Part shown: positions 1 through 39,078 of the stretch, piece by piece
Numbering within the stretch: the first letter of the stretch is position 1
How the letters are laid out: each line of letters begins with the position of its first letter
Source of the DNA: Paenibacillus alvei
GTDB lineage: Bacteria; Bacillota; Bacilli; Paenibacillales; NBRC-103111
Direction of reading: 5' to 3'
Assembly (NCBI GenBank): GCA_945881905.1
Contig: CAMCVV010000021.1
Span: 1 to 39,078 of the forward strand
DNA: 39,078 bases
Translations under genes and position numbers: made by a program
Notes under the pieces: generated by a model
Told to the model about the DNA's origin: nothing
Database searches by the model: none
What the model saw: the letters and a program-made list of their open reading frames with translations, nothing else

Positions 1-161
1 AACAAGAACGAACATTCACACGAGTACATGATTTAGATAAAAACAACCGTATTCAAGAACTCGCAAGAATGCTTGGCGGTGTAGAAGTCACTTCGACTAC
101 TCTTCATCATGCACAAGAAATGATTGATTTAGCAGAAGCTAAAAAATTAAAGATGACGTAA
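1..161 (+). CDS. recN: DNA repair protein RecN, C-terminal fragment
   Basis: Only the last 52 or so codons are in the window, read from base 3 to the TAA at 159-161. The translation contains RVHDLDKNNRIQELARMLGG followed by a helical tail ending in LKMT. The ELARMLGG motif is the characteristic C-terminus of RecN, the SMC-like ATPase that acts early in double-strand break repair. Nothing can be said of its head or coiled-coil parts. The position directly before spoIVB and spo0A is the standard Bacillales order, which supports the call. Confidence 0.85.
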   Translation, partial: QERTFTRVHDLDKNNRIQELARMLGGVEVTSTTLHHAQEMIDLAEAKKLKMT

Positions 162-276
162 ATCATACAGGTATCATTTTCAATCATAAAACCTAGAGAG
201 TAGGGTTAACTTAAAGATATGCTAATGACAAATCGCTGAATGTCAGAGCTGAAGATTCATGAAGGAGCGTGAAAAA

Positions 277-1560
277 ATGAAATCCAGCAGTAGCAAAAGA
301 AAGATAAGCCATATGCTGATCTTACTCATTTGTTTGGTTGCTGTGTGTCTACCGATTCAACACGCCGCTTCAGTTCACGATCCATTCTGTAACAAGCATT
401 GTGAAGCACAACTTGGGTCTCTTGCTATAGCTGCACATGCGCAAGAAAATGTGAATCATGAAGAAACCACTTCATTTGCTCAAATGGAACCTCATACTGC
501 GGAAGTGAATTTTCTTCACCCCTTCAAGCGAGATGATTTCATTCCCCGAAAAACAGACAAAATAGAAGTCACCTCTGATCTGTACGTTGTACCTGGTGGA
601 CAAACGATTGGTGTGAAGCTGAAATCAGCTGGAATTATGGTTGTAGGTTTCCATCAAGTCGCCCAATCAGATCATCAACACGTATCCCCAGGCGAAGATG
701 CCAAAATTAGCATTGGTGATCGGATTACCCACATCAATGGTGAAGAAGTTCAAAGTATCTCACAAGTTTCCCGTGTAATCGCTAAGTACGGTGAAAGCCA
801 GAACCCCATCAAGTTAACGTTGCTCCGCAATCATGAACAAGTGCATATCACTTACAAACCTGTCTATGATCTCCATGAGAAAACATATCGCCTCGGACTA
901 TATATTCGAGACTCAGCAACAGGAGTAGGTACGTTAACTTTCCATGCACCAGATCAAGGTGTGTATGGTGCCTTGGGCCACGTTATCTCAGATATGGATA
1001 CGCAACTACCTATTCAAGTCGGTCGAGGGGAAATCGTTCATTCACAAGTCACAGCGATTTCTAAAAGTCAACAAGGAGTACCCGGAGAAAAACGCGCTCA
1101 ATTATCAAAAGATAGTGAGGTTCTCGGGGACATCGAAAAAAACACACAATTTGGAATATTTGGTAAAATGTCAAAAACACCAGAGCACGGTTATGCCAAC
1201 GAACGCATACCGGTAGCAACCAGACAAGAGGTAAAACAAGGACATGCTTCGATTTTTACTGTGATTGATGGACAGAAAGTAGAGAAATTTGACATCGAGA
1301 TCGTGCATACATCCAAGCAATCATCTCCAGCTACTAAAGGCATGGTGATCAAAATCACTGATCCACGACTTATCGAGAAAACAGGAGGTATTATTCAAGG
1401 TATGAGCGGAAGTCCCATCGTGCAAAATGGCAAATTAGTCGGTGCGGTGACCCACGTACTTGTGAATGATCCTAAAAGCGGTTATGGATGTTATATTGAA
1501 TGGATGCTTCAAGATGCGGGAATTCAGCTAACGAGTCATAAAGAACCCAAAGCAAGCTAG
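277..1560 (+). CDS. spoIVB: SpoIVB serine peptidase (pro-sigma-K signalling)
   Basis: Forespore-made S55 family serine protease that crosses the inner forespore membrane and triggers SpoIVFB processing of pro-sigma-K in the mother cell. The protein is 427 aa. An N-terminal hydrophobic segment (about residues 11-27) would act as signal or anchor. A PDZ domain spans roughly 110-195, with SIGDRITHINGEEV. The peptidase domain follows, with His235 in GALGHVISD and Ser377 in GMSGSP; these lie one residue from the known B. subtilis catalytic positions (236 and 378). The ATG at 277 is chosen because GAAGGAG at 261-267 gives 9-nt spacing, whereas the upstream in-frame ATG at 259 overlaps that site. 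It sits between recN and spo0A. I could not find a convincing forespore promoter upstream. The stop codon lies inside the terminator hairpin. Confidence 0.95.
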   Translation: MKSSSSKRKISHMLILLICLVAVCLPIQHAASVHDPFCNKHCEAQLGSLAIAAHAQENVNHEETTSFAQMEPHTAEVNFLHPFKRDDFIPRKTDKIEVTSDLYVVPGGQTIGVKLKSAGIMVVGFHQVAQSDHQHVSPGEDAKISIGDRITHINGEEVQSISQVSRVIAKYGESQNPIKLTLLRNHEQVHITYKPVYDLHEKTYRLGLYIRDSATGVGTLTFHAPDQGVYGALGHVISDMDTQLPIQVGRGEIVHSQVTAISKSQQGVPGEKRAQLSKDSEVLGDIEKNTQFGIFGKMSKTPEHGYANERIPVATRQEVKQGHASIFTVIDGQKVEKFDIEIVHTSKQSSPATKGMVIKITDPRLIEKTGGIIQGMSGSPIVQNGKLVGAVTHVLVNDPKSGYGCYIEWMLQDAGIQLTSHKEPKAS

Positions 1561-1573
1561 GGTTCTTTTTTTG
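1540..1573 (+). terminator. Rho-independent terminator of spoIVB
   Basis: AAAGAACCC at 1540-1548 pairs with GGGTTCTTT at 1560-1568 around an 11-nt loop and runs into a T tract. The last codons and stop of spoIVB form the left arm and loop. It separates spoIVB from spo0A. Confidence 0.85.
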
Positions 1574-1626
1574 TAGTTCATTAATGTATAAAATGGGATG
1601 ATTTACAATAAAAGAATAAATAATGG

Positions 1627-1664
1627 TTCTCGACAGAAGGAATTACATTGTCATTGTCGAATAG
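1627..1664 (+). promoter_or_regulatory. Putative sigma-H promoter with 0A boxes upstream of spo0A
   Basis: AGGAATT at 1638-1644 resembles the sigma-H -35 element. GTCGAATA at 1656-1663 carries the GAAT core of the -10 after an 11-nt spacer. A perfect 0A box TGTCGAA (1655-1661) overlaps that -10, and an inverted near match TTCTCGACA (1627-1635) lies just before the -35. In B. subtilis spo0A is driven in stationary phase by sigma-H with 0A boxes, so the arrangement fits autoregulation. This is motif reading only. Confidence 0.55.
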
Positions 1665-1720
1665 GTAGTTAAGTGTTTATTTTCCAATAATTAACATCAC
1701 TTCAATGAGGGGGACTTGCT

Positions 1721-2512
1721 TTGCACAAAATTAAAGTATTATTAGCAGATGATAATCGAGAATTAACAAGCTTGCTATCTGATTTTATTTGCTCACAAGA
1801 AGACATGGAAGTTGTAGCGGTTGTCTATAATGGTAACGAAGTCATTCGATACATAGAACAACAACCTGAATCCATTGACATTGTGATTCTAGATATTATT
1901 ATGCCACACCTAGACGGCCTCGGGGTGCTAGAAAGACTTCGCGAAATGGCGATTACACCACTGCCCAAAATTATCATGTTAACTGCATTTGGTCAAGAAA
2001 CAATTACTCAAAAAGCAGTTCAGTTAGGTGCATCCTATTATGTGTTAAAACCGTTTGATATGGAAATCTTAACGAGTCGAATTCGTCAGTTAGTGAATCC
2101 ACAATCCTATGCGATGATGACGATTTCTCGACCGAATTTGATTCACATGCCAAAAGGCAAAAATCTAGATGCGAATATCACGAATATCATTCATGAAATT
2201 GGCGTGCCTGCTCACATCAAGGGGTATCAGTATTTACGGGAAGCAATTACAATGGTGTACAATAATATTGAAATTCTCGGAGCAATTACGAAAACACTGT
2301 ATCCAGCGATTGCAGAGAAATTCAAAACAACACCAAGTCGTGTAGAACGAGCGATCCGCCACGCGATTGAAGTCGCATGGACCCGCGGTAACATAGACAG
2401 TATTTCCTTTATATTTGGATACACAATAAACATTAGCAAATCAAAGCCGACGAACAGCGAGTTTATTGCAATGGTCGCAGATAAGTTGAGGATTGAACAT
2501 AAAGTATCCTAA
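1721..2512 (+). CDS. spo0A: Spo0A, sporulation master response regulator
   Basis: Phosphorelay-activated transcription factor that commits the cell to sporulation by binding 0A boxes. It is 263 aa, close to the usual 264-267. The N-terminal receiver domain shows the acidic pair Asp10-Asp11, the phosphoacceptor Asp58 in VILDIIMP, Thr88 in MLTAF and Lys110 in VLKPF. The C-terminal effector domain (about 140-263) contains the conserved recognition region [20 protein letters not shown]. The start is TTG at 1721, supported by GAGGGGGA at 1707-1714; no in-frame ATG fits better. It is monocistronic: a terminator precedes it and another follows at 2571. The putative sigma-H promoter and 0A boxes lie 60-90 nt upstream. 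Confidence 0.97.
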
Positions 2513-2570
2513 TCATAGAGCTCTCGATTAACCTGCTAATAGTGTAGACTAAAGATGATATGTTCAAATG

Positions 2571-2595
2571 ACTCCATCGTATAGATGGAGTTTTA
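2571..2595 (+). terminator. Rho-independent terminator after spo0A
   Basis: ACTCCATC at 2571-2578 and GATGGAGT at 2584-2591 form a perfect 8-bp stem with a 5-nt loop, followed by TTTTATT. It closes the spo0A transcript. Confidence 0.8.
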
Positions 2596-2659
2596 TTCAT
2601 CATATCGGATATAATGAGCGTAAGAAGCAAAAATATAGAGAAGTGTGAGGATAGGGAAA

Positions 2660-2911
2660 ATGATCATCGATTATATCGAAATGGAAGTGGAAACGGAAGA
2701 GACGACATACTACATCGGTGTAAATTTCGACGATGAACCCGATGAATTATATGTAGTCGTTTGGCAAAAGCTCACGCATGACCTAGAACGAGCTCCTTGC
2801 TTATGGTTCAATGGAGCGGACTGCCAGTACGTATTCTCAGAACTAGAACTTGAGCAACTACGTCAAGCAATCAATGCGTTATACTCGCCAGCCAATGATA
2901 CACCTCAATAA
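2660..2911 (+). CDS. Small acidic protein of unknown function
   Basis: I do not recognise a family. The product is 83 aa and strongly acidic, with an opening MIIDYIEMEVETEE and a mixed alternating pattern that suggests beta strands followed by an amphipathic helix (SELELEQLRQAINALY). There is no signal peptide or membrane segment, so it is probably cytosolic. The ATG at 2660 is preferred over an upstream in-frame GTG at 2645 because GTGAGG at 2645-2650 forms a ribosome site 9 nt before it. A TATAAT at 2610-2615 could be a -10 but I see no good -35. The gene is followed after 17 nt by another small ORF with its own strong ribosome site, so the two probably form an operon between spo0A and the branched-chain dehydrogenase region. 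Confidence 0.7.
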   Translation: MIIDYIEMEVETEETTYYIGVNFDDEPDELYVVVWQKLTHDLERAPCLWFNGADCQYVFSELELEQLRQAINALYSPANDTPQ

Positions 2912-2928
2912 AAGGAAGGAATCGAATC

Positions 2929-3111
2929 ATGCAGATACAAGTCAAATTATCTCTAGATGGAAATGTAATCAAACAAGATACGATTGTTATTGAGGAACAG
3001 CGCTTAGGCGACTTATCCGATGAAGAGATAGAGCGTGCAATTGAAGTCAGAATTCGTACATGGGTCGATCGACTGATACAAGTGGAATGGGAAGAACTTG
3101 AAGAATCATAA
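2929..3111 (+). CDS. Small acidic protein of unknown function
   Basis: A 60-aa product, unrecognised. It begins MQIQVKLSLDGNVIKQDTIV, a likely beta hairpin, followed by an amphipathic helix with RLGDLSDEEIERAIEVRIR and a very acidic tail (EWEELEES). No cysteines, signal peptide or membrane segment. AAAGGAAGGA just before the start (about 2912-2921) is a convincing ribosome binding site. It lies 17 nt after the preceding small gene and converges with the DUF2627 gene, with only 22 nt between the two stops. The similar size, charge and spacing of the two genes suggest that they are co-expressed and may act together, which is inference. Confidence 0.68.
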   Translation: MQIQVKLSLDGNVIKQDTIVIEEQRLGDLSDEEIERAIEVRIRTWVDRLIQVEWEELEES

Positions 3112-3133
3112 AGAAGAGCAGAGGTTTATTCAG

Positions 3134-3382
3134 CTATTTCTTGAATCTTGGCGATAAATAGTTGCGCTTGCGGTCTCTGTAGAAAGTCCAACCGCCAATA
3201 AAGGCAATCCCACAAATAAATAAAAAAGAGCCAAACAACAATTTGCCCCACATCACATGTCCAATGGATTCATCAAATTGAGCAAAAATGGCATTTTTCA
3301 TCGTTAAGAAACCATAAGTCGCAGAAAACCCTGGTATGATTAAAAGGAACACAGCTAAAATTCGCGATATCGTTGATTTCAT
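3134..3382 (-). CDS. DUF2627 membrane protein (YqzF-like)
   Basis: An 82-aa protein with two predicted transmembrane helices: the first at about residues 5-28 (ILAVFLLIIPGFSATYGFL), the second at about 45-66 (LLFGSFLFICGIAFIGGWTF), then a basic tail RDRKRN. Size and pattern match the DUF2627 family, whose B. subtilis member YqzF also lies next to the bkd genes. Function is unknown. The start at 3382 is chosen because AGGAG on the minus strand sits 7-8 nt upstream; an in-frame ATG six codons earlier would overlap that site. It is transcribed against both neighbours. Confidence 0.8.
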   Translation of the reverse strand: MKSTISRILAVFLLIIPGFSATYGFLTMKNAIFAQFDESIGHVMWGKLLFGSFLFICGIAFIGGWTFYRDRKRNYLSPRFKK

Positions 3383-3432
3383 GGCTTCTCCTATCGGCAC
3401 CCGAGTATTATGTATATCTTACCGCGAAATAG

Positions 3433-3463
3433 ATCAGGTGTCTAATTCACACCATCACCTGAT
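3433..3463. promoter_or_regulatory. Inverted repeat upstream of lpdV, possible operator
   Basis: ATCAGGTG (3433-3440) and CACCTGAT (3456-3463) are perfect 8-bp arms. Inside, GGTGT (3437-3441) and ACACC (3449-3453) form a second, overlapping pairing. There is no T tract, so a protein binding site is more likely than a terminator. It lies in the divergent DUF2627/lpdV intergenic region. The regulator is unknown, and I saw no sigma-54 -24/-12 element of the kind that drives bkd in B. subtilis. Confidence 0.35.
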
Positions 3464-3581
3464 ACGAAATAAAGGTATGAATAATGTGGTTTTCATGGTT
3501 AAATGGAAGAAGATTCTTGCCTGAGCGTGGAGCATTCGTGATTCAACAGATAATGAAGTAACTAAGAAGAGGGGTCAATGC

Positions 3582-5006
3582 ATGGCTGAACATACATATG
3601 ATATTGTAGTCCTTGGAGGCGGGATTGGCGGGTATTCAGCAGCCATTCGTGCTTCACAATTAGGAAAGAAAGTAGCTATTGTTGAAAAAGACAAGTTGGG
3701 TGGGACCTGTCTTCATCGTGGTTGCATTCCCAGTAAAGCTTTGTTGCGTAGTGCAGAAGTATATGCCTCCCTGAAGAATAGTGAAGCTTACGGTATCTGC
3801 GCAACGGAAGTTAGCCTTCAACTGACTCAAGTAATGGAAAGAAAAGAACGAATTATCGAGCAACTGTATCAAGGTGTGCAATTTCTGATGAAACAAAATA
3901 AAATTGATATGTTTTATGGACAAGGGCGCATCATTGGGCCTTCTATATTTTCTCCAAAATGCGGAACGATCTCTGTGGAGTATGCTGATGGAGAAATTGA
4001 TTTGTTGAAGAACGAACAAGTAGTTATTGCGACAGGCTCAAGACCTCGGACTATACCGGGATTAGAAATCGATGGCGCCTACATATATAGTTCTGAAGAA
4101 TTGCTGAATCTAGATCAGTTACCCAAAACACTACTGATTATAGGTGGTGGTGTCATTGGTGTAGAATGGGCTTCGATGATGAGTGACTTCGGCGTGGAAG
4201 TGACACTGGTTGAAGCAGAACCGCTTCTTGTTCGTCTAGAAGACCAAGAAATCGCACAAGAGCTTGAACGAATATTGAAAAAACGCAATGTAAGAATCAT
4301 CACGAGTGCTACAGTTAACCCGACCTCATTACAAATTGAGAATCAACAAGTCGTGCTAGACGTCCTTCAAAACGAGGAAATCCTTACGCTTCGTGTGGAT
4401 AAAGTGCTTGTGTCTGTAGGTAGAATTGCCAATATTGAAGGCATAGGTATAGAAAACACAGATATTCAAATCGACAATGGTTCAATCCGAGTCAACGAAT
4501 ATTTACAGACTTCTGAATCACATCTGTATGCCATTGGTGATGTAATCGGAGGTGTACAACTGGCGCATGCTGCTGCATATGAAGGTAGGTTAGCTGTCGA
4601 ACATATGTGCAAGTTAGATGCAACAGCTTACCAAGCTCATTGTATACCGAGATGTATGTATTCACGCCCTGAAGTAGCTAGTGTAGGATGGACAGAACAA
4701 CAAGCAAAGCAAAATGGGAAAGAGATCCATATCAGTAAATTTCCCTATAAAGCGATTGGTAAAGCATGGGTATATGGAGATACAGATGGATTTGTCAAAG
4801 TCATTTCGGATGCGAATACTAAAGATATTCTCGGGGTTCATATGATAGGACCTCATGTGACCGAATCAATTGCTGAAGCTGCATTAGCTATGCAACTGAA
4901 TGCAACATCTTGGGAGATTAGCCATACGGTTCACCCTCATCCAACTTTGTCTGAAATATTACAAGAAGCGATGTTGGGCATCGATCATCTTGCGAACCGT
5001 ACTTGA
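3582..5006 (+). CDS. lpdV: Dihydrolipoyl dehydrogenase (E3), branched-chain complex
   Basis: FAD-dependent E3 component that reoxidises dihydrolipoamide on the E2 arm with NAD+. It is 474 aa, full length. It shows the N-terminal FAD motif VLGGGIGGYSAA, the redox disulfide Cys43/Cys48 in GGTCLHRGCIPSK, the second Rossmann motif IIGGGVIGVEWASMM, the FAD motif near AIGDVIGGVQLAHAA, and the C-terminal interface catalytic pair in HPHPTLSE (His453, Glu458). The ATG at 3582 follows AGAGGGG at 3568-3574. Assignment to the branched-chain complex rests on the bkdAA-bkdAB-bkdB genes that follow; by sequence alone it could serve any 2-oxoacid dehydrogenase. A separate promoter precedes bkdAA, so E3 may be expressed partly independently. 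Confidence 0.93.
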   Translation: MAEHTYDIVVLGGGIGGYSAAIRASQLGKKVAIVEKDKLGGTCLHRGCIPSKALLRSAEVYASLKNSEAYGICATEVSLQLTQVMERKERIIEQLYQGVQFLMKQNKIDMFYGQGRIIGPSIFSPKCGTISVEYADGEIDLLKNEQVVIATGSRPRTIPGLEIDGAYIYSSEELLNLDQLPKTLLIIGGGVIGVEWASMMSDFGVEVTLVEAEPLLVRLEDQEIAQELERILKKRNVRIITSATVNPTSLQIENQQVVLDVLQNEEILTLRVDKVLVSVGRIANIEGIGIENTDIQIDNGSIRVNEYLQTSESHLYAIGDVIGGVQLAHAAAYEGRLAVEHMCKLDATAYQAHCIPRCMYSRPEVASVGWTEQQAKQNGKEIHISKFPYKAIGKAWVYGDTDGFVKVISDANTKDILGVHMIGPHVTESIAEAALAMQLNATSWEISHTVHPHPTLSEILQEAMLGIDHLANRT

Positions 5007-5047
5007 ACACATGCCAATAACGGAGATATCCCTTTGACAAACAGGAA

Positions 5048-5076
5048 TTGTATTCAGCTTAAGTTCCGATTATAAT
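5048..5076 (+). promoter_or_regulatory. Sigma-A type promoter for bkdAA-bkdAB-bkdB
   Basis: TTGTAT at 5048-5053, a 17-nt spacer and a perfect TATAAT at 5071-5076, about 60 nt before the bkdAA start. It implies that the E1/E2 genes can be transcribed without lpdV. Confidence 0.65.
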
Positions 5077-5136
5077 AGATATGTAGCCTAGTCTTAGTAC
5101 CAGGTATTAAATGTGAATTTCAAGGAGGCTTTCTCC

Positions 5137-6147
5137 ATGTCTATTGGTCAAGCATCAAAGCATCAACGCTTAGGATTATCTGATGAACAAGCTATTGAGA
5201 TGTATGCATATATGAATGTAGCACGTAAATTTGATGAACGCTCACTGATGTTACAACGTTCAGGGAAACTTCCTTTTCATGTTTCAGGCGTGGGTCAAGA
5301 AACCGGTCAAGTTGCTACAGCATTTGCGATGGATCGGAAACTAGATTATTTTCTACCGTATTATCGGGATTATGCATTTGTGTTGACTGTTGGATTGACG
5401 ATGAAGGAACTGATGCTACTGCATTTCTCTAAAGCGGAAGACCCGAGTGCAGGGGGACGACAAATGGCAGGTCACTTCGGTCATAAAAAGAAGCGGATCG
5501 TTACAGGTTCATCACCTGTATCTACACAAATCCCTCATGCGGTTGGCATTGCGCTAGCTGCCAAAATGAAACAAGAACGTTTCGCTACATATGTTTCCTT
5601 TGGCGAAGGATCGAGTAATCAAGGTGATTTTCATGAAGGGTGTAATTTTGCTGGCGTTCACAAATTACCTGTGATTTTTGTTTGTCAAAACAACCAATAC
5701 GCGATTTCAGTTCCACTATCTCAGCAAGTCTCAGGTCGTATTGTAGACCGAGCGATTGGGTATGGATTTCCTGGATATCGAGTTGATGGCAATGACCCGC
5801 TTGAAGTGTATCGCGTTGTCAAAGAAGCGCGAGACAGAGCAATTAGCGGAGAAGGCCCTACATTAATCGAATTAATGTGTTATCGCATTGCACCTCATTC
5901 AACGTCGGATGATGATATGTTATATCGCACAAAAGAAGAAGTCGAATTTCATCGTCAACAAGACGGGATTCCTTTGTACAAACAATATTTAATTGATTGT
6001 GGCATTTGGACAGAAGAGCAAGACCAAGTCCTGCAAGAGAATTGCAAAAAAGAAATTCATGAAGCGACTCTATATGCAGATCAAGCTGCTTATCCCAAAG
6101 CAGAAGATGTGTTAAAGCACGTGTATGCAGAGGGAGATGATCAATAG
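5137..6147 (+). CDS. bkdAA: Branched-chain 2-oxoacid dehydrogenase E1 alpha
   Basis: Thiamine-diphosphate-dependent E1 alpha subunit, which with BkdAB decarboxylates the 2-oxo acids from Leu, Ile and Val and transfers the acyl group to E2 lipoamide. It is 336 aa. The TPP-binding stretch appears as GEGSSNQGDFHEGCNFA followed by VCQNNQYAIS. The loop that follows E1 alpha active sites is seen as YRIAPHSTSDDD. The ATG at 5137 is chosen because AAGGAGG at 5122-5128 lies 8 nt upstream; an in-frame ATG at 5113 would put this site inside the gene. The bkdAB start follows 2 nt after its stop, so translation is probably coupled. The products would prime iso/anteiso fatty acid synthesis. Confidence 0.93.
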   Translation: MSIGQASKHQRLGLSDEQAIEMYAYMNVARKFDERSLMLQRSGKLPFHVSGVGQETGQVATAFAMDRKLDYFLPYYRDYAFVLTVGLTMKELMLLHFSKAEDPSAGGRQMAGHFGHKKKRIVTGSSPVSTQIPHAVGIALAAKMKQERFATYVSFGEGSSNQGDFHEGCNFAGVHKLPVIFVCQNNQYAISVPLSQQVSGRIVDRAIGYGFPGYRVDGNDPLEVYRVVKEARDRAISGEGPTLIELMCYRIAPHSTSDDDMLYRTKEEVEFHRQQDGIPLYKQYLIDCGIWTEEQDQVLQENCKKEIHEATLYADQAAYPKAEDVLKHVYAEGDDQ

Positions 6148-6149
6148 AA

Positions 6150-7130
6150 ATGGCTGTTATTACTTACTTAGAAGCAATTCGTTCAGCGATGGAAGAAGAA
6201 ATGCACAGAGATGAAGATGTATTTATCTTAGGTGAAGATGTAGGTAAAGGTGGCGTGCTGAATACGACAAAAGGACTCAGGGATCAGTTTGGAGCTGCGC
6301 GTGTCCTAGATACCCCGCTTGCAGAATCAGCAATTGTCGGTGTCGCGATCGGCGCAGCGATGTATGGAATGAAACCCATTGCAGAGATTCAATTTGCAGA
6401 TTTCATCTTTCCGGCTACCAATCAAATCATCAGCGAAGCAGCGAAAATCCGATACCGTTCAAACAATGATTGGAGCTGTCCCATCGTAATTAGAGCACCT
6501 TATGGTGCAACCGGTGCAGGTGCACTGTATCATTCTCAGTGTCCTGAATCTGTTTTTTTTGGCACGCCAGGCCTGAAGATCGTAGCACCTTCTAATCCAT
6601 ATGACGCCAAAGGCTTAATGAAAGCTGCCATTCGAGATCCAGATCCTGTGATGTATTTTGAACACAAAAAATGTTATTTATCTATAACTGATGATGTACC
6701 GGATGAAGAATATATTGTACCGATTGGTAAAGCGGATATTAAGCGAGAAGGAACGGATATCACCGTTATTGCTTATGGAATGGTTGTCAATTTCGTCTTA
6801 GCTGCAGCGCAAGAACTAGCTAAAGAAGGCATTAGTGCACATGTGTTGGATTTGCGGACGTTACAACCTCTTGATCGGCAAGCGATACTTGATGCAGCGA
6901 AGAAAACAGGAAAAGTACTGATCACTCACGAAGACAATAAAACAGGTGGAGTAGGCGCAGAGGTATCAGCGATCATAGCTGAAGAAATGCTGTTTGAGCT
7001 TGATGCCCCAATCGCTCGATTATGCGGACCAGATGCACCTGCTGTAGCCAACAATCCACCCATGGAGAAATTCTTTCTATTGAACTCAGATAAATTGAAA
7101 GAAGCCATGCGAAATCTAGCGATGTTCTAA
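6150..7130 (+). CDS. bkdAB: Branched-chain 2-oxoacid dehydrogenase E1 beta
   Basis: E1 beta subunit, partner of BkdAA in the alpha2-beta2 heterotetramer that contacts E2. It is 326 aa, a standard length. The N-terminal half has the transketolase pyrimidine domain with EDVGKGGVLNTTKGL, DTPLAESAIVGVAIGAA and IQFADFIFPATNQI; the C-terminal transketolase domain contains the region around VIAYGMVV and DLRTLQPLD. The ribosome site is GAGGGAGA, inside the end of bkdAA. Spacing of 2 nt from bkdAA indicates tight co-translation. Confidence 0.94.
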   Translation: MAVITYLEAIRSAMEEEMHRDEDVFILGEDVGKGGVLNTTKGLRDQFGAARVLDTPLAESAIVGVAIGAAMYGMKPIAEIQFADFIFPATNQIISEAAKIRYRSNNDWSCPIVIRAPYGATGAGALYHSQCPESVFFGTPGLKIVAPSNPYDAKGLMKAAIRDPDPVMYFEHKKCYLSITDDVPDEEYIVPIGKADIKREGTDITVIAYGMVVNFVLAAAQELAKEGISAHVLDLRTLQPLDRQAILDAAKKTGKVLITHEDNKTGGVGAEVSAIIAEEMLFELDAPIARLCGPDAPAVANNPPMEKFFLLNSDKLKEAMRNLAMF

Positions 7131-7165
7131 CACACATAGGCATGATCCAGATAGGAGGTATTATC

Positions 7166-8536
7166 TTGAGTAAATCAAACGTGAAGCAAGTTGAAGTAAC
7201 GGTACCGCATTTGGCTGAGAGTTTAGTTGAAGCAACAGTCGGCAAGTGGTTGAAACAGCCTGGGGATGATATCGAACAATACGAAGTCATTTGTGAGCTC
7301 ATGACTGAAAAAGTGAATACCGAAATGCCCTCGCCTGTAGAAGGCAAATTGATCCGCATCCTTGTAGCTGATGGACAAAGTGCTTTAGTAGGAGAAGCCT
7401 TATGTCTAATAGAAGTTACGTCAGTTGAGAACAGTGAAGTTGTTGCAGGACAATCTGCACATACGACTCGTGATACCCAGCCAGTGCTCAGCACAGTACC
7501 CTTAACCGGGAATCTTTCGCAAGCAGCAAGATACTCACCTGCGGTTTTACAGCTTGCGAATGAGCATCAGATTGAAATCAAGCAAGTAGTAGGTACAGGG
7601 ATGGGTGGAAGGATCACACGCAAAGATATCGAGCGTTATGTGGAACAATACCCTCGCGGCATCCAAGATCATGCCCCTACACGCATACAAAGCGACGAAA
7701 TAGTGAATTTTGAATCTGCATATCAGCAACTTGCAACGCCAACTTCAATATCAGTGGGTCCACTTCGATCAACAGGAATTCATTTATCAGTGAATCCTGC
7801 TACACCTTTACACGAAGCGGAATCTTCAATTCTTGGAGCTGCCGAAACGTTCCTCGATGTAACACCGATCCGAAGCACGATTGCGAGTCGAATGCGACAA
7901 AGTTTATCGGAAATTCCTCATGCATGGACGATCGTGGAAGTTGATGTGACGAATCTCGTTATCCTTCGTTCCAAAGTTAAAGATGAATTCGCTCGAAAAG
8001 AAGGCATTAATCTGACGTATCTGGCTTTCATGATTAAAGCTGTTGTCAATGCAATTAAAGACTATCCCATTATGAATTCCGTGTGGGCTGTCGATAAGAT
8101 CATTGTCAAAAGAGATATTAACATTTCGCTTGCTATAGGAACAGAGCAATCCGTGTATACGCCTGTGATCAAGAAAGCGGATCAGAAAAACATCGCAGGG
8201 CTAGCTAAAGAGATCGATGAACTGACGAAAAAAGCGCGTTCAAGCAAGCTCACTCTAGCAGATATGCAAGGTGGAACATTCACAGTCAATAATACAGGTG
8301 CGTTTGGTTCTATACTTTCCTATCCCATCATCAATTATCCACAAGCAGCGATTGTCACATTTGAATCTATCGTCAAGAGACCCGTCGTCATTCAAGACAT
8401 GATTGCAGTTCGCTCTATGGTTAATTTGTGCTTATCACTAGACCACCGTATTCTAGATGGTGTCATCTGCGGAAGATTCCTGCAACGAGTGAAAGAAAAT
8501 TTAGAAAGCTACAACCGAGACACGAAATTATATTAA
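7166..8536 (+). CDS. bkdB: Branched-chain 2-oxoacid dehydrogenase E2 (dihydrolipoyl acyltransferase)
   Basis: E2 core, which carries the acyl group on lipoyl-lysine and transfers it to CoA. It is 456 aa. The single lipoyl domain covers about residues 8-83, with the modified Lys49 in MTEKVNTEMPSP. The peripheral subunit-binding domain is at about 122-160 (YSPAVLQLANEH to RKDIERYV). The catalytic domain ends with DHRILDG (His427, Asp431). A linker rich in Ser, Thr and Ala joins them. I choose the TTG at 7166 because AGGAGGT at 7153-7159 is 6 nt upstream; an in-frame ATG at 7142 would contain that site. It ends the bkd cluster. The phosphotransbutyrylase, leucine dehydrogenase and butyrate kinase genes that accompany bkd in B. 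subtilis are absent here. Confidence 0.93.
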   Translation: MSKSNVKQVEVTVPHLAESLVEATVGKWLKQPGDDIEQYEVICELMTEKVNTEMPSPVEGKLIRILVADGQSALVGEALCLIEVTSVENSEVVAGQSAHTTRDTQPVLSTVPLTGNLSQAARYSPAVLQLANEHQIEIKQVVGTGMGGRITRKDIERYVEQYPRGIQDHAPTRIQSDEIVNFESAYQQLATPTSISVGPLRSTGIHLSVNPATPLHEAESSILGAAETFLDVTPIRSTIASRMRQSLSEIPHAWTIVEVDVTNLVILRSKVKDEFARKEGINLTYLAFMIKAVVNAIKDYPIMNSVWAVDKIIVKRDINISLAIGTEQSVYTPVIKKADQKNIAGLAKEIDELTKKARSSKLTLADMQGGTFTVNNTGAFGSILSYPIINYPQAAIVTFESIVKRPVVIQDMIAVRSMVNLCLSLDHRILDGVICGRFLQRVKENLESYNRDTKLY

Positions 8537-8560
8537 AATGAAATACAAACGAGATCAAAA

Positions 8561-8656
8561 TTAAAATAAACTAATCGTGAATAATAACGTAGACAATAAA
8601 ATCGAAATAATCATGATATAAATAACCATTTTGAACCACCATTTACTTTGTATCAT
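8561..8656 (-). CDS. prli42: Prli42-like stressosome-associated membrane miniprotein
   Basis: A 31-codon gene on the minus strand. It starts MIQSKWWFKMVIYIMIIS and ends with LLSTLLFTISLF: a short basic and aromatic N-terminus followed by one transmembrane helix. Length, charge pattern and the LST turn in the helix match Prli42, the membrane miniprotein that tethers the stressosome in Listeria and is conserved in Bacillales. AAGGAG lies 8 nt before the ATG on that strand, which supports translation. It sits between bkdB (convergent) and the PepT-like peptidase gene (divergent). Whether this organism has stressosome proteins cannot be seen here. The call rests on remembered family sequences, not a search. 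Confidence 0.75.
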   Translation of the reverse strand: MIQSKWWFKMVIYIMIISILLSTLLFTISLF

Positions 8657-8729
8657 CGCCAACACTCCTTCTACTCGATTGTATTGCTTCTACACCATTG
8701 TACCAAAACAACGAAAGAGAGGAAAGCAA

Positions 8730-9872
8730 ATGATTCAAAGAGATCGTCTCGTCGAACAGTTTTTGAAACTTGTGCAAATCGACAGCGAGTCGGGATTTGA
8801 ACAAGAAATAAGTCGTGAATTGCAAGTGATCTTTCGTCAATTGGGATTACACGTAATTGAAGATGATACAGCAATTCTTACAGGGCATGGTTCGGGGAAT
8901 CTGTGTTGTACATTAGCAGCAAATTCAGAGAATAAGGATATACTGCCGATTTTTTTTACGTGTCATATGGATACAGTGGCTCCGGGTAAAGGGATTAAGC
9001 CTCGAATTGGGGAAGATGGAATCATTCGGAGTGATGGCACAACGATACTAGCTAGCGATGATAAAGCAGGGATTGCTGCTCTTATTGAAGCGATTCAAGT
9101 AATTCAAGAGCAACAAATGATGCACGGTCTCATACAGTTGGTGATTACGGTAGGTGAAGAAGCGGGACTCAAGGGAGCTAGAGCCATGCATCGAGACCAA
9201 ATCAAAGCTGAATTGGGATATGCATTAGATTCGAACGGGGAAATAGGTCATATCGTAACAGTTGCTCCAGGGCGAGCGGAAATTTCGATAACATTTTTCG
9301 GGAAATCAGCACATGGCGGCGTCAATCCAGAAGATGGAATTAGTGCGATACAAATCGCAAGCAAAGCCGTTTCACGAATGCCACTCGGTCGAATAGATGC
9401 AGATACGACAGCGAACATTGGAAGCTTTTCGGGAATCGGACCACTCAATGTCGTGTGTGACAAAGTAGTGATTAAAGCGGAAGCTCGAAGCGTAAGCGCT
9501 CAGAAACTTGAAGCTCAAATTGAAGCAATGCGACAGTCGTGTAAGGAAGCTACTCTTCATTTGGGGACGACCTTTGAATTTTCATCGCAAGTGCTCTACC
9601 ATGCTTACCATCATAGTGATACCGCACCCGTCGTTCAATTAGCGATTGGTGCTATAGCAAGCTTAGGATTGTCAGCAGTTACATGCCACTCAGGTGGTGG
9701 GAGTGATGCACATATTTTCAATGGGTTGGGCATTCCTACTGTGAATCTCGCGATTGGTTACCGAGATATTCATACGGTTCGCGAGCACATCGCGGTATCT
9801 GATCTAATTAAAGCGACAGAACTCGTCGTTGCGATTGTTCAATCAGCAGCGAAATCGGTTCTTCATGTATAG
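8730..9872 (+). CDS. M20 family tripeptidase-like metallopeptidase
   Basis: A di-zinc exopeptidase of the PepT-like branch of M20/M25/M40 (YqjE in B. subtilis), expected to release N-terminal residues from short peptides in the cytosol. It is 380 aa. Metal-site motifs are visible: TCHMDTVAPGKG (His ligand and catalytic Asp), ASDDKAGIAAL (bridging Asp), GEEAGLKGA (catalytic and ligand Glu), and SGGGSDAHIFNGLGIP near the C-terminus. The dimerisation domain includes SAHGGVNPEDG. The ATG at 8730 follows AGAGAGGAAAG; the frame stays open further 5' but overlaps the divergent Prli42 gene and lacks a ribosome site. Its last 65 nt overlap the minus-strand mciZ-like gene. Confidence 0.88.
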   Translation: MIQRDRLVEQFLKLVQIDSESGFEQEISRELQVIFRQLGLHVIEDDTAILTGHGSGNLCCTLAANSENKDILPIFFTCHMDTVAPGKGIKPRIGEDGIIRSDGTTILASDDKAGIAALIEAIQVIQEQQMMHGLIQLVITVGEEAGLKGARAMHRDQIKAELGYALDSNGEIGHIVTVAPGRAEISITFFGKSAHGGVNPEDGISAIQIASKAVSRMPLGRIDADTTANIGSFSGIGPLNVVCDKVVIKAEARSVSAQKLEAQIEAMRQSCKEATLHLGTTFEFSSQVLYHAYHHSDTAPVVQLAIGAIASLGLSAVTCHSGGGSDAHIFNGLGIPTVNLAIGYRDIHTVREHIAVSDLIKATELVVAIVQSAAKSVLHV

Positions 9873-9990
9873 GCAGACGCTTTAGGTTTTGTTCTTCAAC
9901 ATGTTGTCTAAGTAGTTCTTGCAAGTGGGACATAATCTCAGAAGATGTGCCAATCAGACACATTCGATTTGTTGCGATATATGATTTCAT
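9808..9990 (-). CDS. mciZ: MciZ-like inhibitor of Z-ring formation (probable)
   Basis: A 60-aa product. Residues 1-40 resemble the 40-aa B. subtilis FtsZ inhibitor MciZ as I remember it: MKSYIATNRMCLIGTSSEIM here against MK...VVLVGKAWEIR there, followed by a helix with HLQELLRQ in the place of KLKEYGR. MciZ is made in the mother cell, caps FtsZ filaments and blocks division during sporulation. The position immediately upstream of nudF is also that of B. subtilis mciZ. A GGCAGGAA ribosome site lies about 7 nt before the ATG on the minus strand. Residues 41-60 have no counterpart in MciZ and are antisense to the 3' end of the peptidase gene. No clear sigma-E promoter was found. If it is not MciZ it is an unknown small basic protein. 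Confidence 0.6.
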   Translation of the reverse strand: MKSYIATNRMCLIGTSSEIMSHLQELLRQHVEEQNLKRLPIHEEPISLLIEQSQRRVLSL

Positions 9991-10020
9991 CTGTATTCCT
10001 GCCTTCTACACGTGATGTAT

Positions 10021-10049
10021 TTGGTGAACCAACCTGATATATGTATGAT
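10021..10049 (+). promoter_or_regulatory. Sigma-A type promoter for nudF
   Basis: TTGGTG at 10021-10026, a 17-nt spacer and TATGAT at 10044-10049, about 70 nt before the nudF start. The palindrome TTGGTGAACCAA (10021-10032) overlaps the -35 and could be an operator. Confidence 0.5.
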
Positions 10050-10119
10050 ATGATGGATGCAGACAAGTTATTCATCTGATGAAGAAAGTAGTCAAATTTT
10101 TCATATTGGAGGTCACTCG

Positions 10120-10683
10120 ATGCATAATCAAGCACCGCATAAATTCGAAGAAGTTACAGTGAGTACTCAACAAATATTCCAAGGTAGAATCATCTCCTTA
10201 CGTGTAGACCAAGTTGTTCTACCGAATGGACAACAGACAACAAGAGAAATCGTTAATCACCCTGGTGCAGTTGCTGTGATGGCATTTGTCGATCAGAAAT
10301 TACTTGTGGTAGAGCAATACCGCAAAGCACTTGAGAAATCACAAATCGAAATCCCTGCAGGAAAGCTTGATCCGGGTGAAGAACCCATAGATGCTGCATA
10401 TCGAGAACTTGAAGAAGAAACGGGATATCGCGCAGAGTCGCTCACATGGGTAACATCATTCTATACATCTCCAGGGTTTGCTGATGAAATCTTGCATCTG
10501 TATGTTGCGGAGCAATTATATCCAAGTAAGGCCCACCTTGACGAAGATGAGTTTTTGGAATGTCAATCTATTACACTTGAACAAGCAGAGCAATACATCG
10601 CCGAAGCGAAGATTAGTGATGCGAAAACAATCTTAGCGATATATGCTTGGAAATTACATGTAAGGACAGGCAAATTCTCCTAA
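10120..10683 (+). CDS. nudF: ADP-ribose pyrophosphatase (Nudix hydrolase)
   Basis: Hydrolyses ADP-ribose to AMP and ribose 5-phosphate with Mg2+. It is 187 aa. A complete Nudix box lies at residues 81-103, beginning GKLDPGEE and ending RELEEETGY, with the catalytic R-E-x-x-E-E pattern intact. The upstream strand with VNHPGAVAVMAF and the later SFYTSPGFADE are typical of the NudF subfamily. The ATG at 10120 follows TTGGAGGT at 10106-10113; an earlier in-frame ATG at 10057 lacks a ribosome site. The neighbours mciZ-like and spoIIM reproduce the Bacillus order. There is no clear terminator after it. Confidence 0.9.
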   Translation: MHNQAPHKFEEVTVSTQQIFQGRIISLRVDQVVLPNGQQTTREIVNHPGAVAVMAFVDQKLLVVEQYRKALEKSQIEIPAGKLDPGEEPIDAAYRELEEETGYRAESLTWVTSFYTSPGFADEILHLYVAEQLYPSKAHLDEDEFLECQSITLEQAEQYIAEAKISDAKTILAIYAWKLHVRTGKFS

Positions 10684-10760
10684 TGCGAGCCTAGTCAACT
10701 GAACACATCACGACTAAGGTTGTCGAGACGACTGATTTGATATGCGAGAGTGGGATTCTA

Positions 10761-10789
10761 TCATAATCCACATTCATTTCTCATATGCA
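10761..10789 (+). promoter_or_regulatory. Candidate sigma-E promoter for spoIIM
   Basis: TCATAAT (10761-10767) resembles the sigma-E -35, then 14 nt, then CATATGCA (10782-10789), which matches only the CATA half of the -10. spoIIM is a sigma-E gene in B. subtilis, so position and expectation agree, but the -10 is weak. Confidence 0.35.
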
Positions 10790-10839
10790 TGATCTGGTAG
10801 AACAGATTATGATGTGAAAATAAGGATGTGTATACAACA

Positions 10840-11469
10840 GTGAATCCCAAGATGAAGCAATATCTTCAAGAACATTGGTCATTATATGTGTTTGTAACGG
10901 TGCTTTTTTTGATTGGTGTGGGTTTCGGTGCTATATTGGTGAATGCATTGACATTAGAACAAAAGCAAGAACTAACTCGTCATCTGAGCATTTATTTGAA
11001 TGAATCTAGGCAAGGTACAACGGTAGATCCGATGCAACTATTTCAAGATGCACTCTCGTTTCATATCAAATGGACGGCTCTAATTTGGTTGTTTGGGCTT
11101 TCAATTATTGGCCTTCCGCTTATACTGGTTTTGGATTTCCTCAAAGGGGTATTTATTGGGTTCACGATCGGCTACTTGGTTATGCAAATGTCTTGGAATG
11201 GTATGTTATTCGCTCTCTTCACTGTTGTACCCCACAATCTCATCGTGATACCCGCACTTCTTATATGTAGTGTATCAGGTATCGCTTTTTCGATATCGAT
11301 GATCAAGAATCGACTGATGTATCGAAGAGGAACCGTTGTACAACCGTTTTTGAGATACACGGGCATTCTGCTCATCATGAGTGTGTTATTTGTAGGTGCT
11401 GCTTGGTGGGAAGGGTATCTCTCTCCAATTTCACTGAGATGGATTCTTCCTCAGTTAGATACCTTGTAG
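10840..11469 (+). CDS. spoIIM: SpoIIM, engulfment membrane protein
   Basis: Part of the SpoIID-SpoIIM-SpoIIP complex that drives septal thinning and engulfment in the mother cell. About 209 aa with five hydrophobic segments, including VFVTVLFLIGVGFGAILVNA, a pair in the middle around LIWLFGLSIIGLPLILVLDF and FIGFTIGYLVMQM, one near LIVIPALLICSVSGIAFSI, and a C-terminal one near GILLIMSVLFVGAAWWEGYL. This matches the B. subtilis protein of about 214 aa. The start is uncertain: GTG at 10840 lies 13 nt after AAGGA (10822-10826), whereas GTG at 10828 is in frame but almost touches that site. Located between nudF and fur as is usual in Bacillales. Confidence 0.87.
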   Translation: MNPKMKQYLQEHWSLYVFVTVLFLIGVGFGAILVNALTLEQKQELTRHLSIYLNESRQGTTVDPMQLFQDALSFHIKWTALIWLFGLSIIGLPLILVLDFLKGVFIGFTIGYLVMQMSWNGMLFALFTVVPHNLIVIPALLICSVSGIAFSISMIKNRLMYRRGTVVQPFLRYTGILLIMSVLFVGAAWWEGYLSPISLRWILPQLDTL

Positions 11470-11494
11470 CAATCTACGAAATGTCATTATTCGT

Positions 11495-11524
11495 TTGACT
11501 TTGTCGATAAAATCCTCATATAAT
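11495..11524 (+). promoter_or_regulatory. Sigma-A promoter for fur
   Basis: TTGACT at 11495-11500, an 18-nt spacer and a perfect TATAAT at 11519-11524, about 58 nt before the fur ATG. I saw no clean Fur or PerR operator across it. Confidence 0.65.
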
Positions 11525-11581
11525 AAAGATTGAATCTAGACCCATCTGACAAATCATTCATGCTTTGCGAGGGAGAGCGAT

Positions 11582-12046
11582 ATGGAATCCAAAATTGAGA
11601 GGATTAAGCAACAATTGCAATCTCAAGGCTATAAGTTGACCCCTCAACGTGAAGCGACAGTCAGAGTCTTGCTTGAGCATGAAGAAGACCATTTGAGTGC
11701 AGAAGATGTGTTTATGCTTGTCAGAGATAAAGCACCTGAGATTGGTTTAGCTACTGTCTATAGAACACTCGAACTTCTCAGTGATATTCATGTCCTCGAA
11801 AAAATGAATTTTGGGGATGGTGTCGCGAGATATGACCTGCGCAATGAAAGTTCACATCACCACCATCATCATTTGATTTGTATGAATTGCGGCACAGTTG
11901 ATGAAATTATGGAAGACTGGCTGGGAGCATTAGAAGAAAGGCTTTCACAAAGCTTCCAATTTGAAGTTGTTGATCATCGGCTTGATTTCCTTGGTATTTG
12001 TCATCGATGTAAAGAAATCCCGAGAAATGAAGGAAACTTATCCTGA
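11582..12046 (+). CDS. fur: Ferric uptake regulator family repressor
   Basis: Metal-dependent dimeric repressor, 154 aa. The N-terminal winged helix contains LTPQREATVRVLLE and the recognition helix region GLATVYRTLELL. The hinge GDGVARYDLR leads into the dimerisation domain. The structural zinc site is Cys100, Cys103 (CMNCG) with Cys140, Cys143 (CHRC). Metal-sensing histidines lie in an unbroken run of six, His92-97. The absence of the PerR signature cannot be judged firmly by eye, but length and the His-rich stretch favour Fur. A GAGGGAG ribosome site precedes the ATG. The DUF948 gene begins 25 nt after its stop, so the two are probably co-transcribed. Confidence 0.88.
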   Translation: MESKIERIKQQLQSQGYKLTPQREATVRVLLEHEEDHLSAEDVFMLVRDKAPEIGLATVYRTLELLSDIHVLEKMNFGDGVARYDLRNESSHHHHHHLICMNCGTVDEIMEDWLGALEERLSQSFQFEVVDHRLDFLGICHRCKEIPRNEGNLS

Positions 12047-12071
12047 GGAGCATAGAGAGAGAGGTGAGTTT

Positions 12072-12497
12072 GTGATCAACGAGATCAGTGTAGCGATCGT
12101 AGCCATAGCTTGTGTAGTTTTAATCATTTATCTTATTCTAGCATTACGCAAATTAACTGAACTCATCCAAAAAGCGAACCAAACCATGCAATTCATAGAA
12201 AAAAACTCTTCATCATTTGCAGAAGAAAGCTTAGAACTTCTGCGAAACTCGAAAGAAATTACACGTGATCTAAAAGAAAAGCTTGCATCACTAGACGCGG
12301 GATTCAGTTCTATTCGACAATCGGGTGAAGCGGCTAACGAGATTGCAACTTCAGTTAAGCAAGCATCGACTGCTGTAAGCCGAGTCATCAGCTCAACGAT
12401 CCACGCTGTAGAATCAAAAAGCAATAGCGCGGTGACAGATGTTCTACAAACCATTCCGCTATTGATAAATATCTGGAAAAAATTCAAATCAAAGTAA
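12072..12497 (+). CDS. DUF948 (YtxG-like) membrane protein
   Basis: A 141-aa protein with one N-terminal transmembrane helix (about 5-23, VAIVAIACVVLIIYLILAL) and a long cytoplasmic or peripheral helical part (about 25-110) with heptad-like repeats, consistent with a coiled coil. This is the layout of DUF948/YtxG proteins, which occur with YtxH in the general-stress ytxGHJ locus of B. subtilis. The GTG at 12072 follows GAGAGGTGAG at 12059-12068. It lies just downstream of fur and converges on ytxH, with a shared terminator between. The function is not known. Confidence 0.72.
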   Translation: MINEISVAIVAIACVVLIIYLILALRKLTELIQKANQTMQFIEKNSSSFAEESLELLRNSKEITRDLKEKLASLDAGFSSIRQSGEAANEIATSVKQASTAVSRVISSTIHAVESKSNSAVTDVLQTIPLLINIWKKFKSK

Positions 12498-12557
12498 GAA
12501 TGGACAACCTTCAAGCAATCATCCGTAGGTGAATATTCTGCAATATCATAGGGTCAT

Positions 12558-12600
12558 ACCAAAAAACAGTTACATGCGCTGGCATGAACTGTTTTTTGGT
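12558..12600. terminator. Bidirectional terminator between DUF948 and ytxH
   Basis: ACCAAAAAACAGTT (12558-12571) and AACTGTTTTTTGGT (12587-12600) are perfect 14-bp arms. Inner arms CATGC and GCATG extend the stem past one unpaired A to a GCTG loop. The A6 and T6 tracts in the arms serve as U-tracts for either strand, so it can end both convergent genes. Confidence 0.85.
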
Positions 12601-12629
12601 GATTTCGAGAATGTTGAATTGCCGACTGT

Positions 12630-12959
12630 TCAGTTGGATGCAGATGATTTAGTGTCTTCATTGGATTGTGTTTGTTTGATTTGTTCCAATAATTTCGCGG
12701 ATGATTCCATTGCTTCGTTGTATAATGCTTGTGCATTTTCAAGGAGTTCAGCTGTAGAATGTTCTTCATCATCAGCTGGTTTTTTCTTTAAATGGGCAAG
12801 CAGTTTTTCGCTTTTCAATTCGAGGTCCTGATAAGCTTGATACAAATCCTTACGAAACTCTGAACCGGTTTTGGGAGCAAAGATAAGTGCTGTAGCCGTA
12901 CCTACAATTCCTCCGATAATGATACCAGCAACAAATCCTGATGTTTTATCTTTTGACAT
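12630..12959 (-). CDS. YtxH domain protein
   Basis: A 109-aa protein. Near the N-terminus it has the typical YtxH glycine-rich membrane segment: GFVAGIIIGGIVGTATALIF followed by APKTGSEFRKDLYQ. The rest is a charged helical region rich in Glu, Lys and Gln. YtxH family members are small membrane-anchored stress-associated proteins of unclear function. The ATG at 12959 is chosen because GAGGGTGAT lies just upstream on the minus strand; an in-frame start five codons earlier is less well placed. It converges with the DUF948 gene, while in B. subtilis the two homologs are co-directional. Confidence 0.82.
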   Translation of the reverse strand: MSKDKTSGFVAGIIIGGIVGTATALIFAPKTGSEFRKDLYQAYQDLELKSEKLLAHLKKKPADDEEHSTAELLENAQALYNEAMESSAKLLEQIKQTQSNEDTKSSASN

Positions 12960-13072
12960 GTCAATCACCCTCAATTCTTAAAATAATAGCTTGTGAAATA
13001 CGTATATGCTTCACAAAGCAAATATATTTTGATGAATACAGTATAACATAATACAGAGGGTTATTTCATATT

Positions 13073-13102
13073 TTGACTGTCAAGATAAAAAAAGCGAATA
13101 AT
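13073..13102 (+). promoter_or_regulatory. Sigma-A promoter for xerD
   Basis: TTGACT at 13073-13078, an 18-nt spacer and AATAAT at 13097-13102, about 87 nt before the gene. The -35 is part of the palindrome TTGACTGTCAA (13073-13083), which could be a regulator site. Confidence 0.5.
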
Positions 13103-13188
13103 AAATATGTTAAATAGAGGAATTAAAAGGATATATGTGGAATAATTTACAACTAATCATAAATCTACAAGCAAAGGAGTTCAGGAAC

Positions 13189-14088
13189 ATGGTAAAAGGA
13201 AACCTGCAGTCCTTCATACAATACTTATCTAGTGAGCGCAAATTAGCTCATAGTACATTAGAGTCTTATGAGCGTGATATTTCAAAGTTTCTTGAGTACT
13301 TGCAATCAAGACATATTGTGGAAATTCAAGATAGCCGTAAACTCGATATTCGTGAGTATTTCGCCGAATTACAGAAATTAGGAAGAGCTACTGCTACTTT
13401 GTCTCGGTTTATGGTCTCCATTCGAGCGTATTATCAATATTTACTGCGAGAAAGATTGATAGAAATAGACCCTTCACTCCAAATTGAAATCCCCAAATTA
13501 GAAAAGAAATTCCCTCGTATTTTAACTGTACAAGAAGTAGAGCGCTTGCTAGAAACACCAAGATTAATCAGTCCAAGTGGCACAAGAGATAAAGCGATGT
13601 TAGAACTATTGTATGCAACAGGTATGCGCGTAACTGAACTTGTTTCCTTGAATATCGACGATCTTCATTTTGATACGGGGTATATTCGTTGTTTAGGTAA
13701 ATCAGATAAACAACGTATGATTCCAGTTAGTGATATTGCTATACGATGTTTATCACGGTATTTGCATGAAATGCGTCCTCAGATGCTTAAGCACAAAAGA
13801 GTACCTGATGCGCTATTTTTGAGTCATCTTGGTTTACGTATGACCCGACAAGGTTTTTGGAAAATTCTAAAACGTTACTCCAAAGAAGTTGGCATTTTGA
13901 AATCCATCACTCCGCATACTCTTCGTCATTCATTCGCTGCACATTTAGTCGATAACGGCGCAGATCTTCGATCAGTTCAAGAAATGCTCGGACACGCTGA
14001 TATTTCAACTACACAAATGTATATGCATATATCAAAACCACTGACGAAGGAAGTGTACCATCGGGCTCATCCGAGAGCAAGTTTGTGA
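13189..14088 (+). CDS. xerD: Site-specific tyrosine recombinase XerD
   Basis: Resolves chromosome dimers at dif together with a XerC-type partner. It is 299 aa, the standard XerD size. The SAM-like core-binding domain covers about 1-90. The catalytic domain has Arg147 in ATGMRVTELV, Lys171 in GKSDKQR, His243 and Arg246 in HTLRHSFAAHL, His269 in MLGHADI and the nucleophile Tyr278 in TTQMYMHIS; all six are intact. The ATG at 13189 follows AAAGGAG at 13173-13179; an earlier in-frame ATG at 13135 has no ribosome site. This is the housekeeping recombinase in its normal position before the nucleoside genes, not a mobile-element integrase. A terminator follows. Confidence 0.95.
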   Translation: MVKGNLQSFIQYLSSERKLAHSTLESYERDISKFLEYLQSRHIVEIQDSRKLDIREYFAELQKLGRATATLSRFMVSIRAYYQYLLRERLIEIDPSLQIEIPKLEKKFPRILTVQEVERLLETPRLISPSGTRDKAMLELLYATGMRVTELVSLNIDDLHFDTGYIRCLGKSDKQRMIPVSDIAIRCLSRYLHEMRPQMLKHKRVPDALFLSHLGLRMTRQGFWKILKRYSKEVGILKSITPHTLRHSFAAHLVDNGADLRSVQEMLGHADISTTQMYMHISKPLTKEVYHRAHPRASL

Positions 14089-14096
14089 GCCCACAC

Positions 14097-14127
14097 GTTC
14101 TCTTCGAATGGGAAGAGGACTTTTTTT
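14097..14127 (+). terminator. Rho-independent terminator after xerD
   Basis: GTTCTCTTC (14097-14105) pairs with GAAGAGGAC (14112-14120), with one G-U pair, and is followed by seven T. The T tract is reused as the start of the deoB promoter. Confidence 0.85.
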
Positions 14128-14154
14128 GCATTGAATTAACAAACATGCGATAAT
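14126..14154 (+). promoter_or_regulatory. Promoter for the nucleoside cluster
   Basis: TTGCAT (14126-14131), a 17-nt spacer and GATAAT (14149-14154), about 40 nt before deoB. Just downstream, CCTGT (14157-14161) and ACAGG (14169-14173) form an inverted repeat over the expected transcription start, a possible site for a nucleoside-responsive repressor. Confidence 0.5.
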
Positions 14155-14192
14155 TACCTGTATTCATCACAGGAACAAGATGGAGGTGTAGC

Positions 14193-15368
14193 ATGCGATT
14201 CAAGCGTGTATGTTTGATCGTTCTTGACAGTGTGGGGATCGGGGAACTTCCAGACGCTCTTGCCTATGGAGATCGAGGTGCGCATACATTGGGTCACATT
14301 GCTGAACAAGTGCAGCAATTCCATATTCCACATTTAGCTCATCTTGGGCTCACTCAGATTGAACCCTTGCAAGGTATGAAAGCAAATCAACGACCTTTGG
14401 CATACTATGGTAAAATGGCAGAAATGTCAGTAGGTAAAGATACATTGACAGGTCACTGGGAACTGATGGGTCTTCACGTAAGTATTCCTTTCAAAGTATT
14501 TCCGCAAGGGTTTCCTCGAGCATTGATTAAGGAATTCGAACAAAAGACAGGTCGAGCAGTGATTGGAAACAAAGTAGCATCAGGAACGGAAATCTTACAA
14601 GAGTTAGCTGAAGAACAAAAGCGAACGGGTTCATGGATCGTATACACATCTGCAGACAGTGTATTTCAAATCGCAGCACACGAAGACATCATTCCCTTAC
14701 AAGAATTATACCATGCTTGTGAAATCGCTAGACAACTCACGATGGATGATGAATATGCTGTGGGAAGAGTCATCGCTAGACCTTATGTCGGTAGTCAAGG
14801 TGTTTATCAGCGAACAGCGAATCGTCATGATTATGTAGTTCAACCTCCAGCCAAAACCGTGATGAATCATTTGCAAGATACGCATTATGATGTCATTGCA
14901 ATTGGTAAAATATCTGATATATACGCTAATGAAGGAGTTACACGAAGCATACACACATCGAGTAATCGAGACGGAATCGAGCAAGTGATTCAGACGATGG
15001 CTTGTCCTTTTACAGGATTATGCTTTGCCAACTTGGTAGATTTCGATTCTTTATACGGTCATCGCCGAGATCCACAAGGATATGCCCAAGCATTGATGGC
15101 ATTTGATCAGGAACTACCTCGTATCTTGCAGGGTATACAGCAAAACGACTTATTGATCATTACTGCTGATCATGGCAATGATCCTACGCATAGAGGTACC
15201 GACCATACGCGGGAATACGTACCCTTACTTGTATATAGTCCTTCGTTTCAATCTTCATCATCAATAGGTACACGCGATACTTTTGCGGATGTCGCAGCTA
15301 CCATTGCAGATAATTTCCAAGTGAGGGCTCCGCAGATCGGAACAAGTTTTTTGCAACAATTGAAATAA
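14193..15368 (+). CDS. deoB: Phosphopentomutase
   Basis: Interconverts (deoxy)ribose 1-phosphate and 5-phosphate, linking nucleoside phosphorolysis to central metabolism. It is 391 aa, full length. The alkaline phosphatase-like metal site shows as VLDSVGIGELPDA near the N-terminus and ITADHGNDPT with GTDHTREYVPLL near the C-terminus. The loop with the phosphorylated threonine lies near VGKDTLTGHWE. GGAGGTG just before the ATG is a good ribosome site. It is the first gene of the cluster with the two PNP genes and, later, pdp. Confidence 0.95.
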   Translation: MRFKRVCLIVLDSVGIGELPDALAYGDRGAHTLGHIAEQVQQFHIPHLAHLGLTQIEPLQGMKANQRPLAYYGKMAEMSVGKDTLTGHWELMGLHVSIPFKVFPQGFPRALIKEFEQKTGRAVIGNKVASGTEILQELAEEQKRTGSWIVYTSADSVFQIAAHEDIIPLQELYHACEIARQLTMDDEYAVGRVIARPYVGSQGVYQRTANRHDYVVQPPAKTVMNHLQDTHYDVIAIGKISDIYANEGVTRSIHTSSNRDGIEQVIQTMACPFTGLCFANLVDFDSLYGHRRDPQGYAQALMAFDQELPRILQGIQQNDLLIITADHGNDPTHRGTDHTREYVPLLVYSPSFQSSSSIGTRDTFADVAATIADNFQVRAPQIGTSFLQQLK

Positions 15369-15408
15369 ATGAATAAGCAATGAGTTGGTCAATTCGAGGG
15401 GGATTAGA

Positions 15409-16236
15409 ATGTCTTATGCAACAATAACTGCACGTGTAGATGAAGCTGCTGCTTATATCTCGAAATATACAGGAGTTGCACCAGAAATTGGTTTGATTCT
15501 TGGTTCAGGGTTAGGTGTGTTAGCAGATATCATTCAAGATCCACAAACCATTAGTTATGCAAGAATACCTCATTTCCCTGTATCTACAGTTGAAGGCCAT
15601 GCTGGGGAACTCGTGGTAGGTTATGTTAATCACAAAGCTGTGCTCGTGATGAAAGGTAGGTTTCATGCGTATGAAGGCTATCGATCAGATACTGTGGCTT
15701 TCCCTGTGCGCGTAATGAAACAATTAGGCATACATACGATCATGGTGACCAATGCTGCTGGAGGAATTAATGAGTCTTATCGCGTAGGTGATTTGATGGT
15801 CATCGCAGATCATTTGAATATGACAGCAAGTAATCCGTTAATCGGTCCAAATGATTCTGAATGGGGAGTGCGCTTTCCAGATATGTCACAAGCGTATGAT
15901 CAGTCATTGCGAACGATTGCTCACGAAGTTGCTCAAGAGCAAGGGCTAACATTACAAGAAGGCGTCTATGCGGGATTAATAGGTCCATCCTATGAGACAC
16001 CTGCTGAAATCCGTATGCTCAGAGTTCTAGGAGCAGATGCTGTAGGTATGTCGACGGTTCCTGAAGTGCTTGTCGCTCGACATGCAGGTATAAAAGTGTT
16101 AGGATTTTCCTGTATTTCAAATATGGCTGCAGGTATACTCGATCAACCGTTATCCCATGCAGAAGTCATGGAAACTACAGAAAAAGTCAAGCCTGACTTC
16201 CTTAAGCTTGTTCTAGGTATCATACCAAAGTTATAA
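15409..16236 (+). CDS. punA: Purine-nucleoside phosphorylase (6-oxopurine type)
   Basis: Trimeric PNP-I family enzyme that phosphorolyses inosine and guanosine. It is 275 aa. Family landmarks are LILGSGLGVLAD (phosphate site), GRFHAYEGY, VTNAAGGIN, and ADAVGMSTVPEVLVARH. The purine-recognition residues are the canonical ones: Glu196 in GPSYETPAE and Asn238 in SCISNMAAG. A His in LSHAEV corresponds to the residue that contacts the ribose 5'-OH. The ATG at 15409 follows GAGGGGG at 15396-15402. It is followed after 15 nt by a second paralog, so the three genes deoB-punA-punA2 are one operon. Confidence 0.93.
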   Translation: MSYATITARVDEAAAYISKYTGVAPEIGLILGSGLGVLADIIQDPQTISYARIPHFPVSTVEGHAGELVVGYVNHKAVLVMKGRFHAYEGYRSDTVAFPVRVMKQLGIHTIMVTNAAGGINESYRVGDLMVIADHLNMTASNPLIGPNDSEWGVRFPDMSQAYDQSLRTIAHEVAQEQGLTLQEGVYAGLIGPSYETPAEIRMLRVLGADAVGMSTVPEVLVARHAGIKVLGFSCISNMAAGILDQPLSHAEVMETTEKVKPDFLKLVLGIIPKL

Positions 16237-16251
16237 AGAGGTGATTACGCT

Positions 16252-17106
16252 ATGGCTAGTCAAGAACTAGAACATATTCTAAGTGCAACGAACTATATCA
16301 AGAAACAACTTGGAGAATTCACACCACGTATTGGTTTCATCTTAGGTTCTGGTCTTGGTGAATTGGCTGAGCAAGTGACTGAAGCGAAGGTGTTCGATTA
16401 TGCGAACGTACCTTATTTTCCAATGACTTCTGTCGATGGACACATTGGTAAGTGGGTAGCCGGTCAATTCCAAGACCAATCAGTGATTATGATGCAAGGA
16501 CGATTTCATTATTATGAAGGGTATTCGATGAAGAAAATCGTGATGCCCATCTATATGATGAAGCAACTTGGTGTGGAAATTCTGATTGTAACGAATGCTG
16601 CTGGAGGCATAAATGCCTCATTTCAAGCAGGTGATTTAATGCTGATTACTGATCATATCAATCTGACAGGTGACAATCCATTGATAGGCAAACATGATGA
16701 AGCATTAGGCGTTCGTTTCCCGGACATGTCACAAGCCTATGATCCTCGACTGCGTAAGATCGCTCATGATGCTGCCAAAAGTCTGACAAGATCAAAGAAA
16801 CATACGGTCTCCTTAAAAGAAGGGGTGTATGCAGGTATTACAGGTCCAGCGTATCTTACTCCTGCTGAATTACGCATGATTGCACGTATCGGTAGCGATG
16901 CTGTGGGGATGTCAACTGTAGCAGAAGTGATTGCAGCACGTCACGCAGGTATAGCTGTTTTAGGGATCTCTTGCATTACCGATATGGCGATTGCTGATGA
17001 ATTAGAGCCACTTACGCATGAACAAGTCATCGCAATGGCAAATCAAAACAAACCCAAGCTCATTCAACTTCTCAAAGAAATCGTGAAACGTATCGCAGTG
17101 CAATAA
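16252..17106 (+). CDS. PNP-I family paralog with altered purine site
   Basis: Tandem paralog of the preceding gene, 284 aa, slightly longer because of a basic insertion around SLTRSKKHTV. The phosphate site (FILGSGLGELAE), the aromatic loop (GRFHYYEGY), VTNAAGGIN and SDAVGMSTVAEVIAARH are kept, as is the His in LTHEQV. The two residues that select 6-oxopurines differ: the Glu of GPSYET is Leu202 (GPAYLTPAE), and the Asn of SNMA is Asp244 (TDMA). From work on human PNP and MTAP, Asp at the second position favours 6-aminopurines, so adenosine or a related nucleoside is a reasonable predicted substrate. This is inference; a 6-oxopurine enzyme with relaxed specificity is possible. Confidence 0.85.
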   Translation: MASQELEHILSATNYIKKQLGEFTPRIGFILGSGLGELAEQVTEAKVFDYANVPYFPMTSVDGHIGKWVAGQFQDQSVIMMQGRFHYYEGYSMKKIVMPIYMMKQLGVEILIVTNAAGGINASFQAGDLMLITDHINLTGDNPLIGKHDEALGVRFPDMSQAYDPRLRKIAHDAAKSLTRSKKHTVSLKEGVYAGITGPAYLTPAELRMIARIGSDAVGMSTVAEVIAARHAGIAVLGISCITDMAIADELEPLTHEQVIAMANQNKPKLIQLLKEIVKRIAVQ

Positions 17107-17225
17107 ACTTTCGCGTATCGCAAGCATGTTAGTCACAAAGTTTTCACTTTTTGCCGGGTTCAGCATATAGGAGGATATCCGAAAATTTTGTATGATAAGA
17201 GAAGTATATATGTAGGAGGGTTAAC

Positions 17226-17609
17226 ATGCAAAAGTGGATATTCTTGACTTTATTTGTACTCGCAGGTGTTTTTGGTTTGAGTGCTTTGTTTGGTGAAATT
17301 GCTTCAAAAGAGTCAGCAAAAGAAGAAGACGAAGCGGTTTCTAGCCAATTAAAAATTGTTGCTACCAATTGGGCTTTCGATCAATCAGCGTATGCACTTC
17401 AATCAGGTGAAGCGACCAAAATATCTTTTGTCAACAAAGAAGGCATTCATGCAATTGAAATTATTGGTGAAGGGGTAGACATTAAATTAGATCGCAACAC
17501 CCCTTCACAGATGGTTACATTTGAAAAGCCTGGCACATATGAAATCATATGCGTACTTCCTTGTGGAGAAGGACATGTTTTAATGGTTTCTACACTTACG
17601 GTTTCGTAA
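17226..17609 (+). CDS. Membrane-anchored CuA-type cupredoxin
   Basis: A 127-aa protein with one N-terminal membrane helix (about residues 4-22, no lipobox cysteine), an acidic linker and a cupredoxin domain facing outside. The full CuA ligand set of cytochrome oxidase subunit II is present: His75 in GIHAIEI, then Cys109, Cys113, His117 and Met120 in ICVLPCGEGHVLM, spaced C-x3-C-x3-H-x2-M exactly as in COX2. It lacks the two-helix N-terminus of true subunit II. Likely an electron carrier or copper-handling protein; no oxidase or copper chaperone gene is nearby. A TAGGAGGG ribosome site precedes the ATG, and a terminator follows, so it may be a single-gene unit within the nucleoside cluster. 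Confidence 0.82.
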   Translation: MQKWIFLTLFVLAGVFGLSALFGEIASKESAKEEDEAVSSQLKIVATNWAFDQSAYALQSGEATKISFVNKEGIHAIEIIGEGVDIKLDRNTPSQMVTFEKPGTYEIICVLPCGEGHVLMVSTLTVS

Positions 17610-17637
17610 TGATGTGGACACTTGAATGTAGTTGACC

Positions 17638-17667
17638 AAGAGGACTCTCTGCGAGGCCTCTTTTTTC
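17638..17667 (+). terminator. Rho-independent terminator after the CuA protein gene
   Basis: AAGAGG (17638-17643) pairs with CCTCTT (17657-17662); inner CTC/GAG pairs extend the stem past an A-G mismatch. Six T follow. Confidence 0.75.
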
Positions 17668-17781
17668 ATCTTCCACAAAATAGGTATAATCATGAACTGA
17701 TCACATATAGATGCGTTAAGCGTAGGTTAGATGCGTTATGAGGAAGGATGCTTCAAAGCAAATCAAAGGAGGGTTAACTCG

Positions 17782-19083
17782 ATGCGAATGGTAGATCTTA
17801 TTCAAAAAAAACGTCAAGGCTTGGCATGCACACAAACGGAAATCCAAGAAATCGTAAATGGCTTCACGCAAGGGACGATACCTGATTATCAAATGTCGGC
17901 ATGGTTGATGGCGGTATGTATCCAAGGGATGAGTGCAGTTGAAACTTCCCATTTGACCATGGCAATGGCATATTCGGGGCAAGTCATGGATTTATCGGTG
18001 ATTCCTGGCACCAAAGTAGATAAGCATTCTACTGGTGGAGTTGGAGATAAGGTAAGTTTGATTGTAGCTCCGATCATCGCTTATTTAGGAATACCTGTAG
18101 CTAAGATGTCAGGACGTGGGCTCGGTCACACGGGAGGGACAATAGATAAATTAGAGTCGATTCCAGGGTTTCAAACCGAAATGACGCTTGAACAATTTGT
18201 GCAAGCCGTAAGGCAAGTGAACATTGCCATCGTGGCTCAAACCGGAGAATTAGCTCCAGCAGACAAGAAAATGTATGCACTGCGAGATGTGACGGCCACA
18301 GTGGAATCGATTCCTTTAATTGCAAGTTCGATCATGAGCAAAAAAATCGCATCAGGTGCAGATGCAATCGTGCTCGATGTAAAAGTAGGTCGTGGTGCAT
18401 TTATGAAGTCAATTGCAGATGCGAGAGCGTTAGCAACAGCTATGGTGGATATTGGGAAGAATTGTGATCGACAAACCATTGCGATTATCACCGATATGCA
18501 GCAACCGTTAGGTAAAGAAATTGGTAACGCCAATGAAATCAGAGAAGCGATCTGCGTGCTGCAAGGCAAGGGTGAACCCGATTTAACAGAAGTTTGCCTA
18601 GTGATAGCTTCTTATATGGCTGTTTTAGGGGGGGCTTTTCAGCATTTTGCAGAAGCCTATGTAGCGATTAAGGACATCATAGCAAAAGGTGAAGCCCTAG
18701 AAACCTTGCGAACCTTCATTCAACATCAAGGAGGGAATCCTTCCATTGTAGATCAACCGGATCTGCTCTTGCAGGCAGTGTATCAAGTCGAAGTCGCTTC
18801 TATACAATCAGGCTATATTGCGCATATTGATGCACAGCGTATCGGTATTGCTGCGATGATGCTTGGTGCAGGACGAGCCTTGAAAGAAGATCGCATCGAT
18901 CATGCTGTAGGGATTACACTTCATCACAAAATCGGAAGTTGGATGGAAGTAAACCAATCGTTATGCACACTGCACGCCAATAAGCTCGATCTATCAGAAA
19001 TCATGGATGTCGTCATATCAGCCTATTCCTTTACCCAGCAGCAGCCACCTGAAGTGAATGTGATTCACGAAGTGATCTTGTGA
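17782..19083 (+). CDS. pdp: Pyrimidine-nucleoside phosphorylase
   Basis: Phosphorolyses uridine, thymidine and deoxyuridine; member of the thymidine/pyrimidine nucleoside phosphorylase family. It is 433 aa, the standard length. The N-terminal helical domain (MRMVDLIQKKRQG) is followed by the phosphate-binding KHSTGGVGDKVSL and the family signature SGRGLGHTGGTIDKLE. The ATG at 17782 follows AAGGAGGG at about 17766-17773; an in-frame ATG at 17731 lacks a site. It completes the set deoB, PNP and Pdp needed to break down both purine and pyrimidine nucleosides. A terminator upstream means that it probably has its own promoter, which I could not identify. Confidence 0.94.
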   Translation: MRMVDLIQKKRQGLACTQTEIQEIVNGFTQGTIPDYQMSAWLMAVCIQGMSAVETSHLTMAMAYSGQVMDLSVIPGTKVDKHSTGGVGDKVSLIVAPIIAYLGIPVAKMSGRGLGHTGGTIDKLESIPGFQTEMTLEQFVQAVRQVNIAIVAQTGELAPADKKMYALRDVTATVESIPLIASSIMSKKIASGADAIVLDVKVGRGAFMKSIADARALATAMVDIGKNCDRQTIAIITDMQQPLGKEIGNANEIREAICVLQGKGEPDLTEVCLVIASYMAVLGGAFQHFAEAYVAIKDIIAKGEALETLRTFIQHQGGNPSIVDQPDLLLQAVYQVEVASIQSGYIAHIDAQRIGIAAMMLGAGRALKEDRIDHAVGITLHHKIGSWMEVNQSLCTLHANKLDLSEIMDVVISAYSFTQQQPPEVNVIHEVIL

Positions 19084-19097
19084 AAGCTCAAGGTGAA

Positions 19098-19126
19098 GAA
19101 TAAAGATGGGTTTTTTAGCAAACAAT
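19098..19126 (+). promoter_or_regulatory. Candidate sigma-F promoter for dacF
   Basis: GAATA (19098-19102), a 15-nt spacer and GCAAACAAT (19118-19126), which fits the GGnnAnAnT consensus with one mismatch. dacF is a sigma-F gene in B. subtilis. The promoter lies about 80 nt before the ATG. Confidence 0.45.
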
Positions 19127-19204
19127 ACAAGAGAGGAGAGTCAAGTTAGATAAGTTCATCTGAGGCCATCCACTTGATTCCGAATGATGTTGAGGAGGAA
19201 TACC

Positions 19205-20413
19205 ATGAATGGCGTGTTCGATTGGTTACCAAGGTATACGAGGTCTAGCTTAGGTAAAAGATGTGTAGCACTCACGGCGCTGATCCTGCTGATGAATGTT
19301 GCTTTGCCAGTTTCATCTGCTGAAACAAAGCAACATCGAATCGAGGATGTAATCACACATGCCCAATCCGCATTATTGATGGATGCAGATTCGGGTACAA
19401 TTTTGCTTGAAAAAAATAAGGATCAGCAACTACCGTTAGCAAGTATTACTAAAATCATGACGATGCTCCTGATCATGGAAGCAATCGAACAAGGCAAGAT
19501 TACGTACACAGAACTCGTCAGTACAAGTGAATATGCTGCATCCATGGGCGGATCACAAATTTTTTTGAAAGCTGGAGAGGAAATGTCAGTGAAAGATATG
19601 CTCAAAGGCATAGCTTTAGCTTCAGGTAATGACGCGTCTGTAGCGATGGCTGAGAAACTAGCGGGTTCTGAAGCATTATTTGTAGATATGATGAATGAAC
19701 GTGCCACACAACTCAAGATGAACAATACGCATTTCGCCAACTGCAATGGCTTACCCAAAGAGAACCACTACTCGACTGCACAAGATATCGCAATCATGTC
19801 TAGAGTTTTGCTGAAGCATAAAGAAATTACTTCATTCACCGGAATGTACCAAGATTATCTTAGGAAAGATCAGTTGCAACCCTTTTGGTTAGTCAATACG
19901 AATAAACTTGTACGCTTTTATCAAGGAGCAGATGGATTGAAAACAGGATATACCCAAGAAGCAAAATTCTGTCTATCTGCAACAGCCAAACGAGACAACT
20001 TCCGAATTATTGCAGTCGTCATGGGGGAACCGAATACCACAACTCGCAATCACGAAGTGTCCCAATTATTCGATTATGCATTCGCTCAATACCAAAGCTA
20101 TCCCGTCATACATAAAGGGGACCGGCTCGGCGATGTCCCTATTGCTAATGGTGAAATAGCAGAGTTACCCATCATGGCTATAGATGATTATGGGCTGCTC
20201 ATGAACAAAGGCGAGTCAACTGCAAACGTCCGCTTTGAACTGCAAATCGATGCGTTTGTCATTGCACCACTCCATGAAGGACAACCTATCGGAAAACTAG
20301 TGATTTATCACAACGATTTAGTGAAGCGGGAGGTCTCAGTGACATCACCTGTATCCGTTGCCAAAGCAAGTTGGTGGACGTTGTGCAAACGCAAAGTGCG
20401 GAATTTGTGGTAA
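19205..20413 (+). CDS. dacF: D-alanyl-D-alanine carboxypeptidase DacF
   Basis: Low molecular weight penicillin-binding protein that trims cortex peptidoglycan from the forespore side. It is 402 aa. A signal peptide ends near PVSSAETK (about residue 40). The three active-site motifs are intact: Ser80-x-x-Lys83 in LASITKIM, SGN in LASGNDAS, and KTG in GLKTGYTQEA. A beta-rich C-terminal domain follows, ending in an amphipathic or hydrophobic stretch around KASWWTLCKRKV that probably anchors it to the membrane. The ATG at 19205 follows GAGGAGGAA. Naming it dacF rather than another dac gene rests on its place directly before the spoIIA genes. Confidence 0.9.
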   Translation: MNGVFDWLPRYTRSSLGKRCVALTALILLMNVALPVSSAETKQHRIEDVITHAQSALLMDADSGTILLEKNKDQQLPLASITKIMTMLLIMEAIEQGKITYTELVSTSEYAASMGGSQIFLKAGEEMSVKDMLKGIALASGNDASVAMAEKLAGSEALFVDMMNERATQLKMNNTHFANCNGLPKENHYSTAQDIAIMSRVLLKHKEITSFTGMYQDYLRKDQLQPFWLVNTNKLVRFYQGADGLKTGYTQEAKFCLSATAKRDNFRIIAVVMGEPNTTTRNHEVSQLFDYAFAQYQSYPVIHKGDRLGDVPIANGEIAELPIMAIDDYGLLMNKGESTANVRFELQIDAFVIAPLHEGQPIGKLVIYHNDLVKREVSVTSPVSVAKASWWTLCKRKVRNLW

Positions 20414-20431
20414 TCCATGACACATCAATCG

Positions 20432-20546
20432 TGTCGCACAGCTTCCACATAGGCGGCTTTCGAGCGTTCAGCGTATTTTATCTGTTATTATCGCATTTCT
20501 TCTAGTTTTGTCGTGTGGCAGGAATTGCTTCTTTTCATAGAGAAAT
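20432..20546 (+). promoter_or_regulatory. Putative sigma-H promoter and 0A boxes of the spoIIA operon
   Basis: GCAGGAATT (20518-20526) matches the sigma-H -35. After 12 nt, AGAGAAAT (20539-20546) has the -10 with one mismatch in GAAT. Possible 0A boxes are TGTCGCA (20432-20438, 6 of 7) and TGTCGTG (20509-20515, 5 of 7). The B. subtilis spoIIA promoter is sigma-H dependent and activated by Spo0A. Confidence 0.45.
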
Positions 20547-20577
20547 GTTGAACTCATGAAGGAAGGAGTGAACTAGA

Positions 20578-20931
20578 TTGAGCTTGCAAATAGAGTTTGA
20601 ACAAAACAGAAAAGCCCTTATCGTTAGATTAAAAGGTGAACTCGATCACCATACTGCTGAGTCTGTGAGAGCAAGAATGGAAGAAGCGATACTTCAAGGT
20701 GATGCGAAACACTTGATTCTCAGCTTGAAAGAACTCACGTTTATGGACAGTTCTGGACTTGGTGTGATCCTCGGTCGCTATAAACAAATCATAGCCAAAG
20801 GAGGAAGCATGATTATGTGTGATCTGTCACCTGCGGTGTATCGACTTTTTGAATTATCAGGTTTGTTCAAAATTATGACTTTCCAAGATAGTGAAAGTGC
20901 AGCGCTAGCAAGCTTGGAGGTCAACTCATGA
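20578..20931 (+). CDS. spoIIAA: Anti-sigma-F factor antagonist
   Basis: STAS-domain protein whose dephosphorylated form captures SpoIIAB and frees sigma-F in the forespore. It is 117 aa, as in B. subtilis. The phosphorylated serine is Ser58 in [14 protein letters not shown], dephosphorylated by SpoIIE. The start is TTG at 20578, supported by GAAGGAG at 20562-20568. It is the first gene of spoIIAA-spoIIAB-sigF, and its end overlaps the spoIIAB start by 4 nt. Confidence 0.96.
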
Positions 20932-21374
20932 GTGAGAACAATTTCATGCATTTACATTTTGCTAGTCGTTCAGAGAATGAAGCTTTTGCTAGAGCCACGG
21001 TTGCTGCTTTCGTATCACAATTAGATCCGACCTTCGATGAATTAAATGACATCAAGACGGTTGTATCCGAAGCGGTGACCAATGCGATTATACATGGTTA
21101 TACGAATCAGACAGAAGGAATCATTCGAATTCGAACTGAATGGAAAAACAACTCGGTCTATATTACCATTGAAGATGACGGGGTAGGTATTGATAATGTA
21201 GAACTTGCCAAGCAACCTCTATATACGTCAAAACCAGAACTAGAGCGCTCTGGTATGGGATTTACGATCATGGAGAACTTCATGGATCACGTGGAAGTCA
21301 CAAGTGAAGTAGGCGTCGGCACACAAATTATCATGATGAAGAAAATTCAATCAACTCAAGCTTTATACAACTAG
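20928..21374 (+). CDS. spoIIAB: Anti-sigma-F factor and SpoIIAA kinase
   Basis: GHKL-fold serine kinase that holds sigma-F inactive and phosphorylates SpoIIAA. It is 148 aa. The N box is seen in [14 protein letters not shown], the G1 box in [10 protein letters not shown] and the G2 box in [13 protein letters not shown]. Its ATG overlaps the spoIIAA TGA by 4 nt (ATGA), giving coupled translation and near-equal synthesis of the switch partners. GGAGGT lies just upstream. Confidence 0.97.
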
Positions 21375-21382
21375 GAGTCTTT

Positions 21383-22141
21383 ATGATGGATGCTGAATGG
21401 AAGAAAACTTCACACAAATATTTAGATGACCTTGAAGTCAAAAGACTCATTACACTCAGTCAGTCTGGTGACCCAAAAGCAAAAGAAACATTAGTTCATG
21501 CGAATATTCGCTTGGTGTGGTCTGTCGTTCAACGATTCTTGAATCGTGGGTATGAATCAGATGATTTATTTCAAATTGGTAGTATTGGCTTGCTTAAATC
21601 GATAGATAAATTCGATCATTCGTTTAACGTCAAGTTTTCCACCTATGCTGTTCCGATGATCATCGGAGAAATCCAAAGATTCTTGCGAGATGATGGCACA
21701 CTCAAAGTAAGTCGGTCGTTAAAAGAACTAGCCAATAAGATTAGACTCGTAAAAGAAGAATTACAGCTGCTACATGGAAGAAGCCCAACGATCTATGAAG
21801 TGGCTGAGAAACTAGGGATTACCGCGGAAGAAGTAGTCTTCGCACAAGAAGCGAATAAACCCTTGGCTTCCATACATGAAACCGTATATGAAAATGATGG
21901 AGATCCCATCACGCTGATGGACCAAATTGCTGATGATTCACAGGATAAATGGTTCGATAAAATGGTCCTACATGAAGCGATACAAGCTTTATCGAAACGA
22001 GAACGCATTATTATCTTTTTGCGATATTTTAAAGATCATACACAAGCTGAAGTCGCTAGTCGACTAGGTATATCTCAAGTTCAAGTATCTCGACTCGAGA
22101 AAAAAATACTTCAATTGATCAAAAATCAAATTGCACTATAG
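21383..22141 (+). CDS. sigF: RNA polymerase sigma-F factor
   Basis: First forespore-specific sigma factor. It is 252 aa. Region 2 is visible around VHANIRLVWSVVQRFLNRGY, DDLFQIGSIGLLKSIDKFD and KFSTYAVPMIIGEIQRFLRD. Region 3 lies around SRSLKELANKIR, and region 4 with its helix-turn-helix ends in TQAEVASRLGISQVQVSRLE. The start could be ATG at 21383 or 21386; AGGAG at 21373-21377 gives 5- or 8-nt spacing, so the second is slightly favoured. A strong terminator follows, which separates this operon from spoVAA. Confidence 0.96.
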   Translation: MMDAEWKKTSHKYLDDLEVKRLITLSQSGDPKAKETLVHANIRLVWSVVQRFLNRGYESDDLFQIGSIGLLKSIDKFDHSFNVKFSTYAVPMIIGEIQRFLRDDGTLKVSRSLKELANKIRLVKEELQLLHGRSPTIYEVAEKLGITAEEVVFAQEANKPLASIHETVYENDGDPITLMDQIADDSQDKWFDKMVLHEAIQALSKRERIIIFLRYFKDHTQAEVASRLGISQVQVSRLEKKILQLIKNQIAL

Positions 22142-22168
22142 TCACAACCAAGACCGATGATTATCAAG

Positions 22169-22212
22169 AAACCCCTTCGCGTTCACCTGATGTAGGTGAG
22201 CCAAGGGGTTTT
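22169..22212. terminator. Terminator after sigF
   Basis: AAACCCCTT (22169-22177) pairs with AAGGGGTTT (22203-22211), and inner arms TCACCT and AGGTGA extend the hairpin. The T tract is short (TTTT). It may also serve the convergent DUF378 gene. Confidence 0.75.
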
Positions 22213-22279
22213 GATGTAAGGATGGACCGCTACATGGAGCCTTGCTAATGCTGAGAATGATGAAGTTTCTGAACCAGCA

Positions 22280-22489
22280 TTACCTTGCTGTTGAGCGATC
22301 TCGCATATAAAAGCGAGTACTATAAATCCCTGCTAGTCCTACGAGGGAGTAAATGATCCGGCTTAAGCCTGACGATTCCCGAATGACTTCACCACCGAAA
22401 ATGGCAGTTACGAGATCCCATTCAAATAGTCCCACAAGCAACCAATTCAATGCACCAATAATCACTAAAGTTAATGCTAATTTAGCCAT
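22280..22489 (-). CDS. DUF378 family membrane protein
   Basis: A 69-aa protein with two transmembrane segments: LALTLVIIGALNWLLVGLF at the N-terminus and RIIYSLVGLAGIYSTRFYM near the end. The GALNWLLVG motif and the loop with DLVTAIFGG are diagnostic of DUF378 (YuzA-like) proteins, whose role is unknown. The ATG at 22489 is preferred over a GTG three codons earlier because AGGTGAG lies 5 nt upstream. It is inserted on the minus strand between the spoIIA and spoVA operons. Confidence 0.82.
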   Translation of the reverse strand: MAKLALTLVIIGALNWLLVGLFEWDLVTAIFGGEVIRESSGLSRIIYSLVGLAGIYSTRFYMRDRSTAR

Positions 22490-22604
22490 GCTTCTCACCT
22501 ACCCTTCCATGAATATAGAAAGTGATTCTCTGAGTTACTATGCCTAAGAAATATCATTCTTATGCGCCACCTGTAAGTCATTTGAAAAATCACAGAAAAA
22601 CAGA

Positions 22605-22634
22605 GAATTGTAGATGAATTGGAGAAGCATACTA
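22605..22634 (+). promoter_or_regulatory. Candidate sigma-G promoter of spoVAA-spoVAB
   Basis: GAATT (22605-22609), an 18-nt spacer and CATACTA (22628-22634), close to the sigma-G consensus of a GnATR -35 and a CATnnTA -10. The spoVA operon is sigma-G dependent in B. subtilis. The expected transcript would begin just before the 9-nt repeat tract. Confidence 0.5.
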
Positions 22635-22679
22635 CATAGAGAATCCATTTGCTGATGAAAGGGTGAATTAATCATCAAC

Positions 22680-22715
22680 CCGATAAACCCGATAAAGCCG
22701 ATAAACTCGATAAAG
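22680..22715 (+). repeat. Four tandem 9-nt repeats at the spoVAA 5' end
   Basis: Units CCGATAAAC, CCGATAAAG, CCGATAAAC and TCGATAAAG follow one another without gaps. ATCATCAAC just before them looks like a diverged unit. The period is a multiple of three and the tract is open in the spoVAA frame, reading PIN PIK PIN SIK. Confidence 0.9.
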
Positions 22716-22721
22716 CTGTAT

Positions 22722-23330
22722 ATGCGTTTTCATAAAAAAGTGAAAATCCAAAAAGGGGAAGGGATTCGCTTATCCCAAATCGCTCATATGATTGTTGATG
22801 ATGAACACGAATCAGCTTTACATGCGATCTTGATTGCTCAAGCAAATGAAATCGAAGGAACTCATCAACTCATCGACATCATACATATTATAACGAAGAT
22901 CAAAGAGAAATTCCCTTCGATTCAAATTGAGCATTTTGGCGAACCACATGTCTTAGTTGAAATTCAAACCCGAACAAGGAAACCTCACTTGTTACTCATA
23001 CTTCCCGTCTGGCTTATTCTCTTCATCGGTTCAGGTTTAGCGATTATGAATTTCCATACAGATGTAAGTATGGTAGAAGTTCATCAGAGACTTTACGAAC
23101 TCCTCACGGGGAATCAAGATGACACCCCGCGTATGATCCAGGTCCCCTATTCTATAGGAATTGGACTGGGCATGATCCTTTTCTTCAACCACATCTATAA
23201 GAAAAAAATAAATGAAGAACCAAGCCCGCTAGAATTAGAAATGTACACATATCAAGAAAGTATTCGTCAATACGTAGTTGCAGAAGAATACACGAAGAAG
23301 CATCCAGGAAGAACCAACGATGATCACTAG
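22722..23330 (+). CDS. spoVAA: Stage V sporulation protein AA
   Basis: Membrane protein of the SpoVA channel that moves dipicolinic acid in sporulation and germination. The annotated part is 202 aa. An N-terminal soluble domain (about 1-85) precedes two transmembrane helices: LLLILPVWLILFIGSGLAIM and the segment around YSIGIGLGMILFFNHIY. Conserved motifs such as MNFHTDVSM and NEEPSPLELEMY identify SpoVAA. The start is doubtful. The ATG at 22722 has no ribosome site, and homologs as I recall them begin several codons earlier. The frame is open back to a stop at 22656-22658 but offers no ATG, GTG or TTG; AAAGGGTG at 22658-22665 would suit an ATC at 22671 or 22674. The stop overlaps the spoVAB start. 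Confidence 0.9.
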   Translation: MRFHKKVKIQKGEGIRLSQIAHMIVDDEHESALHAILIAQANEIEGTHQLIDIIHIITKIKEKFPSIQIEHFGEPHVLVEIQTRTRKPHLLLILPVWLILFIGSGLAIMNFHTDVSMVEVHQRLYELLTGNQDDTPRMIQVPYSIGIGLGMILFFNHIYKKKINEEPSPLELEMYTYQESIRQYVVAEEYTKKHPGRTNDDH

Positions 23331-23742
23331 AGTTCTACAGGAATTATTTGCGATAACGATTGGAATCGCTGGAGGAATTGCTGTCGGAAGTGGCATGGTT
23401 GCATTCTTGGTTGTTTTGAACATCATCCCAAGGCTAGCGCAATTAACGATTTCCCGCGAGTATTTGCAATCGTATGAAGCAGCGGTAATTACAGGTGCAT
23501 TAAGCTTTACGTGGATCGACATGTTCAATATTCATTTACAACTAGGTTGGCTAGGCATACTGATAATCGGGATATTCTCCGGAAGTTTTGTGGGTATGTT
23601 AGCTGCAGCACTGACAGAAGTGATTAATGTTATTCCCATTCTAGCCAAACGTCTAGGTCTAGATGCATACGTACTTTGGTTATTGATGGCGATGATCTTA
23701 GGTAAAGTTGCTGGATCTCTATTTGAATGGTTCTTGATGTGA
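23320..23742 (+). CDS. spoVAB: Stage V sporulation protein AB
   Basis: Integral membrane partner of SpoVAA, 140 aa, with four hydrophobic segments including LFAITIGIAGGIAVGSGMVA, the stretch around LGWLGILIIGIFSGSFVGML, and YVLWLLMAMILGKVAGSLF. The motif AALTEVINVIPILAKR is typical of SpoVAB. The ATG at 23320 overlaps the end of spoVAA, and AGGAAG upstream is the ribosome site. The rest of the usual operon (spoVAC, spoVAD, spoVAE) is not present; lysA follows directly. Confidence 0.9.
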   Translation: MITRVLQELFAITIGIAGGIAVGSGMVAFLVVLNIIPRLAQLTISREYLQSYEAAVITGALSFTWIDMFNIHLQLGWLGILIIGIFSGSFVGMLAAALTEVINVIPILAKRLGLDAYVLWLLMAMILGKVAGSLFEWFLM

Positions 23743-23834
23743 AACTCATGTGCTGATATTGTCAAAAGAGGGTTCAGTGTGGTACTTTAGATAGTAATAT
23801 GCGTTCAATGATTGAAAGAAGGGGTATATTCGTC

Positions 23835-25166
23835 ATGTATTTACATGGAACAAGTAAAATCAATCGTCAAGGTCATTTGGAAATCGGTGGCGTAGACACG
23901 CAAGAGCTTGTCGCACAATTCGGAACACCTCTTTATGTGTTTGATGAAACACTGATTCGCCAACGATGCCGAGAATATGTACAAGCTTTCCAAGCTTCTG
24001 GATTGCAATTTCAAGTGGCATATGCAAGCAAAGCGTTCTGTGTGAAAGCGATGTGTGTCATCGCAAATGAAGAAAAGATGTCACTTGATGTGTCATCGGA
24101 TGGAGAGTTATATACAGCACTCGAAGCTGGGTTTCCAGCTGAGCGTATACATTTCCATGGTAATAACAAAACTTTGCTTGAATTAGAGATGGCGATTGAT
24201 GCTCACATTGGATGCTTTGTTGTCGATAATTTCATTGAATTACACAAACTAAACGCTGTCGCACAACAGAAACATCAAAAAGTGAAAGTTTTATTGCGAA
24301 TCACTCCGGGTGTGGAAGCACATACGCATGAATACATTTCTACAGGTCAAACCGATTCGAAATTTGGTTTTGATTTAGGCAACGGCACAGCTTTCCGTGC
24401 TGTTGAGGAAGCATCACAGTTAGCGAATATCGAACTGTTAGGTGTACATTCTCACATTGGTTCGCAGATTTTTGAAGTCGAAGGTTTTCGAATGGCAGCA
24501 GAGCGCGTAGGTGTATTTGCTCATCAAGTTCGCAATGAATTGCAAGTTGTTTTCCGAGTGATCAACCTTGGTGGTGGCTTTGGCATACGATATAAAGAAG
24601 GTGACACACCATTAGCTGTATCACAGTATATTCAAGCGATTACCGATGCAATCAAACATAATTTCCTTGGAACAGACTATCCCGTTCCTCAGATATGGGT
24701 AGAACCAGGTCGCAGTATTGTTGGAGATGCAGGAACCACGTTATATACGATCGGTACAACCAAAGAAATACCAGGCGTTCGTAAATATGTAGCAGTAGAT
24801 GGTGGCATGACGGATAACCCACGACCTGCATTATATGAAGCTGTATATGAAGCTACACTAGCCAACCGCGCTACGGAACCTACAGAAGAAGTGGTATCGA
24901 TTGCAGGTAAATGTTGTGAAAGTGGCGATATGTTAATTTGGGATATCGCTTTACCGAAAGTTGTCAGTGGTGATATTCTTGCAGTATCATGTACAGGTGC
25001 GTATAACTACGCGATGGCAAGTAATTATAATCGCATACGCCGTCCTGCAGTTGTATTCGTGAAAGACGGGCATGCAGACATAGTGGTCAGACGCGAGTCG
25101 CATTCAGATATAACGATTAATGATGTGATTCCGGATAGAATGAAGCTAACAAGCCAGACCGTGTAG
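23835..25166 (+). CDS. lysA: Diaminopimelate decarboxylase
   Basis: PLP enzyme converting meso-diaminopimelate to lysine, the last step of lysine synthesis. It is 443 aa. The PLP lysine is Lys66 in VAYASKAF. Other family motifs are SHIGSQI, the glycine-rich phosphate loop in INLGGGFGIRY, EPGRSIVGDAG, and CCESGD, where the second Cys is the catalytic one contributed across the dimer. I choose the ATG at 23835, 10 nt after AAGAAGGGG; in-frame ATGs at 23799 and 23808 lie before that site. No terminator is evident in the 178 nt to ppiB. Confidence 0.95.
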   Translation: MYLHGTSKINRQGHLEIGGVDTQELVAQFGTPLYVFDETLIRQRCREYVQAFQASGLQFQVAYASKAFCVKAMCVIANEEKMSLDVSSDGELYTALEAGFPAERIHFHGNNKTLLELEMAIDAHIGCFVVDNFIELHKLNAVAQQKHQKVKVLLRITPGVEAHTHEYISTGQTDSKFGFDLGNGTAFRAVEEASQLANIELLGVHSHIGSQIFEVEGFRMAAERVGVFAHQVRNELQVVFRVINLGGGFGIRYKEGDTPLAVSQYIQAITDAIKHNFLGTDYPVPQIWVEPGRSIVGDAGTTLYTIGTTKEIPGVRKYVAVDGGMTDNPRPALYEAVYEATLANRATEPTEEVVSIAGKCCESGDMLIWDIALPKVVSGDILAVSCTGAYNYAMASNYNRIRRPAVVFVKDGHADIVVRRESHSDITINDVIPDRMKLTSQTV

Positions 25167-25344
25167 ACCCAGTGATTCAGGCGTGTAGAATTTCACGATG
25201 AAGACGAATAGCGTGTACCTTGTATATGCATGGATGTGGATCGAGCGTAAACTCGTTGATGTGCTACATCTATAAAGAAAATCACCCATGAATAAAATCA
25301 GTTATGAAGATAACACAAAATAGATAGAAGAGGATGAGGAATAA

Positions 25345-25776
25345 ATGGCAAAACAAGCAATCATCACGTTACAAAGTGGAAGTAAAGTTATTCTTGATTT
25401 ATTTGAAAAAGATGCACCGAACACAGTAGCGAATTTCGAGAAATTAGTTAATCAAGGATTTTACAATGGCTTGACGTTTCATCGCGTCATTTCTGGATTT
25501 GTTGCTCAAGGAGGATGCCCGACTGGTACAGGTTCAGGTGGTCCTGGCTATAACATTAATTGTGAAATCAATCCCAATAAGCATGAGCGTGGCACCTTAG
25601 CGATGGCTCACGCAGGTCGAAATACAGGTGGTAGTCAGTTTTACATCTGTTATGCACCACAGCCTCATCTCGATGGTCAACATACCGCATTCGGTAAAGT
25701 CACCGAAGGCATGGAACATATTGATGGTTTAAAAAATAAAGACGTGATGAATTCCATTGAAATTGTTGAAGCATAA
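25345..25776 (+). CDS. ppiB: Peptidyl-prolyl cis-trans isomerase, cyclophilin type
   Basis: Cytosolic cyclophilin that catalyses X-Pro isomerisation in protein folding. It is 143 aa, as in B. subtilis PpiB, with no signal peptide. Catalytic and binding residues are visible in [13 protein letters not shown] (Arg, Phe, Gln), [16 protein letters not shown] and [23 protein letters not shown] ribosome site precedes the ATG at 25345. It is a single gene before the riboflavin leader. A hairpin with arms at 25783-25794 and 25810-25820 follows without a T tract. Confidence 0.95.
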
Positions 25777-25838
25777 ATCAACGAAGAGAAAGTTAGCGAT
25801 GGGATCAATAACTTCTCTTCACTCTCTTGCTTGAATCG

Positions 25839-25867
25839 TAGACAAGTGATCGTATCGTTTGTATACT
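25839..25867 (+). promoter_or_regulatory. Sigma-A promoter of the riboflavin operon
   Basis: TAGACA (25839-25844), a 17-nt spacer and TATACT (25862-25867), each one base off consensus. Transcription would start near 25874, shortly before the FMN riboswitch. Confidence 0.6.
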
Positions 25868-25910
25868 GTAAGTAAATTCAATTACAATCACATATATATA
25901 TCCTTCGGGG

Positions 25911-26092
25911 CAGGGTGCAATTCCCTACCGGCGGTGAATCCCCTCTATTAGAGGAATCTTGCAGTGGTGCAAGCGATAGAAGGGAAAGTCCGTGACCCAT
26001 GGAGATGAACCGTGTTCTAAGATATGGTTTCATGTTCATGGTTGATCTAGTGTAAGTCTAGAACCGACAGTATAGTCTGGATGAGAGAAGGA
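25911..26092 (+). ncRNA. FMN riboswitch (RFN element)
   Basis: The conserved RFN landmarks are present: 5' TCCTTCGGGGCAGGGTG, then ATTCCCTACCGGCGGT, and at the 3' end GAACCGACAGTATAGTC followed by GGATGAGAGAAGGA. The P1 helix is TCCTTC (25911-25916) with GAAGGA (26087-26092). It lies in the leader of ribD-ribE-ribBA-ribH. FMN binding is expected to favour the terminator just downstream and so reduce riboflavin synthesis. Confidence 0.97.
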
Positions 26093-26109
26093 ACGACTTG
26101 AATTGATTT

Positions 26110-26159
26110 TGCGCACGCATGTGCTTTTTTTCACATGTATAGCATTGCGCATATTTTTT
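26110..26159 (+). terminator. Riboswitch-controlled terminator
   Basis: Outer arms TGCGC (26110-26114) and GCGCA (26147-26151) and inner arms CATGTG (26118-26123) and CACATG (26132-26137), followed by a T-rich run at 26152-26159. It is placed 18 nt after the aptamer, as expected for transcriptional attenuation. Confidence 0.7.
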
Positions 26160-26179
26160 CTGTGGCGAACATTTCTTTG

Positions 26180-26210
26180 AAGCCCCTGTATTTCAAATAG
26201 AGGGCTTTTT
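26180..26210 (+). terminator. Second leader terminator before ribD
   Basis: AAGCCC (26180-26185) pairs with GGGCTT (26202-26207) and five T follow. It lies between the riboswitch terminator and ribD, so two terminators in series guard the operon. Confidence 0.65.
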
Positions 26211-26273
26211 GTGTTGAAATCACAGCTGGTGATGTCCATGTATACAAATCCTGTGTTCGAAGGAGTCGCTCCT

Positions 26274-27389
26274 ATGCAACTGCTTGCTGATGAATCTTAT
26301 ATGCGTTTGGCATTGCAAATGGCCGAAAGTACACAAGGACAAACAGGTATCAATCCTGTAGTTGGATGTGTACTGGTCTATGATGGACGTATTGTTGGCA
26401 TGGGAGCACACTTGCAGCGAGGTCAAAGCCATGCTGAAGTGCAAGCCTTACGCCAAGCTGCAGAACTAGCACAAGGTAGCACGGCGTATGTTACCTTAGA
26501 GCCTTGTGATCATCAGGGTTTAACAGGTCCATGCACGGAACAACTGATTCAACATGGTGTTCGTCGTGTCGTGATCGCTATGTCGGATCCTAATCCTATC
26601 GTTGCTCATCAAGGTATTGCGAAGTTGCGTGCTGCAGGCATTGATGTTGAAGTGGGTGTGTGCGAAGCTGAGGCACGCATCTTAAATGAAATGTTTCATA
26701 AATATGTCATCACGAAGCTTCCATTTGTCACTGCGAAGACAGCGAGTACACTTGATGGTCGAATCGCAAGCTCAAGCGGTGATAGCCAGTGGATCACAAG
26801 CGAGCTGTCACGTGCTTATGTGCATACCTTGCGCCATCGGCATCAAGGGATCATGGTCGGCGTGGGAACAGTTCTCGCCGACGACCCGCAGCTGAGTGTG
26901 CGACTGACCGTACCAGCGATACAGCCGGTACGGATCATCGTTGATTCGCAGCTGCGCATCCCGCGCAATGCTCGCGTCCTCCAAGAGCAAGATCGTCAAT
27001 CAACGATCTTGCTCACGACTTCGCGAGCGCTGCGCTTGCACCGCGCTGAGCTAGAAGCGCGCGGTGTGCAGGTGCTCACCTGCGGCGATGGCCCGCAGGT
27101 GGATCTTCCGCTCGCGATGCGCTTGCTAGGCGAGCGGGAGATCGGCTCCATTCTCCTCGAAGGAGGGAGCCGATTGAATGGTGCGATGCTCGACCAATGC
27201 TTGATTGACAAGCTGATATTATTTTTTGCACCTAAAATCATTGGAGGCAGATCATCACCGATGAGCTTCGATATGATCGGCTATGAGCACATGCATGAAG
27301 CGATTGCAATCGAACGCATGAGCGTGAATAGAATCGGACCTGATCTATGCATCACAGGATATCCCCGATATACGCATGAGCGTGAATAG
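26274..27389 (+). CDS. ribD: Bifunctional riboflavin deaminase/reductase RibD
   Basis: Deaminates the pyrimidine ring of the early riboflavin precursor and then reduces its ribose. It is 371 aa. The deaminase zinc site is His53 and Glu55 (SHAEVQAL) with Cys78 and Cys87 (EPCDHQGLTGPC). The reductase domain runs from about residue 145, with TASTLDGRIASSSGDSQWI and, later, ILLEGGSRLNGAML. The ATG at 26274 is chosen for GAAGGAG at 26259-26265; an in-frame TTG at 26211 and an ATG at 26238 lie before it. Two oddities: bases about 26821-27180 are about 62% G+C by hand count against about 40% on each side, and the last 18 nt with the stop come from the second copy of a 58-bp duplication. Confidence 0.94.
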   Translation: MQLLADESYMRLALQMAESTQGQTGINPVVGCVLVYDGRIVGMGAHLQRGQSHAEVQALRQAAELAQGSTAYVTLEPCDHQGLTGPCTEQLIQHGVRRVVIAMSDPNPIVAHQGIAKLRAAGIDVEVGVCEAEARILNEMFHKYVITKLPFVTAKTASTLDGRIASSSGDSQWITSELSRAYVHTLRHRHQGIMVGVGTVLADDPQLSVRLTVPAIQPVRIIVDSQLRIPRNARVLQEQDRQSTILLTTSRALRLHRAELEARGVQVLTCGDGPQVDLPLAMRLLGEREIGSILLEGGSRLNGAMLDQCLIDKLILFFAPKIIGGRSSPMSFDMIGYEHMHEAIAIERMSVNRIGPDLCITGYPRYTHERE

Positions 27390-27429
27390 AATCTAACCTG
27401 ATCTATGGATCACAGGATATCCCCGATAT
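27314..27429 (+). repeat. 58-bp tandem duplication spanning the ribD 3' end
   Basis: Unit 1 is 27314-27371 and unit 2 is 27372-27429. They differ at about three positions (CGG against CTA, and GC against GG). Because 58 is not a multiple of 3, unit 2 is read in another frame and supplies the ribD stop TAG after HERE. Confidence 0.9.
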
Positions 27430-27453
27430 AGATGTGAAGGAGGCATCGTTGAG

Positions 27454-28125
27454 ATGTTTACAGGAATTATCGAAGAAGTGGGAACATTACGTCGTAGCCA
27501 ACGACAAGGGCAAACACTTATACTGACATTTCAAGCGAAATACGTGCTAGATCATTTGAAGCACGGGGATAGTATTTCTGTGAACGGCGTCTGCTTGACA
27601 GTCGTTTCATTCGATTCCCAAAGCTTCTCTGTCGAATGTGTTCCTGAAACAGTGCGCAAAACTAGCCTCAAACAGTTGCAACCTAGCTCTCCGGTTAATC
27701 TCGAAAGAGCCATGATCGCTAATGGACGCTTCGGCGGGCACATTGTACAAGGACATGTCGATGCTACTGCGACGATTATTTCCAGAAAAATAGAGGAAAA
27801 TGCAGTTGTTTTCCGTCTCCAACCGCACAATCGCGATGCACTCAACATCATCGTCCCCACAGGATCTATTGCTGTCGATGGAATTAGTTTAACCGTAGTT
27901 CAAGTCACCCATACCTGGTTTTCCATCTATACCATCCCTCATACACTTGCACAAACCGCACTGATGTTCAAACAAGTTGGAGATATCGTCAATGTGGAAT
28001 GCGATGTGCTTGGCAAGTATATCCAGAAACTATTAACGGTACAGCCATCAGCGTTATCTGATCATCAACAACAACATGCACTGACCAAGCACTTCTTGAA
28101 TGAGCACGGGTATATGTCCGAATAA
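27454..28125 (+). CDS. ribE: Riboflavin synthase alpha chain
   Basis: Dismutates two 6,7-dimethyl-8-ribityllumazine molecules to riboflavin. It is 223 aa with two lumazine-binding repeats. The first begins [12 protein letters not shown] and includes [14 protein letters not shown]; the second begins near [13 protein letters not shown] and includes [21 protein letters not shown] lies upstream of the ATG, just after the 58-bp duplication. Second gene of the FMN-riboswitch operon. The C-terminal tail of about 20 residues past the second repeat ([14 protein letters not shown]) is typical of Bacillus-type enzymes. Confidence 0.95.
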
Positions 28126-28183
28126 CGGATCATCAGAAGCGTTATGTCTATTCTATAGTAAGGGAAAGGAGCACGATGAGCGC

Positions 28184-29413
28184 ATGACGGAGCCAATTCA
28201 TTTCAACTCAATTGAAGAAGCTATATTTGATTTAATATTGGGCAAAGTGATCATCGTGGTCGATGATGAAGACCGTGAAAACGAAGGAGATTTCATTGCT
28301 TTATCTGAGAAAGCTACACCAGAAATCATCAATTTTATGATTAAAGAAGGGCGAGGCTTGGTCTGTGTGCCGATTACAGAAGAACGTGCACAAGAACTAG
28401 AGTTACCTCCCATGGTTGCACATAACACAGATTATCATGGTACAGCTTTTACCGTTTCTGTAGATTATCACGAAACCACTACAGGTATTTCCGCATTTGA
28501 ACGGGCGCGTTCTATTCAAGCGCTCATTGATGTGAAGAACAAACCCCATGACTTTCGTCGACCCGGACATATATTCCCCTTAATTGCCAAAAAAGGTGGT
28601 GTATTGCGTCGAGCAGGTCATACTGAAGCAGCAGTAGACCTAGCAAGAATGTGTGGATCCTATCCATCAGCTGTGATTTGTGAAGTGATTAAAGAAGATG
28701 GAACCATGGCACGCGTACCTGATTTAGGAGAAATTGCGCAAAAGCATCAATTAAAAATGATTACGATTCGCGATTTGATTCATTATCGGAACGAGAAAGA
28801 AAATCTTATTCAACGAGAAGTCGAGACGCAAATCCCTACAGATTATGGCGTTTTTACTGCGATCGCATACTCGAATCATATCGATAGTAAAGAACACTTA
28901 GCCTTCGTCAAAGGAGTCATCGATCCAAGCAAACCGGTTTTGGTTCGCGTTCACTCAGAATGTCTCACGGGGGATGTATTTCACTCACATCGATGTGATT
29001 GTGGGCCACAACTTCATGCTGCTTTGAAACAGATCGAAGCCGAGGGTTCAGGTGTACTGTTATATATGCGGCAAGAAGGTAGAGGCATCGGTTTAATTAA
29101 TAAATTAAAAGCGTATGCGCTTCAAGAGCAGGGATTGGATACAGTAGAAGCGAATATTAAGCTTGGATTTGCAGCAGATTTGCGAGACTACGGCATTGGA
29201 GCACAAATTTTAAAAGATGTAGGGGTTCATCAGATGAGGTTAATTACGAATAATCCTCGTAAAATAAAAGGCTTGGAAGGGTATGGATTACATGTTGTCG
29301 ATCGTGTTCCGATTCAAATGGAAGCGAATGAAGACAATGTCAAATACCTGCAAACTAAGAAACATAAATTAGGTCATTTGTTCGTACATTCAGATAAAGG
29401 GTACGACATCTAA
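28184..29413 (+). CDS. ribBA: Bifunctional DHBP synthase / GTP cyclohydrolase II
   Basis: Makes both early precursors of riboflavin. It is 409 aa. The N-terminal DHBP synthase domain (about 1-200) has the acidic metal loop [11 protein letters not shown] at about 27-37 and the motif [12 protein letters not shown]. The C-terminal GTP cyclohydrolase II domain holds the zinc site Cys260, Cys271, Cys273 (C-x10-C-x-C in [17 protein letters not shown]) and the catalytic region around [11 protein letters not shown]. The ATG at 28184 follows AAAGGAG by 12 nt; another ATG at 28175 is out of frame. The spacing is loose, but no better in-frame start exists. Confidence 0.95.
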
Positions 29414-29441
29414 CGATATCCCCAAACAAAGGAGAGTTCTT

Positions 29442-29915
29442 ATGCCACATATGTATGAAGGTCATTTAGTATCGCACAACCTCCGTTACGCTATTGTGAT
29501 CGGCAGATTCAATGAATTCATCACATCCAAACTACTCGGTGGTGCACTCGATGCACTGAAGCGACATGGTGTAAAAGACGAAGAAATCGACGTTGCCTGG
29601 GTACCCGGTGCTTTTGAAATCGCGCTCATCGCGCAAAAAATGGCAGAAACCCAAAAGTACCATGCAGTGATTACATTAGGTGCTGTCATTCGAGGAGCTA
29701 CGCCACACTTTGATTACGTGTGCAGTGAAGTAGCCAAAGGCGTTGCAGCGGTTTCTTTGAAAACAGGTGTTCCTACGATATTTGGTGTACTGACGACAGA
29801 CAATATCGAACAAGCCCTAGAGCGTGCAGGAACGAAAGCAGGGAATAAAGGTTGGGAAGCTGCTGCTAGTGCAATTGAGATGGCTAACTTACTTCAACAG
29901 TTCAAATCCTCTTAA
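29442..29915 (+). CDS. ribH: 6,7-dimethyl-8-ribityllumazine synthase
   Basis: Condenses the RibD product with DHBP to give lumazine; forms icosahedral shells in Bacillus. It is 157 aa. Motifs are [25 protein letters not shown] (substrate binding), [16 protein letters not shown] (catalytic His in HFDYV), and [25 protein letters not shown] precedes the ATG. Last gene of the riboflavin operon. No terminator lies between it and scpA, which begins 21 nt later, so transcription probably continues. Confidence 0.96.
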
Positions 29916-29938
29916 TGAAAGGGATGTCCCCATTTCAT
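29915..29938 (+). promoter_or_regulatory. Hairpin occluding the scpA ribosome site and start
   Basis: ATGAAA (29915-29920) pairs with TTTCAT (29933-29938), and GGG (29921-29923) with CCC (29928-29930). The purine-rich ribosome site and two bases of the scpA ATG are inside the stem. The left arm starts at the last base of the ribH stop, so ribosomes finishing ribH would open it. Confidence 0.5.
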
Positions 29939-30671
29939 GATCGTATCCTATAAGCTTGAAGCCTTTGAAGGCCCGCTTGATTTACTGTTACATTTGATCG
30001 ATCAGAATGAACTAGACATCTATGACATCCCCATCCGAGAAATCACAGATCAATATGTAGCCTATGTGAAAGCCATGCACGATCTCGAATTAGGCATCAC
30101 AAGCGAGTTTCTCGTCATGGCAGCTACACTGCTTTCCATCAAAAGCAAAATGCTGTTGCCTAAACCACAACTCATCGACGAAGACATCGATGATGCATTA
30201 AATTCATTGGATCCACGCACAGAGCTTATACAGAAACTAATTGAGTATCGGAAGTTCAAGCTAATTGCGGAAATGCTTCGAGACAAAGAAATGGAGCGAA
30301 GTCTGCTCTTTACGCGCGAACCTGAAGATCTTTCACCTTATTTACAAATCGTTCCGGTGAATCCAGTGGAAGGCCTTGAAACTTCGGATTTATTTGTGAT
30401 ATTCCAACGCATGTTACGGAGAATGACAAGTCGCCAAATTGTTTCAAAAATTCGCAGAGATGAAATTTCCGTGAAAGATCGGATGATCCAAATGGTGACT
30501 TTATTGCAAAGCCAAGGAGGGAAAATTCTCTTTTCCACATTTATTCCTGAACAATCGAGCCGTGAAGAAATCGTAGTAACGTTTCTGGCATTGCTTGAAT
30601 TGATTAAAGTCAAAAAAATTGCTGTATTCCAACATCAATTATTCGATGATATCGTAATTCATGAGAAATAA
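29937..30671 (+). CDS. scpA: Segregation and condensation protein A (kleisin)
   Basis: Kleisin subunit of the SMC-ScpAB condensin that organises and separates chromosomes. It is 244 aa. The N-terminus YKLEAFEGPLDLLLHLIDQN is the conserved SMC neck-binding region. The central acidic linker includes the ScpB-binding area, and a C-terminal winged helix (about 165-244) binds the SMC cap. It lies 21 nt after ribH with a hairpin over its start, then 14 nt before scpB. Confidence 0.95.
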   Translation: MIVSYKLEAFEGPLDLLLHLIDQNELDIYDIPIREITDQYVAYVKAMHDLELGITSEFLVMAATLLSIKSKMLLPKPQLIDEDIDDALNSLDPRTELIQKLIEYRKFKLIAEMLRDKEMERSLLFTREPEDLSPYLQIVPVNPVEGLETSDLFVIFQRMLRRMTSRQIVSKIRRDEISVKDRMIQMVTLLQSQGGKILFSTFIPEQSSREEIVVTFLALLELIKVKKIAVFQHQLFDDIVIHEK

Positions 30672-30685
30672 GGAGGGGCAAGCAC

Positions 30686-31300
30686 TTGGATTTTCAGCAA
30701 ATGAAAACGGTAACGGAAGGGTTGCTCTTCGTTGCTGGTGATGAGGGACTTACCGTCAAACAGCTTAGTGAAGTATTTGAGACGAATGCTCAAATGATTC
30801 GTGAAGTCATCGAACAACTGAAAGTAGATTTCACAGATCACAAAAGAGGTATCCAAATCGTAGAAATCGCAGGCACGTTTCAAATGACGACTATCGCAGA
30901 GCATGCACCTTTTTTTGAGAAATTAGCATATAGCCCTTCACGTTCTTCCTTATCACAAGCAGCTTTAGAAACATTATCTATCGTAGCATACCGACAACCG
31001 ATTACGCGTGTAGAAATCGAAGAAATTCGTGGCGTCAAGTCCGAACGTTCTTTGCATACATTATCAGCAAAAGACTTGATCGAGGAAGTTGGACGAGCTG
31101 ATGCAGTTGGCCGCCCTATCCTTTATGGAACAACGAAACAATTTATGTCATATTTTGGGTTGAAGTCGATTAAAGATCTTCCGGATTCAGCTTTATTTCA
31201 AGGCGAGTTTGAATTAGAAGAACAAACGAAAATGCTATTTGATCGTTTCGATAGCAAACAAATTTCTATGCAAGACATAGAAACGCATCTGGAATCCTAA
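30686..31300 (+). CDS. scpB: Segregation and condensation protein B
   Basis: Dimeric winged-helix partner of ScpA in condensin. It is 204 aa. The two winged-helix domains are seen as TVTEGLLFVAGDEGLTVKQL and the later LSQAALETLSIVAYRQPITR with VEIEEIRGVKSERSLHTL, a highly conserved ScpB block. The start is TTG at 30686, preceded by AAGGAGGGG. An in-frame ATG six codons later has no ribosome site. It ends the scpAB unit. Confidence 0.95.
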   Translation: MDFQQMKTVTEGLLFVAGDEGLTVKQLSEVFETNAQMIREVIEQLKVDFTDHKRGIQIVEIAGTFQMTTIAEHAPFFEKLAYSPSRSSLSQAALETLSIVAYRQPITRVEIEEIRGVKSERSLHTLSAKDLIEEVGRADAVGRPILYGTTKQFMSYFGLKSIKDLPDSALFQGEFELEEQTKMLFDRFDSKQISMQDIETHLES

Positions 31301-31347
31301 GTAACACGGTACCGTATACATAAATTACTTCATAAGGGTCATACTAA

Positions 31348-31387
31348 CTTTCATTCAGATTCCGCTAGCGGAAGTATAGGATGAAAG
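31348..31387. repeat. Interrupted palindrome between scpB and DUF2953
   Basis: A perfect 14-bp palindrome TTCCGCTAGCGGAA (31360-31373) sits between outer arms CTTTCAT (31348-31354) and ATGAAAG (31381-31387). No T tract follows. It could be an operator, a cruciform or a weak terminator. Confidence 0.6.
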
Positions 31388-31400
31388 GCGAGGATGATCT

Positions 31401-32033
31401 TTGTTTTGGTTGGGAATTGCACTATGCCTGCTCATCATCATGGCATTGCTCATGATCAGTTATATCGAATGTGACATAAGGATTTCGACAATCGAACAGC
31501 AGAAGCACATGAAAGCTAGTTTCACTGCATTGTATGGTCTGTTGCGATATCAGGCCGATATACCTGGTGTGATTATAGGGGACGTGAATGCCCTATCCGA
31601 TGTATATGGACGACGCTTATTCTCTTCGATCCAACATAGTAAGTTGCTTCTTGACGCTACAGACGATCTATGGCAGTGGCTGAAAAGGTTTTTCAAACAT
31701 GTTGAATGCACATCATTCACATGGAAGACCGAAGTAGGTGCGATCGAAGCTTCACATACGGCGATGATTTCTGGAATCGTTTGGACCATTCAGTCATGCT
31801 TCACACAATGGTTTGTGCGATGCGTGAAACATGTGCATCGAATGCAATTGAAAGTGACACCGAACTATCATCATCCTCTGTTTTCCATTGAAATACACAT
31901 CGCTACGCGGATTCGTGTGATCGCTATGATGTGGTCTTTATGCTATCTCTGTTATTTGATAATGCGAAGTAAACATGGCGTCAAGACATGGGTTCACGTC
32001 TTCACGAAACCCAAAGTCAAAGCTTCGATATAA
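31401..32033 (+). CDS. DUF2953 family membrane protein (YtfI-like)
   Basis: A 210-aa protein with an N-terminal membrane helix (FWLGIALCLLIIMALLMIS), a mostly hydrophilic middle and a hydrophobic C-terminal segment (VIAMMWSLCYLCYLIM). The central pattern with FTWKTEVGAIEASHTAM and the late LKVTPNYHHPLFSIE matches DUF2953. B. subtilis YtfI lies next to ytfJ, and here ytfJ is also near. The function is unknown, with an association with spore formation by context. The TTG at 31401 follows GCGAGGATGATC. A small zinc-ribbon gene separates it from ytfJ. Confidence 0.75.
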   Translation: MFWLGIALCLLIIMALLMISYIECDIRISTIEQQKHMKASFTALYGLLRYQADIPGVIIGDVNALSDVYGRRLFSSIQHSKLLLDATDDLWQWLKRFFKHVECTSFTWKTEVGAIEASHTAMISGIVWTIQSCFTQWFVRCVKHVHRMQLKVTPNYHHPLFSIEIHIATRIRVIAMMWSLCYLCYLIMRSKHGVKTWVHVFTKPKVKASI

Positions 32034-32081
32034 GGCTAACGATAGGTTGTAAACGACCATTCACCTTGAACGATAAATTAA

Positions 32082-32110
32082 TCGGCAATATTCTCATATT
32101 ATGGTATAAT
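32082..32110 (+). promoter_or_regulatory. Extended -10 promoter for the YgiT-type gene
   Basis: TGGTATAAT (32102-32110) is a perfect extended -10. TCGGCA (32082-32087), 17 nt before the TATAAT, is a poor -35, as extended -10 promoters tolerate. Confidence 0.5.
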
Positions 32111-32155
32111 GTGGTATATATGCATTTCAAAGTGAAGAAAGGGTTGTGAGCAAAT

Positions 32156-32413
32156 TTGCATAAATTAGAATTCAAAGAATGTACATGCGGCGGTGTAGCG
32201 AAGAAAATCATTCAATCTTTACCCAAAAAGTTGCATGAATTCCGATTTACTGTACATCGAGTTCCTTTTTACAAATGTCCCAAATGCCATGAAATCACAT
32301 TCGATGAAGAAGTCGACATTTCAAAAGTAAGTGAATGGGCATACATTCATCGCATCAAAGACTTAATTTGGAATCCCATGTTAGTGGACGTGTTGAATAA
32401 CCCTCATAAATAA
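32156..32413 (+). CDS. YgiT-type zinc-ribbon protein
   Basis: An 85-aa protein. Cys9 and Cys11 (CTCGG) with Cys41 and Cys44 (YKCPKCHEITFDEEV) form a treble-clef or zinc-ribbon motif like the N-terminal domain of MqsA/YgiT antitoxins. There is no helix-turn-helix domain after it, and the C-terminus is a helix with HRIKDLIWNPMLVDVL. No MqsR-like toxin or other partner is adjacent, so an antitoxin role is not supported here. The start is TTG at 32156, about 12 nt after GAAAGGG; this is the weakest point. An extended -10 promoter precedes it. Confidence 0.7.
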   Translation: MHKLEFKECTCGGVAKKIIQSLPKKLHEFRFTVHRVPFYKCPKCHEITFDEEVDISKVSEWAYIHRIKDLIWNPMLVDVLNNPHK

Positions 32414-32893
32414 AATCTTTACATAGTAGGGCAGCTTGGCAATGGATCTCATACTAACAGCATAGTACTCTGGCTCTATATCTTTCTATAGAGCTATTTC
32501 TTGTTGTGCCTGTGAGTCGAATAGAGGCAAATGAATCGTGTTTTCGAAAGTGTTACCAGCGTGTAATACGAATAAGAGGTTTAAGGAGAAGGATAGGCAT
32601 GAAGTTGAGCGCCTTCAACAAGTTTCCCTCATGCCCTTAAGTTCTATGGCTCTGGTGCGAACACATCGCCTGATCCTCGATTATGTGTTGTCGCTCATGT
32701 CATTTCAGGGGGATACATCTTATCGCGGGAAGATCCAGTCACACAGTGATGTCCGTCTGTTGTAATAATGGGTTAAAGCGCTTGTAGGAATCTGCATCTT
32801 CCTCGCATAGACCACTCAAACTTCGGACATGATATTACATGAATCATCACATCATGTAACAGTACTTTGAATAAGTGGGAGGATAAAGTCACT
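32414..32893. other. Region of 480 nt with no convincing gene
   Basis: It holds a probable terminator at 32473-32503, a cre-like sequence with core AAGCGCTT at 32776-32783, and two overlapping inverted repeats close to ytfJ: TTACATG (32835-32841) with CATGTAA (32853-32859), and ACATGAT (32827-32833) with ATCATGT (32851-32857). A 75-codon open frame (32538-32765) has no ribosome site. A 13-codon frame at 32599 has a good site but is too short to judge. Confidence 0.6.
32473..32503 (+). terminator. Probable terminator after the YgiT-type gene
   Basis: GCTCTATA (32473-32480) and TATAGAGC (32487-32494) form a perfect 8-bp stem, followed by a T-rich but broken run TATTTCTTG. Confidence 0.55.
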
Positions 32894-33355
32894 ATGCAGC
32901 ATCCGATTGAAGGACTCATGAAAGTAGCGATGGAGAATATCAAAGACATGGTCGATGTGAACACCATTGTAGGCGACGCTGTAGAGACACCTGATGGTAC
33001 AGTGATCATGCCGATATCAAAAGTTGGATTTGGTTTTATGGCAGGGGGGAGTGAATTTTTCGGTCAAGCTTCTGCTGAGACCTATACAGGTGTTGCTGCA
33101 CAAGCAGATGCATCACAATCCAGAGCTTCTCTTCCTTTTGGTGGAGGGAGTGGTGGCGGTGTATCGATTACACCGATTGCTTTCTTAGTCGTAGGACCTC
33201 TAGGTGTAAAAGTAGTACCCTTGGACAATCAAACCCATATCTTCGAACGAATTATTGATTCTACACCACTTGTTGTTGACAAAATTCAACAAATCATGGG
33301 ATCGATGGCGTCTTCACCGTTACCTCAAGCGCCTGATATGAATCAGCAACATTAG
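32894..33355 (+). CDS. ytfJ: GerW family sporulation protein YtfJ
   Basis: Spore protein of the GerW/YtfJ family, linked to germination through a subset of receptors. It is 153 aa. The N-terminal helix HPIEGLMKVAMENIKDMVDV leads to the conserved core VVGDAVETPDG-type block (here IVGDAVETPDG), PISKVGFGFMAGG and the glycine-rich GGGSGGGVSITPIAFLVV. The C-terminal residues are flexible. The ATG at 32894 follows GTGGGAGGATA by about 8 nt; an in-frame TTG at 32867 precedes that site. A strong terminator follows. Confidence 0.92.
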   Translation: MQHPIEGLMKVAMENIKDMVDVNTIVGDAVETPDGTVIMPISKVGFGFMAGGSEFFGQASAETYTGVAAQADASQSRASLPFGGGSGGGVSITPIAFLVVGPLGVKVVPLDNQTHIFERIIDSTPLVVDKIQQIMGSMASSPLPQAPDMNQQH

Positions 33356-33385
33356 ATATGTTGTGTCAGTCTGAATATACATATA

Positions 33386-33425
33386 GCGCCTAGAAACAGA
33401 TCTTCTCTGTTTCTAGGCGCTTTTG
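33386..33425. terminator. Strong terminator after ytfJ
   Basis: GCGCCTAGAAACAGA (33386-33400) and TCTGTTTCTAGGCGC (33406-33420) form a perfect 15-bp stem with a 5-nt loop, then TTTT. Confidence 0.85.
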
Positions 33426-33619
33426 TCATGCGTAATGATGGTTTACCAGGGAAGATAACGAGCATTGTGAAGCGATATAGCCTATTCATACGTGTATAAG
33501 TGTTACAAACGTATCTCTCATATGTGCATTTGCACGTTCAGACATAATTGCCTGGTTAGATCATATTCTTGTACAAGTGCTCAGATCCATGTAACGAATG
33601 AAAGGGGGGACACGTTCTT

Positions 33620-34795
33620 ATGCGAAAGCAATTAGCGATCAAGCCGATTAGACCGCAGATTAGCAAGCGAGTATGCATGTGGACCATATTAACCATGATC
33701 TGTTGCATAGGTGTTCAAGATGTATCTTCACAGCTCTTACTTGCTTCATCTCCTGCTGCTCCACCTGAGATCTTCACCTATGCTGAAGGAGCGGTACTCA
33801 TGGATGTTCAGTCAGGTCGGGTGCTCTATAGTAAATCAGGTGATAAGCCGATGAGAATAGCAAGTTTAACGAAAATCATGACAGCCATTATCGCGATTGA
33901 ACAAGGCAATTTGTCTGACATGGTGGAAGTGAGTCCTGTTTCATATGGCAAAGAAGGGTCTTCTTTATATTTGAAGCTTGGTGAACAAATGAGCTTGCAT
34001 CATATGCTCTATGGCATGATGCTTCGTTCAGGTAATGATGCAGCTACAGCTATTGCTGAACATATCGGTGGAAGTGTAGAAGGATTTGCTTATGTCATGA
34101 ATGAGAAAGCTCAGTTACTAGGTATGGATAACTCTCATTTCATCAACCCTACGGGTCTCGATGATGGTGAAGGGCATTATGCAAGTGCGTATGACTTAGC
34201 GATTTTAACTACACATGCGCTCAAAAATCCTAATTTCCAAGATATCGTGAAAACCAAGCACAAAAAAGCCCCGAATCCGCATGAAACCTGGGACTACCAA
34301 TGGACCAATAAAAATAAAATGTTAGTATTATTTGAAGGTGCCGATGGTGTGAAAACAGGGTATACACAACTTGCCAAGCGATGTTTGGTGTCTTCTGCTA
34401 CTCGAGATGGCCAACAGCTCGTTGTCGTCACACTCAACGATGCAAATGATTGGGCAGATCATACGAAGTTATTTGCACATGGGTTTCTTCATTATCCCCA
34501 AACGACTTTGATAGCTAGTCAACACAAGCTAGCTGATGATTCATGGCAAGCTACTCAAGATTTTTCGTATCCACTAACCAAAGAAGAGCGATCACACATC
34601 ACGCAAGTCGTCGTTCGTCACCCAGCAGATTCCTTAATTCATCGGTTAGGTGAATATGGCTACCTAGAATTGAAGTTGGACGGGCAACTCATGGGCCGTA
34701 TTCCGATTAAGCCTGTCCATCCGCATCCAAAGTCGACGAGACCGACCAATGATTTCATACTCAGGAGAAATGAAGGGGTGAATGAGATATGGTGA
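33620..34795 (+). CDS. dacB: D-alanyl-D-alanine carboxypeptidase DacB (PBP5*)
   Basis: Mother-cell carboxypeptidase that adjusts cortex cross-linking. It is 391 aa. A signal or anchor segment (about 18-42) precedes the penicillin-binding domain. The motifs are Ser82-x-x-Lys85 in IASLTKIMTA, SGN in LRSGNDAATA, and KTG in GVKTGYTQLAKR. A beta-rich C-terminal domain follows. GAAAGGGGGG lies before the ATG. The last codons overlap the spmA start (34789), which reproduces the dacB-spmA-spmB operon of B. subtilis and supports the name over other dac genes. Confidence 0.93.
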   Translation: MRKQLAIKPIRPQISKRVCMWTILTMICCIGVQDVSSQLLLASSPAAPPEIFTYAEGAVLMDVQSGRVLYSKSGDKPMRIASLTKIMTAIIAIEQGNLSDMVEVSPVSYGKEGSSLYLKLGEQMSLHHMLYGMMLRSGNDAATAIAEHIGGSVEGFAYVMNEKAQLLGMDNSHFINPTGLDDGEGHYASAYDLAILTTHALKNPNFQDIVKTKHKKAPNPHETWDYQWTNKNKMLVLFEGADGVKTGYTQLAKRCLVSSATRDGQQLVVVTLNDANDWADHTKLFAHGFLHYPQTTLIASQHKLADDSWQATQDFSYPLTKEERSHITQVVVRHPADSLIHRLGEYGYLELKLDGQLMGRIPIKPVHPHPKSTRPTNDFILRRNEGVNEIW

Positions 34796-35388
34796 ATTAT
34801 ATCTGGCTTTTCTTAATCGTTACGGGGTTTATCATTTCAGCGATTCGCGGAAATATGGATATGGTGACGCAAGCTGCACTAGAAGGTGCTAAGCAAGGAG
34901 TCAACGTATGTTTTGGACTCATAAGTGTATTGGTATTTTGGTTAGGAATAATGCGCATCGCTGAGGATGCGGGCATGTTACAGAAGATAGGTGTATGTTT
35001 ACGTCCACTGATTCAATTCTTATTTCCCAATGTTCCCAAGAACCACCCTGCGATCGGATACATCTTATCGAATATGAGTGCCAACTTACTTGGACTTGGC
35101 AATGCTGCAACGCCCATGGGAATTAAAGCGATGCAAGAATTACAAAAACTCAACCCGAATAAAGATTTAGCTAGTCCTGCGATGTGTACACTTCTAGCGA
35201 TCAACACATCGAGCATCACTTTAATCCCAACTACACTTATCGCTATACGGATGAACTATGGGTCTATGCATCCTGCTGAAATCGTCGGTACAACCCTGAT
35301 CGCGACTGGAATCTCCACCATAGTTGCAGTCATCATCGATCGTTATTATCGCAAATCATATTCGAGCATACCACCGCTGAAAGGCTGA
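34789..35388 (+). CDS. spmA: Spore maturation protein A
   Basis: Nucleoside-recognition (Gate) domain membrane protein needed for spore core dehydration, working with SpmB. It is 199 aa with about four to five membrane segments, including YIWLFLIVTGFIISAIRG at the start. The Gate-domain motif NLLGLGNAATPMGIKAMQEL is clear. Its ATG overlaps the end of dacB, and spmB begins 5 nt after its stop. GAAGGGGTGA in dacB is the ribosome site. Confidence 0.95.
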   Translation: MVNYIWLFLIVTGFIISAIRGNMDMVTQAALEGAKQGVNVCFGLISVLVFWLGIMRIAEDAGMLQKIGVCLRPLIQFLFPNVPKNHPAIGYILSNMSANLLGLGNAATPMGIKAMQELQKLNPNKDLASPAMCTLLAINTSSITLIPTTLIAIRMNYGSMHPAEIVGTTLIATGISTIVAVIIDRYYRKSYSSIPPLKG

Positions 35389-35392
35389 TCCC

Positions 35393-35926
35393 ATGTACGC
35401 ATTAGTGACTGTATTGTCCTCGTGGGCTATTCCTCTGATGATTGTGTTGATTCCACTCTATGCGGCATATCGCAAAATTCCTGTGTATGAATCTTTTGTC
35501 GAAGGGGCAAAAGATGGTTTTCAAACTGCTATTTTGATTATTCCTCATTTAGTAGGAATGATGGTTGCCATCAGTATTTTCCGAGCTTCAGGTGCTCTTG
35601 ATATGCTGAGTATATGGATGCGACCGCTGTTTGAATATGTCGGCATGCCTGCTGAAATATTCCCGCTCGCGATTCTACGCCCTATTACAGGTGCTGGTTC
35701 GTTGGCTTTCACTACAGATTTAATCCAACAATTTGGTCCTGATTCGATGATTGGTCGCATGGCATCGACGATTCAAGGCAGCACAGACACTACGCTCTAT
35801 GTCATTACCGTATATTTCGGTGCAATTGGTATACGCAAAGCCGGTTACGCATTAAAAGTAGGGTTGATTTCTGATATGGTCGGATTTATCGCATCGGTCT
35901 TGATCTGCTATTGGGTCTTCACATAG
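35393..35926 (+). CDS. spmB: Spore maturation protein B
   Basis: Partner of SpmA in spore dehydration and heat resistance. It is 177 aa. The Gate-domain pattern shows YESFVEGAKDGFQTAILIIP, then RPITGAGSLAFTTDLIQQFG, and hydrophobic segments through to the C-terminus. It follows spmA by 5 nt. No terminator was found before rluB. Confidence 0.95.
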   Translation: MYALVTVLSSWAIPLMIVLIPLYAAYRKIPVYESFVEGAKDGFQTAILIIPHLVGMMVAISIFRASGALDMLSIWMRPLFEYVGMPAEIFPLAILRPITGAGSLAFTTDLIQQFGPDSMIGRMASTIQGSTDTTLYVITVYFGAIGIRKAGYALKVGLISDMVGFIASVLICYWVFT

Positions 35927-35986
35927 GCTTGCGCTTGTACATTTCCTGCGAAATGATTATCATGGGAATAGAGGTGAAGAAATTCT

Positions 35987-36733
35987 ATGGAAAGACTTCA
36001 AAAAATATTAGCTGAAGCGGGTATTGCTTCGCGCAGGAAATGCGAAGAAATGATTTCTGCTGGTCGCGTGCAAGTCAATGGGGAAGTTGTCAAAACGTTG
36101 GGAGTTAAAGCAGATGCAGACCATGATGAGATTCAAGTAGATGGTCAGTTGATTAATCAACAGAACAAAATATATATCTTACTGAACAAACCCAAAGGCG
36201 TGATCACAAGTGCTACTGATCCAGAAGGCCGTAAAGTTGTAACTGATTTTTTGCGTGGCATTAAAGAACGAATATATCCCATCGGAAGACTGGATTACGA
36301 TACAGAAGGGCTCCTATTGCTTACAAATGATGGTGAATTCGCTCATTTACTTACGCATCCGAAGCATCATGTTCCTCGCACATATCTGGTTACAGTGAAA
36401 GGTGTCCCTCACGGCAACCTGCTCGAAAAGCTTCGTTCTGGCGTGATGCTCGAAGAAGGACTCACTTCGCCTGCTGAAGTGGAATATGCAGATATTCGTG
36501 AAGAGAAGAATCAGACCACAATCACGATTACGATATACGAAGGCCGGAATCGTCAAGTCCGGCGGATGTTCGAAAGCATCTCGTATCCTGTGGTCAAGTT
36601 GAAGAGAATCCAATTCGGTTCTGTATTCTTACATGGTGTAGCTCGAGGCACATATCGTCACTTAACGAAGAATGAAATTGATGAATTGCGTCAAGATGCT
36701 ATGCATTCACACAAAATTCAAAAAGGCCAATGA
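35987..36733 (+). CDS. rluB: 23S rRNA pseudouridine synthase RluB
   Basis: Modifies 23S rRNA in the RsuA/RluB/E/F family. It is 248 aa. The N-terminal S4 RNA-binding domain (about 1-60) starts ERLQKILAEAGIASRRKCEE. The catalytic Asp103 lies in GRLDYDTEGLLLLTNDGEF. A later motif YEGRNRQVRRMFE is typical. AGAGGTGAAG before the ATG is the ribosome site. A hairpin overlapping its stop ends the gene. An ATGATTATCAT sequence at 35953-35963 in its upstream gap resembles the centre of a Fur box, but weakly. Confidence 0.93.
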   Translation: MERLQKILAEAGIASRRKCEEMISAGRVQVNGEVVKTLGVKADADHDEIQVDGQLINQQNKIYILLNKPKGVITSATDPEGRKVVTDFLRGIKERIYPIGRLDYDTEGLLLLTNDGEFAHLLTHPKHHVPRTYLVTVKGVPHGNLLEKLRSGVMLEEGLTSPAEVEYADIREEKNQTTITITIYEGRNRQVRRMFESISYPVVKLKRIQFGSVFLHGVARGTYRHLTKNEIDELRQDAMHSHKIQKGQ

Positions 36734-36749
36734 GAAGTTGGTTTTTTTT
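36720..36749 (+). terminator. Terminator overlapping the rluB stop
   Basis: AAAAAGGCCAA (36720-36730) pairs with TTGGTTTTTTT (36738-36748), including two G-U pairs, and ends in a T tract. A TATAAT at 36753-36758 just beyond could be the -10 of resA, but no -35 was seen. Confidence 0.7.
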
Positions 36750-36804
36750 CGTTATAATGTAAGTAGCATTCATTTACAAATCTTTCAAAATTGAAGGTGT
36801 TCAA

Positions 36805-37347
36805 ATGAAAGTAAATCGAAGATGGATTCAAATTATTGTGTTCTCTATGATTCTTATGATCGGTACGATTACGATCGTCAATAACATCATCTCATCGAAA
36901 GATAGCAAAGATCTGCAAGTAGGCGAACGACCTCCTGCTTTTTCATTGTTAGGATTAGATGGGAATATGCATGAACTCGCTGCGTATAGCAACAAATTGA
37001 TACTGATCAATTTCTGGGGCACTTTTTGTCCGCCTTGTCGTAATGAAATGCCAGCTTTGCAAAGACAATATGAGAAGTGGAATCCTCAAGGTGTGGAATT
37101 TATAGCGATTAGTGTCGATAAGAATAAAGTGACTGTCGAGAATTTCATTAATGAACTGAACATTAAATTTCCGATATTGCTTGATTTGAAAGAAACAGTC
37201 CGCATGCAATATGGAATTTTATATTACCCCACTACGTTTTTTGTTCTTCCAAACGGTAAAGTAGCACATAAACAAATTGGTGAAATGAACGAAGCGTTTA
37301 TTGATCAAACCATTCAATCCTTGTTATCGGATGAGCTCGATAAATGA
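36805..37347 (+). CDS. resA: Thiol-disulfide oxidoreductase ResA
   Basis: Membrane-anchored, outward-facing thioredoxin-like protein that reduces the haem-binding cysteines of apocytochrome c. It is 180 aa. One N-terminal membrane helix (about 8-28) is followed by a linker and the thioredoxin fold. The active site is Cys75-Pro-Pro-Cys78 in WGTFCPPCRNE; Glu81 corresponds to the conserved active-site Glu of B. subtilis ResA, whose motif is CEPC. The cis-proline region is YYPTTFFV. A GAAGGTG ribosome site precedes the ATG. It leads the resA-resB-resC group. Confidence 0.92.
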   Translation: MKVNRRWIQIIVFSMILMIGTITIVNNIISSKDSKDLQVGERPPAFSLLGLDGNMHELAAYSNKLILINFWGTFCPPCRNEMPALQRQYEKWNPQGVEFIAISVDKNKVTVENFINELNIKFPILLDLKETVRMQYGILYYPTTFFVLPNGKVAHKQIGEMNEAFIDQTIQSLLSDELDK

Positions 37348-37367
37348 GAAAGTGAGGTCATTGAAAA

Positions 37368-39032
37368 ATGTTTGACAACACGAAGTGTGAATGTGGTCAT
37401 CAAAACCCTGTAGGCACAGTCATTTGTGAAGCATGTGGTAAGCCACAAGAAGAAGACACCTCGCAAGAGCTTCTTGAAATGAGATATGAAGGTGTAGCGA
37501 GACGCTCGATGAAACGCAATCCACAGCTACTTGATCAAGTTTGGAATTTCTTTTCTTCTGTCAAAATAGCGGTATATTTAATTGCTATCGTGTTGATTGG
37601 ATCAGCAGTAGGAACCATTCTTCCTCAGGAGAATACTTTTCTCAATATCGATCCATCGACTTACTATAAAGAAACCTACGGGTTACTTGGTCATGTGTAT
37701 CAATTGCTCGGTTTGACGCATACATTTAGCTCTTGGTGGTTTATCACTTTAATGCTGATGATTGCAACTTCTTTAGTGGTATGCAGTATAGATCGCATTG
37801 TGCCTTTGTATAAAGCTTTAAGTAAACAACAACCACGTAAACACATTGAATTCATAAGAAGACAGAAGATTTCTTACATACATCGGTTACCTACTGATGT
37901 TGAACCCCAGGAATGGATCACTCAATTCGGAAAACAGTTACGCAAGCGGAATTACCGTATCGTTCAAGAAGGTGATGCTTTGCTTGCTGAGAAGAATCGG
38001 TTTAGTCGTTGGGGACCCTACATCAATCATATCGGCCTCATCATTTTCATTTGTGCAGTATTGATGCGTAGCATTCCGGGTTGGCATATGGACCAGTACA
38101 TCGGTTTTCTTGAAGGGGAAGTGAAAGCAATCCCTCAAACTCCCTACTATCTCAAAAATGAAAAGTTTACGTTAGAAATATATCAAGAAAACGAAATGTC
38201 TGATGAATTCAAAAAACAAGAGAAAATCATTCCGAAAACATTTGAAACAAAAGCTATTCTGTACGAATGTGTAGACCAATGCGAGGATGCTTCGCGAGAA
38301 CCTATTCTTAAAGAAGTTACGCGTGCAGATATTATCGTTAACAAGCCACTTCACTACGAAGATTTACTTGCCTATCAATTTAATTACAAATACACACCTG
38401 TGCTGATCTCTGTTAAACCACAGCTTCTTAATAAGCAAACCGGTGAATCGTATGGTAGTTTCTTTCTTCCTATGACTAATCCCCAAGATGTGTATGAGAT
38501 TGGTGCGTACACATTAAAATTAAAAGGCTATTTCCCTGACTTTGGTTTGGACGCTTCTGGGAAACCGGTGACGCTATCAAATGAACCTTTAAAACCCGCT
38601 TTTATTTTCCAAATATCAGGTCCGGGATTAGATGAAGGTGGAGAACCGTACTTATATTTCCCGCGCCAAATCGACAAAGAGGTATTTCGACAAGATGACA
38701 TTAACGGAGCCGTAAGTCAAAAAATCGACTTATCGGTAAGTTCCATGGAAGATGTAGCTTTTGCGAGTTACACGTCTTATTTGAATATTCGCATCGATAA
38801 AGCGATACCTTTTATTTGGATAGGAGCAGCGATATCGATGATCGGGTTAATCATGGGGTTCTATTGGCAACATCGAAGGATCTGGTTACGTATCGATGAC
38901 GGCTACCTTACGTTAGGTGCTCATACCAACAAGAATTGGTTAAGTGTTCGTCATGATGTGGTTACAGCACTAAACAAACATGGCATTGCTTTGGATGCAA
39001 AAGATTTGTTAATAAGGGGGAATCATCGTTGA
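37368..39032 (+). CDS. resB: Cytochrome c biogenesis protein ResB
   Basis: Component of the system II haem-ligation complex with ResC. It is 554 aa. The N-terminus carries a small zinc ribbon (CECG and later CEACG, about residues 8-24) not found in all ResB proteins. Membrane segments follow: KIAVYLIAIVLIGSAVGTIL, TLMLMIATSLVVCSIDRI, and INHIGLIIFICAVLMRSIPG, then a large extracytoplasmic domain (about 250-470) and a last helix FIWIGAAISMIGLIMGFYW. The start at 37368 follows AGTGAGG. Its stop TGA overlaps the resC TTG start. Confidence 0.93.
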   Translation: MFDNTKCECGHQNPVGTVICEACGKPQEEDTSQELLEMRYEGVARRSMKRNPQLLDQVWNFFSSVKIAVYLIAIVLIGSAVGTILPQENTFLNIDPSTYYKETYGLLGHVYQLLGLTHTFSSWWFITLMLMIATSLVVCSIDRIVPLYKALSKQQPRKHIEFIRRQKISYIHRLPTDVEPQEWITQFGKQLRKRNYRIVQEGDALLAEKNRFSRWGPYINHIGLIIFICAVLMRSIPGWHMDQYIGFLEGEVKAIPQTPYYLKNEKFTLEIYQENEMSDEFKKQEKIIPKTFETKAILYECVDQCEDASREPILKEVTRADIIVNKPLHYEDLLAYQFNYKYTPVLISVKPQLLNKQTGESYGSFFLPMTNPQDVYEIGAYTLKLKGYFPDFGLDASGKPVTLSNEPLKPAFIFQISGPGLDEGGEPYLYFPRQIDKEVFRQDDINGAVSQKIDLSVSSMEDVAFASYTSYLNIRIDKAIPFIWIGAAISMIGLIMGFYWQHRRIWLRIDDGYLTLGAHTNKNWLSVRHDVVTALNKHGIALDAKDLLIRGNHR

Positions 39033-39078
39033 ATCTTGCTAGCTTTAGCAGTATGAGTTTACTTGTTGCATTTATTGT
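39029..39078 (+). CDS. resC: Cytochrome c biogenesis protein ResC, N-terminal fragment
   Basis: Only 16 codons are in the window: TTG start at 39029, reading MNLASFSSMSLLVAFI, the beginning of a membrane helix. AAGGGGGAA at 39013-39021 is the ribosome site. The call rests mainly on position: it overlaps the resB stop, as in resABC of Bacillales. Confidence 0.7.
   Translation, partial: MNLASFSSMSLLVAFI

Follow-up and report, generated by a model that had tools for sequence, protein, structure and literature searches.

A paralog of the purine nucleoside phosphorylase PunA, encoded directly after punA in a 39,078-nucleotide stretch of the Paenibacillus alvei genome (the window), is very likely an adenosine and deoxyadenosine phosphorylase built on the PNP-I fold that would take the place of DeoD. 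A sequence-only reading had suggested this role, and the prediction is supported by a genome free of DeoD, by mutual exclusion of the two genes in 263 of 298 genomes of the order, inside genera and among 271 other Bacilli, by a probable precedent in the Thermus thermophilus enzyme TthPNPII, and by the N256D mutant of K. lactis PNP (PMC5074518). This kind of enzyme thus has precedent; the new part appears to be a lineage-wide replacement of DeoD together with the misannotation of the paralogs under TIGR01700. Both appear to be undescribed so far, as a literature search that covered few subscription journals found nothing on Paenibacillus PNP pairs.

Base-selecting residues and gene neighbourhood

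The paralog, here called copy 2, has an intact open reading frame whose ATG start is preceded by a good Shine-Dalgarno sequence (AAAGAGGTGATT), with 15 bases separating it from the punA stop codon. The relevant features of the window are as follows.

14097..14120 (+): terminator-like hairpin and T run ahead of deoB (consensus match only)
14193..15368 (+): deoB, phosphopentomutase (TIGR01696, 581 bits, cut-off 341)
15409..16236 (+): punA, canonical PNP-I with Glu195 and Asn237, predicted inosine/guanosine phosphorylase, ATG at 15409
16252..17106 (+): copy 2, PunA paralog with Leu202 and Asp244, predicted adenosine/2'-deoxyadenosine phosphorylase, 284 aa (open reading frame, alignment)
16855..16857 (+): Leu202 codon CTT, at the site of Glu201 in human PNP and Ser178 in MTAP (alignment)
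16981..16983 (+): Asp244 codon GAT, at the site of Asn243 in human PNP and Asp220 in MTAP (alignment)
17731..19083 (+): pdp, pyrimidine-nucleoside phosphorylase (NF004747, 584 bits, cut-off 559); an internal ATG at 17783 is an equally possible start

A promoter and terminator scan, in which all matches to the consensus were weak, found no convincing terminator in the deoB-punA-copy 2 interval, consistent with the three genes forming one transcription unit. The gene order xerD, deoB, punA, copy 2, (a cupredoxin-like gene), pdp and dacF is kept in many relatives. In the window dacF is followed by spoIIAA, spoIIAB and sigF (20578-22141, + strand), which places the nucleoside genes in a conserved Bacillus-type xerD-deoB-punA...dacF-spoIIA neighbourhood. 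The gene between copy 2 and pdp (17226-17609, + strand) encodes a small membrane-anchored cupredoxin-like protein with the sequence CVLPCGEGHVLM near its end, which fits C-x3-C-x3-H-x2-M, the CuA pattern known from subunit II of cytochrome oxidase, and the gene occupies the same position in five other loci (L052, L056, L061, L062 and L064). The earlier proposal that this one locus breaks down all common nucleosides is an overreach, as cytidine would need a cytidine deaminase.

In human PNP, Glu201 pairs with N1-H and N2-H of 6-oxopurines, while Asn243 contacts O6 and N7. Both proteins of the window were aligned with human PNP (289 aa) and MTAP (283 aa), whose reference sequences had the expected lengths. 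PunA has Glu195 and Asn237 at the two purine-selecting sites, copy 2 has Leu202 and Asp244, and MTAP has Ser178 and Asp220. PunA and copy 2 are 50% identical, and their alignment is gap-free around both sites. The substitutions, their numbering and their coordinates are therefore as the sequence-only reading gave them, and its claim that PunA and copy 2 share the phosphate and ribose landmarks is likewise confirmed by the alignment. Copy 2 retains S33, H64, R84, H86, Y88, N115, A116, M220, S221 and H256 (the last three being M219, S220 and H257 in human numbering), so that every phosphate and ribose residue expected of a PNP-I enzyme is present. These include the His at the ribose 5'-OH site (His256, human His257), which had been described as kept, unlike in MTAP. 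The subunit-crossing residue Phe159 of human PNP is also kept, as F156.

Residues, conservation, gene order, exclusion of DeoD and the lack of alternatives in the genome are direct observations, from which we infer substrate, contacts and pathway direction. Phosphate and ribose would be bound as in PunA by the retained residues. The carboxylate of Asp244 would accept adenine through N7 and its 6-amino group; an Asn in this position would instead contact hypoxanthine or guanine through O6 and N7. A neutral residue in place of Glu, here Leu, would tolerate the unprotonated N1 of adenine, and 6-oxopurines would lose their anchor. Of the predicted products, adenine would go to salvage by Apt, and (deoxy)ribose-1-phosphate to DeoB of the same gene cluster, which would convert ribose-1-phosphate into ribose-5-phosphate. 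Copy 2 would in this way occupy the role of hexameric DeoD in other Bacilli.

Adenosine routes and the distribution of copy 2 and DeoD

The genome that contains the window is 99.6% complete, and the PF01048 superfamily has just three members in it, namely PunA and copy 2 plus an MTA/SAH nucleosidase. A family search of this genome found no DeoD, as the idea of DeoD replacement predicts, and neither adenosine deaminase nor nucleoside hydrolase was found, leaving copy 2 as the sole candidate found for splitting adenosine. Apt is present to salvage adenine. Adenine deaminase was considered as another route in this genome and dropped, as nothing scored over the cut-off and the best weak matches were short stretches of other proteins.

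If copy 2 is an adenosine phosphorylase, genomes that carry it should not need DeoD. With DeoD presence called over its curated cut-off, the 298 genomes of the order divided into 115 with copy 2 only, 148 with DeoD only, 22 with both and 13 with neither (Fisher p 1e-43, with genomes that are not independent). Within the six genera that contain both states, 155 of 175 genomes carry exactly one of the two genes, compared to 114 on average, and never more than 135, in 20,000 shuffles by a permutation that ignores kinship inside genera. The pattern is thus not only a matter of shared descent above the genus level. Among 271 genomes of Bacilli outside the order, 46 have copy 2 only, 192 DeoD only, 5 both and 28 neither.

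Genomes with neither gene more often encode adenosine deaminase (9 of 13 in the order vs 84 of the remaining 285, p 0.0045). Counter-evidence to the replacement of DeoD comes from the 22 order genomes with both genes and from four that have neither the paralog, DeoD nor adenosine deaminase, including one with a frameshifted copy 2 (G032) and one small 1.4-Mb assembly (G059). In the frameshifted locus (L052, G032:C1:5743500-5752500), deoB and probably also punA are frameshifted along with copy 2, probably by sequencing errors.

The gene pair itself is conserved. The search covered sixty relatives of the genome that contains the window, and in the 29 whose pair was read, copy 2 always had Met, Leu or Cys with Asp, beside an adjoining copy 1 with Glu and Asn; copies with intermediate scores and matches across the class gave the same residue picture. 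The collected sequences comprise 80 with Asp and a neutral residue (Met in 49, Leu in 16, Cys in 11, Ser in 3 and Tyr in 1), 137 with Glu and Asn, and 16 with Glu and Asp. Asp is invariant in the set of 80, which was itself chosen by columns 201 and 243, and the catalytic and phosphate residues of the subfamily are invariant as well. The subfamily extends through Paenibacillales, other Bacilli and some Clostridia, almost always adjoining a Glu/Asn punA, and in the 25 Bacilli loci that were read, a Glu/Asn PunA stands beside every copy 2.

In a tree of 140 sequences, copy 2 sequences cluster by subfamily, apart from their own PunA neighbours, and the Asn/Asp difference amounts to three changes. 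This clustering indicates that the paralog is an old and retained Bacillota clade. A recent local tandem duplication was ruled out, as copy 2 sequences group together across genera and families. The columns that separate the Asp plus neutral group from the Glu plus Asn group crowd around the base site (human positions 246-253 and 259, and also 195 and 206 beside 201), in a list that is circular for 201 and 243, the two columns that defined the groups. Such columns, mostly in the loop after Asp244 and near 201, are what would be expected for a changed base preference.

The 16 sequences with Glu and Asp include a Paenibacillus subclade of copy 2 (g32; L053 and L063), a Clostridium tunisiense copy (L075) and other, single PNPs. 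The g32 subclade, also seen in L143, L144, L145 and L147, keeps Asp and again has Glu at human position 201, and its place in the tree suggests a reversion. These genomes mostly have no DeoD despite the Glu, which implies that the loss of Glu is not strictly needed. Since Asp is strictly kept, and the Glu site varies and even returns to Glu in one subclade, Asp would be the main determinant, with the loss of Glu tuning specificity. The single PNP-I proteins of the N243D-like type belong to Bacteroidota (L085, L110, L112, L131 and L138), Thermotogota (L115, L118 and L125) and Atribacterota (L092), and the same pair of residues occurs in PDB entries 8swt, 4m1e and 4lna.

Comparison with known enzymes and alternative functions

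The monomer model of copy 2 (pLDDT 93.9) best matched PDB 6tk9, a PNP from T. thermophilus with 42% identity (Z 43.0; rmsd 1.0 across 271 residues), which by profile alignment has Ala for human Glu201 and Asp for Asn243. T. thermophilus has a TthPNPI of 153 kD, assayed with inosine, and a TthPNPII of 179 kD, assayed with adenosine, both hexamers (PMC8073115); TthPNPII has affinity for 6-aminopurines only (PMC11430614). Based on organism, subunit size and oligomer, 6tk9 is very probably TthPNPII, as a 271-residue hexamer fits 179 kD and not the 153 kD of TthPNPI. Copy 2 resembles this enzyme in its PNP-I fold, in a neutral residue replacing Glu201 and in Asp replacing Asn243. It differs in lineage and in the neutral residue, which is Ala in Thermus and usually Met, Leu or Cys in the copy 2 subfamily, and it keeps the His at human position 257 where Glu seems to stand in 6tk9. 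TthPNPII is also a hexamer in solution, and its 6-oxopurine partner is described as another hexameric PNP rather than a tandem PunA.

The Asn to Asp change has been made in the laboratory as well. With N256D, K. lactis PNP went from no activity on adenosine to a kcat/KM of 2.2e6, higher than the 1.6e5 for inosine, presumably with Glu still in place (PMC5074518). An adenosine-active PNP-I enzyme is thus neither impossible nor unprecedented. The engineered N243D of human PNP reportedly accepts adenosine too. These are single mutants, whereas the natural copy 2 subfamily has usually lost Glu as well.

A PNP of broad range, splitting adenosine, inosine and guanosine and overlapping PunA, would be a variant of the preferred explanation and not its opposite, and we consider it unlikely, though worth keeping in view. 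K. lactis N256D retains activity with inosine, xanthosine and guanosine (PMC5074518), and the g32 subclade has Glu alongside Asp. On the other side, 80 of the 96 collected sequences with Asp have lost Glu as well, and part of the Glu plus Asp set belongs to other PNP lineages; a PunA retained beside copy 2 would be needless, and the doubly changed Thermus enzyme is reported to use adenosine only. The Bacteroides fragilis PNP 8swt, with Glu and Asp, binds Immucillin-H, a hypoxanthine analogue, so that Asp alone does not exclude 6-oxopurines. As counter-examples to an adenosine role, 8swt, 4m1e and 4lna were dropped; they show that Asp is more widespread than the copy 2 subfamily and are silent on adenosine.

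Family models separate copy 2 from other relatives of known specificity. It gives no match at E <= 0.001 to the DeoD model (TIGR00107, cut-off 232 bits), and scores 210.5 bits against that of the xanthosine phosphorylase XapA (TIGR01699, cut-off 370.9) and 101.4 bits against that of MTAP (TIGR01694, cut-off 274.85), which excludes membership of all three. The likeness to DeoD is one of presumed role, phosphorolysis of adenosine and deoxyadenosine, and of an Asp that in DeoD contacts N7 and the 6-amino group; DeoD belongs to another branch of the superfamily, and the two genes are mostly mutually exclusive across genomes. MTAP likewise carries Asp together with a small neutral residue at the purine-selecting sites, and copy 2 scores slightly higher than PunA against its model (101 vs 97 bits), which would fit a phosphorylase of 5'-modified adenosines such as methylthioadenosine or 5'-deoxyadenosine. 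Such an MTAP equivalent is very improbable given a score so far under the cut-off and the ribose 5'-OH His, Val233 in human MTAP, which is present in 79 of the 80 subfamily sequences. Furthermore, the genome already encodes a separate MTA/SAH nucleosidase, and the exclusion partner is DeoD.

Copy 2 does pass TIGR01697 (327.4 bits, cut-off 197.1) and TIGR01700 (331.6 bits, cut-off 293.35), the latter named 'inosine and guanosine-specific', and it shares its fold and phosphate and ribose residues with PNP-I enzymes such as human PNP, the Clostridium perfringens PNP 8swu and the neighbouring PunA, the last two at 48-50% identity. Taken at its name, TIGR01700 would make copy 2 a redundant 6-oxopurine PNP serving dosage or regulation, a reading we hold to be still less probable, since the selecting Glu/Asn pair that the name implies is replaced by Leu/Asp, both residues are lost across a conserved clade, and redundancy leaves the DeoD exclusion unexplained. 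The database name is probably wrong for the copy 2 subfamily. That copy 2 is a catalytically silent partner in mixed oligomers with PunA is scarcely credible: the genes are adjacent and probably co-transcribed, but the catalytic and phosphate residues are all invariant, and three paralogs (L065, L066 and L070) lack a PunA in the roughly 5 kb to each side of them.

Consequences for purine salvage and annotation

We think it reasonably probable that, across Bacilli and some Clostridia, the PunA-paralog subfamily is adenosine-specific, has been swapped with DeoD in either direction many times, and is annotated throughout as inosine/guanosine-specific, and that the single Glu/Asp PNP-I enzymes of Bacteroidota, Thermotogota and Planctomycetota may handle adenosine too. 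If this is true, the rule that trimeric PNPs act on 6-oxopurines only would fail for bacteria, the annotation of a large number of proteins in Bacillota would be corrected, and predictions of purine salvage would be altered in Paenibacillus and its kin. The recurrent exchange with DeoD within genera would be a well-replicated instance of a fold taking over the role of another. The natural series of residues at position 201 (Met, Leu, Cys, Ser, Tyr and Glu) with a fixed Asp would allow switching between 6-oxo- and 6-aminopurines to be studied in one fold, with the Glu plus Asp copies of g32 as a useful natural test of the role of Glu, and such enzymes may also serve as catalysts for the synthesis of adenine nucleosides.
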